DNA of 64,000 nucleotides from contig NZ_AP029048.1 of the NCBI RefSeq assembly GCF_040371545.1, positions 372,001 to 436,000 of the forward strand, in the 5' to 3' direction. How positions within the stretch are numbered: position 1 is the first letter of the stretch; each line of letters opens with the position of its first letter. This document shows positions 1 to 64,000 of the stretch, piece after piece. The notes beneath the pieces were generated by a model. That model had not been told where the DNA came from. It was given only the letters and a program-made list of their open reading frames with translations, and did not search any database. Made by a program: the position numbers and the translations under genes. The stretch comes from Synechococcus sp. M16CYN (GTDB lineage Bacteria > Cyanobacteriota > Cyanobacteriia > PCC-6307 > Cyanobiaceae).

Positions 1-438
1 GGCGGAAACGTTGGTGCCCAGAGCTCAACCGTAGTGATTCGTGGTTTAAGTACCCAGAGTATCTCAGCCTTAGGAAGCCTACAGGCTGTAGTGATGCGGG
101 AGATGTTAGCCGGTGCTCTTCTCGGAGTATTAATGATGGGTCTTGTGCTGCCTTTTGCTTGGTGGCGTGGTGAAAGCGCCTTAATAGGCTTATCCGTAGG
201 CATCAGCCTCCTTGCCATAACAACAATGGCAGCTACAGCAGGTGCAGCTTTCCCGCTCTTATTCGATCGGATGGGGCTTGATCCAGCTCTGATGTCTACC
301 CCATTCATAACTACATGTACAGACGTAGCAGGCACGTTGATCTATCTGAAGACAGCGGAGTGGTTGCTGCGCAATCTACCTGAACTAGGGCAAATAACAA
401 GTATTTCTACTCTATTTCTGGCTGCTGCCTCTTTTTGA
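1..438 (+). CDS. mgtE: Magnesium transporter MgtE, C-terminal part (cut by window edge)
   Basis: Codons run in frame from base 1, so the gene starts outside the window and only the last 145 residues are present. The first residues read GGNVGAQSSTVVIRGL, which matches the conserved start of the MgtE transmembrane domain (usual form GGNxGxQSxTxxxRGL). Several hydrophobic segments follow, including a run rich in Ala/Thr/Met and the pore-side motif DPALMSTPFITTCTDVAG, typical of the last MgtE helices that form the Mg2+ channel in the inner membrane. The cytoplasmic N and CBS gating domains would lie upstream, unseen. The last dozen residues after the final helix are short, as in the family. Confidence 0.85.
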   Translation, partial: GGNVGAQSSTVVIRGLSTQSISALGSLQAVVMREMLAGALLGVLMMGLVLPFAWWRGESALIGLSVGISLLAITTMAATAGAAFPLLFDRMGLDPALMSTPFITTCTDVAGTLIYLKTAEWLLRNLPELGQITSISTLFLAAASF

Positions 439-491
439 GAACTCGTTTACGTTTCTTAGGAGTACGCTTTACATAGCTAAACAGAAGCGCC

Positions 492-1490
492 ATGGCTCTC
501 GTCGCTACCGCTGCTTCAAAACCAGCAAATCCTTCCCGTACTGTTGGTGTTGATGTCGACTTGGTGCGTTCTTATCTACGCGACATCGGACGCGTTCCCT
601 TACTCACCCATGAACAAGAGATCACCTTGGGTCGTCAAGTTCAGGAACTCATGGCGATTGAAGCCCTGGAGTTGGAGCTAGAAAGCAGAGATGGCATCAA
701 GCCAGCACACGAACAGCTCGCTAAGGTAGTTGGAGTTACAAGTGTGCAACTCAAGCGCAAATTGCAGCATGGTCGCCGAGCCAAAGAGCGGATGGTGGCG
801 GCTAATCTGCGCTTGGTCGTCAGCGTTGCCAAGAAATACACCAAGCGAAACATGGAGCTTCTGGATTTGATTCAGGAAGGAACTATTGGTCTTGTGCGCG
901 GCGTTGAGAAGTTTGATCCTACACGTGGCTATAAGTTTTCTACATATGCCTATTGGTGGATACGTCAGGGTATCACCCGTGCCATTGCGGAGAAGAGCCG
1001 CACAATCCGGTTACCAATTCATATCACCGAGATGTTGAATAAGTTGAAGAAAGGTCAGCGGGAGTTGAGCCAAGAATTAGGGCGTACTCCTACCGTTACT
1101 GAACTTGCTGAATGTGTAGAACTTCCGGAAGATGAAGTTAAAGATTTGATGTGTCGTGCCCGTCAGCCTGTGAGTTTAGAGATGAAAGTTGGTGATGGTG
1201 ACGATACGGAACTGTTGGAATTGCTTTCCGGAAATAATGAACTCCCTAGCGACCAAGTAGAAGAGGATTGCCTAAAAGGCGACCTTCGCAGCTTGCTTGA
1301 ACAGCTACCCCGTCTTCAAGAACAAGTTCTGCGCATGCGCTTTGGCATGGATGGTGAAGACCCCATGAGTCTTACCGGAATCGGACGTATTCTAGGAATG
1401 AGCCGTGACCGAGTTAGAAATCTAGAACGTGATGGTTTGGCTGGGCTTCGTCGTGTGAGTAATCGGGTTGAAGCATACATAGCTTGCTAA
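492..1490 (+). CDS. Group-2 RNA polymerase sigma-70 factor
   Basis: A 332-residue sigma factor of the RpoD/SigB-SigC type that directs RNA polymerase to promoters. Region 1.2 is near residues 23-50 (DLVRSYLRDIGRVPLLTHEQ), region 2 near 100-175 with the -10-binding stretch GYKFSTYAYWWIRQGITRA, region 3 near 180-245, and the region 4 helix-turn-helix near 275-325 (MSLTGIGRILGMSRDRVRNLE). It lacks the long N-terminal extension of the principal sigma factor. Its length and the KSRTIRLPIHITE wording fit the non-essential group-2 factors that picocyanobacteria use for stress, light or circadian responses. Which paralogue it is cannot be told here. It sits 53 bases after mgtE with no obvious functional link. 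Confidence 0.93.
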   Translation: MALVATAASKPANPSRTVGVDVDLVRSYLRDIGRVPLLTHEQEITLGRQVQELMAIEALELELESRDGIKPAHEQLAKVVGVTSVQLKRKLQHGRRAKERMVAANLRLVVSVAKKYTKRNMELLDLIQEGTIGLVRGVEKFDPTRGYKFSTYAYWWIRQGITRAIAEKSRTIRLPIHITEMLNKLKKGQRELSQELGRTPTVTELAECVELPEDEVKDLMCRARQPVSLEMKVGDGDDTELLELLSGNNELPSDQVEEDCLKGDLRSLLEQLPRLQEQVLRMRFGMDGEDPMSLTGIGRILGMSRDRVRNLERDGLAGLRRVSNRVEAYIAC

Positions 1491-2633
1491 TTGGATAATG
1501 CTTGCTCAATTCTACTTGCAGCTGTGTAAATACAAACATACTAGAACCGGATTATTACTTAAACATTAATCTTCTAATCGATCTTTCTGACAGCGGCAGA
1601 GGATTAATTCAGAAATTAGATATAAAGGCGAAAATATTGTTGTTGCTCGTAAATTTCACGACCTATTAGCCATTTATGTAAATTTTACGTATGTGTGCGT
1701 AGCAAATAACTTAGCAAAGGTTATCGTCAGCTAACTATGTATAATGGTTTCGAAAAAGCAAAAAAATTTATACTTTTTGCTGTTAAAATTAAATTATTCT
1801 TATGGTTGCTGATTTAATAGTTTTAGTTGCGTTAATGTATTTTTATTTAGTATCACATGATTTCTCATTTAACAGGGTATAATATTTGAATGTTTTAGAG
1901 TAGCTATATTATGGATATGTTATAGCAATTAACTAGAATGATAATTTTAATCACTGATCTGTGCTTAGGTAAGATAATGGTGTCGGTCTTCAGACGGTTT
2001 GTTTACGGAAACTGCGCGCGTATCGCGATCAGAATCGGCAAAAGCATTAGCCAGTAAAGTCTTAGCTAAGAGTGTTTACCAAAGCAGCTAATAAACTACA
2101 CTTAAATTTAATTAGAACACAAAAAAGAAAAAATCGTGAAGGGCAAAAATTAAATATTATTTAAGTTTTAATTTTAAACACAGTTAAGCTTTGCTAGCGG
2201 AAGAGCTGAGCAGCGTTCCAACGCTGAAATTAATTTATAAACTATTTATGCAAGGCCCAATTACGTCTTCTTCATGGCTTTAGCCTTTCTTTAACTTTAA
2301 AAACTTTTTGTCAAATTTTTACACCTATATTAACTACTAGAAATAGCTAACTATGATTTAGTCTTTCTCTTCCAAGCTTATTAAAACAGCACTTTGTAGC
2401 CCGACTTTTTAACCAACAATGTTATTTACAATGAAAACTCTTGACTGGGATGCATTAATGAATTATTTAGCTGACTTTATCAAATGATGTCTCAGTATTA
2501 AAGTTAAGTTCACTCAACTTTGACGTATGATAGCTTTGAAACTTCTAAAGTGTCAGTGGGTTGATTAAGAATCACAAGGCGATCCGTCAAGTATAGGATT
2601 GAAATACTTAATATTATTAACCTGCCCGTTGGT
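1491..2633. other. Long AT-rich spacer, no gene recognised
   Basis: More than 1.1 kb between the sigma factor and the convergent alpha/beta hydrolase. It is visibly AT-rich with stop codons in every frame. A roughly 40-codon open stretch on the minus strand near 1975-2095 has a coding-like mix of residues (ends SEDRHHYLT) but matches nothing I recognise. No tRNA, terminator or riboswitch was seen. It resembles the other spacers in this window, which contain ruins of old genes, and may be an older ruin. Confidence 0.5.
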
Positions 2634-3587
2634 CTAAGAGGCTGACCTATGAGTTGCTCGAGAAGATTCCATAATCAACTTAAGCCTCTCTTTAAGCAGT
2701 GTATTCACAGCGTCTGGTGTTTCATCATGCGGGCAATGACCGGCTCCAGGGATTACATTGAACGAGTTCACACAACTGATCTGCTCGGCCCAACGCTTGG
2801 CTTCAGCAAGTGGTTCCCAGGGGTCTTGTTCTCCCCAAACTAAATCAACCGGTACCATCAGCTTTTTCATCAATTGTGGTGCTAAGTGGTCATTGAATAG
2901 ATTAATGAAACCGTGAAACGCTTCGGCTGCGCCGTCGCGTTGAGTTGGTTGGTAAATGAGTTCGACTAGCTCATCATCGATGTTTTGGCCACTGGGGTAG
3001 GCTTGCTTCAATATATTTCGGATGACGCCAGGGTGGGCAGCATTCTTAAATAGAATCGTACTCAACCAATGCTGGCGCACCATTTTTTTTAGGAGGGGGC
3101 GGATCCAGGTCATCCAGGCAGGTTGCGTCACTAATTGCTTGTCGTCCATGAGCCGTTGGGCGCAATTGATGAGCATCACACGCCGGCAACGGTCCGGTCC
3201 CAGCAGTTGAGCGGCCCTTAGGGCCACCACTCCACCGATGGAGTTACCAACGAGTACCATCGGTCGGTTGATCACAGCCCGACAAAAATCAGCGGTTTGA
3301 TGTCCCCAAAGATCAAAGCTGTAGCAAACGGCTGAACTATTTACAGGCTCATCTTGGAGTCTGGCACGAGGCTGATCACTTCGTCCAAAACCAAGCAGGT
3401 CGATGGCATAGGTAGGAGCCAGTTCAGCAAGAACGGGTTGGTTGAAGCGCCAATGGCTAGCGTTGGCTCCGAATCCATGAATTAATAGCACCGCTATTGA
3501 TGCTGTTTGATCCCCGGCCAACGACCATCCAACTCGGTGACTCTCCCATGTCCAGAACGCCTGCATCGGGGAGAAGGTAGCAGTCAT
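2634..3587 (-). CDS. Alpha/beta-fold hydrolase
   Basis: A 317-residue alpha/beta hydrolase. The oxyanion-hole motif HGFGANASHW is near residue 37, the nucleophile elbow GNSIGG has Ser at about 116, the acid Asp is in WGEQDPW at about 255, and the catalytic His is in GAGHCPHDE at about 284, so the full triad is present. The substrate is unknown; many cyanobacterial members are annotated loosely as esterases or haloalkane-dehalogenase-like. There is no signal peptide. The start at 3587 is an ATG preceding a short Trp-rich lead (FWTWESHRVGWSL) seen in such proteins. A clear paralogue lies at 43479-44390; both share the LLGFGRS and GHCPHDE wording. It stands alone between two long spacers, with no operon. 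Confidence 0.88.
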   Translation of the reverse strand: MTATFSPMQAFWTWESHRVGWSLAGDQTASIAVLLIHGFGANASHWRFNQPVLAELAPTYAIDLLGFGRSDQPRARLQDEPVNSSAVCYSFDLWGHQTADFCRAVINRPMVLVGNSIGGVVALRAAQLLGPDRCRRVMLINCAQRLMDDKQLVTQPAWMTWIRPLLKKMVRQHWLSTILFKNAAHPGVIRNILKQAYPSGQNIDDELVELIYQPTQRDGAAEAFHGFINLFNDHLAPQLMKKLMVPVDLVWGEQDPWEPLAEAKRWAEQISCVNSFNVIPGAGHCPHDETPDAVNTLLKERLKLIMESSRATHRSAS

Positions 3588-4594
3588 TCAGAGAGCGTGT
3601 ACTGGTATTGAACTTTGGCGCCTAAAGGTCCGCGGCGCAAATAGTCGCTTCTTTTTTTACTGCCGCATACAACCTGGGGTAAAAACACTTAATAAGAGCA
3701 CGGTATCTATCGTTAGTTCATCAAAGATCACAGTACCTCATGGTTGTTGCTGGCGAGACTCAGATCGCTTGGCAGCGCTGGTCATGTCAGTCCAACCATC
3801 AGAGAATTCTAGAACTAAGGCGTCCCAAAGCCAGTCCGATCATCACATCTAAACGCACTCTTCTTCTTTGATTCCGTTAGTTTCTCTACTTTAAGGTTGA
3901 TAAGTTATTAATCTGAAGAGTAATGGCGTTGCTGCTAGTCAGATGTCAGTTAACAGTTCCTAAGCTTCGAATTGAAATTGTGATAGGTTATTTTTGTATA
4001 GTTCTAATAACCAAGATCTGCGAGATAATCCAAGTGTGCAGATGTTTAGATTTTTTCGTTATTGTGTTACGGCTTTGAATAATTTGCGGATATAAAAACT
4101 GTGTTGAAGGGCATTTATTCTAAAAGTAATTTTTCTGTTTTTCGGCTGTAATCAACCAATTTATATCAATTTTTCGAATTTCAAGATAATTGAAGAGATT
4201 GAGTTGTTCATATAGCGCAAAAGTGCTGCTATATACAATAGTTTACTTTATGGCATAAAATTTCGATATTATTTTTTAGTTTCTAGTAACCAGTTTTATT
4301 GCTAAGAATAAAAAGTATTTCAACAAAATTAGGCGAATAAAAGTTCCGTAAGATAATGTAATTTTCTACATAATTAGACTAAGTAAATAACTAGATTAAT
4401 TATATTTTTAGCTATTTATGCGTAACTTTATTTAGAAAAACAATATTAGTAGCTACAATTGTAATTTTGATACAAATCAAAATTACATTATATAAAGAAG
4501 GTAGGTTTAGATTAGCGAGTAAAAGCTTAGAAGCTATTGCAAACTTAATTTTTAACATGTTACTCTAAAGTTTATAGAATTTATTGAGCAAAGG
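3588..4594. other. AT-rich spacer, no confident gene
   Basis: About 1 kb between divergently read genes. The first 280 bases are less AT-rich and include a 43-codon ATG-initiated frame at 3740-3871 on the plus strand (starts MVVAGETQIAWQRW) that looks coding-like but is unrecognised; it may be a very short gene or a gene remnant. From about 3900 to 4570 the sequence is strongly AT-rich with no open frame. Just before 4595 there is an AAAGGATG ribosome site for the next gene. Confidence 0.4.
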
Positions 4595-5344
4595 ATGAAA
4601 ACCGGCTTTTGTTTCTTAGTCAAAGAAAGTCTGAATAATTGTTCCCTCTGGGAACAATTTTTGCATTCTGCAATGCCTAATTCATTTGGGCTTTATGTAC
4701 ATGCCAAAACATCATCACCTCGACCTGTACTTTCTGAATCCTGTATTGATCTAGAGCCATTGGATACAGCTTGGGGTGACCGAAGTCTTGTTGCAGCGAC
4801 TCAACGTTTACTGTCTATAGCAGTCGATGATGGCTGTGATTCGATGGTTTTAGTTTCAGGCGACATGCTACCGTTGCAGCCTTTTGATTGGATTCAATCT
4901 TTCTGTAAACAAACGCGTTTTTCATTGCAGCAGAAGGTGGGACTAGATCAACAGCAGACTATTGCTAACGCAATGCGATTTGCTCGTATTGCACCTTATT
5001 TTGGGCTTCCTATCAATCAACTAAAAAAGCAAAATATGTTTTTTATAATGACGCGTAATGATTTTTGCAGAATTTGCGAGAATGCAAGTATAATGAGCTT
5101 TCCTTTACTAGAATTAGCTGACGAGTATTACTGGGTAAATCATGCAATTCGTATTGGCGCCGAATGGAAGTCTTCCAACGTCGTTTTTTGTAATCCTGAT
5201 CCTACGAGAACGCAAGCTCTAAATATGGAACTGACGCCAAAGCTTCTACATTTTTGTCGTTCCGTCGACTACGGTTTTATTCGCAAGGTAGCTGGTATTG
5301 ATGCACAAGCTGTCGCGGATCTGATCAATGTATACGCTTTATAG
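4595..5344 (+). CDS. Core-2/I-branching-like glycosyltransferase (GT14-type)
   Basis: A 249-residue protein resembling the Core-2/I-branching (GT14, DUF266) family, which transfers sugars, usually GlcNAc or xylose, onto glycans. Supporting features are the opening GFCFLVKESLNNCSLWEQFL, the FGLYVHAK strand near residue 32, the TAWGDRSLVAATQRLL motif near 58-74 (family wording: S/T-x-WG-x-x-SLV-x-A-x-x-x-LL), the SGDMLPL motif near 88-94, and the acidic LADEYYWVNHA segment near 172. It is shorter than many family members but looks complete. It has an AAAGG ribosome site directly upstream of the ATG. It is followed by the ruins of a GSCFA-domain gene, so it may be the survivor of a glycan-modification cluster. 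The exact donor and acceptor are unknown. Confidence 0.7.
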   Translation: MKTGFCFLVKESLNNCSLWEQFLHSAMPNSFGLYVHAKTSSPRPVLSESCIDLEPLDTAWGDRSLVAATQRLLSIAVDDGCDSMVLVSGDMLPLQPFDWIQSFCKQTRFSLQQKVGLDQQQTIANAMRFARIAPYFGLPINQLKKQNMFFIMTRNDFCRICENASIMSFPLLELADEYYWVNHAIRIGAEWKSSNVVFCNPDPTRTQALNMELTPKLLHFCRSVDYGFIRKVAGIDAQAVADLINVYAL

Positions 5345-5409
5345 TTGCTTGTATTTAGATCGAACAGAATAATATTTATATGCATAATTATTATTTGAGT
5401 ATATCTGTC

Positions 5410-6235
5410 TAACAGATGTTCCGCAGGGTTGGTAAGCTTCGTTGGCTTCGATCTGCCAAAAGCGTTTCTCAATTGACTCATCCTATAAAACTGTTACGGC
5501 TGTAAGTTGTTTTACACAAAACATTATGCATAAATTGAAATCACATAGTTTTTATGTGTTGGATTTTGAGTTGCTACCGCTAGATCTTTTAGTAAGCTTA
5601 CATCAGAGTTATGGCTACTTTATCTACTCCGTCTGTTACGGCAAATTTATACAACCAAGGAATTGTTATAACCGGTTCTAGAAGCTTTTTCTTCGAGAAA
5701 AATGCCTATTTTTGTTTAGAAACATGGAAATCAAATTGTCTATGCACTGTGCCCTGCAATTGAACTAGACGGATTTTTTCTGTAGCTGAGATGATAGCTA
5801 ACTGAGAACATCATCTTGCATGTATTCGAAGTTGTTTTAAAGGTAGGGCGTGTTCACTTTTATTCTTGGCTCGACTGAGGCCTGGCGTAACTATTGGACA
5901 GGCTTAATTGACCAGTATCTCCTGGTGTTTTTGCAGGTAATTCTAACTCCGCTACCATTCAATTTGTCAATTTTAGTTTCTCTCAAATGATTCGCGTATT
6001 TGAGTGTTTTCTTCGGGCTCGTAAAGATCATCATTAAAATTATTGCTTGCCTAAGATTTTCCTAACGGTATCTCCGATACCGTCAACAGCAACGGCTAGT
6101 GGACGTTATGTTCTACTAGTTATAGTTAAGCTCAAAGCGGTGCTCCGCGCATTTGAATTGCAACCGCGCTATTTATTTGCTGATTACTTTCTGAGTTATG
6201 AAATCATTTTTTATTTTGCTGCTGGTTGACATTTA
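5410..6235 (+). pseudogene. Decayed GSCFA-domain protein gene
   Basis: Fragments of one protein can be read in order but in shifting frames. At about 5442-5681 comes a stretch with VTAVSCFTQN (the family's namesake GSCFA motif, first Gly changed) and then YSVCYGKFIQPRNCYNRF (family: YG-x-x-YT-x-RQLLQL). At 5859-5935, same frame class, comes FILGSTEAWRN (family: F-TLGLTEAW). From about 5905 the frame shifts to give SPGVFAGNSNSATIQFVNFS, a TAA stop, and at 6047-6229 PKIFLTVSPIPSTATASG with DYFLSYEII (family: LTVSPVPLTATASG ... YFPSYEI). At least one frameshift and two stops are seen, so no full product can be made. GSCFA proteins are uncharacterised, SGNH-hydrolase-like proteins often found with glycan genes. 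Boundaries are approximate. Confidence 0.72.
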
Positions 6236-6379
6236 TTTGATCAAAACCTGTGAACGTTTAGTGAATGGCGAGTATGTAGATTAACAGATTGTTTCTTATA
6301 GGGTCATGCCTGCCCAAAATGCCTATAGACGTTTTTTCGCTGAATTTAGTACGCCATCGTTGATTGTTAAGGACACCTC

Positions 6380-6806
6380 ATGCAGGAATTGATTTGCGAG
6401 GAGAAATTACTCGATCGAGAACTAAATGGTTAGGCAATTGATCCACTTTATTTAGTACGTCTTACACCCGAGTACTTGAACAAGCGGCCTTTTTGCATTT
6501 AGAACTGGAGCCGTACCTCTGTTTTTATTCCATTGGGACGCCACTATTGTAACTATTACTGAGTTGCGCTACTGCACAGGTGTTAAATCGGACGATTTGC
6601 TGGGATATACCAAGATCAGAATAACTCTTGAAGGTATTCGATCGACTTGATCAGCTTCCTCACCGATGCGCGAGGTTTTACCACGATTGTCGAATGCCAC
6701 AGAGCTATTGGGAGATCTAGACCCAGATTCAGCCGTGGTTTTTGTTAATCCTCTGTTTTGGTTTACGTTCTTCTTATCTAGTTGGGTGTTGAAATATTCA
6801 TTTTAA
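6380..6806 (+). pseudogene. Decayed protein-coding gene, family unknown
   Basis: A second ruin just after the GSCFA remnant. An ATG at 6380 opens MQELICEEKLLDRELNG, then a TAG at 6431, then in the same frame AIDPLYLVRLTPEYLNKRPF. The reading continues with a shift near 6493 as LHLELEPYLCFYSIGTPLL, and with another shift from 6561 as ELRYCTGVKSDDLLGYTKI. That last frame runs through one TGA (about 6648) to a TAA at 6804-6806 and contains VLPRLSNATELLGDLDPDSA. The segments join into a plausible soluble protein, but I do not recognise the family. The codon content is unlike the AT-rich spacer around it. Confidence 0.5.
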
Positions 6807-7273
6807 AGAGCAGTTCCATCGATGTACTGGACAGCTAACCACTCCGTTAGCTTTGACTCATCTTAACGATTTGGCATGAGACTTTTCTGTTACGTGGAAC
6901 TGTTTCATAGTTATCTGTCATTTGATCCACAGGAAGATCTTAGCGCTGAGATTTTGTTTAATATCATTCAAGCTTGGACTTCAAAGTACCAATTTGGGTT
7001 TGGTGCTTTCCTGATTGCTGTGTTTCTTTTAGGCATCATATTGATTCAGAAGCTCATGATCAACTCTATGTCTGGCGACTGCGCCATTCCAATAGTCTCT
7101 ATCGATTGATTTCTACTCCTTTTCAGTTGTTAGATCCGGTTAAGAAAAGTACTTTACCCCGTTATGGGGGTGGACCGAGTCATGGCAATGCAGCTTTTGC
7201 TAAAAGGCTCCGAATCACATTCTTAATTTCGTACGTTTTTCTAGGTCCAACACCACAATGATGGAAGTACCAA
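6807..7273. other. Spacer with further coding-like fragments
   Basis: Open stretches at 6876-7109 and 6974-7261 overlap in two frames. The pieces FDPQEDLSAEILFNIIQAW and DSEAHDQLYVWRLRHSNSL look like protein remains rather than random sequence, but neither frame makes a convincing gene and no family is recognised. It probably belongs to the same block of decayed genes that starts near 5410. Confidence 0.35.
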
Positions 7274-8251
7274 ATGTGCTTTGTGGGTTTGTTAAAGACA
7301 AAAACAATCCTTTGCTTAGGAGAAGCACTTGTTGATCGCCTAGGTCCTCTTGGCGGAGATCCATCGCAGGACCGACCTGTCAATGATCAGCTTGGAGGAG
7401 CTCCCGCTAATGTGGCCTGCGGCTTGGCCAGACTAGGAACACCTGTTGTTTTTGCAGGTCGTTTGGGGTTAGACCCAATCGGCGATGCGTTTTGCCAGTT
7501 GTTTGACGAGCGCCACATTGATACAACTTGTTTGCAGCGTGATCAGCAACGACCATCACGGATAGTTTTGGTGCGTCGTTCCTTAAAGGGTGAACGCCTG
7601 TTTCAGGGATTTATTAACAATTGGGGATTGGGTTTTGCCGATCAGGCTCTGACCAAGCAAGCTCTACCAAGGGTGAGCTGGTTGCTGATCGGAACCATCC
7701 CTTTGGCGTCGCCAGCTTCAGCGAGTGCGCTTCGCGCCGCGCTACAGGAAATGCGATGTCGCGATACTGCTATAGCGCTGGATGTGAATTGGCGCCCTAC
7801 ATTTTGGAATACAACAGCAGACCCAGCTGCTGGCCCTCAGCCAGAACAGATCTCGCTCATTAGCCCACTTCTACAGCAAGCGTCGCTCATCAAGCTTGCT
7901 CGCGAAGAGGCTCTGTGGTTCTTCTCCACAGATCGGCCTACAGTAATCTCCCGGGCATTGCCCCGGCATCCAGATGTTGTCGTGACCGACGGCGCTAAAC
8001 CAATACACTGGTTCCTTAATGGTGTTACCGGCATGCAGCCGGCGTTCCGACCTAAACAAGTAGTGGATACCACTGGAGCTGGGGACGCTTTTATGGCAGG
8101 CCTGTTGCATAGATGGCAATCTCCACCGACGGAGCGAGTTCGTTTTGCTGCAGCTTGCGGCGCCCTCGTTTGCGGTGGTACAGGTGCCATCGATCCGCAG
8201 CCAACAGATAATGAGGTGGGGCTATTTCTAAACCAACAGAAACATTATTGA
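7274..8251 (+). CDS. PfkB-family carbohydrate kinase, probable fructokinase
   Basis: A 325-residue ribokinase/PfkB-family sugar kinase, most likely fructokinase (fructose + ATP to fructose-6-phosphate), which in this clade would recycle fructose from sucrose breakdown. It has the N-terminal GEALVDRLGPLGG strand, the PfkB signature 1 region LGGAPANVACGLARLG near residues 43-58, and the C-terminal signature DTTGAGDAFMAGLL near 270-283 with the catalytic Asp in GAGDAF. Length is normal for the family. The first codons (MCFVGLLKTK) may be extra: the conserved core starts at TILCLGEAL, and no better ATG is available. It converges with tsaE; a short inverted repeat lies between the two stops. Confidence 0.85.
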   Translation: MCFVGLLKTKTILCLGEALVDRLGPLGGDPSQDRPVNDQLGGAPANVACGLARLGTPVVFAGRLGLDPIGDAFCQLFDERHIDTTCLQRDQQRPSRIVLVRRSLKGERLFQGFINNWGLGFADQALTKQALPRVSWLLIGTIPLASPASASALRAALQEMRCRDTAIALDVNWRPTFWNTTADPAAGPQPEQISLISPLLQQASLIKLAREEALWFFSTDRPTVISRALPRHPDVVVTDGAKPIHWFLNGVTGMQPAFRPKQVVDTTGAGDAFMAGLLHRWQSPPTERVRFAAACGALVCGGTGAIDPQPTDNEVGLFLNQQKHY

Positions 8252-8282
8252 TGGCTGGAGCGGCCATACATAAGCCAGCCAT
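8251..8282. terminator. Candidate bidirectional terminator hairpin
   Basis: An exact 8-base inverted repeat (ATGGCTGG at 8251-8258, CCAGCCAT at 8275-8282) with a 16-base loop fills the gap between the convergent fructokinase and tsaE stops. The position is right for a shared terminator, but there is no run of T on either side, so the call is tentative. Confidence 0.35.
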
Positions 8283-8764
8283 TAGCTTCCGAGAATATGA
8301 ATCAGGTCCGATGCCACCCAATTCAGTTCATTTTGAGACCCCCCTGGTGCAATGATTTGGGCATATCGACCCACTCCGTCTTTATGGGAGAGTTCTACTT
8401 TCCATGCTTCCGGTAAATCCAGGCTGAGGCGTACGGCCCATTCCACAGCTAGGAAGGCACCGATAGCTTTGGCTTCTTCATCTTCTTGCAGAAAGATGTC
8501 GTTGGCTGTTTTGGGGTTCTCCAAGCGATAGAGGTCAAGATGTATGAGAGGTGGACTCCCATCTGGGTAATGCTGGGCCAAAGCAAAAGTGGGACTGGTG
8601 ATAGGTTCATAAATACCGAGTCCCGCGGCAATCCCTTGCACTAATGAGGTTTTACCAGTCCCTAGTGGTCCTTCTAAAAGTAGAATGGTGCCCGCTGGAA
8701 GCCATTTGCTCATTTTCTTGCCCAATGCCTGAGTGGCTTTGAGGTCGGACAAATAGATGGACAT
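8282..8764 (-). CDS. tsaE: tRNA threonylcarbamoyladenosine biosynthesis ATPase TsaE
   Basis: TsaE (YjeE) is the ATPase that helps the TsaB-TsaD complex make t6A at position 37 of ANN-decoding tRNAs. The P-loop reads EGPLGTGKTSLVQG, followed by SPTFALAQHY and LIHLDLYRLE, all hallmark TsaE motifs. I chose the ATG at 8764 (MSIYLSDLKATQALG), giving 160 residues, close to the family's usual size; the frame stays open another 36 codons, but that lead is not family-like and runs into the ahcY start. The gene is divergent from ahcY (90 bases between starts) and convergent with the fructokinase gene. Confidence 0.9.
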   Translation of the reverse strand: MSIYLSDLKATQALGKKMSKWLPAGTILLLEGPLGTGKTSLVQGIAAGLGIYEPITSPTFALAQHYPDGSPPLIHLDLYRLENPKTANDIFLQEDEEAKAIGAFLAVEWAVRLSLDLPEAWKVELSHKDGVGRYAQIIAPGGSQNELNWVASDLIHILGS

Positions 8765-8853
8765 ACTCAGTAAGGTGATGATGTCATGAGTCCGAAGCTT
8801 CGGATCCTCTGCATAAATTCCAGTCCATGTTCTCCCTACGGAGCTAGAAGGCC

Positions 8854-10284
8854 ATGGTGGTAGCGCCCACAACCGCGACCGAGCCTAAGCTCGGCGTTGA
8901 CTATGTCATTGCTGATATCAACCTGGCCAATTTTGGTCGGAAAGAGCTTGATATCGCCGAAACTGAGATGCCTGGATTGATGGCTCTCCGGGCCAAGTAC
9001 GGCAAAGAAAAGCCTTTAAAAGGGGCTCGGATTGCCGGTTCTTTGCATATGACAATTCAAACCGCAGTGTTGATTGAAACCTTAAAAGATCTCGGTGCAG
9101 ATGTGCGCTGGGCTTCTTGCAATGTTTTCTCCACTCAGGATCATGCAGCGGCTGCTATCGCAGCTCGTGGTATTCCTGTGTTTGCGGTGAAGGGAGAAAC
9201 CCTTGAGGAATATTGGACTTATACCCATCGCATCCTCGAGTGGAGTGATGGCGGTGCTCCCAATATGATTCTCGATGACGGTGGAGATGCAACTGGTCTC
9301 CTAATACTTGGTACGAAGGCTGAACAAGACATCACTGTTCTCGATAACCCTTCCAGCAAAGAAGAGACTTACTTGTTTGCTTCGATCAAAAAGAAGCTCG
9401 TTGAAGATCCCACTTTCTATAGTTGTACTAGAGCGGCAATCCAAGGTGTGACCGAAGAAACCACCACAGGTGTGGCACGCCTCTACAAAATGCAGAAGAG
9501 CGGTGAGCTGCCCTTCCCTGCCATCAATGTCAACGATTCGGTCACCAAGAGTAAATTCGACAACCTTTACGGCTGCCGCGAGTCTTTAGTGGACAGCATC
9601 AAGCGCGCTACGGATGCGATGATAGCCGGTAAGCAGGCTCTTGTAATCGGTTATGGCGATGTAGGTAAAGGATCTGCTCAATCACTCCGCAGTCTTGGTG
9701 CCATTGTATGCATTGCCGAAGTGGATCCTATCTGCGCATTGCAAGCAGCGATGGAGGGCTATCGCGTTGTCCGTCTGGAAGATGTAGCGGATCAGATGGA
9801 CATTTTTGTTACGGCTACTGGTAACTGTCAGGTGATTCGAAATGAGCATTTAATAGAGATGAAGGATGAAGCAATCGTGTGCAATATCGGTCATTTCGAT
9901 AATGAAATTGATGTAGCGTCATTGAAAGACTATGCCTGGGACAACATAAAACCCCAGGTTGATCACATCACCTTACCTAACGGCAACAGGATTATCCTTC
10001 TTGCTGAAGGTCGTTTGGTGAACTTGGGCTGCGCTACCGGTCACCCGAGCTTCGTGATGAGCAACTCTTTTACGAATCAGGTATTGGCTCAGATTGAGCT
10101 ATTTACCAAAAGTAATGAATACGGTAAGAGGGTGTACGTCCTACCCAAACATCTTGATGAGATGGTGGCTCGTCTTCATTTAGAAAAGATCGGTGCTAAT
10201 CTAACCGAGCTCAGCAAAGATCAAGCCGATTATATTAATGTGCCGATAGAAGGCCCCTACAAACCTGACCATTATCGATACTGA
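8854..10284 (+). CDS. ahcY: Adenosylhomocysteinase
   Basis: S-adenosyl-L-homocysteine hydrolase, 476 residues. It splits SAH into adenosine and homocysteine, removing the product inhibitor of methyltransferases. Clear family motifs are [41 protein letters not shown], and the NAD-binding [14 protein letters not shown] near residues 267-280, ending with the conserved C-terminus that closes in YKPDHYRY with the NAD-contacting Lys/Tyr. Intact and very conserved. The ATG at 8854 gives a short leader ([14 protein letters not shown]) before the conserved core. No SAH or SAM riboswitch was recognised in the short upstream space. Confidence 0.97.
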
Positions 10285-10330
10285 TCTTGTTAAGCCTTGT
10301 GGAATATTTGCGCGGTTGCACGCGAGCTCC

Positions 10331-10990
10331 ATGGTGCTTTCTGATCTTATTGCCCGTTTGCCTGAGCTCATTGATCAAGCAGTTGATACTAATCAGTGGC
10401 TGGGATACATCGCAATTTTTACGGCGATGTTTTTGGAAAATCTGTTTCCCCCTATCCCCTCAGAGTTAATCATGCCTTTGGGAGGCTTTTATGTGCAGCA
10501 AGGACAACTGCAGTTACTGCCGGTTGTGTTGGCAGGTCTTTTGGGAACCGTACTTGGAGCTTTATCTTGGTATGGAATTGGTCGTCTAGTCAATGAGGAA
10601 CGTATTGAACTTTGGCTCAGTCACCATGGCCACTGGATTGGGATTAGTCCAAAACAACTCGACCGAAATCGTCGTTGGTTTAGCCGTTATGGCACAGCAT
10701 TAGTCTTCTGGGGACGACTTGTCCCAGGTATTCGTACCCTGGTCTCCGTTCCCGCAGGCATTGAGATGATGCCCCTTACGCTATTTCTGGTATGGACGAC
10801 CGCTAGTAGTCTTATTTGGATGATTCTTCTCACTGTGGCCGGCATAGTGATGGGAGAGGGCTATAGCAACATTGGGCTTTGGATCGATCCCGTTTCGAAA
10901 GTAATCAAAGTGATAATTGTAGTCGCCATAGCGAGCGCTGTAATCTGGATTGGTTTACATATCTGGCATCGCCGCAATTCCGTTGATTAA
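10331..10990 (+). CDS. DedA-family membrane protein
   Basis: An approximately 219-residue inner-membrane protein of the DedA/SNARE-associated family, implicated in lipid carrier (undecaprenyl phosphate) or lipid scrambling. It shows the family motifs FLENLFPPIPSELIMPLGG near residues 37-55, the GAxxWYGIGR segment, and FSRYGTALVFWGRLVPGIRT near 118-137 with the conserved Arg. The C-terminal half carries hydrophobic helices. The ATG at 10331 is preferred over the upstream TTG at 10316. It follows ahcY by under 50 bases on the same strand but has no evident functional link. Confidence 0.88.
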   Translation: MVLSDLIARLPELIDQAVDTNQWLGYIAIFTAMFLENLFPPIPSELIMPLGGFYVQQGQLQLLPVVLAGLLGTVLGALSWYGIGRLVNEERIELWLSHHGHWIGISPKQLDRNRRWFSRYGTALVFWGRLVPGIRTLVSVPAGIEMMPLTLFLVWTTASSLIWMILLTVAGIVMGEGYSNIGLWIDPVSKVIKVIIVVAIASAVIWIGLHIWHRRNSVD

Positions 10991-11003
10991 GTTGTGAGTG
11001 GTC

Positions 11004-11384
11004 TCAGAAAGGAATTTCCTCTTCTAAGGCTTGATCGCCGAAGTTGCTGCCTCTGGCTTCTTGGTTGTCTCGCTTAGAACTTAGTAATTCAAGACGATCC
11101 ACGCGTATGACGGGTTTGGTGCGCTCCTCCCCATTGTTTCGATCAGTCCAACGATCTAATTTGAAGCTGCCGATGATTCCTAGTAGGGATCCCTTTTTCA
11201 CATAATCAGCGGCCACCTGGGCTTGTTTGCCCCAGATTTCCAGATTGAACCAATCCGGCTCGTCATCGCGGCGGCGGCGGTTGACAGCCATGGTGCAATT
11301 GGCCACCATGTTGCCAGATTCGAAATAGCGCACTTCGGGGTCGCGACCGGCACGACCAACAAGAGTGACAGAATTGACGCTCAT
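11004..11384 (-). CDS. ssb: Single-stranded DNA-binding protein
   Basis: SSB, about 126 residues, coats single-stranded DNA in replication and repair. The OB fold opens MSVNSVTLVGRAGRDPEVRY and contains NRRRRDDEPDWFNLEIWG and GSLLGIIGSFKLDRWTDR. The C-terminus is the acidic EEEIPF tip that docks partner proteins. The linker between fold and tip is short, typical of cyanobacterial SSB. I took the ATG at 11384; the frame stays open 16 codons upstream but those residues are not family-like. It is divergent from mreB. Confidence 0.93.
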   Translation of the reverse strand: MSVNSVTLVGRAGRDPEVRYFESGNMVANCTMAVNRRRRDDEPDWFNLEIWGKQAQVAADYVKKGSLLGIIGSFKLDRWTDRNNGEERTKPVIRVDRLELLSSKRDNQEARGSNFGDQALEEEIPF

Positions 11385-11534
11385 TGAAAAACTACCCCTG
11401 AATGATGAATGATGTTTGTCATGTTGCGCCAAGGCTGAAATAGCCGAATTGAGAAGGTTTTATCCAGGCGACCAGTTGTAGCAAGCAACTCTCGAGTTCG
11501 CCCTTATGATCCAACGACTCAAGCCACGGTATCC

Positions 11535-12587
11535 GTGCTGTTTCGTCGTTTTCAGCTGTCGCGTGATATCGGCATCGACCTTGGCACTGCTAATACCTTA
11601 ATTTATGTCTCTGGTCGAGGCATTGTTTTGCAGGAGCCCTCTGTAGTGGCGCTCGATTTAGAGCGGGGTACCACTTTGGCCGTGGGCGATGAAGCAAAAT
11701 TGATGTTGGGTCGTACCCCTAGCAACATTCGTGCCGTTCGTCCATTGAGAGACGGTGTAATCGCTGATTTCGATGCGGCCGAGCAAATGCTTAAGACCTT
11801 CATTGCCAAGGGCAATGAAGGTCGTGGCATCTTGGCGCCTCGTTTAGTAGTAGGGATTCCAAGCGGCGTTACCGGTGTAGAACGCCGTGCTGTTCGTGAA
11901 GCTGGAATGGCAGGTGCTCGAGAGGTTCACTTAATTGATGAGCCTGTGGCAGCTGCAATCGGCGCTGGTCTTCCCGTCACCGAACCAGTAGGCACAATGA
12001 TTGTGGATATCGGAGGCGGTACTGCCGAAGTGGCAGTAATTAGTCTTGGCGGCACAGTTCTCAGTGAATCAGTACGAGTAGCTGGAGACGAGATTAGTGA
12101 TGCGATTGGTGTATACCTAAAAAAGGTGCACAACATGGTGGTAGGTGAGCGCACCGCGGAGGACATCAAGATTCGGATCGGTTCCGCCTTTTTAGATGAT
12201 GAGTTTGATCAGCAATCAATGGATGTACGCGGTCTACATTTGGTTTCCGGACTTCCTCGAACCATCAATCTCAAGGCTGGCGACTTGCGTGAGGCGATTG
12301 CTGAGCCTCTGAATGTAATCGTAGAGGCGGTGAAACGCACCCTGGAGCGTACACCGCCAGAATTGGCTGCTGACATCGTTGACCGCGGTATCATGTTAGC
12401 CGGCGGTGGTGCATTAGTACGCGGTATCAGTGACTTAATTAGTCATGAGACCGGCATTTTTGTTCATATTGCTGAAGATCCTCTGTTGTGCGTTGTGAAT
12501 GGTTGTGGTCAAGTGTTAGAGGATTGGGAACGTCTGAAGCGGGTAGTGGATACGCCAGAGTTTGTCCGTTCTACGTCTAACGCCTGA
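11535..12587 (+). CDS. mreB: Rod shape-determining protein MreB
   Basis: An actin-like ATPase, 350 residues, that polymerises under the membrane and guides side-wall peptidoglycan synthesis. Phosphate-1 loop is DIGIDLGTANTLIYV near residues 10-24, phosphate-2 loop IVDIGGGTAEVAVISLGG near 157, and the adenosine site LAGGGALVRGISDL near 288. It starts with GTG (LFRRFQLSRDIGID). It leads a four-gene run mreB-mreC-mreD-lipoprotein with gaps of 4, 2 and -4 bases. Its retention suggests a rod- or oval-shaped cell. Confidence 0.96.
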   Translation: MLFRRFQLSRDIGIDLGTANTLIYVSGRGIVLQEPSVVALDLERGTTLAVGDEAKLMLGRTPSNIRAVRPLRDGVIADFDAAEQMLKTFIAKGNEGRGILAPRLVVGIPSGVTGVERRAVREAGMAGAREVHLIDEPVAAAIGAGLPVTEPVGTMIVDIGGGTAEVAVISLGGTVLSESVRVAGDEISDAIGVYLKKVHNMVVGERTAEDIKIRIGSAFLDDEFDQQSMDVRGLHLVSGLPRTINLKAGDLREAIAEPLNVIVEAVKRTLERTPPELAADIVDRGIMLAGGGALVRGISDLISHETGIFVHIAEDPLLCVVNGCGQVLEDWERLKRVVDTPEFVRSTSNA

Positions 12588-12591
12588 GGCC

Positions 12592-13338
12592 ATGACCCCG
12601 TTCCTTCGGCCCGGCAGGAGCCGTCGGCGCGGGTTGGGACAACTCAGTCTCTGGTCACTATTGGTGGTCGGTTTGTTGCTGGTGCGTTTCAGTAAAGGGG
12701 TGGGTTTCACGGATATTTATGCGTTGATTACCCGTCCGTTCTGGCCGGGACCAACACAGCGCGATTGGATCGTTTCCGCAACCGATCTAGAGAATCAGGC
12801 TCGTTTGCAGTTATTAGAACAAGACAACCGCCGACTACGGCAGTTGTTGGAGCTCCAGCGCGATGGATCAAGCCGAGGAGATGTGGCAGCAGCCGTGATT
12901 GCTCGGTCACCTCGGGGTTGGTGGCAGCAACTAGAGCTTGGTAAAGGTGCGCTGCATGGGTTGAGCGTAGGGAATGCTGTACTTGGACCAGGTGGTTTGG
13001 TTGGTCGGGTTGCTAGCGTGACGCCGGCAACATCTCGGGTAAAGTTGCTTACAGCGCCAGGACATGAGATTGGAGTATGGCTCCCCCGCTCTCGTAGTCA
13101 TGGCTTGTTAGTAGGTCACGGCAACAGTCGCCTTGCATTGCGTTTCATTGACAAAGATCCAGATGCGCGGCCGGGGGATCTTGTGACCACCTCTCCCGCT
13201 AGCACACTGTTGCCTCCGAATGTATCAATTGGGGTGATCCAATCGATTGATAGTCGTGCCGTACCGGCACCGATCGCGATGGTGCAGTTGATCGCTACTC
13301 CCGAGGCCATTGATTGGGTTCAGGTACGCACTCGTTAG
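12592..13338 (+). CDS. mreC: Rod shape-determining protein MreC
   Basis: A bitopic membrane protein, about 248 residues, linking MreB to the periplasmic cell-wall machinery. An N-terminal basic stretch (RPGRSRRRG) is followed by one membrane helix near residues 22-38, then a coiled-coil with DLENQARLQLLEQDNRRLRQ near 65-85, then the beta-rich MreC core with the GxxxVGNAVLGPGGLVGRV segment. The ATG at 12592, four bases after the mreB stop, is the natural start; the open frame upstream overlaps mreB. Intact. Confidence 0.92.
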   Translation: MTPFLRPGRSRRRGLGQLSLWSLLVVGLLLVRFSKGVGFTDIYALITRPFWPGPTQRDWIVSATDLENQARLQLLEQDNRRLRQLLELQRDGSSRGDVAAAVIARSPRGWWQQLELGKGALHGLSVGNAVLGPGGLVGRVASVTPATSRVKLLTAPGHEIGVWLPRSRSHGLLVGHGNSRLALRFIDKDPDARPGDLVTTSPASTLLPPNVSIGVIQSIDSRAVPAPIAMVQLIATPEAIDWVQVRTR

Positions 13339-13340
13339 GC

Positions 13341-13850
13341 ATGGCTCGATTGCACCGACAACCGATCTGTGTAGCCTCGGCCCTTTTAGTGCCTTTGTTA
13401 GTACTGGGCTCTCCAAGATGGCTCAGTATTGATGGCGTAGGACCGGCCTGGGTACTGTTGTGGTTATTGCCTTGGGCTCTGGTTGATGGTCCTGTGTCTG
13501 GTGGTTTGGCCGGTGTCGCGTTAGGACTCATTCTTGATGGTCTCAATCTTGGCGAGCTAAGCCAGATTCCGGCACTTCTCGTATTGGGTTGGTGGTGGGG
13601 ACAGCTGGGTCGTCAGGGTAGGACTATCCAACGCAGCTTAAATCTGGGTTTGTTGGCCTGGATCGGATCGGTTGGCCTGGGATTGAGTCTTCTATTGCAA
13701 CTACTGATTTGCCAAGGCGGGAGTCTCCATCCTTTAATGCAAAGTTGGGGGTGGCAGACCCTATGGAGTCAAGCCTTAATTACAGGTTTACTGGCTCCAA
13801 TGATGGTGTCTTTGCAGTTATTGCTTTGGCGTACAAAGGCTCTGTCATGA
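13341..13850 (+). CDS. mreD: Rod shape-determining protein MreD
   Basis: A small polytopic membrane protein, about 169 residues, with five or so hydrophobic segments rich in Leu/Trp, and the GGLAGVALGLILDGL segment near residues 52-66 that is typical of MreD. It partners MreC in elongasome assembly. The start is the ATG at 13341, two bases after the mreC stop. Its stop overlaps the start of the next gene (ATGA), implying translational coupling. Confidence 0.88.
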   Translation: MARLHRQPICVASALLVPLLVLGSPRWLSIDGVGPAWVLLWLLPWALVDGPVSGGLAGVALGLILDGLNLGELSQIPALLVLGWWWGQLGRQGRTIQRSLNLGLLAWIGSVGLGLSLLLQLLICQGGSLHPLMQSWGWQTLWSQALITGLLAPMMVSLQLLLWRTKALS

Positions 13851-15157
13851 GTATTCAGCTGACACGTCGAAAATTGCTGCTATCAGGGGTTGCCGCCGGA
13901 TTGGCGGCTTGTGGGCGCCGTTACCACGGCCCGGAGCTGAATCTATGGACCTTACAGCTGGCTCCTAAGTTCAATCCCTACTTTACCGATCTGACGGCAG
14001 CCTGGGCAACAGTCTATCCCCAAAATCCACTGCGCTGGTCCGATCTACCTTGGGGTTCAGTGGAACGCAAACTTCTATCCTCAGTTTACGCCCGTACAGC
14101 ACCGGATGTGGTGAATCTGAATCCCCCCTTTGCGGCCAGTCTAGCTAGTAAAGGAGGGTTGACAAATCTCACGCCTTTATTGCCATCAAGCGCTGCAAAA
14201 CGCTATCTACCATCAGTTTGGCAGGCTTGCCGCAACCAAGAAGCTGGGCAGTTTGCTGTGCCTTGGTATCTCACAGTCCGGCTCAGCTTAGTGAATCGCC
14301 AACTCTTGGATCAAGCCGGCATTGCATCGCCGCCGACTTGCTGGGATCAAGTTCCAGCGTTTGCCAAGCGCATCCGCGAACGGACAGGGCGTTACGGCCT
14401 TTTTCTTACAATGGTTCCGGATGACTCCGTCGAGATGCTCGAGGTCTTGGTGCAAATGGGAGTCACGCTGCTGGATGCGCGCCGACGATCAGCCTTTAAT
14501 AGTGCCGCTGGCTTACGCGCTTTTCGATTTTGGACCGAGCTCTATCAGGAGGGGTTACTACCTCGTGAAGTGGTGAGTCAGGGTCAGCGACGGGCTATTG
14601 AGTTGTTCCAGAGCGAAGACTTAGCCATGGCGGCCACAGGAGCGGAGTTCTTGCGCAGCATTCAAACCAATGCTCCTAGGGTCGCCGCAGTGACCGAGTC
14701 GCATCCTCCGGTCACGGGCATAGATGGTACAGCCAATGTAGCCCTAATGATGTTGGCCGTGCCCCGTCAGAGCAAAAAGCAGGCCTTGGCAGTTAAACTG
14801 GCCCTGTTCCTTACCGGTGCTGCCAACCAGCTGCGTTTCGCCAATGAAGCACAGGTGCTTCCGTCGTCGACAAAAGCCTTAGCGATGGTTCTTGCTCAGT
14901 TGCAGCAGGAACGAATAATGACTGCCGAGCAACAGCAAATTCGTCAGGCTCGTTTACTGTCGGCCATCACGTTGAAGCGAGCACGAGTTTTGGTACCGGC
15001 CTTACCAGGAATTAAGCAGTTACAAAAGATTCTTTACACCCAGTTACAGCGTGCCATGCTGGGCCAGATCGGCAGCGATGAGGCGCTAAAGACCGCCTCT
15101 GATGAATGGGATTATTACGCGGCTTCTCGCGAACCCTTAAAAAGGCTCGATTCTTAA
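13847..15157 (+). CDS. ABC-type sugar-binding lipoprotein
   Basis: A 436-residue extracellular solute-binding protein of the sugar ABC family (group 1). The N-terminus has a twin-Arg-like TRRKLLLSGVAAGLAACG sequence ending in a lipobox (LAAC), so it should be a lipoprotein facing the periplasm. The fold is suggested by ELNLWTLQLAPKFNPYF, AVPWYLTVRLSLVNRQLLDQ and a Trp/Asp-rich middle. No permease or ATPase gene is adjacent, so it is an orphan here. The start codon overlaps the mreD stop by four bases. The ligand is unknown; compatible-solute sugars such as glucosylglycerol or sucrose would be candidates by family only. Confidence 0.82.
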   Translation: MSIQLTRRKLLLSGVAAGLAACGRRYHGPELNLWTLQLAPKFNPYFTDLTAAWATVYPQNPLRWSDLPWGSVERKLLSSVYARTAPDVVNLNPPFAASLASKGGLTNLTPLLPSSAAKRYLPSVWQACRNQEAGQFAVPWYLTVRLSLVNRQLLDQAGIASPPTCWDQVPAFAKRIRERTGRYGLFLTMVPDDSVEMLEVLVQMGVTLLDARRRSAFNSAAGLRAFRFWTELYQEGLLPREVVSQGQRRAIELFQSEDLAMAATGAEFLRSIQTNAPRVAAVTESHPPVTGIDGTANVALMMLAVPRQSKKQALAVKLALFLTGAANQLRFANEAQVLPSSTKALAMVLAQLQQERIMTAEQQQIRQARLLSAITLKRARVLVPALPGIKQLQKILYTQLQRAMLGQIGSDEALKTASDEWDYYAASREPLKRLDS

Positions 15158-15247
15158 AATAATCGATAACCAGCTTGTAGGACAATGCTTTTGTTTCTGT
15201 TTTGATCCCCTGACCGGTAAAGTTTCGACTCATTAAGCGTGGTGCCG

Positions 15248-16009
15248 ATGACGGATGACTTGCCGTCGCAATCGGGTACAACAGTCCTGGTTGTTGATGA
15301 CGAAGCCGCGGTACGCCGCGTCTTGGTCATGCGTTTGCAGCTTTCTGGATACCGCGTCATCTGTGCTGAGGATGGCGAGCAAGCCTTGGAGTTATTTCAC
15401 AGCGAGTCTCCTGACCTCGTAGTTCTCGACGTGATGTTGCCCAAGCTTGACGGCTTCGCGGTGTGTCGTCGTCTTCGCGCCGAGTCGTGTGTGCCGATTA
15501 TCTTTTTGTCAGCGGTCGAAGCAATTTCCGAACGTGTTGCCGGTCTCGATCTCGGTGCGGACGACTACCTGCCCAAACCATTTAGCCCAAAAGAACTTGA
15601 AGCTCGAATTTCTACCATCTTTCGTCGAGTAGGCCGTAGTAATGCTGTTGTGGAAAGCCGCGAGCTTTTGGCAGGCCAAGGTGTGCTGCGCCTTGGAGAG
15701 CTGGTAGTCGACACTAACCGTCGTCAGGTAACCCGTGGTGTTGAACGTATCAATCTCACTTACACCGAGTTCAGTTTGTTAGAGCTGTTGTTCCGTGATC
15801 CAGGTCGCGTTGTGCCCCGAGCCGAGATCTTGGAACAGCTCTGGGGTTATCCACCTCGCCGCGCTGCGGACCTTCGCGTAGTTGACGTGTACGTAGCGAG
15901 GTTACGTGGCAAGCTTGAACCTGACCCAAGAAACCCTGAACTAATCCTCACTGTGCGCGGTATAGGCTATTCATCCCAGCGCATAGGTGAGGCTTCCGCC
16001 ACTGCTTAG
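15248..16009 (+). CDS. rpaB: OmpR-family response regulator, RpaB-like
   Basis: A two-component response regulator of about 253 residues. The receiver domain near residues 13-125 has the acidic pair in [10 protein letters not shown], the phospho-acceptor Asp in [14 protein letters not shown], and the Lys in [16 protein letters not shown] winged-helix DNA-binding domain near 150-245 carries [20 protein letters not shown] and [18 protein letters not shown]. The wording ([24 protein letters not shown]) is closest to RpaB, the essential regulator of high-light and photosystem genes. GTG codons at 15239 and 15242 are alternative starts; I took ATG 15248. The symbol is a best match, not certain. 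Confidence 0.75.
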
Positions 16010-16065
16010 GATTCCCCTGGACGGGCAAAATATATACCGACTTTTCACTTACCCCTGCTGCTGCT

Positions 16066-17574
16066 TTGTCTGAGCTGCGCGATACCCGTCTCGAAAAGGC
16101 AAACACCTTGGCGGAGTTGGGACAGGGTCCCTATGCCTCAACCTTTAACCCCAGCCACCGCATGGCTGAGCTTCAGTCAAATCATGCCGACCTCCTTAAT
16201 GGTGAGGAACGCGACGTCACCGTGTCTATTGCAGGTCGTGTTATGACCCGTCGAGTATTAGGCAAGCTTGCCTTTTTCACCCTTGTCGACGAAACCGGCA
16301 CCATTCAGCTCTTCCTTGAAGAAACTGGTCTGGAAGCACAACAGGAAGGCTGGTTTAAGCAGATCACGACTTTGGTAGATACCGGTGACTGGTTGGGTGT
16401 CAGCGGAAGCTTGCGTCGTACTGATCGTGGTGAATTATCGGTGAAGGTGCATGATTGGCGCATGCTAAGCAAGTCCCTGCAACCGCTGCCCAACAAATGG
16501 CATGGTTTGGTGGATGTGGAGAAGCGCTACCGTCAGCGTTATCTTGACCTGATTGTGTCCCCCCAGTCACGTGAGACTTTTCGGCGTAGAGCCTTGCTGG
16601 TGAGTGGCATTCGACGCTGGTTGGATGAGCGACAGTTTCTTGAGATTGAGACGCCGGTGTTGCAATCAGAAGTGGGCGGGGCGGATGCGCGGCCGTTCGT
16701 CACCCACCACAATACTCTTGATTTGTCCTTGTATTTACGCATTGCGACCGAGCTGCACCTCAAACGTCTAGTGGTAGGTGGTTTTGAACGGGTGTATGAG
16801 CTTGGTCGTATCTTCCGTAACGAAGGGACCAGCACTCGTCATAATCCCGAGTTCACTTCGATTGAGGTTTACCAGGCTTATTCAGACTACATCGGGATGA
16901 TGAAGCTTACAGAAGCAATGATTGCTGAAGTATGCCAACAGGTTTGTGGTAAAACCCAAATTACATACCAAAACAAAGAAATTGATCTCACACCGCCTTG
17001 GCGGCGGGCCACCATGCATGAGTTGGTGTACAAAGCAACGGGTTTGAATTTCAATGAATTCATGAGCCGAGAACAGGCGGCTGAAGAAATGGAGGCGGTT
17101 GGGCTCGAGGTTTCGGACACCGCTGACTGCATAGGTCGTCTGCTCAATGCAGCTTTTGAACAACGAGTGGAAGCAAACCTGATTCAGCCCACCTTTGTGA
17201 TTGATTACCCGATTGAGATTTCGCCCTTGGCTCGCAAGCACCGCAGCAAGCCTGGTTTAGTGGAGCGCTTTGAGCTATTCATTGTGGGTCGGGAGACTGC
17301 CAATGCTTTTAGTGAATTGATTGATCCCGTGGATCAGCGGGAGCGGCTTGAGGCACAGCAGGCCCGCAAAGCTACTGGAGACCTGGAAGCGCAAGGTTTA
17401 GATGAGGACTTCATCGAGGCATTGGAAGTGGGCATGCCCCCCACTGGTGGTCTGGGGATTGGGATCGACCGTTTAGTGATGTTGCTCACCGATAGCCCTT
17501 CCATTCGCGATGTGATTGCTTTCCCTCTCTTACGTCCGGAGTCTTCAGCAAAGGGTGCACCTGCGATGGGATAA
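16066..17574 (+). CDS. lysS: Lysyl-tRNA synthetase (class II)
   Basis: A 502-residue class II LysRS that charges tRNA-Lys. An N-terminal OB fold near residues 55-165 ([19 protein letters not shown]) is followed by the catalytic core with motif 1, motif 2 ([20 protein letters not shown], near 245-264) and motif 3 ([12 protein letters not shown], near 465-476). The start is TTG at 16066 (reads [20 protein letters not shown]), which is the conserved beginning of the cyanobacterial enzyme; no nearby ATG fits. Intact. Confidence 0.95.
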
Positions 17575-17601
17575 TTAGGCAAATGGCATCGTCCAATCCT
17601 C

Positions 17602-17865
17602 ATGAGTGGTGAGCGCGTAGGGTTTCGCTTCAAGCACGCCGACGCGGTGGTTAAGCGCAATCCACAGGGCCGTTCCCGCCGGGGATGGGTCATGGAACCT
17701 GTGGAACAGACCACCAGCCGCGGCACTAAAATGCCGGCTTATCGCATCCGCTGGCGGGATAGTGAACGTCCTGAGATTGTGCTTCAGCACATGCTGATCG
17801 CTGATCCAGATCCAACGCCGCCACCCGAAGGAGTCAGCCTCAAACCTCCAACTCCTAAAACCTGA
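17602..17865 (+). CDS. Conserved small cyanobacterial protein
   Basis: An 87-residue basic protein with no membrane segment. It opens MSGERVGFRFKHADAVVKRN, has a GRSRRGWVMEPVEQ stretch, and ends in a Pro-rich tail. I recognise the type as a short conserved hypothetical of the Synechococcus/Prochlorococcus clade found after lysS, but no function is known to me. It begins 27 bases after lysS on the same strand and is likely co-transcribed. It converges with the coiled-coil gene, five bases apart. Confidence 0.68.
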   Translation: MSGERVGFRFKHADAVVKRNPQGRSRRGWVMEPVEQTTSRGTKMPAYRIRWRDSERPEIVLQHMLIADPDPTPPPEGVSLKPPTPKT

Positions 17866-17870
17866 TCAGG

Positions 17871-18356
17871 TCACAATCCCGAGTCTTCACGAAGTTTTTG
17901 TAACTCCAGTTCTGCATAAAACAGCGCCCAATCTTTGTCTAAATCAGAAGAGCCGGGCGCTTTTTGTTGAGTTTGCAAATCCAGCAATTGTTGCTCTACT
18001 TCCCTAAAGCGACGCCCTAAATCATCGAAGTCATTCCAGAGTTGACGTCCCCGCTCCATTAATCTATGGAGATATTGATCAGCGCGACTAGCCAGTTCAG
18101 TAGCGTTAGCTTGCCGGGCTCTATCTAACCGATGACGCCAAGTGTTTACATCCTCAGCCAGTTGCAATAGTTGCTTGCGCTGATGCTCTGCGCTTTGTTG
18201 TAGTTGCTGCCGCTGCCGCTGCAAGGCTTGTACCCGATCACAATTGCGTTGCTCTCGGAATAGCTGTTCTTGTGTTGTACTACTACTGCGTAAGAGATCA
18301 GCTAGACGTTGATCTAGCTGATCTAGCTGCAGTTCCAGCTGTTCCAACCAACTCAC
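17871..18356 (-). CDS. Coiled-coil protein, cyanobacterial family
   Basis: A 161-residue, strongly helical protein made almost entirely of heptad-like Gln/Leu/Arg/Glu repeats, suggesting one long coiled coil. No catalytic motif, signal peptide or membrane span. It starts with GTG at 18356, overlapping the stop of the upstream 79-residue gene by four bases. I recall that such a pair is sometimes labelled 'hercynine metabolism protein' in picocyanobacteria, but this is from memory and nothing in the sequence proves it. Probably a structural or partner-binding protein acting with its neighbour. Confidence 0.6.
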   Translation of the reverse strand: MSWLEQLELQLDQLDQRLADLLRSSSTTQEQLFREQRNCDRVQALQRQRQQLQQSAEHQRKQLLQLAEDVNTWRHRLDRARQANATELASRADQYLHRLMERGRQLWNDFDDLGRRFREVEQQLLDLQTQQKAPGSSDLDKDWALFYAELELQKLREDSGL

Positions 18357-18592
18357 ATCTGGCCGCCACCGGGGGTGGTTATTAGGGGCTTTTCGATTTC
18401 TTTAAGCAGCGGTTCAAGGGCCGCTGATCTCGAATTTAGGATCATTTGCGTGAGTTGAGCAACCTTCATTTCTCCAACACTTCCTTCAAGCTCCCCGAGT
18501 CGGTCAAAAGCGGCCAGGTAGAGGGATTCCAGGTCTCTAATCAGCTGTTCACGTTGCTGCTTGATAACTTGACGTCGTTCGTCTTGTTTCAC
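18353..18592 (-). CDS. Small helical protein paired with coiled-coil gene
   Basis: A 79-residue, mostly helical, charged protein (opens MKQDERRQVIKQQREQLIRD). The C-terminus is Gly-rich. The stop overlaps the next gene's GTG start, and its ATG overlaps the stop of the 105-residue ORF upstream, so the three form a coupled run. Family function is uncertain; it may be the small partner in the pair sometimes named for hercynine metabolism in databases. Confidence 0.6.
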   Translation of the reverse strand: MKQDERRQVIKQQREQLIRDLESLYLAAFDRLGELEGSVGEMKVAQLTQMILNSRSAALEPLLKEIEKPLITTPGGGQM

Positions 18593-18906
18593 GATGGTAA
18601 AGGCTTAGTTGCTCGGTCTTGCAAGTACTGGTGGATGGGTAAAACAAACAGTTGGGAGGACCCTATCAGCATTATTAGATGTTCCGTATGATCTGTGCAG
18701 CTAACTTCAGCAGCGTTCTCGCGGTTGTATTTCTTATACGTTCTGTAACCCAAGGTTGACCTGGCAGGCTGACCACAGTAAAACAAAACAGGTTCCAGAT
18801 GAGGCAACCAACCTAAAAAATCTTGTCGTATTCGCCCTGGAAGTCCAAGCGTAGGGTCGTCAGCGAGCTTGTGGAGCCTGAACGAACCTAAAACTTGCAT
18901 TTGCAT
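18589..18906 (-). CDS. Hypothetical small protein
   Basis: A 105-residue ORF whose stop overlaps the next ATG by four bases (ATGA), which argues for a real translationally coupled gene. It reads MQMQVLGSFRLHKLADDPTL and then LPGRIRQDFLGWLPHLEPVL, with a basic YRTYKKYNREN stretch, a Cys/His patch (CTDHTEH), and a C-terminal LFVLPIHQYLQD. No known motif is recognised. It could be a small enzyme-associated protein or the surviving end of a longer gene. Codon content is more like the flanking genes than the spacer. Confidence 0.5.
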   Translation of the reverse strand: MQMQVLGSFRLHKLADDPTLGLPGRIRQDFLGWLPHLEPVLFYCGQPARSTLGYRTYKKYNRENAAEVSCTDHTEHLIMLIGSSQLFVLPIHQYLQDRATKPLPS

Positions 18907-19291
18907 AGACTTGAGGTCGCGCGTTCTTGGCGCTGTTCACAGAAAAAATCTCCTCTGGGGAAAATGATAGTTCCGAGTGGCGAGGGCTAGATTTGTGAGG
19001 TAGTTATCTTGTTTAAACGTATGTTTTAATTTGTGATTTATTAAGAAGTACGGCAACACTTAACTGGTGGGAGAATGATAACCGAACTATTCTATTGATT
19101 TTATCAGGTTAATTAGCTACAGCAAAATAATAATATTTAATGCGAACACTATATTCCTCATACTGTGGTAAACTCCTAATCGATATTAGATTCAGTGACA
19201 GATAGATCCACCCTACTTCTCACATGCAAGAATCAGGTATATCTATGATTCAAATTTACTATTATTGCTCTAGATGCTCAACTAAGACTAA
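18907..19291. other. AT-rich spacer, nothing recognised
   Basis: About 385 bases between two minus-strand genes. It is AT-rich, with no tRNA, tmRNA or riboswitch signature and no coding-like frame. It includes the promoter region for the small-protein run that begins at 18906. Confidence 0.5.
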
Positions 19292-19792
19292 TCAATACCG
19301 AGCCATGGCAGCTTGGATATCTTTTTTTGACTGCTTCTCTTTGCTGGCTGCGCGTTTGTCGTGTAACTTTCGACCTTTACCAACACCAATTGTAAGCTTG
19401 ATCCAAGAGCCTTTTAAATGAATGTTAAGAGGAATCAAAGCTAATCCTTTCTTATCGAGCTGTTTTTGTAGCTTGTCGATTTCACGGCGGTGAGCTAGTA
19501 ACTTTTTCGTTCTCAATGGGTCGTGATTGAAGTAGCTACTAGAGTGATTATGGGGAGAAATGTGCACATTATGAAGTTGTAATTCACCGTTACGGATTAA
19601 GCAAAATCCATCTCGTAGGTTGGCTTTGCCGTTACGGATTGACTTGACTTCAGTGCCAACCAGCTCGATTCCGGTTTCGAGCGTTTCTAGAATCTCGTAT
19701 TGGTGACGAGCTTGGCGATTATCAGCCATGAGACGGTTGGCGGCAGCCCGCGCGGCTGCCGCGGCAGTTTTTTTTACTCCTCCTTTGACCAT
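19292..19792 (-). CDS. smpB: SsrA-binding protein SmpB
   Basis: A 166-residue RNA-binding protein that delivers tmRNA to stalled ribosomes. Family motifs: [48 protein letters not shown], and the C-terminal tail [16 protein letters not shown]-like, rich in Lys/Arg. There is an Ala/Lys-rich N-terminal extension ([15 protein letters not shown]) before the conserved core. It is divergent from ruvB with 50 bases between starts. No tmRNA gene is in the window. Confidence 0.95.
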
Positions 19793-19842
19793 GGTCTTGT
19801 TTTTGTCTACAGAGGTTGTCTAAGCGTAGGTAGCCTTATCCT

Positions 19843-20889
19843 ATGGCGATTGTTTCTTCCAACTCCGATCGCAAGTTTCCTCTTCGCGAAACGGCCTTGG
19901 TGGACTCGCAGCCGGCTTCAAACGAACAGGTCGCTCAACCAACCGGTAACCCAAGGCCGAAATGTTTAGCCGAGTACATAGGCCAAGGTGAGTTGAAACA
20001 GGTATTGGGGATTGCCGTAGAAGCGGCCCTCGGTCGGGGTGATGCCTTAGATCACGTACTGCTCCATGGCCCGCCAGGGCTAGGTAAAACCACGATGGCG
20101 CTTGTGCTAGCTGAGGAACTTGGGGTGAACTGTAAAATCGCTAGTGCCCCCGCTCTTGAACGACCGCGCGACATCGTGGGTTTGTTGGTGAATCTTCAAC
20201 CGCGTGATCTGCTATTCATTGATGAAATCCACCGTCTTTCACGCGTTACGGAAGAAATTCTTTACCCGGCGATGGAAGATAGCCGTCTGCATTTTACCGT
20301 TGGAAGAGGTAGTACAGCTCGTGCCCGCACGCTTGATTTACTGCCATTCACTCTTGTAGGAGCCACAACCAGAGCGGGATCTTTGAGCGCCCCCTTTCGT
20401 GATCGCTTTGGTTTAGTTCAGCGTTTGGAATTTTATGATCAGGACGACCTTGAAGCGATTGTGGCCCACACTGCTCAGTTGGCATCTATGAATCTCACGG
20501 CGGACGCCTGTGCGCGAATTGCGGCTTCATGCCGGGGGACACCACGGGTCGCCAACCGCCTGCTGCGACGTGTCCGCGACGTGGCCAGCGTCCAGCAAGG
20601 CAGCGGCATAACAATCGATGCTACTATGGTGACAAAGGCTCTTAGCCTACATCGTGTTGATCATCGTGGTCTCGATGCTGTCGACCGTCGTTTGCTCTCG
20701 GTGTTGGTAGATCAGCATGGAGGGGGTCCAGTGGGTCTAGAGACATTGGCAGCTGCCTTGGGTGAAGACCCTGCCACATTAGAAACAGTGGTGGAACCGT
20801 TTTTGCTGCAGCAAGGGTTGCTGGTTAGAACACCTCGGGGGCGTGTGGCGACGGACGCTGCCCGCTCTCATATCGCAGAGGTTGTGTGA
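19843..20889 (+). CDS. ruvB: Holliday junction helicase subunit RuvB
   Basis: A 348-residue AAA+ motor that drives branch migration with RuvA. Walker A is [20 protein letters not shown] near residues 74-93, Walker [11 protein letters not shown] near 125-134, sensor [18 protein letters not shown] near 168-185 with the Arg finger, then a winged-helix C-terminal domain with HHGG-like residues. The N-terminal 40 residues are a variable lead typical in cyanobacteria. Its stop overlaps the next ATG (TGATG). Confidence 0.96.
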
Positions 20890-21662
20890 TGCGTTGCCTG
20901 ACGGTAATAATGATTCTGGCGATCAGCTTGACTTGGCCCTGGCATGCCTTAGCCCTGGACTTGCAGGAGCTCTATGAACAAGCGTTGATTGCGAGTCGAG
21001 GCGGTAATTTTACGAAGGCCCTCCCTCTCTGGGAGTCTATCCTGGCACAATCTCCGCAGGACGCAGCGGCTTTGAGCAACCGCGGCAATGTGCGGCTGGC
21101 CCTTGGGGATTTTGATGGTGCAATTGAAGATCAAACTCGCTCAATTGCTCTAGCTCCGGAGGAGAGTGACCCACACCTCAATCGCGGCACCGCGGAAGAG
21201 GCTTTACAGAATTGGCAGGCTGCCGCTGCCGACTATCTTTGGATCCTAGATCGGCAGCCTGATAATGCCTCTGCCCTCTATAACCTTGGCAATGTGCGGG
21301 GTTCTGAAGGCTATTGGAACGAAGCCAGACGCCTTTATGGTCAGGCCTCACTCGCTCGCCCAGGTTTTGCGATGGCCCGTTCAAGTGAGGCCTTGGCAGC
21401 TTGGCAAGAGGGCGATTTGGCCTGGGCGGAGTCAGAATTGCGCAAATTGGTTCGGCGCTATCCGCTGTTTGCTGACGCCCGGGCGGCCCTGAGCGGTCTG
21501 CTCTGGCGCCAGGGTTCCGCTGGGGAGGCAGAAAGCCATTGGGCTGCGGCTGCCGGACTGGATCAACGATATCGACAAACGGATTGGCTCGTAGATGTGC
21601 GGCGATGGCCGCCACGCCCCACTCAGGACTTGATGGCATTTCTGGCCTTGAAGAAATCTTGA
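20889..21662 (+). CDS. Secreted TPR-repeat protein
   Basis: A protein of about 257 residues with an N-terminal signal peptide ([16 protein letters not shown], cleavage near LALD) followed by tetratricopeptide repeats, e.g. AALSNRGNVRLALGDFDGAI and ASALYNLGNVRGSEGYWNEA. TPR arrays mediate protein-protein contacts; this one likely works in the periplasm or thylakoid lumen. The specific partner is unknown. The ATG at 20889 overlaps the ruvB stop; the amidohydrolase gene follows two bases after its own stop. Confidence 0.82.
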   Translation: MRCLTVIMILAISLTWPWHALALDLQELYEQALIASRGGNFTKALPLWESILAQSPQDAAALSNRGNVRLALGDFDGAIEDQTRSIALAPEESDPHLNRGTAEEALQNWQAAAADYLWILDRQPDNASALYNLGNVRGSEGYWNEARRLYGQASLARPGFAMARSSEALAAWQEGDLAWAESELRKLVRRYPLFADARAALSGLLWRQGSAGEAESHWAAAAGLDQRYRQTDWLVDVRRWPPRPTQDLMAFLALKKS

Positions 21663-21663
21663 G

Positions 21664-22851
21664 ATGAAGGGATTAACTGTTCCTTTGGATCGGTTGGCTC
21701 AAGATTTGCCAGAGCTACTGGAGTTGCGTCGACATCTACATGCGCACCCAGAACTGAGCGGAGAAGAGTATCAGACGGCGATTTTGGTTGCCGGCGAGTT
21801 ACGACGCCTGGGCTGGCGTGTGCAAGAGGGCGTCGGTCGCACTGGAGTGGTAGCAGAATTAGGTCTCAGACAAGGACCTACCGTGGGTTTGAGGGTGGAT
21901 ATGGATGCTCTCCCTGTTGAAGAACGCACAGGCCTGCCTTATGCCTCTAAACGCCAAGGGGTGATGCACGCTTGTGGTCATGATTTGCATACTTGTACGG
22001 GATTGGGGGTTGCACGCCTACTGACGTCGGTGCCCACAACAATGAGAGCACGGGTGCGTCTGCTCTTCCAACCTGCAGAGGAGCTAGCTAAAGGAGCGAT
22101 CTGGATGCGCGATGCTGGAGCTACTCAGGGCTTGGACGCACTATATGGAGTACACGTCGTACCAGATCTTCCGGTAGGAACTATAGGAATTCGCCGCGGG
22201 TGTTTGACGGCTGCTGCCGGAGAGCTAGAGATTCTAGTACGTGGGGAAGGCGGCCATGGGGCCCGTCCCCATCAATCAGTGGATGCGGTGTGGATGGCAG
22301 CCAAGGTGGTGACCGAGTTGCAACAGGCGATCAGCCGTCGCTTAAATGCCTTACAACCTGTAGTAGTAAGCTTCGGCAGGGTGGAAGGAGGCCGAGCCTT
22401 TAACGTTATTGCTGATCAGGTGCGTTTGCTCGGTACGATCCGATGTCTGGATCCAGATCAGTATGCTCAGTTGCCCGGCTGGATTGAAGACACAGTGCAG
22501 GCCATCTGCGCTTGTTGCGGAGGAACAGCCAGAGTACAGTACCGTCGCATAGCACCGCCTGTACATAACGACCGAATCCTCACGGACATTTTAGAACAAT
22601 CCGCAATCAATCGTCTTGGTCCCGATCGGGTCCTCGCAGTAGAGCAGCCCTCTTTGGGTGCCGAGGACTTTGCAGAATTGCTTCGCGATGTACCGGGAAT
22701 GATGGTGCGCCTTGGAGTAGCAGGCCCGGGGGGCTGTGCTCCTTTACACCACGGGGCCTTTTCTTTGGATGATGCCGCTCTAGGGGTTGGTATTGAAGTG
22801 CTAACGGCCACACTTCTAGCTTGGATTGAAGAGTATGGGGTTCTTCTATGA
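21664..22851 (+). CDS. M20D-family amidohydrolase
   Basis: A 395-residue metal-dependent amidohydrolase of the hippurate/IAA-amino-acid hydrolase group that cleaves N-acyl or amide bonds. The metal and catalytic residues appear in LRVDMDALPVEERTGLP, MHACGHDLHTCTGLGVA, FQPAEELAKGA, and GAEDFAELL. A dimerisation domain insert is in the middle (GEGGHGARPHQSVDA). Substrate is unknown. It begins one base after the TPR gene's stop, and its stop overlaps the next ATG, so the run ruvB-TPR-amidohydrolase-ORF is tightly coupled. Confidence 0.9.
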   Translation: MKGLTVPLDRLAQDLPELLELRRHLHAHPELSGEEYQTAILVAGELRRLGWRVQEGVGRTGVVAELGLRQGPTVGLRVDMDALPVEERTGLPYASKRQGVMHACGHDLHTCTGLGVARLLTSVPTTMRARVRLLFQPAEELAKGAIWMRDAGATQGLDALYGVHVVPDLPVGTIGIRRGCLTAAAGELEILVRGEGGHGARPHQSVDAVWMAAKVVTELQQAISRRLNALQPVVVSFGRVEGGRAFNVIADQVRLLGTIRCLDPDQYAQLPGWIEDTVQAICACCGGTARVQYRRIAPPVHNDRILTDILEQSAINRLGPDRVLAVEQPSLGAEDFAELLRDVPGMMVRLGVAGPGGCAPLHHGAFSLDDAALGVGIEVLTATLLAWIEEYGVLL

Positions 22852-23057
22852 GACCAAAGCATATCTTTGGTTTAGATTTTTTTAGAATCGCCCTTGCTTT
22901 AGTAGTTGTACACAAACGTCGAGGCAACAACAAATATAAGCTTTACGGTCAATATTTGTTGGGCCTAATCCGATTATTCGTTTATGCCTTCAAGCGTAAG
23001 CTGTCGGCGCTCCAAGCTATTCATAGATTTAAAGCGATTGCATCTCGAGGACGGTAA
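22848..23057 (+). CDS. Small basic hypothetical protein
   Basis: A 69-residue, strongly basic ORF (KRRGNNKYKLYGQYLLGLIR), whose ATG overlaps the amidohydrolase stop (ATGA), consistent with translational coupling. It has a hydrophobic N-terminal patch (FGLDFFRIALALVVVH) that could be a membrane anchor. The base composition is more AT-rich than neighbours. No family is recognised. It ends three bases before the HEAT-repeat gene's ATG. It may be real or a chance ORF, so confidence is modest. Confidence 0.4.
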   Translation: MRPKHIFGLDFFRIALALVVVHKRRGNNKYKLYGQYLLGLIRLFVYAFKRKLSALQAIHRFKAIASRGR

Positions 23058-23060
23058 GTC

Positions 23061-23675
23061 ATGAGTAAGTCCACCCCAAATCAACCCGATCTTGATTCAC
23101 TAAGGGAAGCAATTGTAAGTGGCGATCCAGTAAGGGCAATGTCAGCTCTTACCCAGTTGCGTTTTTATGGAGATGAGGCAGCAGTACCATTACTAGTACT
23201 GGGTACTAAGCAGACTCTTTTCCTAGTGCGCTCGTTAAGCTGCAGCGGCTTGGGTTACAAACGCACGGAACAGGGTTGGAAAGTTTTAAGTCATCTTCTC
23301 AGTAGTGACGGGGATCCGAATGTGCGGGCGGAAGCGGCAAATGCTCTTGCGAGTTATGGGGTGGAGCGCTCTTGGCCCTTACTGAAAGCTACTTTTGTGG
23401 AGGATCAAACCTGGTTGGTGCGGTGCAGCATTCTTTCAGCCTTGGCCGAACAGCCGGATATAAACCTTACCTGGCTTCTAGAGTTAGCTCAGTTAGCAGT
23501 GAACGACAAAGATGGTACAGTGCGGGTGAGCGGGGCAGAAATCCTCGGCCGGGTCATTCGAGATGGTGCAGACCAGCCAGTTGCTGCACAGGCTCGTAGC
23601 TTATTGCATCCCTTGCAACAGGATACTGATCATCGCGTGGTAGCTGCGGCATTGAACGGTCTTCAGACTACCTAA
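23061..23675 (+). CDS. HEAT-repeat protein
   Basis: A 204-residue helical-repeat protein. The units carry the PBS-lyase-like HEAT pattern, e.g. DPNVRAEAANALASYG and DGTVRVSGAEILGRVIRDG. In cyanobacteria such proteins include phycobilin lyases (CpcE/F type) and unrelated scaffold proteins; this is too short and generic to choose. No catalytic motif is visible. It is the last gene of the run starting at ruvB and precedes the thiC riboswitch. Confidence 0.78.
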   Translation: MSKSTPNQPDLDSLREAIVSGDPVRAMSALTQLRFYGDEAAVPLLVLGTKQTLFLVRSLSCSGLGYKRTEQGWKVLSHLLSSDGDPNVRAEAANALASYGVERSWPLLKATFVEDQTWLVRCSILSALAEQPDINLTWLLELAQLAVNDKDGTVRVSGAEILGRVIRDGADQPVAAQARSLLHPLQQDTDHRVVAAALNGLQTT

Positions 23676-23712
23676 ATAGTCTCTGTCAACGACTCTTGCT
23701 AGCTTCTAGCCA

Positions 23713-23805
23713 TCACTAGGGGTGCCTCATTGTCGCTTCAGGCAATTATGGCTGAGATAACACCCTCTGAACCTGACTTTGGATTACGCCAGCGCAGGGA
23801 AGTGA
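23713..23805 (+). promoter_or_regulatory. TPP riboswitch (THI element)
   Basis: The conserved thi-box parts appear in order: AGGGGTGCC on the 5' side, GGCTGAGA, ACCC, GAACCTGA, then GGATTACGCCAGCGCAGGGA. The closing stem pairs TCACT (23713-23717) with AGTGA (23801-23805). It lies in the leader of thiC, 57 bases from the ATG, and would reduce thiC expression when thiamine diphosphate is abundant. The linker to the ATG is short, so translational control by ribosome-site masking is more likely than a terminator. There is no U-run. Confidence 0.9.
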
Positions 23806-23814
23806 AGGATGTGA

Positions 23815-25236
<1,422 letters not shown>

Positions 25237-25465
25237 ACAATTTGTCCTAGTCAAGAGTTCATCAGATATTAATTAAAAAATTAGATTTATTTAATTAGGT
25301 AGGCTCTTGGGCCATGCACTTTTAGCTACCAAGAATGCATGACCCGAAAGTCTAGTCTAGTTTTTAGATATAAAAACTGTATAAAAAATTATTTCTCGCC
25401 TAATGAGCTAGAACCCTAAATTTGTTGCTAATAAGGGCTACATTCTTACTTTACTGTCTACTAAC

Positions 25466-27478
25466 TTATTGCTCTAACAGAGCCTTGGATTTGGCTACTA
25501 CATTTTCTACAGTGAAACCAAATTCTTTCAAGCAGGTTCCGCCGGGCGCAGAAGCGCCAAAACGGCTCATGGTCACACTGTCACCGTCAAGACCGATGAA
25601 GCGATGCCAGCCGAATGATTCAGCTGCTTCCACCACAATGCGCTTACGTACAGCTTTGGGAAATACCTCTGTCTTATAGGCCTCGCTTTGTTCGTCGAAA
25701 AGCTCTACACAAGGCATGGATACGACCCGTACTTTCTTACCGTCAGCAGCAAGCTGTTTAGCAGCTTGTGTGCAAAGGTCCAATTCTGTACCAGTGCCAA
25801 TTAAAATCAGATCCGGTGTGCCGGTGCAGTCTTCTAGGATGTATCCACCAAGAGCGACTTTATCGATTGAGGAGTTGGCCTGATTTGCCATTCCCTGGCG
25901 ACTGAGGCAGATGGAGCTAGGACGGTTGCGGTTTTGAATAGCCATTTTGTAAGCGCCGCTGGTTTCATTACCATCACCAGGACGGAATACCAGCATTCCG
26001 GGCATCGCACGCAAAGAAGGGATCGTTTCTACTGGCTGGTGAGTTGGTCCATCCTCGCCTACCCCGATCGAATCATGAGTTAGCACATAAATGACTCCCA
26101 ACATGCTGAGGGCTGAAAGACGCATTGAGCCGCGCATATAATCAGCGAATACCAAAAAGGTGCCGCCGTAAGGTATTAAACCGCTATTGTGATAGGCAAT
26201 ACCATTCATGATCGCGGCCATGGCGTGCTCACGTACGCCGAAATGGAGGTAACGCTTTTCACGGCTATCTGCCTGAAACGAACCAATCTCTCCCTTAATG
26301 TCAGTGTAGTTGGAATGAGTGAGATCAGCGGAGCCACCGATTAGTTCCGGCAAGTTTGGACCCAGGGCACCCAGACAAATTTGCGAGTGTTTGCGCGTGG
26401 CGAGACCACTTTCTTCCGCTGTGTAGGTAGGTAGATCCTTGTCCCAGCCTTCGGGGAGTTCACCCCTTAACATTCGCTCGAACAGAACAGCCTCACTGGG
26501 GAATTTACTTCGATAGTTGGCAAGGCTTTGGTTCCACTCAGCTTCGAGTTTTGTTCCACGATCAACTGCTTGACGGAAATGGTCGTAGGCTTCGTCGGGA
26601 ATCTCGAAGGGGCCATAGTGCCAGTTTAGCTGCTTGCGAGTGAGTTGGGCTTCTTCTGCCCCCAGAGGTGCGCCGTGTATACCGGCAGTATCGCTTTTAT
26701 TTGGTGAGCCATAACCGATAGTAGTAGTCACCTTGATTATCGACGGCTTATCGGAGACGGCCTTGGCGGCCTTGATTGCCTTGGTGATTGCGGCAACATC
26801 AGTGTCACCGTCGACCACATGCTGCACATGCCAACCATAGGCCTCGTAGCGTTTAAGCACGTCCTCAGTGAATGACACGTCGGTCCTGCCGTCAATTGTG
26901 ATTCTGTTGTCGTCATACAGCACTATTAACTTACCCAGCTTGAGGTGGCCTGCTAAGGACGCGGCCTCGGAAGAGACTCCCTCCTGGTTACAGCCATCGC
27001 CCATCAATACGTATGTGTAGTGATTGATGAGTTCAAATCCAGGCTTGTTGAACTTGGCAGCCAGATGAGACTCGGCTACGGCCAAGCCAACAGCATTAGA
27101 AATACCAGCACCAAGGGGGCCAGTAGTCACCTCTACACCAGGAGTTTCAAATGTTTCGGGATGACCTGGAGTTTTCGAGCCCCACTGCCGGAACCGCTTG
27201 ATGTCGTCCATGGTCACCGATTCGTAGCCGGTGAGGTGGAGTAGTGCGTATAGCAGCATACAACCATGGCCAGCTGATAGTACGAAGCGATCTCGGTTAA
27301 ACCACTGGGGATTCTTCGGATTGTGATTCATCACTTTATCCCACAACGCGTATCCCATCGGGGCACAGCCCATCGGCAGACCTGGGTGGCCGCTGTTGGA
27401 CTTGTTCACGGCATCTACGGCCAGCATACGAATGCTGTTGATGCAGAGCGTGTCAAGAGATGCGGGCGCAGCAACCAT
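25466..27478 (-). CDS. tkt: Transketolase
   Basis: A 670-residue thiamine-diphosphate enzyme of the Calvin cycle and pentose phosphate pathway that moves two-carbon units between sugar phosphates. The ThDP/Mg motif is [20 protein letters not shown] near residues 154-173 (GDG...N). Other markers are [35 protein letters not shown] near 470, and a C-terminal [10 protein letters not shown]. Intact and full length. It precedes fabF downstream in the opposite sense of reading (fabF-tkt share the minus strand, 55 bases apart). Confidence 0.97.
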
Positions 27479-27533
27479 GTAGTTAAGGGGTTAAGAATGA
27501 GAGGGTTTTGACGCATGGATCGAGAAGACCCAC

Positions 27534-28781
27534 TCAACCAAAGCGTCGAAAGGCGAGGCAAACGTTGTGTCCACCGAAGCCAAAAGAGTTAGACAACACT
27601 GTCGCCAGTGCCTGGTCTCGTGCCGCGTTAGGCACTATATCCAGATCACAATTAGGATCGGGACTGGTGTGATTAATAGTTGGTGGGACGACACCGTGCT
27701 TCAGAGCTAATACGCAGGCCACAGCTTCGATGCCACCAGACCCACCTAAAAGATGGCCGGTCATCGATTTGGTAGAGCTCACTGGGATCTGCAGCGCACG
27801 AGACCCAAGAGCACTCTTGATCGCCGCGGTTTCATTTTTGTCGTTAGCGGGGGTGCTGGTGCCGTGGGCGTTTACGTAATCCACTGTATCCGCTTCGATG
27901 GCGCCGTCCTCTAGGGCTAGTCGCATCGCCTGCGCACCGCCCACACCACCCGGAGTGGGAGAGGTGATGTGGTGTGCATCGCAAGTCATCCCGTAGCCAA
28001 CGACCTCGCCCAGAACGGTGGCGTCACGAGCTTCGGCATGTTCAAGGGTTTCTAGCACTAATATGCCAGCTCCTTCACCAATTACGAAGCCGTCGCGCTC
28101 TTTATCGAAGGGACGACTGGCTGTAGTGGGGTCATCGTTACGGAAAGACAGTGCCTTTGCGCTGGCGAAACCGGCAACCCCTAACGGTGTAATGGCAGAT
28201 TCGGCACCACCGCAAACCATCGCGTCCGCTTTGCCTAGCTGCAACAAACGGAAGGCATCACCGATGGCATTGGAGCCGGCCGCGCAAGCTGTAGCAACTG
28301 CGGAGCTAGGCCCTTTAGTACCTAGGGCAATCGCAGCTAGGCCAGAAGCCATGTTTGGTATCATCATCGGCACCGTGAACGGGCTTACCCGATCTGGACC
28401 TTTGCTGTACAGCACATTGGTCTGGGTTTCCATCGTAAGCATACCGCCCACTCCGGAGCCAATGCTCATACCGATTCGGTCAGTATTGGCATCCGTGATT
28501 TCTAAACCGGCGTGAGCGATAGCCTGTTTGGCGGCTACCACACCGAACTTACAGAAGCGATCCCAACGCTTGGCTTCTTTGGGCTCAATGAAACCTACAG
28601 GGTCAAAATCTTTCACTTCAGCCGCAAATCGGCAGGCATAGTTCGAGGCATCGAATAGAGTAATCCCATCGACGCCGTTGCGTCCGGAGGTCAGACCACT
28701 CCAGTAATCCTGAACTGTGTTGCCTATCGGTGTAACTGCGCCGAGACCAGTGATAACGACGCGATGGAAATCTCCCACCAT
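27534..28781 (-). CDS. fabF: Beta-ketoacyl-ACP synthase II
   Basis: FabF, about 415 residues, condenses malonyl-ACP with growing acyl-ACP in type II fatty-acid synthesis. The active-site Cys lies in AVATACAAGSNAIGDAFRL, the two His in NAHGTSTPANDKNETAAI and KSMTGHLLGGSGGIEAV. Start chosen as ATG 28781 (MVGDFHRVVITGLGAVTPIG); a GTG four codons earlier is possible. It sits immediately downstream of acpP, eight bases apart, the usual fab gene order in cyanobacteria. Confidence 0.96.
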   Translation of the reverse strand: MVGDFHRVVITGLGAVTPIGNTVQDYWSGLTSGRNGVDGITLFDASNYACRFAAEVKDFDPVGFIEPKEAKRWDRFCKFGVVAAKQAIAHAGLEITDANTDRIGMSIGSGVGGMLTMETQTNVLYSKGPDRVSPFTVPMMIPNMASGLAAIALGTKGPSSAVATACAAGSNAIGDAFRLLQLGKADAMVCGGAESAITPLGVAGFASAKALSFRNDDPTTASRPFDKERDGFVIGEGAGILVLETLEHAEARDATVLGEVVGYGMTCDAHHITSPTPGGVGGAQAMRLALEDGAIEADTVDYVNAHGTSTPANDKNETAAIKSALGSRALQIPVSSTKSMTGHLLGGSGGIEAVACVLALKHGVVPPTINHTSPDPNCDLDIVPNAARDQALATVLSNSFGFGGHNVCLAFRRFG

Positions 28782-28789
28782 GCCGATCC

Positions 28790-29032
28790 TCAAGCCTGTT
28801 TGTCTTTGATGTACTTAACCGCGTCGCCGACGGTAAGGATTCCCTCTGCAGATTCGTCAGGGATCTCGACGTCAAAGGCTTCTTCCAGAGCCATCACTAA
28901 TTCCACAGTATCAAGGGAGTCAGCACCCAAGTCGTTTTGAAAATTGGATTCCGACTTTACCTCGCCAGCGTCGACGCTGAGTTGTTCCGCGACGATAGAA
29001 CGGACTTTCTCGAGGATCGCTTCCTGGGACAT
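28790..29032 (-). CDS. acpP: Acyl carrier protein
   Basis: An 80-residue ACP. The phosphopantetheine Ser is in [19 protein letters not shown] (DSL motif, near residue 39). It is strongly acidic, as in the family. The start is ATG 29032 ([20 protein letters not shown]); the frame is open eight codons further but those are not conserved. The ACP carries intermediates for fabF, encoded next. It is divergent from psaC, with a roughly 150-base shared promoter region. Confidence 0.96.
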
Positions 29033-29076
29033 AGCAGTGGCAACGGGCCTCCGCATCTTACGGGCAAGGCCTGTAA

Positions 29077-29427
<351 letters not shown>

Positions 29428-29455
29428 GACCCAGTTGAGTGACGTGTTTTAACTT

Positions 29456-29491
29456 ATAAGCTCAGCCCGGCTTTGTCCGGGCTGAGCTTAT
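29456..29491 (+). terminator. Perfect 15-bp hairpin after psaC, overlapping glmS start
   Basis: An exact 15-base inverted repeat (29456-29470 and 29477-29491) with a six-base loop. The core is GCTCAGCCCGG / CCGGGCTGAGC. It is 28 bases after the psaC stop, so it could act as a psaC transcript terminator or 3' stabiliser, but no U-run follows. Its right arm contains the first two bases of the glmS ATG and the bases where the ribosome site would lie. Confidence 0.75.
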
Positions 29492-31379
29492 GTGCGGAAT
29501 CGTTGCCCTAGTTGGCTCTCGTGAGGCGGCGTTTCAGTTGCTCGACGGGTTGCGTCAGCTGGAATATCGTGGTTATGATTCAGCAGGCATTGCGACGGTA
29601 GATGCAAGCGGGCGTATTACCTGTCTAAAAACCGAGGGCAAGTTAATCAATCTCACCGCTCGGGTCGACGAACAGGGAGCTCCAGGCCGGTGCGGTATCG
29701 GCCATACTCGCTGGGCTACTCATGGCAAACCAGAAGAGCGCAACGCCCATCCTCATTGCAGCGTGGACGGGGCTGTGGCAGTGGTACAAAACGGCATCAT
29801 TGAAAACTACCGCAACCTACGCGAAACACTGCAAGCTAATGGGGCAGTGTTTTTGTCAGAAACTGATACCGAAGTCATCCCCCATTTGATTAGCGCAGAG
29901 CTAAGCCGATGGCTTGCTTCTGGTGAAACAGCAAGCGGCACGCTATTGCTGCAGGTTGTACAGACGGTGTTACCACAGCTGCAGGGGGCTTATGCCTTGG
30001 CTGTAATATGGAAGCAAGCCCCCGGCGCTCTCGTGGTAGCCCGTAAAATAGCACCACTGCTGATTGGGTTAGGGGAGGGAGAGTTTCTTTGTGCCAGCGA
30101 TACGCCGGCCTTAGCCAGTTTCACCCGCACGATACTTCCGATGGAGGATGGTGAGGTGGCCTTGCTATCACCCTTAGGGGTTGAACTCTACAACACCCAG
30201 GGGGAACGCCAGCAACGGATGCCGACTCTGCTGACGGGTGCGGACCACGTGGCTGACAAGCGTGGGTTTCGCCATTTCATGCTGAAGGAAATCCATGAAC
30301 AGCCAGAAATAGCTGAACTTTGGGTGACTCGTCATCTCCCTCAGGGGCTAACAGCGCAGATGCCTGTGGCACTACCTCTCGAAACTTCCTTTTACAGAGA
30401 CATTGAGCGGGTCGAGATCCTAGCTTGCGGCACCAGCCGCCACGCTGCTCTGGTGGGGGCCTACCTACTTGAGCAATTCGCAGGACTTCCCACTACGGTT
30501 TACTATGCCAGCGAATTCCGCTACGCCCCGCCACCATTGGCGCCGAACACACTCACCATCGGTGTGACGCAGTCAGGTGAAACCGCGGATACCTTAGCTG
30601 CTCTGACGATGGAAGCCAAGCGTCGGCGAGCACATGGTGACCCAGCCTATGCGCCCCGCCAGTTGGGGGTGACCAATCGACCGGAGAGTTCTCTCTCTCG
30701 ACAGATGCCACACATCCTTGATATCGGTGCCGGTATAGAGATTGGCGTAGCAGCAACTAAAACGTTTCTTGGTCAATTATTAACGTTTTACGGTCTTGCC
30801 ATGGCCTTTGCGGCCAAACGATCTAGCCGTTCAGCTGATGAAATAAGTGCTTTGGCCGACGAATTGCGAAAGCTACCGGAACAACTTCGAGCTTTAGTAA
30901 ACTTGCACGATCAACGTTGTGCAGGTTTAGCACATCGCTTTGCAGCCATCCAAGATGTGATCTTTCTGGGTCGTGGTATCAACTACCCGATTGCGTTAGA
31001 GGGTGCACTCAAACTTAAGGAAATTAGTTACATTCACGCCGAGGGCTATCCTGCCGGAGAAATGAAGCATGGCCCGATTGCCTTGCTTGATGCACATGTC
31101 CCTGTGGTATCAATTGCCGTGCCAGGTATGGTTTTTGAGAAGGTTCTTAGCAATGCACAAGAGGCTAAAGCCCGCGATGCTCAATTGATTGGTGTGGCCC
31201 CCGAGGGACCTGATACTGCTTTGTTCGATGAGCTTTTGCCAGTGCCCGAGATGAGTGAATGGATCAGCCCCTTGTTCACCGTAATCCCAATGCAGTTGTT
31301 GAGTTACCACATCGCTGCACATCGAGGATTGGACGTAGACCAACCCCGTAACTTGGCCAAGAGCGTTACAGTAGAATGA
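29490..31379 (+). CDS. glmS: Glucosamine-fructose-6-phosphate aminotransferase
   Basis: GlmS, 629 residues, makes glucosamine-6-phosphate from fructose-6-phosphate and glutamine, the first step toward UDP-GlcNAc for peptidoglycan and surface glycans. The N-terminal glutaminase opens MCGIVALVGSREAA with catalytic Cys as the second residue, so the start codon is fixed. Two SIS isomerase domains follow (ACGTSRHAALVGAYLLEQ, SQSGETADTLAAL), and the C-terminus ends in DQPRNLAKSVTVE as expected. No glmS ribozyme was seen. The start codon lies inside a stable hairpin (29456-29491). Confidence 0.96.
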   Translation: MCGIVALVGSREAAFQLLDGLRQLEYRGYDSAGIATVDASGRITCLKTEGKLINLTARVDEQGAPGRCGIGHTRWATHGKPEERNAHPHCSVDGAVAVVQNGIIENYRNLRETLQANGAVFLSETDTEVIPHLISAELSRWLASGETASGTLLLQVVQTVLPQLQGAYALAVIWKQAPGALVVARKIAPLLIGLGEGEFLCASDTPALASFTRTILPMEDGEVALLSPLGVELYNTQGERQQRMPTLLTGADHVADKRGFRHFMLKEIHEQPEIAELWVTRHLPQGLTAQMPVALPLETSFYRDIERVEILACGTSRHAALVGAYLLEQFAGLPTTVYYASEFRYAPPPLAPNTLTIGVTQSGETADTLAALTMEAKRRRAHGDPAYAPRQLGVTNRPESSLSRQMPHILDIGAGIEIGVAATKTFLGQLLTFYGLAMAFAAKRSSRSADEISALADELRKLPEQLRALVNLHDQRCAGLAHRFAAIQDVIFLGRGINYPIALEGALKLKEISYIHAEGYPAGEMKHGPIALLDAHVPVVSIAVPGMVFEKVLSNAQEAKARDAQLIGVAPEGPDTALFDELLPVPEMSEWISPLFTVIPMQLLSYHIAAHRGLDVDQPRNLAKSVTVE

Positions 31380-31404
31380 GATAAACTAAAGTGAGTGGTG
31401 GATT

Positions 31405-32853
31405 TTACTTTTTGGGATCATCCCGGCAATAGTGATCTTCAAAGCGTAGGATATCGTCCTCGCCAAGGTATTCGCCGCTCTGTATCTCGATCAATTCCAC
31501 CGGGATACGTCCCGGATTAGATAGCCGATGTTTGCAGCCCATCGGAATGTAGGTGCTTTGGTTCTCACCTACTAGTTGCTCGTTGCCATCCCGCTCCACC
31601 AACGCTGTTCCCTTCACTACCACCCAATGCTCAGCACGATGGTGGTGCATTTGCAATGATAAACTTGCCCCTGATTTAACAGAAATGCGCTTTACTTGCC
31701 AGCGGTTACCTTCGGTGATACCGGTGTAATAGCCCCAAGGTCGATAAACCTTGCGATGCGCTTTGCCTTCCGAGCTGCCGTCAGCTTCCAGTCGGTTCAC
31801 CACTGACTTGATCGCCTGAGTCTGGGAGCGATCAGCTATCAGTACCGCGTCGTCTGTCTCTACCACCACTAGGTTCTCCACCCCTAACCCAACTATGAGA
31901 CGGTGTTCGCTGCGGAGATAGCAGTTGCTGCTGCCTTGAGCAATCACGCGTCCTTGCAACACATTACCGTCGGGGTCGCGATCAGATGTTTCCCAAAGGG
32001 CGCTCCAACTACCTACATCGCTCCACCCTGCATCGAGGGGTAATACCGAGCCCAGTTCTGTCTTTTCCATGACAGCTACATCAATAGCCACGTTTGGGCA
32101 CTTAGCAAACACAGTCTTTTCTAGGCGCAGAAATCCCATATCGACCCTATCTGGTTCTAGTGCTGCCCGGCAGTAACTCACCATTTCAGGTGCCAAGCGC
32201 TCTAATTCTGCCAACATCGCACCGGCTTGGAAGAGAAACATGCCGCTATTCCATGTGAAACGCCCTGTTGTCAAGAACTGTTCGGCAGTGGCGCGATCTG
32301 GTTTCTCCACAAAACGAATGATCGGAACGTCTTGCAGCGCACCAGCATCAAAAGCTCGGGCTGCTTCTATGTAGCCATAACCAGTTTCCGGTGTCTTAGG
32401 AATAATGCCGAAGGCCACTAATCGACCGTTCTCTGCAGCCAAACGTCCGGCAGTGACCGCGGTGCGAAATTGTTTGGCATCCCGAATAAAATTATCTGCC
32501 GCAAGTACTAGGAGCAGGGGATTATTTCCGTTGGCGGTGGCTTGTAGAGCTGCCACAGTTACCGCAGGAGCTGTGTTGCGTCCCACAGGCTCCAATAGGA
32601 TCGCGTGCGGTTCGACGCCCAGTTGACGCATCTGTTCAGCCACGATGAAGCGGTGATCTTCATTGCAAATCAGCAAAGGAGCCGATAGACCCTCCAAGCC
32701 TTCGAGTCGCTGTTGAGTCTGTTGTAGCAAAGTGGCGTCTCCGTCACCGCTAAGAGGCCAGTACTGCTTGGGGTAGCTCGCGCGCGACAGCGGCCACAAC
32801 CGTGTGCCAGTTCCTCCGCAAAGGATTACAGGAATTAGAGGTGTGGCAGCCAA
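31405..32853 (-). CDS. manC: Mannose-1-phosphate guanylyltransferase / mannose-6-phosphate isomerase
   Basis: A bifunctional enzyme of about 482 residues making GDP-mannose. The nucleotidyltransferase signature is VILCGGTGTRLWPLSRASYP near the N-terminus, with FVEKPDRATAEQFL in the middle. A C-terminal cupin isomerase domain has QMHHHRAEHWVVVKGTALVE with the metal-binding His. I suggest the TTG at 32853 (reads AATPLIPVILCGG) as start; another TTG at 32874 adds seven residues. GDP-mannose would feed the surface glycan genes seen at 53.8-62.8 kb. Confidence 0.92.
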   Translation of the reverse strand: MAATPLIPVILCGGTGTRLWPLSRASYPKQYWPLSGDGDATLLQQTQQRLEGLEGLSAPLLICNEDHRFIVAEQMRQLGVEPHAILLEPVGRNTAPAVTVAALQATANGNNPLLLVLAADNFIRDAKQFRTAVTAGRLAAENGRLVAFGIIPKTPETGYGYIEAARAFDAGALQDVPIIRFVEKPDRATAEQFLTTGRFTWNSGMFLFQAGAMLAELERLAPEMVSYCRAALEPDRVDMGFLRLEKTVFAKCPNVAIDVAVMEKTELGSVLPLDAGWSDVGSWSALWETSDRDPDGNVLQGRVIAQGSSNCYLRSEHRLIVGLGVENLVVVETDDAVLIADRSQTQAIKSVVNRLEADGSSEGKAHRKVYRPWGYYTGITEGNRWQVKRISVKSGASLSLQMHHHRAEHWVVVKGTALVERDGNEQLVGENQSTYIPMGCKHRLSNPGRIPVELIEIQSGEYLGEDDILRFEDHYCRDDPKK

Positions 32854-32915
32854 GATATCCCGGAAATGGTACAACCCAGATTCCCCTATTCCAGGGGAGC
32901 CCGTCTATAGCTTGC

Positions 32916-33446
32916 CTAAAGATCCAGCAGTCCTGGAGGTGGCGTTAGCAGCAGCCAACCTTCCTTCAGATACACTTCCGGGACAATAGTTTTCACGAAT
33001 GGTATCAAGAATGTACGGCCATCAGCATATTTGATCTCTAGGAGATCGTTGCCGCCATGAATGAGATCAGTCACGGTGCCGATGGCATCGCCATCTGCAG
33101 TGAGACGTACGTCGAGGCCCACTAAATCCATTAGGTGAAACTCTCCTTCTGCCAACTTTGGACGGTCGGTAGCAGGAACCATCAAATCACTGTCTACCAA
33201 GCCCTCTGCGGCAATGCGATCGTTGATGTTCTTAAGGCGCACCACAAACAAGTTTTTACCTGGGAGTCGACGACCTGTTTTCAGCTGCACCTCCCGTAGA
33301 GCTTGACCTTTTACTCGCACCCAACGCGGACCGGGGACAGTGAAACGCTCTGGGAAATCGCTGGCTGGATTAACCCGCACTTCCCCCCGCAGACCCTGAA
33401 CGCCCACAATTTTCCCTACTGTGAGCCATTTCTCGATGTTGGCCAT
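32916..33446 (-). CDS. rimM: Ribosome maturation factor RimM
   Basis: RimM, about 176 residues, assists maturation of the 30S head. The N-terminal RimM domain reads [20 protein letters not shown] and is followed by a PRC-barrel domain with [20 protein letters not shown] and [12 protein letters not shown]. The start is ATG 33446 ([11 protein letters not shown]); the open frame continues 90 codons upstream, but that part is antisense to ndhS and not family-like. It diverges from ndhS with 54 bases between starts. Confidence 0.92.
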
Positions 33447-33500
33447 GTCCCGTTGATGCCTTTGGTTGATAATGATCCCAAGACCGTGTGCAACCGAATC

Positions 33501-33686
33501 ATGTCGCCTAAATCCGTTCCCATCCTTCCCGGTTCTACCGTGACGGTTAGGGACGCCACATCGATCTATAACGGCTACAATGGCTTTGTACAGCGTATCA
33601 GCGATGACCGTGCTGCTGTTTTGTTTGAAGGTGGCACTTGGGATAAGCTGGTAACGTTGCGGTTGAAGGATCTTCAAGCGGTCTGA
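33501..33686 (+). CDS. ndhS: NAD(P)H dehydrogenase subunit NdhS
   Basis: A 61-residue protein with the SH3-like fold of NdhS, the ferredoxin-binding subunit of the thylakoid NDH-1 complex in cyclic electron flow. It reads [20 protein letters not shown] then [20 protein letters not shown] then [14 protein letters not shown], matching the family's pattern. The ATG at 33501 ([12 protein letters not shown]) is the likely start; the longer open frame upstream is antisense to rimM. It is small enough to be easily missed. No promoter motif is obvious. Confidence 0.78.
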
Positions 33687-34339
33687 GCTCGGATGCTCCA
33701 TCGGTAGTGTTTGCAATACGGTAATTTCGGCACGATTGCACTCGGCACCATAGATTTGAAGTGATGGAGCCCAACTTTTTTCAGAACTCAGCTCTCTTGC
33801 AGATCGAGATATTTCGTGATCAATTTGGTTCGAAGTCTTTTCCTAATCATCTCAAATGTTGATTTTGTGTCAAGCGTGGTAATGGCATTAAGCCCAGCCA
33901 ATACCTAGGTTCAGCTTTATCGATTTAATCGTTCTCAACACAGTGTCGTTTTTTCTTATCATGGGTTTATGCTGTAATGTCATCGCAAAGGTTCAGGCTA
34001 GTAAATTTTATTAATCAAGGTTGAGATGTTAACCTGACTAAACTTTGCGCGACAGCATGCGATCGCTCTCTTTTCTTCATATCTCTGTTCTCCAACATCA
34101 TTTATTAGGCTTTCATCAATGACAACTACCGACGACTATGCCCTTACCGTAGAAAGCTCTAAACCAATATTGCTGGTATCGGTAGTGTGAGGCTTGGCTT
34201 CATCATTGTCACTACACCGTGCGACGTTTTTCAACGCTTTTACTTTTATCACTCAACACCACCAGAAGAGAATTATTTTGAGATTAGGTACGGGACTCAG
34301 AGAAGCTGTTGCTACGGCATCTACTGTCGCTATGAAGAT
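33687..34339. other. Spacer between ndhS and rnc
   Basis: About 650 bases between the ndhS stop and the rnc stop. The first 430 bases are AT-rich without a coding-like frame; no tRNA or terminator was recognised. From 34119 onward a plus-strand reading frame with a single TGA is described separately as a possible pseudogene. Confidence 0.5.
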
Positions 34340-34379
34340 CTATTTGGGAGAGGCAGCGTCAGTAACGTCACGGTCTTGA
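34119..34379 (+). pseudogene. Possible remnant ORF with one in-frame TGA
   Basis: An ATG at 34119 opens MTTTDDYALTVESSKPILLV; a TGA follows at 34188-34190, then the same frame stays open to 34379 with LASSLSLHRATFFNAFTFIT and RLGTGLREAVATASTVAMKI. That is 86 codons with a single stop. The residue mix suggests a short membrane-associated protein, but no family is recognised. The end runs antisense into the last codons of rnc. It could be a recent pseudogene or chance. Confidence 0.35.
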
Positions 34380-35074
34380 ATGACTTGCACAGCTGCTGAG
34401 GCTGCATTCTGCTCGGCTTCTTTACGTGAACGGCCTAGACCTTCAGCACGTAACCGCTTTCCCACCCTTACTTCGCTATGAAAGCGTTCCGGATCCCCAT
34501 GGTGAGAGCTTTGTTCATCTGTGATGTAATTCGGCAACCCCAATCCCTGAGCTTGACTCCACTCTTGAAGAATGGTTTTGCCATGGAAGTGATGCGGCGC
34601 TTCTAATACTTCAACTGTGGTTTGTTGCCAGTAGGGGGTTAGCCAGCGGTGAATTGGCTCTAGGTTGCTTTTGCTGCCGGCATAAATTGCGCCGATTAGT
34701 GCTTCAGTAGCATCGGTGCGTAACCTCGCCCGCGCTGCGGAATCCCCTAAAGCTTTGGTTCCGAGGATGAGCAAAGAGTCTAGTTTGAGGCGGTCTCCCA
34801 TCTGCGCTAGCCAACGATCACTAACGAGCTGGGCGCGCAAGCTGGAACAACTTCCCACAGAAATGTTCGGATAGTGGCGATCAATGAATTCTGTGGCCGC
34901 TAAACGTAGCACGGCATCGCCGATGAATTCTAGCCGCTCAAAGTTTTTATTCCGATCAGCAGATATGTGAGTAAGAGCCTGATCGACAAGGTTCAGGATC
35001 TCAGGGTAATTGAACTCATGCAGGCCGATTACCCGCATTAGCAGTAACAGATTGTGTTGTCGAGTACTGTCCAA
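34340..35074 (-). CDS. rnc: Ribonuclease III
   Basis: A double-strand-specific endoribonuclease, 244 residues, for rRNA and small-RNA processing. The catalytic domain has the signature FERLEFIGDAVLRLAATEFI (acidic catalytic pair) near residues 42-61 and TDATEALIGAIYAGSK near 118-133; the C-terminal double-stranded RNA-binding domain spans about 165-235 (ILQEWSQAQGLGLPNY, GLGRSRKEAEQNAASAAVQV). The first codon is TTG at 35074; an ATG at 35038 is an alternative 12 residues on. The gene begins about 15 bases after the 3' end of rnpB on the same strand. Confidence 0.92.
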   Translation of the reverse strand: MDSTRQHNLLLLMRVIGLHEFNYPEILNLVDQALTHISADRNKNFERLEFIGDAVLRLAATEFIDRHYPNISVGSCSSLRAQLVSDRWLAQMGDRLKLDSLLILGTKALGDSAARARLRTDATEALIGAIYAGSKSNLEPIHRWLTPYWQQTTVEVLEAPHHFHGKTILQEWSQAQGLGLPNYITDEQSSHHGDPERFHSEVRVGKRLRAEGLGRSRKEAEQNAASAAVQVIQDRDVTDAASPK

Positions 35075-35089
35075 TGTAATTAATAAATT

Positions 35090-35472
35090 GGGGAGTGAAA
35101 GCAGGACATAAGCCGGGTTCTGTTCATACCTCTAAAGAGGATGGGTGGCTATCTATCTGGGACCGCCGTTACCGGCAGCCTCAAGCGGTGCGTTTAGGCG
35201 GAACGGGGCAAATGGCCAGCCATCGCTCCTTGACCTTGCTCCCAGCCGGGGTTTACCGAGCCAGCACCTCTCGATGCTGCTGGTGCGCTTTTACCGCACC
35301 TTTGCACCCTTGCCTGTGCCGGTGAGCCGGCCATCGGCGGTATGTTTCTGTGGCACTCTCCTCACGGTCACCCGTACTGGGCGTTACCCAGCAAGCTTGG
35401 CCATTAGGGAGCCCGGACTTTCCTCAATCAAATCCATAAGGATCTGATTGCAACCACCTCGCCTGCTTTCAG
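35090..35472 (-). ncRNA. rnpB: RNase P RNA
   Basis: The catalytic RNA of RNase P, which trims tRNA 5' ends. Reading the minus strand, it begins near GCTGAAAGCAGGCGAGG and contains the universally conserved GAGGAAAGTCCGGGCTCCC block; it ends near AACCCGGCTTATGTCCTGC, the conserved 3' domain. The P1 stem pairs GAAAGCAGG at the 5' end with CCTGCTTTC at the 3' end. At about 380 bases it has normal bacterial type A size. Apparent plus-strand ORFs here are not real. Ends are approximate to within several bases. Confidence 0.93.
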
Positions 35473-35509
35473 CCTCCATCATGCCTCGGTAAGCATAATT
35501 AATAAACCT

Positions 35510-35583
<74 letters not shown>

Positions 35584-38396
35584 TCGTAACCTTCTCGTCT
35601 GATAGCTGGCACCAGCGTTTGGTAGAATTTGGTGAGCAGATTGTTCAGCCTGATTGAGCTAAATTACTCAGATAGTTTAGATGGCTCGCCTTTGTGGTGT
35701 TTGTTCGCATTTGCTAACTGACGAATTGGGTTGGCGAGCCTAAAGATGAATGCGGGAAGGGCAAAAACCTAGCAAACTTGTTTAACTTCATCTTAAGTGA
35801 AGGAATACGAGTTGGAAAAGCGCCAGTTAGTTAGGTAAAACCAGCTTGCATTGTGGATGCCACTTTTTGAAGTTGCTGAAGCAAATAAGGATTCATTAGA
35901 TATTAGTTAATTAATATTTTATGCACTCATCGGTTCAGCAACATCTTCTACAATCAAACACGGCCACTCACTGTTCGAGCGACAATAAGAAGATGCAGAA
36001 CCCAGTGCTTATTTGGTCAAGGATTCTTCTGCTACCTCCATCGTGAAATAGAGATAATTGACAATTATAATCCCGTCATCTAGTGCTGTGATCTTTCCAT
36101 TTTCATCAACATCGAATGTTCTCGGAATAAGTTAATCGTGCTGAGTAAAAGTAGTCATTTCATCCATGCATGAGCCTAAGGGCAATAGCACTGGGATCTA
36201 TGTCAGTGGCAGAGTCAGCCTGGAAGATTGCACCAAAGAGACTTTAGATCGACGGCAGGCCATGGGCTATTGTTAAGAGGTTTCACCATCCTATCCGACC
36301 GATATCCAGTCTAAAATGATATGGGCTGAATGAATTTCAGGATGGTTGAATTGCTGTTCAAGTCTCGCTTATAGCAACTTCAGCAATATTTAGTTAGCCA
36401 CACAATCATCGCCTATCCGATTACCAAAGCAATCTCGGCTCTAGAGCTTTAAAGCTAAAGATAATAAGAACAAACAGAAGATAAGTTTTGGTCTCAGTTT
36501 AGGCTAAAACTTCCTTAAATTAGTTGCAGAATCTTATCAGCAAAACAGTTTTAGCCAGTGTTGTGAATAATTTTAGAGTTAACTATGTTTACTTGGAATT
36601 GGTCTGAAGGACCATTATTTTCATCAATCACAGCAAGGAGTATGAAATCGTAATAGATATTGAATCTGAGATAGGCTAAGCTGATTTCATCGATATTAGC
36701 AACATAGGTAAGAAAAAATGTTAAGATTTAAATTAGGTCTTACAGTTGATCAAATCTTTCTCGGTGAAGATTATGCTGGGTTAGAGAGTTTAGATTTAAA
36801 ACTAACGAAATTCTTGGTACCACTGTTTTATTAATCTTATGGGTATGAGAATGGTCCCGTCGCTCTATGCAGCGGCTGAGCTGTTACCGGTTTCTTTTGC
36901 GATGAAGTTATAAGAATTATAGCTCTGATTAGTATCAGAATGTGTTAATGTCATTTAAGTGATAGTGGTCTCATTAAGGATTTTTCACAAATACTTGCAA
37001 GATAATAATCCAATTTTTTGTTAGCAACAATCACCAGATAACTGATAAATTCATTGTGGTTGGTTTTTATTATTTTTTAGGTAGAGCCTTCAAAGATCAC
37101 ATAAGTAGGATGTCTATAATGGATACAGATGATTTAGTTAGGCTTCTCGGCCATTATAAATGATGTTTACTAATACTAGTTAGGTTTATAATTATTTTCT
37201 TGTCAACTTACTGAACTATATATCAGTTTTGACCTGCTGTCTAAGCTATTTTAAATGTACTTGATGCAGTATAGCTACTTTTTCATTAAGTAACCAGTAT
37301 TCTTTACATTAAGATATTTTTATTTAGTGAGTAAACCATAGCTTAGCTAATTAAAAACTGCTCTTACAATTTGTTGCTATTAGTAATAAGCGAGTTAGTT
37401 TGTTCCCGTAAAACAATTTATTTTTTATTATTAACTGTAGGCATAATGAGATTTTTGCTTTCTTTTTCTCTATATTCTACAAAATTATTTTACTATTAAA
37501 ATGACTTATTTATCACTTCATTTGCTCTATTATCATTAGCTAAACTTTCAAAGTTGTTGCTAGTCTACTTTGCTAGATTAATCTTTTTATACTTATTAAT
37601 TACTACATTTATTGTCTTATAAAATTTGCAATACTTAAATTTATAATTTAAACCGCTTCTCCAAATCCCCTTGTTATGATTGCAGAGATGTTCTCATCCT
37701 TTTGTTTATATTTTTTAATGTTCTTTTGCTTATATCATAATAATAATATTTTCTTGATTGTTGAACATAATTGTCTTAGCAAAATCATAGTTTGTATTTC
37801 GATTCTCTATAAAGCTAGTCTATATACATTGATTAGTATTAAAAGTTTTATTATAATGTACACTATCTGGTTTATTTAGAATTTTTCGTCTAAGGCGAGA
37901 AGCTACATGCCTCAGCGACATATAAATTATTTTGTTTATTTATGACAGTAATTATTTCTCTTGCTATCATCTTTATAATAAAATTTACCTAACTTTAGGC
38001 CTTCATACTTATTAAGTATAACTGAGCCCGCTTTAAGTACCCATTATAGGCCGGCCTGCTGCCTGCCTGAAGAACTAACGATTAAGCTACTCGACTCTGC
38101 CTAACTTAGGCCTCTTGCACAAGATCTGCTGCTTGTTCCAATGGTAGTTCTGTGCAGCATGATCTCCAGAACCCAGCCATGCCAGAGAAGCAAGCGATCT
38201 TTTGAACAAAACGTTTTGTTAGTTGGAAAAGGTGATCAAGCTAAATACCAAAGCAAACGACAGAGTAGCTTTCTCAATAGAGATCTCTTCCCAAACCAAG
38301 GAACGGTTAATGAAAATAAGATTGACGCAGGTAAAGGTCTTAACACTCAAACTGCTTAACAAGTGTCATAGTGGGTAGTAACTAAGGGGGAATGCG
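35584..38396. other. 2.8-kb AT-rich gene desert
   Basis: The longest gene-free stretch in the window. It is AT-rich with stops in all frames. On the minus strand, 35930-36320 holds remains of calcium-binding repeats (separate entry), and near 36600-36700 a further fragment reads VIDENNGPSDQFQVN, which resembles the linker between repeats in large surface proteins. The hydrophobic ORF at 37676-37879 and the ORF at 38141-38359 have no support. No tRNA, riboswitch or array was seen. Confidence 0.5.
35930..36320 (-). pseudogene. Ruin of an EF-hand/dockerin-like repeat protein
   Basis: On the minus strand from 36116 the frame reads FDVDENGKITALDDGIIIVN and continues with TMEVAEESLTK before a TAA at 36009-36011. 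This contains a complete 12-residue EF-hand calcium loop (D-x-D-x-N-G-x-I-x-x-x-D). Upstream, in a shifted frame, LLTIAHGLPSI, a stop, and SLFGAIFQADSATD resemble the (T)DGLLxIRxLFG that follows such loops in marine bacterial surface proteins. At least two repeat units, now broken, can be read. The original was probably the C-terminal end of a large secreted protein. Boundaries are approximate. Confidence 0.6.
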
Positions 38397-38861
38397 GTGC
38401 CGGAAGAGCCCTGCCAATGCCCGGACTGCCAGAGGTTTTACCGGCAACATGATCGGCTAATCCGTGAATCTCCAACCCTGCGTCAGCAGCAAGAGTTGGG
38501 TTGGGCTGCTTTGCAGTCGTTTCGAACTCTCTCTGGTCGGGTCCTGGAAGAGCTTCAAAAACAAAATGGTCCTAGCCGGTCTACAGAGCCCGCATCATCT
38601 CCTGCTCTTGGTGCGGGTTCTGCCCCGGAGGAATCCATTGACGCTATGCAACAGGCAATTGCCGATTTAGAAAGTATCAACGCACATTTGTTCTCAATAG
38701 AAGCGCTAATGGAACGCATTTTCGATGTGCGAGTGCCCGAAGAAATCGAGCAAAAATTCCGAGAACTAGCTGATGAGCTTGCACCGGATCCTTTAAATGC
38801 GGATCGCTTGCGATTAAATCGTTTGCTTTGTCAAGCCCCTGAATTGCCCGATCAGGGCTAA
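38397..38861 (+). CDS. Conserved hypothetical protein
   Basis: A 154-residue soluble protein with GTG start. The N-terminus has a CQCPDC pattern that could bind a metal (three Cys), followed by a helical region, a Ser/Pro-rich linker near 55-75, and a charged helical C-terminus (IEALMERIFDVRVPEEIEQK). It resembles a picocyanobacteria-specific hypothetical that I cannot name. It has coding-like codon use unlike the desert before it. It converges with glgP. Confidence 0.65.
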   Translation: MPEEPCQCPDCQRFYRQHDRLIRESPTLRQQQELGWAALQSFRTLSGRVLEELQKQNGPSRSTEPASSPALGAGSAPEESIDAMQQAIADLESINAHLFSIEALMERIFDVRVPEEIEQKFRELADELAPDPLNADRLRLNRLLCQAPELPDQG

Positions 38862-38925
38862 CTAAGGTGTATGGCTCTGGCGAGTCTGAGCGAATTCTGG
38901 CGGAACATAATTAGAGTTTTTATCT

Positions 38926-41448
38926 TTATCGTGCGTCACAGGTGATTTCCACCTTCAGCGGATCCACATTCCAAATATTCTTGCAATATTCTCTAATAGA
39001 ACGATCGGAAGAAAAGAAACCAGCACGAGCTGTATTCAGTAACGACATCCGCTGCCAGTGCATCTGATCGCTCCAGGCGTGATTGACCGCATCGTGTGCC
39101 CGCACGTAATCAGCAAAATCTGCCATCACGTAGAAGGGATCACTGCCCATAAGATTATCCAGTAGTGGGCGGAAGAGTTCTCCATCGCCGTTACTGAAAT
39201 GTCCCATTTCTATCAGATGAAGTGCTTCCTGCAACTCGGGCATCGCTGTAATGAAATCATGAGGGCGATAGCCATTCTGTTCAAGCGCATTGATCTCTTC
39301 CACAGTTTTACCGAAGAGGAAAAAGTTGTCGGCACCCACCAGTTCGCGAATCTCTACATTGGCGCCATCCAAAGTCCCGATTGTGAGAGCGCCATTCATA
39401 GCAAATTTCATGTTGCCTGTACCGGATGCTTCCTTGCCGGCCGTAGAGATCTGTTCAGATAAATCTGATCCTGGATAAACTTGCTCACCTAATTTTACAT
39501 TGTAATCTGGCAGGAAGACCACACGCAGCCGTCCGTCCGTGTCCGGGTCGGAGTTGACAGTTTCGGCGATACCGTTGATAAAGCGAATGATTAATTTCGC
39601 CATATAGTATCCGGGGGCTGCTTTACCGCCAAAGACGATTGTGCGGGGTGCCATGTCATCAGCTTGCCCGTTCTTAATCCGTAGATACTGATTAATAATT
39701 TGCAACGCGTTGAGATGTTGACGTTTGTACTCGTGGATACGCTTAACTTGCACATCGAAGAGAGTAGAAGGATCCACCAGTACACCCGTGTTGCTATGAA
39801 TGTAATTGGCCAGCTTGCGCTTTACTGAGAGCTTGGTATTACCCCAGTGTTCGAGAAAAGCATGATCGTTCTGCCGTTTTTCCAGCTTGCGCAAGCTCTC
39901 CATATTAGATATCCAATCACGGCCAACATGCTCATCAAGTAACGCCGACAACTCCGGATTGGCGAGAGCCATCCAGCGTCGGGGAGTAACACCGTTGGTG
40001 ACGTTGGTGAACTTTTCTGGCCACAGTGCAGCGAATTGCGGTAGCAGATCAGTCTGTACCAGACCGGAATGGAGAGCAGCCACACCGTTTACATGGTGCG
40101 CGCCAATAGTGGCCAGGTGAGCCATGCGAACAGCCTTGCCGCCTTGCTCATCAATGATGGAAAGCTTGCTTAGGACTTCGTCATTGCCAGGGTAACGCAG
40201 GCGTACTTTTTGAAGAAATCGGCGGTTAATTTCATAAATCAGCTCTAAATGTCGGGGCAACAAACTTCCAAACAGACTCAGATCCCATTTCTCTAAGGCT
40301 TCGGGAAGCAAGGTGTGGTTTGTATAAGCAACTGAGCGGGAAGTGATGCTCCATGCCTGATCCCATTCCAAATGACGGTCGTCAATTAGCAGACGCATCA
40401 GCTCTGCTACAGCGATTGCTGGGTGGGTGTCATTCAGCTGAATGGTCCAGTATTTGGGAAAGTCCTCGATGTCAAGACTGCGATGGTCGAGACCTCGCAA
40501 CATATCTTGGAGAGAACAGCTTACAAAGAAGTGCTGCTGTTTTAATCGGAGACGACGCCCCTCATCTGTACCGTCGTTCGGGTAAAGAACCTTCGAGAGG
40601 GTTTCACTGCCCACCTTTTCTTCAACGGCTCCATAATAATCGCCGATATTGAAGGCGTAGAAGTCAAAGCTTTCGGTGGTATCAGCGCGCCATAAGCGTA
40701 GGCGATCACAAACGTTCACTCGGTAACCAAGCACAGGTACATCATGAGGAACGCCAATTGCATGCTCGGCAGGAATCCAACGAGAGCGGTAGTTACCTTT
40801 GTCGTCGATGTAGCTCTCAGTACGTCCTCCGAAGCCAACAAAGCAAGCTTCATCTTGTTGGGGTAATTCCCAAGGCCAGCCCCCCTTGAGCCACTTATCT
40901 GTGATTTCGACTTGCCAACCCTCACGAATTAACTGATCGAAAATTCCAAATTCGTAGCGAATTCCATATCCTGTTGCGGGGATTTTTAAGCTAGCCAAGG
41001 ATTCCATATAACAAGCTGCAAGTCGCCCTAAGCCACCGTTGCCTAGTCCAGGCTCTTCTTCAACATCAAGAATTTGCTGGAGTGACTCTATACCGAAGTT
41101 GTGAAGGGCTTCCTCTGCTTCCCTCTGAATGCCTAGGTTAAGCAAATTGTTGTTCAGTTGTGGTCCGATTAAGAATTCGGCTGAAAGATATGCCACCGAT
41201 TTTTGCGGTCGAGTCCGCATCGCTTCTGTAGTGGCTAAGTAACGCACCATCAGCCGATCACGCACCGCATAGCTCAGAGCTACATAGAGGTCGTGCCGAC
41301 TTGCAGTGGATGCAAGCTTCCCAAGGGTAAAGAATAAATGTTCTGTCATGCCATCGAACACGCTCTTGGCATCAAGGCCCACTCGTTCAGGATCGTTATG
41401 ACAACCAGGGGTTGGCAAGCGCAAATCGCAGGGTTGAGATGCAGTCAT
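38926..41448 (-). CDS. glgP: Glycogen phosphorylase
   Basis: A 840-residue PLP enzyme releasing glucose-1-phosphate from glycogen during dark metabolism. Signatures: YLSAEFLIGPQLNNNLLNLG, EEEPGLGNGGLGRLAACYM, NDTHPAIAVAELMRLL, KRIHEYKRQHLNALQII, and the PLP-Lys region EASGTGNMKFAMNGALTIGT. The ATG at 41448 (MTASQPCDL) is preferred over one 18 codons upstream. Intact. It diverges from the antiporter gene across about 290 bases. Confidence 0.97.
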   Translation of the reverse strand: MTASQPCDLRLPTPGCHNDPERVGLDAKSVFDGMTEHLFFTLGKLASTASRHDLYVALSYAVRDRLMVRYLATTEAMRTRPQKSVAYLSAEFLIGPQLNNNLLNLGIQREAEEALHNFGIESLQQILDVEEEPGLGNGGLGRLAACYMESLASLKIPATGYGIRYEFGIFDQLIREGWQVEITDKWLKGGWPWELPQQDEACFVGFGGRTESYIDDKGNYRSRWIPAEHAIGVPHDVPVLGYRVNVCDRLRLWRADTTESFDFYAFNIGDYYGAVEEKVGSETLSKVLYPNDGTDEGRRLRLKQQHFFVSCSLQDMLRGLDHRSLDIEDFPKYWTIQLNDTHPAIAVAELMRLLIDDRHLEWDQAWSITSRSVAYTNHTLLPEALEKWDLSLFGSLLPRHLELIYEINRRFLQKVRLRYPGNDEVLSKLSIIDEQGGKAVRMAHLATIGAHHVNGVAALHSGLVQTDLLPQFAALWPEKFTNVTNGVTPRRWMALANPELSALLDEHVGRDWISNMESLRKLEKRQNDHAFLEHWGNTKLSVKRKLANYIHSNTGVLVDPSTLFDVQVKRIHEYKRQHLNALQIINQYLRIKNGQADDMAPRTIVFGGKAAPGYYMAKLIIRFINGIAETVNSDPDTDGRLRVVFLPDYNVKLGEQVYPGSDLSEQISTAGKEASGTGNMKFAMNGALTIGTLDGANVEIRELVGADNFFLFGKTVEEINALEQNGYRPHDFITAMPELQEALHLIEMGHFSNGDGELFRPLLDNLMGSDPFYVMADFADYVRAHDAVNHAWSDQMHWQRMSLLNTARAGFFSSDRSIREYCKNIWNVDPLKVEITCDAR

Positions 41449-41738
41449 GTCGACAAAAATCTGGGAGGATCGCATCTCCCAAGGGCAGCTGAACAAATCC
41501 AATGCTGATTAGCTCTTACCGAATGTGCGGCGCTAATTGTTGATATCCGAAGGATCGAGATCGTCGAAGATGGTTTCTAAGTAGCCGTCTCTGTGTTTGG
41601 AAAGGACATTGCTGGTTAAGGTTTGGAGCGATTTTGCCCATCGTTACACTCAACTTGTTTCCGTTCAAAATGGACCACCTTGTGGATAGTCCATTTGAGG
41701 AATCACCATTAAGGTCAGCGAGAGATTTGCCAGCCACG

Positions 41739-43115
41739 ATGCTGCTCCCTACACTGCTGAGCGAGATTAGCAGTCATGACTTTGAGGCTGCTGAAACACT
41801 AATCGGCATCCTCCGCTTTGTTTTGATCTTCATCGGAGCGCGCGTCCTATCGGAAATTCTGGTGCGCCTCGAACTCCCCACCATCCTCGGTGAACTCCTT
41901 GCCGGCGTGGTTGTCGGTGCGTCGGGGTTACATTTGTTGGTACCTCCGGAGACACAGGTTCAGCTCAGTGGTGCCTTTACAGACGTAATAGCCAAACTGG
42001 CCCATGTCCCTGCTGATGCAGTGCCAAGTTTGTACAACGACAGTTTTGGGGCGCTCCAATCGGTAGCCACCCTTGGCCTTTACTCTCTCCTATTCCTAAC
42101 GGGTCTGGAGAGCGAGTTGGATGAACTGATGGCAGTTGGAAAGCAAGCCTTCTCGGTGGCCGTGGTGGGAGTGGTTCTCCCTTTTGCACTTGGCACCTTT
42201 GGATTGATGACCATTTTTCACGTAGACGCTATCCCAGCGATTTTTGCTGGGGCTTCTATGACAGCTACCAGTATCGGAATTACAGCTAGCGTCTTCGGGG
42301 AGTTGGGCTATTTGCGCACACGCGAGGGGCAAATTGTAATCGGAGCCGCTGTGCTCGACGACATCCTTGGGATCGTTATTTTAGCGGTAGTGGTGTCTTT
42401 GGGCGCTGGCGGTAGCCTCAATATCACTCCGATTATCCAGCTTGTTGTTGCGGCAGTTTTATTTGTCGTCGTCGCCTTAATACTGAGCCGAAGGGCTGCG
42501 CCAGCGTTTGATTGGGTCATTGATCAGCTCAACGCCCCTGGTTCCAAGCTGGTAGGCGCTTACCTACTGATGGGTGCCAGCTGCTTTACAGCTACAGCGA
42601 TTGGGTTAGAGGCCGCCCTTGGTGCATTTGCCGCTGGTTTAATTGCCAGCACCTCTAAGCACCATCGTGAAATTCAGGCGGCTGTGACACCGATCGTGGG
42701 ACTATTCGCAACGGTGTTCTTTGTGTTGGTAGGGGCAGGAATGGATCTGTCCGTAATCAACCCCTCTGTTCCAGCTGCTCGTTCAGCTCTCATAATTGCT
42801 GGATTTCTATTTATCGTGGCGATCGTCGGCAAAGTCGCTGCTGGCTGGGCAGTCTTTGGAAAGCAGCCTACAAACCATCTTGTAGTTGGTTTGGGAATGA
42901 TGCCGCGCGGGGAAGTTGGTTTAATTTTTTTAGGGCTCGGTACCGCTTCTGGGCTGCTCGGTCCAGGATTGGAGGCCGCCGTACTCTTAATGGTAATTGG
43001 TACCACTTTCTTGGCACCAGTACTTCTGCGTTTGGTGCTGAAAGGTAAGCCACCAGAGGACGGCAACCGTGTGCCTGATGAGTTCGTAGCTGATCCCCTG
43101 GCCGGCTCGTCTTGA
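41739..43115 (+). CDS. NapA/CPA2-type Na+/H+ antiporter
   Basis: A 458-residue polytopic membrane protein of the CPA2 family, exchanging Na+ (or K+) for H+. About 12 hydrophobic spans are visible. The ion-binding Asp pair is in AAVLDDILGIVILAVV. Early segments read ELPTILGELLAGVVVGASGL, the classic CPA opening. No C-terminal TrkA-N domain is present. ATG 41739 (MLLPTLLSEISSHDFEAAET) fits homologues; the longer frame does not. It likely supports salt tolerance in a marine setting. Confidence 0.9.
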   Translation: MLLPTLLSEISSHDFEAAETLIGILRFVLIFIGARVLSEILVRLELPTILGELLAGVVVGASGLHLLVPPETQVQLSGAFTDVIAKLAHVPADAVPSLYNDSFGALQSVATLGLYSLLFLTGLESELDELMAVGKQAFSVAVVGVVLPFALGTFGLMTIFHVDAIPAIFAGASMTATSIGITASVFGELGYLRTREGQIVIGAAVLDDILGIVILAVVVSLGAGGSLNITPIIQLVVAAVLFVVVALILSRRAAPAFDWVIDQLNAPGSKLVGAYLLMGASCFTATAIGLEAALGAFAAGLIASTSKHHREIQAAVTPIVGLFATVFFVLVGAGMDLSVINPSVPAARSALIIAGFLFIVAIVGKVAAGWAVFGKQPTNHLVVGLGMMPRGEVGLIFLGLGTASGLLGPGLEAAVLLMVIGTTFLAPVLLRLVLKGKPPEDGNRVPDEFVADPLAGSS

Positions 43116-43148
43116 TCGTTAGTCTGAGTTTGAGATTTTCGAGTCTGA

Positions 43149-43466
43149 TCACTCTGATTGGGAGGTAGCTATCAGTAACAAACTCCAGCCGATGGCAATC
43201 AATCCCAAGCTAGAAGCCCAACCGGGTCCTAAGACCCAGCTCATTGCGAGCCGGGTGATTATTCCAACCGCTGAGGCTAACAGCAGGCTGCTGAGCACCA
43301 ATATGATTTGACGCCATTGTTTTGATAGCGGGCTGTCCGTAAGGCTGGCTTCGAAGGCAACTAGAGGCTTACTCAAAGGTATATAAAAAACCAAAGCCCA
43401 GAGCAAGGCACCCCGCCACATTGATAAATCGGCCAGTGGTCCACCAAAGGCTACGTACTCCTGCAT
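43149..43466 (-). CDS. Small membrane protein
   Basis: A 105-residue ORF with two or three hydrophobic segments (WRGALLWALVFYIPL near 17-31, IILVLSSLLLASAVGIITRL near 54-73, WASSLGLIAIGWSLLLIA near 83-100). No known motif. It lies in a short gap, convergent with the antiporter (33 bases) and divergent from the hydrolase (12 bases), with coding-like codons. Probably a real conserved hypothetical of the clade. Confidence 0.6.
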   Translation of the reverse strand: MQEYVAFGGPLADLSMWRGALLWALVFYIPLSKPLVAFEASLTDSPLSKQWRQIILVLSSLLLASAVGIITRLAMSWVLGPGWASSLGLIAIGWSLLLIATSQSE

Positions 43467-43478
43467 TCGAACTTTGAG

Positions 43479-44390
43479 TTGAGCTGTTTAGCATCGCTGC
43501 TCTTTCTTATTGTTGTGGAGACCAGCCCCTGGAGTTACCTTGGCCATCCTGTACACGCAGTTTGTCAGCAACCTAACCAGCCAATTCCAGCTGATCGCCC
43601 TGCCCTTTTGCTAGTGCATGGTTTTGGTGCATCAACAGATCATTGGCGCTACAACATCCCCGTGTTATCCCACAGTCATGTGGTCCACGCAATCGATTTG
43701 CTTGGATTTGGCCGTAGTGCCAAGCCATCCGACCTCAAATACGGCGGCGATCTATGGCGCGATCAGCTGGTGGCCTACGTCTATGAACGAATTGGTCGGT
43801 TAACGGTGATTGCCGGTAACTCTCTGGGGGGGTTCGCAGCATTAGCGGCCGGCGCAGTCCTTGGAGAAGCCTGCGCCGGCGTGGTTTTGCTCAATGCCGC
43901 TGGTCCTTTTAGTAATGAGCAAAAACCACCGAGGAGATGGGGTGCCATTGCCCGACAAAGCATCGGGAGTGCCTTGATAAAAAGTCCCGTTCTACAGCGA
44001 ATCTTATTTGAGAACCTCCGTCGTCCCAGCACCATCCGTCGTACCCTAAATCAAGTCTACGTTGATAAAACCAACGTGGATGATTGGTTGGTGGAGTCAA
44101 TCCGCCGTCCATCTCTTGATCCTGGCGCCTTTGGTGTTTTTCGTACCGTCTTCGATATTCCCCAGGGTCAGCCCCTAGACGAGTTATTTGCACAGTTGAC
44201 TGCGCCTTTACTTCTTGTCTGGGGTATTCGTGACCCTTGGATCAATGCTCCTGGTCGCCGTTCCACATTTCAACGGTACGCACCGAAGAGCACAACGGAG
44301 GTGGTCTTAGAAGCCGGACACTGCCCCCATGACGAAGTCCCTGATCAAGTAAACGCTGCTTTGCAGAACTGGTTGGCTAAACTCGGCTGA
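43479..44390 (+). CDS. Alpha/beta-fold hydrolase (paralogue)
   Basis: A 303-residue alpha/beta hydrolase. HGFGASTDHWR is near residue 47, the nucleophile Ser is in GNSLGG near 115, Asp is in GIRDPW near 252, and His is in EAGHCPHDE near 281. It is a paralogue of the hydrolase at 2634-3587 (shared DLLGFGRS and GHCPHDE). TTG at 43479 is the first in-frame start; GTG at 43515 (VETSPWSYLGHPVHAV) is equally plausible. Substrate unknown; no catalytic residue is missing. Confidence 0.88.
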   Translation: MSCLASLLFLIVVETSPWSYLGHPVHAVCQQPNQPIPADRPALLLVHGFGASTDHWRYNIPVLSHSHVVHAIDLLGFGRSAKPSDLKYGGDLWRDQLVAYVYERIGRLTVIAGNSLGGFAALAAGAVLGEACAGVVLLNAAGPFSNEQKPPRRWGAIARQSIGSALIKSPVLQRILFENLRRPSTIRRTLNQVYVDKTNVDDWLVESIRRPSLDPGAFGVFRTVFDIPQGQPLDELFAQLTAPLLLVWGIRDPWINAPGRRSTFQRYAPKSTTEVVLEAGHCPHDEVPDQVNAALQNWLAKLG

Positions 44391-45345
44391 ATTAAAGAAT
44401 GAAGTGATCTGCAGCTGAGGACATTCCCCGGCGCCAGGCTAATTAAGTACAAGCTCCCTTTCCCTTGGCGGATGGTGCTGGGTCTTGCTTAACACTCGGC
44501 TTCTAATCGTATGCACATCGAAACCCATGTATCTCAAAAATGATAATAGTGTAAAAGTCACTTCAGAATGAAAAGGGCATCTTCAGCGAATGACACCGCA
44601 ACGCGCGTGAAATTATTTGTTTTATTTTGATCGAGCGATCAAGAGTATCACATCAATTCGGTGGCTAACAACAGCATTCGCAGTAGAGAATTTTCGTGTT
44701 GTTTTTACTCTGTGGTAATCCTCTTTGTAGTATGCACTGGATGGACAGAACAGATCGCATGCCTTAGCAGTACAGCCTCGCGGCAACCTGCCTTAACAGT
44801 TGCGACCGTTTGCACTTAATGTAAAGCGCAGTCGAACTTCTTCTACTAACACGGAGTAAGCACTTGTTACATGTCGGTTGTTAGATTCGTTGGCTTTTAT
44901 TGTAAATAGAAGATACGTCTGGGTAGAAGGCGATAGAAATTATTGCTATAACTAAGTTGGCGGCAACGCAATGAAATCTTGTTCCGTCTCCGGCTGCCTT
45001 CTACTTTAACAGCGATGACTTGTCCAGTGTGCACTTGGGCGACTTGGCAGAGCGTTAGCCATCTATCTAGGGATCATTTGTGAAGGCTAATTTAGGAGAC
45101 AAGCATGACTTAGACTAAGCAGCCTACCAAAGGCATAAACCTTTTCTATCTGTCAAGTCCAGCCCCGTCACCCTGGTCGATTCAACCTTGAGCTTTAGCG
45201 TCAAGACCCAACGGATATCGTCGTCGTCTGGATAGAGACCCCGCAGGAAGTTGGCCCTTAGTTATGAATTGAATTACATCAATCCTTGGTCAGCGGTTAT
45301 AGGTGAACTGATGTTGTGATCTGAGTCTAGGTTTCTATCGTTGCT
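44391..45345. other. Spacer with coding-like fragments
   Basis: About 955 bases between the hydrolase and the glcE stop. On the minus strand 45124-45261 there is a 45-codon frame reading LRANFLRGLYPDDDDIRWVL then TLKLKVESTRVTGLDLTDRK, which looks like real protein but is flanked by stops and has no start. On the plus strand near 44660-44820 a secretion-signal-like stretch (SVVILFVVCTGWTE) is seen. No family is recognised. Likely remnants of lost genes. Confidence 0.4.
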
Positions 45346-46524
45346 TTAAGCCGTAGCTAGCATCTGGTTGACCCCTGGGAGACGGCCCCGACTAAGTTGT
45401 TGCAAGGGATCGAACTGGCGCTTTACGGCTTCGATTATCGGCCGGGCTGGTGAGTCTCTCCAAGTTGGGAAGCATTGGCTTTCAGCTTGAACCAATACCA
45501 TTAGCTGCCCTCCCAAGGAGTCTACTTGGTGTAGTAAAGCTTCGATTTGGAAAGCTGGGGTGGTAGTGTTGCACCAGCCATCGCCACAGCCAGCTCCGGC
45601 AGCAATTTCCCAAGTCCAAGCGTCTAGGGACGCCATGGCGTAACTGGCCAGCAAATGATGCAGTGCCGTTGCTGGTAGGATCAATCGTACTAGTTGGGCG
45701 GGGTCCTGACATGGGACAGCTACTTCTAGCGGCGTGGCGCAAGCCTGCTGTTCTGATTGCAACCCATGCTCCGTCGCTAGGAACTTGAGACGACTGAGTT
45801 GGTCCTTTACTGCTTGCTTCGAGACGCCGCTTAGAATGAGTCGTAAGCCCCAAGCGCCTTTGTTCGAGTTATGCCAGTCGCAGCGTTCTGGCGTGAGCGT
45901 AGAGCGTAGCAGGGCCACGCGGAAACCCTCCAGATCTAGGAGTTCACCTGTCAACCATAAAGCGACATGCATAGGGCGAATCGGTTGTACTCGCAGGGTG
46001 ACCTCAGTAATCAATGCCAGGCTCCCCCAGCTGCCACAGAGTAGCCGCATTAAGTCATATCCGGCCACATTCTTTACGACGCGACCGCCTGATTTAGCGG
46101 CTATTCCATCGCTGCGCAGCAGCCCAATACCGATGATTTGGTCACGTATTCCTAAATGACGTTGCCGCAAACCACCGGAAAGCCCACGAGCTACAAGTCC
46201 GCCAATGCTTCCCGCCGCCGATCTGTCATCAGGTGGATGCCCCCCACGAGGCCAGTCTACCGGGAGCCATTGATGCTGTTGGGCCAGCAGCTCCTGCAAG
46301 TCACACAGGGGAAGACCGGCTTCCACGGTAATTGTGAGATCGTCTACAGCATGATCTATCACTCGATTCAAACTGTGGTAGTTGAGCACTGCATGAGCAG
46401 GATCCAATGTTGGACCCCAATGCAGGCGAGTTCCAAGTCCACTAGGGATCCAGGGGGTGGAGTCTTGATACCACTGGCGCACCAGGGTGATCAGCTCCGC
46501 GCGATTAGCAGGGGTATGACTCAC
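45346..46524 (-). CDS. glcE: Glycolate dehydrogenase FAD-binding subunit GlcE
   Basis: A 392-residue FAD-binding (PCMH-type) subunit that partners GlcD and GlcF to oxidise glycolate from photorespiration to glyoxylate. FAD-site features: ITVEAGLPLCDLQELLAQQH, GGHPPDDRSAAGSIGGLVA, and SGGRVVKNVAGYDLMRLLCG. Start is GTG at 46524. Its start lies 14 bases from the divergent kinase gene, so they must share or overlap promoters. GlcF lies on the same strand at 47853-49148, beyond the kinase. GlcD is not in the window. Confidence 0.88.
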   Translation of the reverse strand: MSHTPANRAELITLVRQWYQDSTPWIPSGLGTRLHWGPTLDPAHAVLNYHSLNRVIDHAVDDLTITVEAGLPLCDLQELLAQQHQWLPVDWPRGGHPPDDRSAAGSIGGLVARGLSGGLRQRHLGIRDQIIGIGLLRSDGIAAKSGGRVVKNVAGYDLMRLLCGSWGSLALITEVTLRVQPIRPMHVALWLTGELLDLEGFRVALLRSTLTPERCDWHNSNKGAWGLRLILSGVSKQAVKDQLSRLKFLATEHGLQSEQQACATPLEVAVPCQDPAQLVRLILPATALHHLLASYAMASLDAWTWEIAAGAGCGDGWCNTTTPAFQIEALLHQVDSLGGQLMVLVQAESQCFPTWRDSPARPIIEAVKRQFDPLQQLSRGRLPGVNQMLATA

Positions 46525-46538
46525 GACACGATGGTGTC

Positions 46539-47885
46539 ATGAAGATTGTCGTTATCGACGATGATCCCACCGGCTCGCAAACAGTGCATGGCTGTCCATT
46601 ATTGTTGCGCTGGGATGTGGAAACCGTGCGTCGTGGACTGCGCCATGCTTCGCCGCTGTTGTTTTTGTTGGCCGATACCCGGGCGCTAAAGCCAAGTGCC
46701 GCTGCGTTGCGAAATCGTGAAATTGCTGCCAACCTTGATGCCGCTCTGGTCGAAGAAGGTCTCAGCCGCTCGGATGTGCAGCTTGTCAGCCGCGGAGATT
46801 CCACCTTGCGCGGTCATGGGACTCTAGAGCCTGCTACCCTAGAGGGTTGTTTTGGCCCTTTTGCAGCTACGTTACACGTGCCTGCGTTCCTTGAGGGAGG
46901 TCGAACTACTGTAGGCGGTGTACATCTGCTTCATGGGGAGCCGGTTCATACCACCCCCTTTGCACAGGATCGTTTATTTGGCTTCACTACTAGCTATTTG
47001 CCGGCCTGGTTAGAACAAAAGAGTGCTGGCGCCATCAAGGCAGCTGATGTAGTTAAGATCAGCTGCAGAGAGTTGAATCAGGCTATCGAAGGTACATTAC
47101 CACAGTTGATCGAACGCCTGGCTTGTCTACAAGGGAATGTTTCAGTGGTTGTAGATATTGTGCATCAGTCGCAGTTAGATGTTTTAGCTGACGCGGTGCT
47201 GGCCTTAAAGGGGGAACGACGTTTTTTGTTTCGCTCAGCGGCTAGTTTGCTAAAGGCATTGGCCGATCTGGGCCCGCAACCATTAGACTCCATCGGTTTG
47301 GCGCAGCTGCGTCGACGTGGTTCTAACGGTGCTTTGCTTCCAGGAATGGTGATGGTTGGTTCCCACGTACCTCTCGCTGATCACCAGCTGAAACGCTTGT
47401 TAGGAGAATCGGAATGTACGGGACTAGAGCTACCTGTCCGTCGCGTTGCGCACGTGTTAGCCAGGGGAATGCCAGGTCCTTTGCTAGCCGATTTAGAAAG
47501 GGTTTGGCAAGATCAACTGAATACCTTAATCCAATCGGGTGGGACACCGGTTGTATTCACTAGTCGTGATGAGTTAACCTTCGCCAGTGCTTCAGTAAGC
47601 CGGCGGTTCAGCTGTACTCTTGCTCGACTGATGGGGCGTCTTGCCAGCGCTGTGGCACCTGATCTCGGTTATTTGATAAGCAAAGGGGGACTTACCACCC
47701 AAACATTGCTGGCCTATGGCTTGGGACTAGAGGCCGTGCAACTAGAAGGTCAATTTTTGCCGGGTTTGTCGCTGGTGCGCCCTTCAGGAGGTGCTGAACG
47801 CACATTGCCAATCCTTACCTTTCCCGGCAATCTTGGTGCCAGCGATACCTTGCTAGAGGCTTGGCAACGAATGCAGGCCGGCTGA
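46539..47885 (+). CDS. Four-carbon acid sugar kinase family protein
   Basis: A 448-residue kinase of the OtnK/DUF1537 type. The N-terminal domain opens IVVIDDDPTGSQTVHGCPLL with the DDDPTGSQT motif, then LADTRAL and VSRGDSTLRGHGTLE (substrate binding), and the C-terminal nucleotide domain has the Gly-rich YLISKGGLTTQTLLA. Known relatives phosphorylate four-carbon sugar acids such as threonate, erythronate or 3-oxo-tetronate. Here it sits on the opposite strand between glcE and glcF; its 3' end overlaps glcF by 33 bases. A role in sugar-acid or photorespiratory metabolism is inferred from context only. Confidence 0.82.
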   Translation: MKIVVIDDDPTGSQTVHGCPLLLRWDVETVRRGLRHASPLLFLLADTRALKPSAAALRNREIAANLDAALVEEGLSRSDVQLVSRGDSTLRGHGTLEPATLEGCFGPFAATLHVPAFLEGGRTTVGGVHLLHGEPVHTTPFAQDRLFGFTTSYLPAWLEQKSAGAIKAADVVKISCRELNQAIEGTLPQLIERLACLQGNVSVVVDIVHQSQLDVLADAVLALKGERRFLFRSAASLLKALADLGPQPLDSIGLAQLRRRGSNGALLPGMVMVGSHVPLADHQLKRLLGESECTGLELPVRRVAHVLARGMPGPLLADLERVWQDQLNTLIQSGGTPVVFTSRDELTFASASVSRRFSCTLARLMGRLASAVAPDLGYLISKGGLTTQTLLAYGLGLEAVQLEGQFLPGLSLVRPSGGAERTLPILTFPGNLGASDTLLEAWQRMQAG

Positions 47886-49148
47886 CACAGCCAATAGTTC
47901 CATCGGGTGATACACTGCTTGTCCTCCTTGAAGGTGCCGACGCAGCTGTAAGGTGCAGCCGATGTTAGCGCTGGCTATTATCGACGCTCCCGTACTGCTA
48001 AGGTCAATAGCTTTAATCATTCCCAGCTCAGCGGCTTCCTGCGGCTGTACCAAATTATAAATGCCGGCACTCCCGCAACATATACCTGCCTCCATAGGTT
48101 CTCTCAGCTCCAGATTAGGAATGGCGTTAAGCAGAGTTCGTAACTGTTGCTGAATATTTTGACCATGAATCATGTGACATGCGTCATGTATAGCCACCGC
48201 ACCGGCTATTGGCTTGAGCTGAGTTCGAAAGCTGTCACTGAGGCCCACGTTGGTTAGAAATTCATGTACGTCTGAGACGGTCGTGCGGAAACACTCGCTG
48301 TCTTGGAGGAGCTCGCCATAAGTTTTCATCGTGTGACCACAACCAGATGCCGCTACAATCACTGCGTCTAGTTTTCCGTCGATTCTGTTCATACTCCGCA
48401 CCAGAGCAGATGCCAGTTCGCGGGTAAGCGACATCTTTCCTTGGTGATGGCTTACAGCTCCACAGCAGCCCTGATCAGGCGGTAGGACAACCTCGAAACC
48501 ATTGGCTTGTAGAACCTTCACCGTTGCAATGTTGACAGAAGGATCGAAGCACCGCTGGACACACCCCAACAGAAATGACACTCGACCGCGGCGTGGTCCG
48601 ATCGCAGGATTGATCGTAGGTATTAGATCGTCGAATGCGCTGGCTGTAAGGACTGGTAACAGCAGTTCCATCGCTTCAATTTCAGGGCCGAATAACCGAG
48701 TGAGACCGGTGCAACGAGCAACTTTTTGAAGGAGGGTGCCGGTGTAAAGCCGTACTAGATGGAGTAAAGTTCGAAGTCGACGGGGGTAAGGTAAAACCCA
48801 GAGCAACAGCTGACGAAGACTGATTTGCCAGATGCTGCGCAGCCCAATGCTATTGAGCTTAGGACGTATAGCTTCAATCAGTTGGTCGTAACGAACGCCG
48901 GAGGGACAAGCCGTCACGCAGGCATAACAGCTTAAGCAAGTGTCGAAATGGCCGGCAACAGTAGCATCAAATCCCAGCTCACCGGCTTCGATCGCCCGCA
49001 GGGCGTGGATGCGACCACGGGGTGAATCCATCTCGCTAGCTAACACCCGATAGCTAGCGCAGGTGGATAGACAGAAGCCACAGTGTACACAGGGATCTGT
49101 TAATTCAGTAGGGAACTTGGGGGGTCGAGTGGATGCGTTAGACAGCAT
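47853..49148 (-). CDS. glcF: Glycolate dehydrogenase iron-sulfur subunit GlcF
   Basis: A 431-residue iron-sulfur protein of the glycolate dehydrogenase complex. Two N-terminal [4Fe-4S] motifs: CVHCGFCLSTC and CLSCYACVTACP. Two CCG-type domains follow, with GCVQRCFDPSVN, PDQGCCGAVSHHQG, and ICCGSAGIYNL. Full length. It overlaps the end of the sugar-acid kinase tail-to-tail. With GlcE it passes electrons from glycolate to the quinone pool. Confidence 0.9.
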   Translation of the reverse strand: MLSNASTRPPKFPTELTDPCVHCGFCLSTCASYRVLASEMDSPRGRIHALRAIEAGELGFDATVAGHFDTCLSCYACVTACPSGVRYDQLIEAIRPKLNSIGLRSIWQISLRQLLLWVLPYPRRLRTLLHLVRLYTGTLLQKVARCTGLTRLFGPEIEAMELLLPVLTASAFDDLIPTINPAIGPRRGRVSFLLGCVQRCFDPSVNIATVKVLQANGFEVVLPPDQGCCGAVSHHQGKMSLTRELASALVRSMNRIDGKLDAVIVAASGCGHTMKTYGELLQDSECFRTTVSDVHEFLTNVGLSDSFRTQLKPIAGAVAIHDACHMIHGQNIQQQLRTLLNAIPNLELREPMEAGICCGSAGIYNLVQPQEAAELGMIKAIDLSSTGASIIASANIGCTLQLRRHLQGGQAVYHPMELLAVSAGLHSLPSL

Positions 49149-49564
49149 GAAGTTTAGTTTGATTTTTTAGCAAGTGTTCAAGCGCTTTTTGCACTTGTGT
49201 AATCTTTACCTAAAGAGAAGAATAATGACTGATATGATGAAGATTGAAAGATCTTCGTAAAAAGAAGACATTATACTAGCAAATTTGAATGCTATCAATA
49301 AACCTTTGAATGAACTTATAGTACAAGTTTTTGTATGTTCTGTTCGTTTCTTTAAAATCTTTTGGCTTATTATCTAATGCTAATTATTACAGTAATTATG
49401 ATCAAGGGTAATATTAGTTGTAACTAATTTAGCCGCCACTTATAATTAATATTGTATCGTGATTCAGTATATTTTTGACGTCGCTGATCTTATCGCTAAA
49501 ATACGAAAGTTAATGGCGACTAATTGAAATGATGTCGCCGCTATGCTCATTAGTAGGGCAACGA
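49149..49564. other. AT-rich spacer, nothing recognised
   Basis: About 415 bases between the glcF start and icd stop, both on the minus strand. AT-rich, no coding-like frame and no clear terminator. It carries the promoter region for glcF. Confidence 0.5.
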
Positions 49565-50995
49565 TCAACTACTGAAGTGATGGATCACAGCTTTAGCAAA
49601 ATTGCTGCAACTTATAGGTTCTACTTGAGGCTCCATCAAGCGAGCAAGATCATAAGTGACCTCGCGATTAGCAATTGCAGCACCCAGTCCTTTGGTAATT
49701 AGATTAGCAGCCTCTTGCCAGCCAAGAAACTCGAGCATCATAGCGCCACTAAGAATCGTCGAGCCTGGATTGATCCGATCAAGTCCAGCATGCTTAGGCG
49801 CCGTACCATGAGTGGCCTCAAAAATTGCTGCATACTCCCCAATATTGGCCCCAGGGGCCATACCAAGACCACCAACTATTGCAGCGGCGGCATCAGATAT
49901 GTAATCACCGTTGAGGTTTAGTGTAACTAGGATCGAGTACTCCTGTGGCCGAGTTTGGATTTGCTGAAAAATATTGTCGGCAATGCGATCATCAATAAGA
50001 ACCATGTCTTTCCATTTGCCATTGCCATGGCTAGTGCCGATAGCGTCAATTACCGTCTGGACTTCGGTATTAATGTTGGTCTTTTTCTCGGGTGTGAGGC
50101 TGTCGTATCCCGGCTCAATCATTCGAGCGTTCGAGATAACGCTTGGATTTGGACACTTATCTAGGTTGTCCAAAATCCAGCTTTCACGCTCAGTGATGCA
50201 CACATCGCGGAATTCCGTAGTAGCAAGTTCATAGCCCCAGTCACAGAAAGCACCTTCCGTGAATTTCATAATATTACCCTTATGTACCAAGGTCACGTGG
50301 CGCTTTTTACCCCGGAGGCGCAGTGCGTGTTGTATTGCCTTACGAATATGGCGCTGGCTACCATGCTTGCTTACCGGCTTGATTGCGATACCGGACCCTT
50401 TTGGAATCCGACGCTTACCCAGCTTTCCGTTAGCAGGTATTACCGTTTCATTAAGGTACCTGCACAGCTCTTGGCCAACAGTATCGTTGGCTTCCCACTC
50501 GATACCCATGTAGATATCCTCCGTATTTTCCCTATAGACAATTACATCAAGATCTTGGGGGCGCCTATGAGGGCTGGGCGTACCCTCGTAGTAACGGCAT
50601 GGCCGCACACAGGAGTAAAGGTCAAAAATTTGTCTGAGAGCTACGTTGAGAGAACGAATACCTCCACCGACTGGCGTTGTCAGTGGGCCCTTGATTGCAA
50701 CGCCATAGGTGCGGATTGCTTCAAGAGTGTCTTCCGGCAGGTATTGATAAGTGCCGTACAGCTCACAGGCTTCGTCCCCGGCAAATACCTTGAACCACTC
50801 AATTGACTTGGCTCCGCCATAGGCCTGGGTTACAGCTGCATCTAACACTTTTTGTGTAGCTGGCCAGATGTCGACGCCCGTCCCGTCTCCACGGATGAAC
50901 GGGATAATTGGTCTGTCGGCAACTATCGGTTGTCCGTTCTCGAAGCGGATAGCCGTACCTGTGCTAGGAGCTATGAGCTTCTCGAACTGGGCCAT
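49565..50995 (-). CDS. icd: Isocitrate dehydrogenase (NADP)
   Basis: A 476-residue NADP-dependent isocitrate dehydrogenase giving 2-oxoglutarate, the carbon skeleton for nitrogen assimilation in cyanobacteria. Motifs: IIPFIRGDGTGVDIWPATQK, NVALRQIFDLYSCVRPCRYY, YRENTEDIYMGIEW, and GDYISDAAAAIVGGLGMAPG followed by ATHGTAPKHAGLDRINPGS. ATG 50995 (MAQFEKLIAPSTGT) is the family start; the frame seven codons upstream is not conserved. Expected to be under NtcA control, but no clear NtcA box was identified. Confidence 0.96.
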   Translation of the reverse strand: MAQFEKLIAPSTGTAIRFENGQPIVADRPIIPFIRGDGTGVDIWPATQKVLDAAVTQAYGGAKSIEWFKVFAGDEACELYGTYQYLPEDTLEAIRTYGVAIKGPLTTPVGGGIRSLNVALRQIFDLYSCVRPCRYYEGTPSPHRRPQDLDVIVYRENTEDIYMGIEWEANDTVGQELCRYLNETVIPANGKLGKRRIPKGSGIAIKPVSKHGSQRHIRKAIQHALRLRGKKRHVTLVHKGNIMKFTEGAFCDWGYELATTEFRDVCITERESWILDNLDKCPNPSVISNARMIEPGYDSLTPEKKTNINTEVQTVIDAIGTSHGNGKWKDMVLIDDRIADNIFQQIQTRPQEYSILVTLNLNGDYISDAAAAIVGGLGMAPGANIGEYAAIFEATHGTAPKHAGLDRINPGSTILSGAMMLEFLGWQEAANLITKGLGAAIANREVTYDLARLMEPQVEPISCSNFAKAVIHHFSS

Positions 50996-52645
50996 GGTAG
51001 TGGGGTCACATTTCAATATAAAGAACCTAATAACTGAGAGTAAGAAATCTAGGATTTAACTGATATCAAATGATTCAAAGCAACTAATTGTGCTATTTCT
51101 GGTCGCAGCGGTCCACTTCAACAGAAAAACCCTATTTATTTGCTTTAATTGAATGAGGGGTTAACTCGTTAGAGACGAATCGGTCTCTGTTAATTAGCAA
51201 CGCTTTATCGGACGGATGCTATAGCGACAGTAATTCGCCACCGGATTGATGCAGTACATTCAAAGACTGGGCTTGATCCTTTCGAAATTCATTAAATAAG
51301 CTGAGGAGATTGTAATGTTTACAAGGTTCGACCATATCGGTAGTAAGTATGCAGCTGCTGTGTTAATTGATCTGGATCTTTAGCATCCGTTTGAAAGTAT
51401 GTGATCAATAGTTGCGGTATAGTGCGAGGGAGATTAAGTCGTCACTGCTATGCTCGGATCAACCATGATGAATAAAGTTCATTTAAAAGTAGCCACAGAG
51501 TTATGATTCTATCTAGTTTTCAATTGGCTGGTAAGTTTGATTTGGCTTTGGGAAGAAGCCAAATATTTTTATGCTTTTCCCGAATTTGTTCTTGCTACTG
51601 TTAGTTTAGCTTAATAAAATTAAGCATTTTTTGGAGGCTTGTTGCCTTAAATCTTTAATTGAATCTCTGTATAAAGATTTCCCAAGTACTTACATGATCT
51701 GGTTTAGCAAATAGACATCCTGAAATCTATTTAAACTCTAGAGTTATATATTAGGCAGCATTTTTTATTTTCCGTTTGATCACTGATTAGAGGTATCAAT
51801 AACTTTGCTTTCATTGCTGAATTTAATTTGTACAGTTTTAATTTTACTGTGTAATCTAATATTAATTAAACTAATATATCGAATTAATTATTGTGACACT
51901 ACTATGAGTAGTTACCATTGGTGTTGATATTCTTGCTAAGAATATCGGTTACGCTTTTTTGATATAAAAGGCAAGGATATTAATTTCTTATATGGATCTA
52001 TTATTACCAGAATATCTTGAAATTGACACCAGACAATTATAGACTTTTAAGCATCAAGTCAAAGACCCTATGATTATAAATTTATATTACTTATTTTTAT
52101 TCGAATTTTAATTGTAAAGTTGTTAACATTTAGACGTAGTTTGAAGCTTGGTTTAGCAAGTCGTTATAATTTACTTTATATTTCTAAATCTTCAAATTTT
52201 TATCGCTGATCAAAGCTATCTCTTATTACCACTGAATTAACGAGACAGAGTTAAAAGTGTTTAACAAACTAACGTTACTTCATGATCACACCCAAACGGT
52301 AGCTGTTGAACCCGTGATGCTGGCATGCCCATAACGCTGTGGTGCCCGTGAAAATACCTCGACTGTATAGTTGCGTTAGATACCAGTAGCTTAAGCTGGT
52401 GTTTAGATCTCGCTTTATCTGCTCGACACTGATCTAAGTAAAGCCGTGAGAGTGCTTAACAAGGTTAAGACGAAACCTCCCTCGGGGTTGTACCGAGAAC
52501 GAATCAGAATTTTAAACTTTGGGTCATACAACGCCAAATATGCTTGGCGCGGGTGCGATGGTGTTCCCTTGCCAATGCCTGCATTATAGGGAGTAGCAGA
52601 TTGAGTGTCGTGAACGCAGGCGAGTCTGTGCGGAGTGTTGCGCAG
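50996..52645. other. Long AT-rich spacer
   Basis: About 1.65 kb between the icd start and the next plus-strand gene. Most is strongly AT-rich (51,500-52,250). A few short coding-like pieces occur near 51230-51390 and the GC-richer 52260-52620, but none forms a credible gene and no family is recognised. The minus-strand ORF at 52415-52696 looks like a shadow of the next gene. No RNA gene was identified. Confidence 0.45.
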
Positions 52646-53053
52646 ATGCAAGTTGTGGCCTCCACGGTTACGTTGGTGCGCCGCTATTTCCCACAAGCAA
52701 AGCCGAATCTTCGACCTTGGCGAGACGACGCCCAGACCCGTCAGTGGAGTGAACCCGAATCTCTCGATCTATCCTTTCACTTTCCTGGATGGGATCCGCG
52801 GCTGCAGTGCCGCAGCTTGCTGTTGCAACTTCGTCTGCAATCCATAGCCAGTAACGATGGTTTGCAATTGCTCGGTGTCTTGATACATGGGATGACTTAC
52901 GATGGAGAGCGTTGGCGCTTGGTCACAGTGGGAGACTGGCAGCCAGAAGGAGCACATCTCCCCCAACCAGCCCAGGTGAAGCAACTGCGTCAAATTTGTC
53001 GCGATTTGTTCTATTTGTTTGATTCAGACGTTCATGCAGATCAAATGCCGTAA
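52646..53053 (+). CDS. Conserved hypothetical protein before heme oxygenase
   Basis: A protein of about 135 residues with ATG at 52646 (MQVVASTVTLVRRYFPQAKP). Mixed alpha/beta composition with a WDPRLQCRSLLLQLRL strand and GDWQPEGAHLPQPAQVKQLR helix-like tail. The open frame starts 34 codons earlier but the early part is not convincing. Unrecognised family, probably clade-specific. It lies 73 bases before ho1, same strand, and may be co-transcribed. Confidence 0.62.
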   Translation: MQVVASTVTLVRRYFPQAKPNLRPWRDDAQTRQWSEPESLDLSFHFPGWDPRLQCRSLLLQLRLQSIASNDGLQLLGVLIHGMTYDGERWRLVTVGDWQPEGAHLPQPAQVKQLRQICRDLFYLFDSDVHADQMP

Positions 53054-53126
53054 CCCTTCGCAACGCTCTGGACTCATACACCAAAACTCCTTATAGGTTC
53101 GAAGAACGGATGATTTAATAGCAACG

Positions 53127-53843
53127 ATGTCTGTCGCTTTGGCTACTCAACTTCGAGAGGGAACCAAGAAAGCTCATACCATGGCTGAGAATACCGGCTT
53201 TGTGAGCTGCTTTCTCAAGGGTGTCGTCGATAAAGCCAGCTACCGCAAGCTCGTCGCCGATCTTTATTTCGTTTATGAAGCGATGGAAGAGGAGGTGAAC
53301 AAACTCTCCAAGCATCCGGTAGTGGGTCCTATTGGCAAAAAGGAGCTAAATCGCCTCGAGTCCCTTGAGCAGGATCTTGCTTTTTACTTCGGCGAAGGTT
53401 GGAAAGAAGAGATCCAGCCATCTCAGTCAGCCGTCACTTATGTGGAGAGGATTCGTACTGTGGCTAGAGACTCTCCCGAATTGTTAGTAGGACACCATTA
53501 CACCCGCTACATGGGGGATTTGTCCGGTGGCCAAATCCTCAAGAGTATTGCCCAGAAAGCCATGAACATGAGTGGTGATGATGGTCTTCGCTTTTATGTC
53601 TTCAATGACATCACTGATGAAAAAGCGTTCAAGGCAAGTTACCGTTCCGCAATGGACCAGCTACCAATTGATCAAGCCACGGCTGATCGCATCCTTGAGG
53701 AGGCTAATTATGCCTTTCGCCTTAATATGAGGATGTTTCAAGAGCTAGAAGGCAACCTCGTGGCAGCTATAGGCAAGGTCCTATTTGGTTTTTTAACCCG
53801 CCGTCAACGGGCTGGTAGTACAGAGGCTGCAACTGTTGCCTGA
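53127..53843 (+). CDS. ho1: Heme oxygenase (biliverdin-forming)
   Basis: A 238-residue soluble enzyme that opens heme to biliverdin with ferredoxin as donor, the first step to phycobilin antenna pigments. The proximal His is in LREGTKKAHTMAENTGFV near residue 17, and the distal helix has HHYTRYMGDLSGGQIL near 128-143 with the conserved GDLSGG. Length and motif match cyanobacterial HO1. It implies phycobilin (phycobilisome or phytochrome) chemistry in this organism. It is followed three bases later by a glycosyltransferase. Confidence 0.95.
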   Translation: MSVALATQLREGTKKAHTMAENTGFVSCFLKGVVDKASYRKLVADLYFVYEAMEEEVNKLSKHPVVGPIGKKELNRLESLEQDLAFYFGEGWKEEIQPSQSAVTYVERIRTVARDSPELLVGHHYTRYMGDLSGGQILKSIAQKAMNMSGDDGLRFYVFNDITDEKAFKASYRSAMDQLPIDQATADRILEEANYAFRLNMRMFQELEGNLVAAIGKVLFGFLTRRQRAGSTEAATVA

Positions 53844-53846
53844 TCT

Positions 53847-54902
53847 GTGCCTACCAGACTGATCCGCTTTTTGGTACCTGGTACAGGTGGTCGGTTTAAG
53901 TGTGGTGGATTGATAGTTGAATTACAAACGGCCCGTTTACTGGTAAGTTTGTGTCCGACGGAGGTGGTCACATATAGGCAACGCCAAACCGATGTAGCTT
54001 TTCTCAATGATTATCTCAAGTCGGAGAGACCTGACCGAAGTATTCTCTGGATTGTCAGTTGGGGATTTGACGTCCCTGCTCTGATAAAACGCCTACGCGG
54101 CCATCGAGTGGCTTATCATGCTCATAGTAGTGGGTACGGTTTTAACCTCCCTTCCGGCATTCCAGTGTTGGCTGTCAGCAGGAATACGCTTGGTTACTGG
54201 GGATCACGGGCACCGCGTAACCCTCTCAGCTTGGTACCAAACGCACTTGATGATGCTTGGCTAAAACGAGGTGCGCTGAAGAGTAAGGCAAAACGCCCCA
54301 TTGATGTTCTGGTACAAGCGCGTAAGAGCAGTCCCTATGTGACAAACAAGTTGGTGCCAGCATTGCGACGTTTCGGTTTAACAGTTGAGGTTCAGAGCGG
54401 CTGGGTGGAAGATCTCATTGATCTATTTAATAAATCAACCGTCTACCTCTACGACTCCGCAGACTATTGGCGAGGTAGGGGTATAACCGAAGGATTTGGC
54501 TTACCTCCTTTGGAGGCTCTCGCCTGCGGCTGTGTGGTGTTCAGCAGTTTAAATCACGCTCTTGCAGACCATGGTGATCCGTGTCGCGGCATGCATCAGA
54601 TCGGTTGCGGTCGTCTTGGGTTTGATGTTCAACGCATCTCACGGGCAGCGCAAACGCCGTCACAATGGCGCCCACAGGTCGATCAGTTAAAAACTTGGTT
54701 GACTCCCTATACGGAGACATGGTTGCTAGAATGCTGGCGAGAAGTTCTTCAGCATCTCGACTCCTTTGACGAAGCACCAGGTGCGTTATTGACCAGCCGC
54801 GCAACTTGGCAATTAGTATGGGGTCAGAGGCTGATGCGTCTTTGCCGAAGCGGCCGATCGGTTGCCCGACTGGCCTCTAGTCTAGTAAATGTTGAGCATT
54901 AA
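53847..54902 (+). CDS. Glycosyltransferase (GT-B type)
   Basis: A 351-residue GT-B-fold glycosyltransferase, probably GT4-like. The C-terminal donor domain has YLYDSADYWRGRGITEGFGL, then PPLEALACGCVVFSSLNHAL, the usual E-x7-E nucleotide-sugar region (E in GITEGFG and LEAL). The N-terminal half has HRVAYHAHSSGYGFNLPSGI. The start is GTG at 53847, three bases after ho1. It begins the glycan locus that runs to kdsA. Donor and acceptor sugars unknown. Confidence 0.8.
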   Translation: MPTRLIRFLVPGTGGRFKCGGLIVELQTARLLVSLCPTEVVTYRQRQTDVAFLNDYLKSERPDRSILWIVSWGFDVPALIKRLRGHRVAYHAHSSGYGFNLPSGIPVLAVSRNTLGYWGSRAPRNPLSLVPNALDDAWLKRGALKSKAKRPIDVLVQARKSSPYVTNKLVPALRRFGLTVEVQSGWVEDLIDLFNKSTVYLYDSADYWRGRGITEGFGLPPLEALACGCVVFSSLNHALADHGDPCRGMHQIGCGRLGFDVQRISRAAQTPSQWRPQVDQLKTWLTPYTETWLLECWREVLQHLDSFDEAPGALLTSRATWQLVWGQRLMRLCRSGRSVARLASSLVNVEH

Positions 54903-54968
54903 TTAACTTAGATTCCTAGTAAGACAGGCTGGTGTTATGTCGGCGTTCTATAATCGTCAACTTCTGGC

Positions 54969-56786
54969 ATGCCTGTTCGAAGTCAGACCTGGATAGGCCT
55001 TAGGCGGCTGCTAAAAGAACTGCCTTCTAGGCGTATTCGATTCTTAATTATTGTTCTTCTGGTCTCGTTCCTACAAGGCTTGACGGATATTTTCTTGGTG
55101 GCTTTGCTCGCACGCCTAGTCGGACTGATGTCGGGAGCAAAACTGATCGATCACACTTCAGGCATTCGTGTCTTTGACGGCGACATCTTCGATCAGGCTA
55201 GATGGTTATTAAGTTTGTTGGTTGTTACCTTTTGGGTTACATCAGGTATCCGTTTTGGGGCAGCTTATCTTCAAAGCATGTTAAGCGCTGAAATTTGGAA
55301 TGATCTTGTCAGTAAAGTCTATCGAAATTTGATGTTGCAAAACTATGCATTTTTTACTCAGCATCGAACAGCTAATTTATCAGAAACCTTTAATAGAATT
55401 TTAAATAAAGTATCTACATCTGTGGTTAACCCAATGATTATAATTGCAGGCAATGCATTGCCAATATTTGTAATGTTGGTAGGCGTTGTGCTTGTTCTTG
55501 GCATACCTGCTTTCGCGATGCTTAGCTTGATGTTAATAGCTTATACCTTATCTTCAAGGCTAATTATTCCTTATCTTCGATTTATCGCAAAGCAACGAGT
55601 TTACTATTCGCGGCAGATTAATTTATGGTTAATGGAGTCTTTGCGCTCAATGCGCGATATTCAGTTATATTCTGCCGATCAATTTTTTATCGATCATCTT
55701 GCTCATAACGGTGTGATTGCGAAGCGTTATGATCAACTTGCTAAGTTGCTTCCTGATGTTCCACGTTATGTAATTGAGCCAGCAGGAGTTACAATTTTAT
55801 TTATTATTGGTCTCGGTCCATCTGTTATTAATGGAGATGTAGATGAGATTCGTCAAGTAATTCCTACTTTGATAGCCGTACTCAGCACGCTGTTTAGGAT
55901 TTCTGCTCCATTGCAAAACACATTCCGTAATATCAATAAATTGCGTAGTGGATTGTCAGAAATTGAAGATGCCCTTGAACTTTTAACACTAAAGCCCGAA
56001 AGGATGTGCTTGACCTCCTCTAGTGTCTCTACTGTTTCTAGTATTATGCCTCGTCAGTTTATTCAGCTTAAGCAGGCAAGTTTTAGCTACTCTAGAAGGG
56101 AACAAGATGTTCTGTCTAATGTAAATCTTAAAATTCCTGTTGGATCTCGCATTGCATTGGTGGGACGTACTGGAAGTGGTAAGACCACATTAGTCCACCT
56201 TTTATTAGGTTTATATCATCCCACTTCTGGGAATCTTTGCTTAGATGGTATTCCCTTAAAACCTCAGGACTTGCCGGCTTGGCAGGCAAATTGTGCACTT
56301 GTTCCACAAGATATCTGCTTGCTAGACACTAGTATTCGTGAAAATATAGCCTTTGGTATTGATCCTAAAAATATCGATGATGCTCAAATCTGGGCTGCCT
56401 TAAAAGTTGCGCAGCTTGATGATGTAATTAGCAGAATGCCATACAGTTTGTTAACTATGATCGGTGAGAATGGAATTAAATTATCAGGTGGTCAACGTCA
56501 AAGACTTTCTTTAGCTCGTGCCTTATATAGAGGCGCAAAAGTTCTTATCTTGGACGAAGCAACTAGTGCACTTGATAGCAAAACTGAGCATGATGTTATG
56601 CAAGCTTTAGACTTAGTAGGGCATAGATGCACAATTATTGTAATTGCTCATCGTCTATCGACAGTTCGTAAATGCGATCGAATTTACGAGATTGAATATG
56701 GGTCTATTAAAGCTTCTGGAGATTTCACCATGTTATACGCATCTTCAGAATCTTTCCGTGAAATGACGCAGTTAGAAGACATCTGA
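54969..56786 (+). CDS. ABC exporter (lipid/glycan flippase type)
   Basis: A 605-residue half-transporter. The N-terminal domain has six or so membrane helices (about residues 20-330). The C-terminal ATPase has Walker A VGRTGSGKTTLVHLLLGLYH, the signature LSGGQRQRLSLARA, Walker B KVLILDEATSALDS, and the H-loop AHRLSTVRK. It resembles MsbA/PglK-type flippases, which move lipid-linked sugars or lipid A across the inner membrane. Its place between glycosyltransferases supports a glycan export role. More AT-rich than neighbours, consistent with an acquired surface-locus gene. Confidence 0.88.
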   Translation: MPVRSQTWIGLRRLLKELPSRRIRFLIIVLLVSFLQGLTDIFLVALLARLVGLMSGAKLIDHTSGIRVFDGDIFDQARWLLSLLVVTFWVTSGIRFGAAYLQSMLSAEIWNDLVSKVYRNLMLQNYAFFTQHRTANLSETFNRILNKVSTSVVNPMIIIAGNALPIFVMLVGVVLVLGIPAFAMLSLMLIAYTLSSRLIIPYLRFIAKQRVYYSRQINLWLMESLRSMRDIQLYSADQFFIDHLAHNGVIAKRYDQLAKLLPDVPRYVIEPAGVTILFIIGLGPSVINGDVDEIRQVIPTLIAVLSTLFRISAPLQNTFRNINKLRSGLSEIEDALELLTLKPERMCLTSSSVSTVSSIMPRQFIQLKQASFSYSRREQDVLSNVNLKIPVGSRIALVGRTGSGKTTLVHLLLGLYHPTSGNLCLDGIPLKPQDLPAWQANCALVPQDICLLDTSIRENIAFGIDPKNIDDAQIWAALKVAQLDDVISRMPYSLLTMIGENGIKLSGGQRQRLSLARALYRGAKVLILDEATSALDSKTEHDVMQALDLVGHRCTIIVIAHRLSTVRKCDRIYEIEYGSIKASGDFTMLYASSESFREMTQLEDI

Positions 56787-56791
56787 TAGTC

Positions 56792-57970
56792 ATGGCTGAT
56801 TTTGTTGTTATCGCAACAGCTGATTGGGATCACTTGCTTTGGACTAATAAGCAACACACATCACTCAGTTTGGTGGCAAATGGCCATCGAGTTCTTTATG
56901 TTGAATCCCTAGGTTTACGGCTTCCCCGGGCAACTTCTGCAGATGGCCTCAGAATTTTCCGTCGGTTTTGGGGAATGCTGCATCCACCTCGTCAGGTGCA
57001 AAGTAATCTTTGGATTTGGTCTCCGCCAGTTTTACCCGGAGGGACACAGGGATTTGCCATAACTCTGAATCGTCGACTATTGCGTACGGGCTTGTCATTG
57101 ACATTGCGTTGGCTTGGCTTCTGTAATCCTCTGCTTTGGACTTATAACCCGCTGACACAATTATATATAGACATTAGTGATTTCAGTGGCTCGATATATC
57201 ATTGCGTAGACAGTATTCAAGATCAGCCGGGGATGCCGTCAGCACTGATTGAGCACGGCGAAAGAAATTTGTGCGTTGCGGTGAACCTCGTATTAACCAC
57301 AGCACCAAAATTGCAACAGAAGCTGGAGCTGCTAAATCCACATACCTACTTTTTTGGTAATGTAGCGGATGCCAAGCATTTCGGTCAAGCTTCAGAGTCC
57401 AATCTTCTCTGCCCGGGAGATCTTGCAAACATACGTCAACCCAGGCTGTTGTTCACGGGTGCGCTCGATGCTTATAAGCTTGATCTTGTAATGCTTGAGA
57501 CTCTGATCCGTAATACCCCACAATGGTCTTATGTGTTAGTGGGCCCTGTTGTGGAGTGCGACCCTTCGACGGACTTATCCAGAATTCTTACTTTGCCCAA
57601 TGCGTATGTAATAGGTGCAAAACCATATAGGGAATTGCCATCATGGTTGGCCCATAGCGACGTAGCTCTGCTTCCTCTACGTCTGAATAGTTATACGCAG
57701 CAAATGTTTCCAATGAAGTTTTTCGAATATTTAGCTTCCGGATGCCCCACAGTTGCAACAGCGATTCCTTCCCTACAGCCACATGCTGATGTGGCCTTAC
57801 TTTGTGCCCCATCCGCTAAGGAGTTTGAAGTAGCAATCCGCCAGGCTCTAGCGGGAGAGGGACCATCGCACACAATGCGTCTGCAACGGGCTTCTGAGCA
57901 TACCTATGACCAACGCAGCCGGCGCATACTGAAGTTGTTGACCCAGCTTGGGCTGCTTCCGGATCAGTAG
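56792..57970 (+). CDS. Glycosyltransferase
   Basis: A 392-residue GT-B-type glycosyltransferase five bases after the exporter. The N-terminal half opens DFVVIATADWDHLLWTNKQH and contains a VLYVESLGLR strand; the C-terminal half has LPSWLAHSDVALLPLRLNSY and QQMFPMKFFEYLASGCPTVA, typical of this group, where K-F-F-E-Y-L positions the donor. Likely co-transcribed with the exporter. The residues of the Glu motif are present (KFFEYL). Sugar specificity unknown. Confidence 0.8.
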   Translation: MADFVVIATADWDHLLWTNKQHTSLSLVANGHRVLYVESLGLRLPRATSADGLRIFRRFWGMLHPPRQVQSNLWIWSPPVLPGGTQGFAITLNRRLLRTGLSLTLRWLGFCNPLLWTYNPLTQLYIDISDFSGSIYHCVDSIQDQPGMPSALIEHGERNLCVAVNLVLTTAPKLQQKLELLNPHTYFFGNVADAKHFGQASESNLLCPGDLANIRQPRLLFTGALDAYKLDLVMLETLIRNTPQWSYVLVGPVVECDPSTDLSRILTLPNAYVIGAKPYRELPSWLAHSDVALLPLRLNSYTQQMFPMKFFEYLASGCPTVATAIPSLQPHADVALLCAPSAKEFEVAIRQALAGEGPSHTMRLQRASEHTYDQRSRRILKLLTQLGLLPDQ

Positions 57971-58195
57971 GCTATCGGGCAGGTTTTAGACCATCTGAAA
58001 CTGCATTCGTTTGTTTACTCAACAGTCTGATTCAACACCTTACAGTCTTCCTCCTTGCGTTAGCCGATCAACTAACTATTACTGATAATGTGGCGAAGAC
58101 GTTACACATGTTTGCTCGAGCGGTTGGTGTATAGCGAAGTAAGGTTAGAACGTTGGAAAGAAGCTATTTTACTGTTCTTTGAACTTTAGAGATAG
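57971..58195. other. Spacer before a decayed gene
   Basis: The first 225 bases of a 988-base gap between two glycosyltransferase genes. No coding frame was found here. The rest of the gap (58196-58816) holds a pseudogene, and 58817-58958 is AT-rich leader to the next gene. Confidence 0.4.
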
Positions 58196-58816
58196 CGCAG
58201 CACAGTCACTGTTTCGCATAAATCTCTGTTTAATCGTGATGCAAAGAAACCTATCGATCTGGATGATCGGATTGATTTATTTGAGGCTGTTAGTCATTGT
58301 GCAGCATTGCCATTGGCGGACAGCCACCACAGCCAGATCGTTTTAGAGCGTCAGGTGTTTCAAACTCGAAATTCAAAACGGACGCACCAGGTAATAATTG
58401 CCCTAGATCAGACGGCTTCGTATCCTGGCTAAGCAACTGGTCTCCTGCTACTCGATCTTGCTGGAGCTTTATTTACGACTAGAGAGTTGGGATGGTTGAC
58501 ATCCATCGGAGAACGTGTATCCATGTTTATAGATTAATTGGACCTAGTAAAACTTGACCGAGAGACTTCATATGACATGATGCGAGATTTGATGTGTGCA
58601 CTTTCAATCGACACTATCTTCACCTGGAAAAATTAAGATTCGAGTCGTTTATATAGGCTAAATCAACAATTAGAGCGTCAAGCCTTACACTATCAACGCT
58701 TATACCGCAGCTCAGGCTTTATTCAAGGAAATTATTTAGCTTTCGTAACCAAGATAATGCGAATATTATCAGATATCGAGACGGATTTAAAAAGGTCAAT
58801 GATTTGTAGTCGATAA
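58196..58816 (+). pseudogene. Decayed gene in glycan locus
   Basis: One plus-strand frame runs from 58196 to a TAA at 58814-58816, broken only by TAA codons at 58430, 58535 and 58634. Between them it reads coherent protein, e.g. LFNRDAKKPIDLDDRIDLFE, AATG-like GLLLLDLAGALFTTRELGW, LDRETSYDMMRDLMCALSID, and LERQALHYQRLYRSSGFIQG. A random frame of 207 codons at this composition would contain far more stops and use other stop triplets. The family is not recognised. Its place among glycosyltransferases suggests a lost glycan gene. Confidence 0.55.
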
Positions 58817-58958
58817 GCTTTCTTAAATATACTCTTTTTCTCTTGTCTACCAAATCAATAAAACAGCCATCAGGCAGCTGATTGTCTCAGTTTTTTCCTT
58901 GGTATTCTTCTACCGAGCTTAACAACGGGCTCAGACCTAAACATGTGTTGAGATACTA

Positions 58959-60110
58959 GTGAAAAAGAGAGTTGTTTTTTACATTGATTCGCTGCGCACC
59001 GGTGGCGCCGAGCGGATCACGCTTACCTTGGCGCGTTGGTGCGTTGAATCTGGATGGGCTCCAATCGTTCTAACCCGTCAAAGTTTAAACATCGATTTTT
59101 ATCCAATTCCGAGTGGTGTCCAACGGATGACTGAACCTAAAGAGCCAGTTTGGTTGAAGTGTCTTGGGCGTTGGGGATTTCTTTGGCGAGTGGTTTGGCT
59201 ACGTCGCTGGCTACGCACCCAGAGGATCAGCGTAGCGGTGGGAATAACTACCAAGCCATCGGTGAAACTTCTTTTAGCAGCTCGGCCGCTTAAGATTCCT
59301 TGCATCATATCCGAGCGCAATTACCCGCCACTAAAGCGCGTAGCTCTACCTTGGGCGGTTTTAAGGCATTTCATTTACGCTTGGGCTGCGCTCCATCTTG
59401 TTCAGACTCGTGCAACTGGTGAATGGTTAGAACGTCGGTTGTCCGCACGACCTCAGCTGTTGATGCCCAATCCCCTACAGTGGCCATTGCAGCGCTTTAG
59501 CCCTGAGGTGGAGCCCAACCGTTGGCTGGCAAGCCGTGGCGTTTCCCATAATGCCAGGGTCATTTTAGCTGCGGGCACGAAGCTTTACCAAAAAGGATTT
59601 GATCTCTTAGTACACGCTTTTGTTCCATTAACAAATAGCTTTCTCGATCTGCAACTGGTAATCTTGGGTTTGGATGCTGAGCCTTACTGCGGCGTAGATC
59701 AACAGCAAGAGTTGATGAATCTTGTGCGTCAATCTCCTGATGCGGCTGGTCGTCTACATTTACCAGGTCGTTTAGGAAATATCGCGGATTGGTATCAACG
59801 TTGCAGCGTATTCACATTACCATCTCGCTACGAAGGTTTTCCAAATGTCTTGCTTGAGGCAATGGCGACCGGATGCGTCTGCGTCGCTTCAGATTGCCCT
59901 CATGGGCCGGCCGATTTGATTGAGCATAAGCGAAATGGCATGCTGCTGCCACGTCATGCTCGGGCGAACAAATGGACTGAAACCTTGGCTGGTTTACTCA
60001 TGGATCAAGAGCGTTGCCAGGCCTTAGCAGATGCCGCTTGCCAGGTTCGTGAGCGCTATTCCGAATCAAAGTTGCGTATGCGCTTCTTACAAGCTATGGA
60101 TCAACTCTAG
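58959..60110 (+). CDS. Glycosyltransferase family 4
   Basis: A 383-residue GT4 (GT-B) transferase. It opens RVVFYIDSLRTGGAERITLT, a Gly-rich acceptor loop typical of GT4, and has CIISERNYPPLKRV near residue 115. The donor domain shows AAGTKLYQKGFDLLVHAF near 205 and the E-x7-E site SRYEGFPNVLLEAMATGCVC near 288. Start is GTG at 58959. It resembles enzymes adding GalNAc or other sugars to a lipid-linked glycan. Intact. Confidence 0.9.
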   Translation: MKKRVVFYIDSLRTGGAERITLTLARWCVESGWAPIVLTRQSLNIDFYPIPSGVQRMTEPKEPVWLKCLGRWGFLWRVVWLRRWLRTQRISVAVGITTKPSVKLLLAARPLKIPCIISERNYPPLKRVALPWAVLRHFIYAWAALHLVQTRATGEWLERRLSARPQLLMPNPLQWPLQRFSPEVEPNRWLASRGVSHNARVILAAGTKLYQKGFDLLVHAFVPLTNSFLDLQLVILGLDAEPYCGVDQQQELMNLVRQSPDAAGRLHLPGRLGNIADWYQRCSVFTLPSRYEGFPNVLLEAMATGCVCVASDCPHGPADLIEHKRNGMLLPRHARANKWTETLAGLLMDQERCQALADAACQVRERYSESKLRMRFLQAMDQL

Positions 60111-60453
60111 CAAAGAACTAAGTCTAGATTTTTGAGATTGTTCGCTGATCTGATTTGCATTTGTTATGCTTGGTCTCTAAGCTTGATCAGACTCAAAAAT
60201 CTGTGAGCCGTAAGGCACCGAAGCAGACACTAGATACCTTGTTTGTGGAATGCGTGGCCGTATGTCTCGCAAGATCTTTTGGGATTTGTCGTGCATCGGC
60301 TTCCTGTTTGATAGTTATTCTTAAGGAGGATGGAACGGTGTTTGGTTGAATCTATGTGTTACAGCATCAGTTGTGGCAAACGACCCGGGATTATCTACAA
60401 GCTCAAAATTTGCATATGCCGGGACTCGTTTCGAATGCTGTGTTGATAGTGCA
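60111..60453. other. Spacer between two glycosyltransferases
   Basis: About 340 bases. It includes a 64-codon ORF at 60155-60349 (Cys-rich, no motif) and the unconserved open lead of the next gene. Nothing convincing is present; it may contain a gene remnant. Confidence 0.4.
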
Positions 60454-61602
60454 ATGAAGAATCAACTAACGCTACTTGTGTTAGCTCCAACGCGACGGGC
60501 AGCATCGGAGACTTTTATTCGCGCTAATTTGCGTGGTCTACCTTTTCAGATTCATGCGTACTTTGGTGATGAGCACCCGCTCATGCAGCCGTTGCGATGT
60601 CTCTACGGACTTGCAGTGTTCATTAGCAAGGTACTGACTCAGTTGGGTTGGCTGAGGTTCGCGTCCTGGCCTGCTGCACTGGTGGCTGTACTGATCGTGC
60701 GGCGTCATCACCCCGATGTTGTTTTAGCGGAGTTTGGTTTTCATGCTGTTCGTGTAATGCATGTCGCCTCTTGGAGTGGTGTACCGCTGGTGGTGCATTT
60801 TCGCGGATCGGATGCATCGTCAGAATCGAAATTTCACCGCCTCAAGGAAAGATACCGTCAACTTATGAAGGTTGCATCAGCTGTCATTGTCAAAAGCACC
60901 CTGATGCGAACCACCCTGCAGGCCCTCGGTGCTCCAGCCAACAGGGTATTGATCAGTCCTTCTGGAGCCGATACAACTTGTTTTTATGGTTCATCACCTA
61001 AAACGGCACCGCCGATTTTTTTAGCTGTGGGCCGCTTTGTTCCGAAAAAGGGTCCTCTACTCACCTTGGCAGCGTTTGAGTGCCTACTAAATCAGCTTCC
61101 GGGCTCATTGGCATCCACGTGCCACTTGATAATGGTAGGGGATGGTCCGATGTTGAACGAGGCCAAACACATCGTAATGAGCAAAGCCTTAACCTGCCGA
61201 GTGCATTTTACCGGAGTGCTACCACCTCGAAAGGTTGCGTCATTAATGCGTCAAGTACGCGGCTTCGTGCAGCATTCATTAGTGGCGTCCGACGGTGATA
61301 GTGAAGGGAGCCCTGTGGCCGTGTTGGAGGCCCAGTTGAGTGGTTTGCCTGTAGTAGCCACGCGCCATGCCGGTATCCCAGAAGTAGTAGTTCATGGCGC
61401 AACCGGTTTTTTAGTAGACGAGGGTGATGTGCAGGGTATGGCCAATGCAATGGCTCGACTGACATACGATCCCCAGTTAGCGGATAAGCTCGGTGCGGCT
61501 GGACGCGAGCGGATTAGTTCAAATTTTACTGTTGACCACCATTTGGCTGCCGTCAGTGCATTCCTTCATCGCGTTGCTCGACAGGGAGCCTCTCAGCAAT
61601 GA
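60454..61602 (+). CDS. Glycosyltransferase family 4
   Basis: A GT4 transferase of about 382 residues from the ATG at 60454 (MKNQLTLLVLAPTRRAASET). Acceptor domain motif VPLVVHFRGSDASSESKFHR; donor domain AVGRFVPKKGPLLTLAAFEC, and the E-x7-E site DGDSEGSPVAVLEAQLSGLP near residue 275, with GIPEVVVHGATGFLVDEGDV following. The longer frame from 60346 adds 36 unconserved residues. Its stop overlaps the start of the next, broken gene (ATGA). Sugar unknown. Confidence 0.88.
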   Translation: MKNQLTLLVLAPTRRAASETFIRANLRGLPFQIHAYFGDEHPLMQPLRCLYGLAVFISKVLTQLGWLRFASWPAALVAVLIVRRHHPDVVLAEFGFHAVRVMHVASWSGVPLVVHFRGSDASSESKFHRLKERYRQLMKVASAVIVKSTLMRTTLQALGAPANRVLISPSGADTTCFYGSSPKTAPPIFLAVGRFVPKKGPLLTLAAFECLLNQLPGSLASTCHLIMVGDGPMLNEAKHIVMSKALTCRVHFTGVLPPRKVASLMRQVRGFVQHSLVASDGDSEGSPVAVLEAQLSGLPVVATRHAGIPEVVVHGATGFLVDEGDVQGMANAMARLTYDPQLADKLGAAGRERISSNFTVDHHLAAVSAFLHRVARQGASQQ

Positions 61603-62803
61603 CCGAATCGCTCAGCATCGTGGCGGTTTGCATGAACCGGCGATCCCATCTTTTGATATCGGCAAAATACGTCGCTGGCTAGAGCCATCATAATGAGCAT
61701 CTAATTCTGGATTGGAGCAGTGATAAGCCCTTAAATCGAGCTGAACTACCAGTGAACCCTCGGATTCGCTTGGTGCGGGTGAAGGGCAAACGCCAATGGC
61801 AGCCTTGTCGGGCTTACAGCTTAGCATTACAACTGGCGCGGAGAAGTCAACTGCTGAAGCTGGATGCAAATTGTTGGCCAGAAGCCATGCCTACGCCAGA
61901 TGATCTTGCTGAAGCGGGAGCATTGGCGGCATTCTGCAGTGGACCCAATAAGCGCGCTAGCCAATGGCTGCTCGACCGTCACCTTATAGGCATAGACCAG
62001 GTCGGGGGATTCAACGAGGTGTTGCTGGGCTATGGCTTTATGACAAAGACTTTCGTTCCCGTATAGAGGCACAGGGCGTTCTTATACGTCGATTGCCGGC
62101 TAGCGCCCTTGGGACGATTTCCCCTTCCGTTAAATTTGGAGTCCAGGCTCCTAATGGGGCACCGCAAACGGCGATGGGGCAGGCTGAGTCTCGTTCGCTA
62201 AAACGTGCTACAGCAATTGCTAATTGAACGCTAGCCGCTAATCACCCTTGGAGTGGTCAACGGGTGGGCAGCATGTATAGGGCTGATCCCATTACCGGTG
62301 AGCTGCAAGTGCAGCATTCCACAATCCCCGGCCCATCTCTGCAGGTAGACGACGAAGCCCGGCGGTTAAGTCGTCGAATCTATTGGGGATTGTTCTTCAG
62401 CCTTCCTGAAAAATTCGTGATGCGCATGCCCATAGGTCTGCTTTCCAACGACATTCGGGGTCGCTTTCCTTTAAAGTTAATGCATCAATGGGCTTGGTAT
62501 TTGATTCGCCCATTTTGGGCTTGGCCGCCACTATTAATGTGGATACTACAACTATCATCGCGGAGTGATTTAGCTAAACGAGACTTTTGGCTTGCTTTGG
62601 AGACAACGAACTGTTCTATCTTGTTACAAGCATTAGAACAGCTCCGCCTTAAACCACGTCGAGACTTAATTGAACGGTTGCTGTTTCAGCGAAACCTACG
62701 ACCACGAGATATAAATCAGCAAAAGAAATTGTTTACCGACTTGTTTTATTGTAAGATACTGGAAGCGGATCAACGTACCTATGCTGGAGTTGCCTTAGGA
62801 TAA
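61599..62803 (+). pseudogene. Broken GT2-like glycosyltransferase gene
   Basis: ATG at 61599 overlaps the previous stop and opens MTESLSIVAVCMNRRSHLLI, a GT2 start. A TAG interrupts at 61680-61682, then the same frame gives NEHLILDWSSDKPLNRAELP, IRLVRVKGKRQWQPCRAY, LLKLDANCWPEAMP and VGGFNEVLLGYGF. Near 62040 the frame shifts by one (next frame: YDKDFRSRIEAQGVLIRRLP). It continues through a TGA at 62225-62227 into the open segment 62264-62803. The last part encodes a helix-rich tail. With two stops and a frameshift, the gene cannot make a full product; each defect is small, so the decay is recent. Confidence 0.75.
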
Positions 62804-62815
62804 ATTTTGATTCGT

Positions 62816-63242
62816 GTGGCAGACGTTAAGACAGCATTGCTGCTCGTCAAGCAACTAATGCCAGAGGCCACACAGCTGCAAATAGATCCCGCCACGGTGG
62901 GCTGTAAGCGGCGAAACCGTGAAAACCGATAAAGCGGTTAGTGTCTATCTGGGCTGTGGTGATACATTTAGCCCTGCTTTGTAAGCAGGATCAACTGATC
63001 GAAGAAATTCTGCTGCTGCGCACAGCCTCCTGGAGCGCACAGATCTGCTAAAAGGTGACCTGGATCGCTTGAAGCGTGCCGTGCATCACACGCGTTACTG
63101 AGTCAGCGCTCCAGATGAGAACTACCGTCGCTTTGTGGGTGTATTGCAACAACTCATCTCTACGTCACCTAAGTCGCAAGTGTTGCAGCACTCACTCACG
63201 CTTAAGACACCTGAATTGCTTGCGGCTATTCAGCGTTTCTAA
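62816..63242 (+). pseudogene. Decayed gene after the glycosyltransferase ruin
   Basis: Fragments read ADVKTALLLVKQLMPEATQL, then after a frameshift near 62920 VKTDKAVSVYLGCGDTFSPA, a TAA, then SLLERTDLLKGDLDRLKRAV, a TGA, then VSAPDENYRRFVGVLQQLIS and LTLKTPELLAAIQRF before a TAA at 63240-63242. The helical, Leu/Lys/Arg-rich content suggests a real soluble protein, now inactive. Family not recognised. It continues the pattern of loss in the glycan locus. Confidence 0.5.
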
Positions 63243-63533
63243 ACGTCCATTCGTTTCTGCTTTCATGACGGTTTAGGTCATAAAGATGGCGCTTAGCATT
63301 GAAATTTATCGTAATCACTAATTAGAATTAAACGTGAACTCATTCTTTATCGATACGACTTTTGATATTTCAAAGAGTGTTCTTGCTAACAACATGGATC
63401 TCAAGCCAACAACACACTTTACCATAAAGATTTGAGCTTTCTTCGGCATTCCTCAAGTGTTAACCACTAATTCATAACAGGCTGCTAAAGCAAAACATTC
63501 AGTGCAGCTATTAGCAAATACTTGACTCAATAT
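63243..63533. other. AT-rich spacer before kdsA
   Basis: About 290 bases, AT-rich, no gene seen. It carries the 3' side of the minus-strand kdsA; no clear terminator hairpin was found. Confidence 0.4.

Positions 63534-64000
<467 letters not shown>

Follow-up and report, generated by a model that had tools for sequence, protein, structure and literature searches.

A perfect hairpin over the glmS start codon of Synechococcus sp. M16CYN: probably a psaC terminator rewritten in one step

Hairpins in messenger RNA that sequester a start codon include RNA thermometers and read-through leaders, and in intrinsic (Rho-independent) termination it is the T-tract that pauses the polymerase. Quasipalindrome correction by template switching, described for E. 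coli, yeast and RNA genes, leaves clustered changes that are the reverse complement of the opposite arm (excerpts of PMC8794818, PMC7202029 and PMC8604942), and template switching has been proposed to create perfect stems in one event (PMC8794818, same excerpts). The hairpin between psaC and glmS in Synechococcus sp. M16CYN can be compared with each of these. It has the place, the inner G+C stem and the upstream ATAAGCTC box of the intrinsic psaC terminator of its genus and relatives, but the T-tract is overwritten and the stem, now of 15 pairs, reaches over the glmS start. As in start-codon-sequestering hairpins, the AUG is predicted to be buried when the transcript is long, but unlike in those the stem is not conserved and there is no sign of regulated opening. 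The clustered reverse-complement changes of the quasipalindrome cases are also present; the target in this case, in contrast, is a terminator T-tract at a start codon, and the ancestral state is read from a comparison of species instead of a mutation assay. From these sequence comparisons we consider it likely, with a probability of about 0.7, that the hairpin is the conserved psaC terminator after a one-step, lineage-private rewrite, for which template switching is the likeliest mechanism, in what is very probably the genome of a symbiont.

The window, by which we mean the whole stretch of 64,000 nt that was analysed, comes from a genome of 1,957,399 bases in two contigs, the larger of 1,940,073 (G000 below; other genomes of the family are numbered Gnnn and loci Lnnn). 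CregCyn, a cyanobacterium living in symbiosis with the dinoflagellate Citharistes regius, is described as having a chromosome of 1.94 Mbp beside a ~17-kbp plasmid and was sequenced from amplified single host cells (excerpts of PMC11150560), and G000 is very probably the reduced genome of this symbiont. The features of the junction are listed by their positions in the window:

29182-29427, plus strand: psaC, photosystem I iron-sulfur subunit, an open reading frame of 81 aa whose protein is 100% identical in G022 and G027
29456-29463, plus strand: ATAAGCTC box by the psaC terminator, conserved in relatives
29457-29462, plus strand: TAAGCT, candidate glmS -10 element, a putative promoter role
29456-29470, plus strand: left arm of the hairpin, ancestral by comparison with relatives
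29471-29476, plus strand: hairpin loop CTTTGT; the innermost C-G stem pair of relatives is lost in G000
29477-29482, plus strand: inner part of the right arm, CCGGGC, ancestral
29483-29489, plus strand: TGAGCTT of the right arm, in the place of the T-tract
29484-29487, plus strand: GAGC, four adjacent changed bases that complete the pairing with GCTC of the box; the aligned bases in G032 and others are TTTT
29490-29491, plus strand: AT at the end of the right arm, the first two bases of the glmS start codon
29490-31379, plus strand: glmS, glutamine-fructose-6-phosphate transaminase, 629 aa (MCGIVALVGS...), open throughout

The gene downstream of psaC we take to be glmS, and the Cys after its first Met to be the catalytic one; this Met-Cys fixes the start at 29490-29492, 62 nt after psaC. 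Homologues of glmS lie in 589 related stretches, with 80% identity as the best among the matches listed. The preliminary description of this DNA had reported an exact inverted repeat of 15 bases with a six-base loop, whose right arm takes in A and T from the ATG of glmS and which has no U-run behind it, and each of these points holds. A repeat search of the window returned, at 29456-29491, two arms of 15 nt (ATAAGCTCAGCCCGG at 29456-29470 and CCGGGCTGAGCTTAT at 29477-29491) that are 100% complementary around the 6-nt loop CTTTGT, the arm ending at 29491 within the ATG; on the plus strand no T-run follows the hairpin, and a terminator scan reports nothing there. When the window was shuffled 40 times under a first-order Markov model, stems of 12 arose 0.025 times per window and longer ones not at all. 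As RNA, the 103 nt from 29428 to 29530 fold to -44.6 kcal/mol (z of -4.04 against 200 shuffles), and the hairpin has a dG of -28.5 vs -12.2 to -18.4 in the nine relatives folded. What follows psaC is, then, a G+C-rich hairpin, with a 15-bp stem and an inner CCCGG/CCGGG. If a T-tract is taken as at least four T in the eight bases directly after a stem, the tail past the inner stem, GAGCTTAT, has three T in eight, and that past the full stem reads GTGCGGAA, so that the hairpin is by this measure no canonical terminator now. Rfam gave 0 matches up to an E value of 1 in 28500-31500, neither a glmS ribozyme nor a known cis-regulatory RNA family, and a search of the literature by title and abstract found nothing on a psaC-glmS terminator.

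The same junction could be read in 26 of the 33 genus mates, the remaining seven (53-83% complete) having no usable psaC locus. In all 26, glmS lies directly 3' of psaC (25 by tblastn; L013 ends just past the glmS start and was judged by eye), and all 26 carry the box, a G+C stem of the type GCCCGGC...GCCGGGC and a T-tract with at least four T in a row, with the glmS ATG 0-4 nt further on; immediately before that ATG there is the T-tract and no Shine-Dalgarno site. The box reads ATAAGCTC in 25 and ATAAACTC in G027, and in most of them a C precedes it. A tree built from 45 glmS rows groups G000 with G006, G014 and G027, at a protein identity of 84-86% over ~480 residues. In an anchored comparison with G032, whose junction is of equal length, ...GCCGGGCTTTTTTTATG stands against ...TCCGGGCTGAGCTTATG in G000, and the main change is TTTTTTT to TGAGCTT; the stretch in G000 is 2 nt shorter than in G006 and G014 and 2 nt longer than in G027. 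Left arm and inner stem go back to the ancestor, whereas G000 is the only genome seen with the outer pairing that makes a perfect 15-bp palindrome reaching into the ATG: a pattern search allowing up to three mismatches found it in one of the 34 genus genomes, G000 itself.

Beyond the genus, 300 genomes of the family were searched with a pattern made up of the box, a spacer of 22-52 bases and ATGTGYGG, which other boxes and longer gaps escape. It returned 107 rows from 106 of the genomes, six of which were judged to be other sites and dropped. A T-tract is present at 99 of the 101 sites kept, 96 by script and three (G329, G333 and G278) on reading, these three having failed the script's strict stem or tail rule and being T-rich when read. 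The two sites with no proper T-tract are G105 and G000, and a palindrome in its stead occurs only in G000. At G105:C169:38198-38259 the box is kept and the T-tract is gone, with another stem and a C-rich tail. Among 21 named picocyanobacterial loci with psaC, box, stem and T-tract occur together in 10 (once with ATAAGATC), and the unit is missing from L043, L045, L049 and seven Prochlorococcus loci. L046 keeps the box, with the T-tract gone and the stem shortened.

These comparisons are consistent with a rewrite by template switching, in that an imperfect inverted repeat was present ancestrally and the adjacent changes are the reverse complement of the other arm: in G000 the box has its exact reverse complement where the relatives have the T-tract. 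RNAfold gives a 5-pair outer helix, a bubble and an inner stem of 7-8 pairs in seven of the nine relatives, and the inner stem alone in G022 and G012. The ancestor would thus have been a quasipalindrome with outer ATAA/TTAT pairs, a GCTC/TTTT bubble and an inner G+C stem, whose nascent strand may have folded back, copied a few bases of the left arm and returned, turning TTTT into GAGC. Loss of the T-tract would have weakened termination after psaC, the long stem may go on marking or shielding the 3' end of psaC, and read-through RNA would not easily start glmS, which would be made from a start of its own, either within the left arm or 3' of it; the change was likely fixed by drift in a small population of symbionts. 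Selection for stability would not be expected to give up the innermost pair at the same time as pairs were added further out. Against a one-step rewrite, there are further changes in the loop and ahead of the box, the three closest mates differ by 2 nt in length, a match of four bases is weak by itself (1 in 256), and the T-tract at this junction has been lost elsewhere too (G105, L046), with the unit missing in other loci. Four separate point changes remain an alternative to a single event, because the nearest relatives are only 84-86% identical in the glmS protein.

The box stays constant across relatives although the surrounding bases vary, and among the named picocyanobacterial loci it is found in 10 of 21, with ATAAGATC in one more; the family pattern search gives no count of its conservation, because the pattern demands it. 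A loose form of the cyanobacterial -10 element is TANNNT, which TAAGCT in the box fits, and one guess from the sequence is that the box serves as the -10 element of glmS. A consensus scan found no promoter at the junction. Since the gap between psaC and glmS is short, glmS probably starts its own transcript within it. Pairing of the conserved CATA with the start codon was rejected as the reason for the box, since the ATG is more distant in several Cyanobium-like loci and the box is still found beside the stem. That the hairpin is a dispersed repeat was likewise set aside, the box followed by NGCC occurring only once elsewhere in G000, with no like hairpin by eye.

Perfect stems with short loops are frequent in G000 as a whole. 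Those of at least 12 pairs number 24 in 400 kb, the longest of 35 bp, vs four in 400 kb of G006, and those of at least 16 number 10 vs none in 800 kb of six genus mates. By a crude measure of coding DNA (open reading frames of at least 100 aa, chosen greedily), 20 of the 24 lie outside such frames, and stems of at least 11 have densities per 100 kb of 2.5 in G000 vs 2.0 in G006 inside such frames and of 20.6 vs 8.0 outside them, the DNA outside making up 30% of the sample from G000 and 13% of that from G006. A palindrome-forming process that also hits genes was rejected on these figures, the density inside frames being like that of G006 and the excess lying outside. Of the 32 stems of at least 11 in G000, 25 have no T-tract. 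The palindromes are unlike one another in sequence (L134:13817-13896, L127:3159-3213, L135:568-619, L128:871-920 and others; in the window, 4460-4487, 11795-11823 and 18295-18324). None of the other palindromes of the window (three of at least 12 and one of 9 bp at 49034) shows a clean template switch: the one at 11795, in mreB, aligns fully to relatives and has scattered substitutions in both arms, that at 18295 aligns partially, that at 4460 not at all, and the 9-bp one at 49034 is changed in both arms.

Single-strand exonucleases suppress template switching in E. coli, and G000 has lost two of their genes. For recJ it retains a decayed remnant, weak and broken matches with stops at L249:9349-10830 (G000:C1 ~1267349-1268830), between HAD-like and YkgJ-like genes that flank the gene in G006 as well; the gene scores over the cut-off in 18 of the 19 near-complete genus genomes, the exception being G000. 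For xseA, encoding the large subunit of exonuclease VII, G000 alone among these 19 genomes gave no match. The third gene searched, sbcD, was uninformative, being over the cut-off in one of 34 genus genomes with weaker matches in 11 more. Among the genomes listed, 18 of genus g46 (G137-G154) have neither xseA nor recJ, and G134 lacks xseA and keeps recJ. Stem counts across the family speak against loss of recJ and xseA as the cause of the palindromes. Per 100 kb, and with the caution that most samples beyond G000 cover only 80 kb so that single counts are small, stems of at least 12 number 6.0 in G000, with both genes lost, and 0-1.2 in six genus mates; 0, 1.2 and 0 in three g46 genomes in which both are absent; 3.8 in G134, in which xseA alone is absent; and 5.0 in G121, 5.0 in G063, 3.8 in G229, 2.5 in G225, 0 in G241 and 0 in G243, in which both are present. 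The palindromes of G000 may have their source in an amplification artefact. We think it unlikely that template switching has been perfecting inverted repeats genome-wide in the symbiont lineage, such that the psaC-glmS terminator became a translational lock with glmS served from a promoter in the left arm.

The preliminary description had further proposed that the glmS start is folded away in RNA reading through from psaC, and fold prediction supports this, with unpaired probabilities of 0.01 for the A, 0.04 for the U and 0.14 for the G of the AUG in G000. The companion proposal, that a short transcript frees the start, fares well for two of the three bases: in predicted RNAs that begin 12-16 bases into the unit, inside the left arm, the A and U are open (0.84-0.98) and the G stays mostly paired (0.14-0.25). 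The burial is not peculiar to G000, as the read-through RNA of G032 has all three bases at 0.00 with a normal T-tract; the remaining eight relatives range between 0.02 and 0.96 in the same predictions.

On such folds one could build the reading that selection assembled the extended stem stepwise as a translational lock or switch, silent in read-through RNA and relieved when the stem is opened by temperature, a protein or a small RNA, or when glmS has a short transcript of its own. The perfection of the 15-bp stem and the contrast between a start codon predicted to be buried in the long RNA and mostly free in the short one agree with it. The special regulator of glmS that had been suggested finds no support, however, because the extended stem is private to G000: in each of the 26 readable genus mates an ordinary psaC terminator stands in its place, and when the gap was compared among relatives no compensatory changes preserving a start-codon stem were seen. 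As a start-codon-sequestering element the hairpin thus has the predicted pairing of the AUG in the long RNA, and neither conservation nor covariation of the stem. The pair closing the loop has been lost, Rfam gives no family match at E values up to 1, and G032, with its ordinary terminator, hides the start codon equally, all of which makes a lock or switch quite improbable. A plainer alternative keeps the hairpin as a terminator, or as a protector of the psaC mRNA 3' end, in a group where the T-tract is dispensable and any effect on glmS incidental, as the relatives with no T-tract at this junction (L046, L049 and G105) would allow. Yet 99 of the 101 sites found by pattern retain a T-tract, and in Synechococcus elongatus read-through is lower where U-tracts are longer and richer, while more than half of the transcript ends lacking U-tracts lack strong structure as well (excerpts of PMC13289151); we hold this alternative to be unlikely. 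Given that relation between U-tracts and read-through, the loss of the T-tract suggests that termination after psaC is probably weaker in G000. The loss need not be harmful, because most transcription units of S. elongatus are not ended by known pathways (PMC13289151, same excerpts), and it looks local, because T-tract sites resembling terminators are as frequent in G000 (17 per 400 kb) as in relatives (19 and 15), with 6, 7 and 9 in shuffled controls.

It could also be asked whether the hairpin exists in the organism at all, since whole-genome amplification can produce inverted chimeras and the genome very probably comes from whole-genome-amplified single host cells. That CregCyn was obtained by REPLI-g amplification with hybrid assembly (excerpts of PMC11150560), and that G000 holds many other palindromes, would fit an artefact of amplification or assembly. 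A simple chimera would, however, have inverted a flank, and psaC and glmS are collinear on both sides with the length kept; G121, a one-contig genome of another genus that may or may not have been amplified, carries a similar load of palindromes (5.0 vs 6.0 per 100 kb); and all the cyanobacterial sequences are reported from two other cells, in excerpts of PMC11150560 that do not name this site. An artefact at this junction accordingly seems very improbable indeed.

On the reading we prefer, the rewritten psaC terminator is a concrete example of how a single mutation can remove the T-tract behind a photosynthesis gene and, in the same stroke, mask the start codon of the gene that follows, at a junction whose ancestral state is fixed by a large set of relatives. 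It also carries a caution, in that regulation does not follow from the presence of a perfect hairpin at a start codon: the psaC-glmS hairpin is better read as the product of a mutation that rewrote a regulatory signal than as a new type of regulator. The reduced genome of the symbiont is a place to study the decay of terminators under weak selection.
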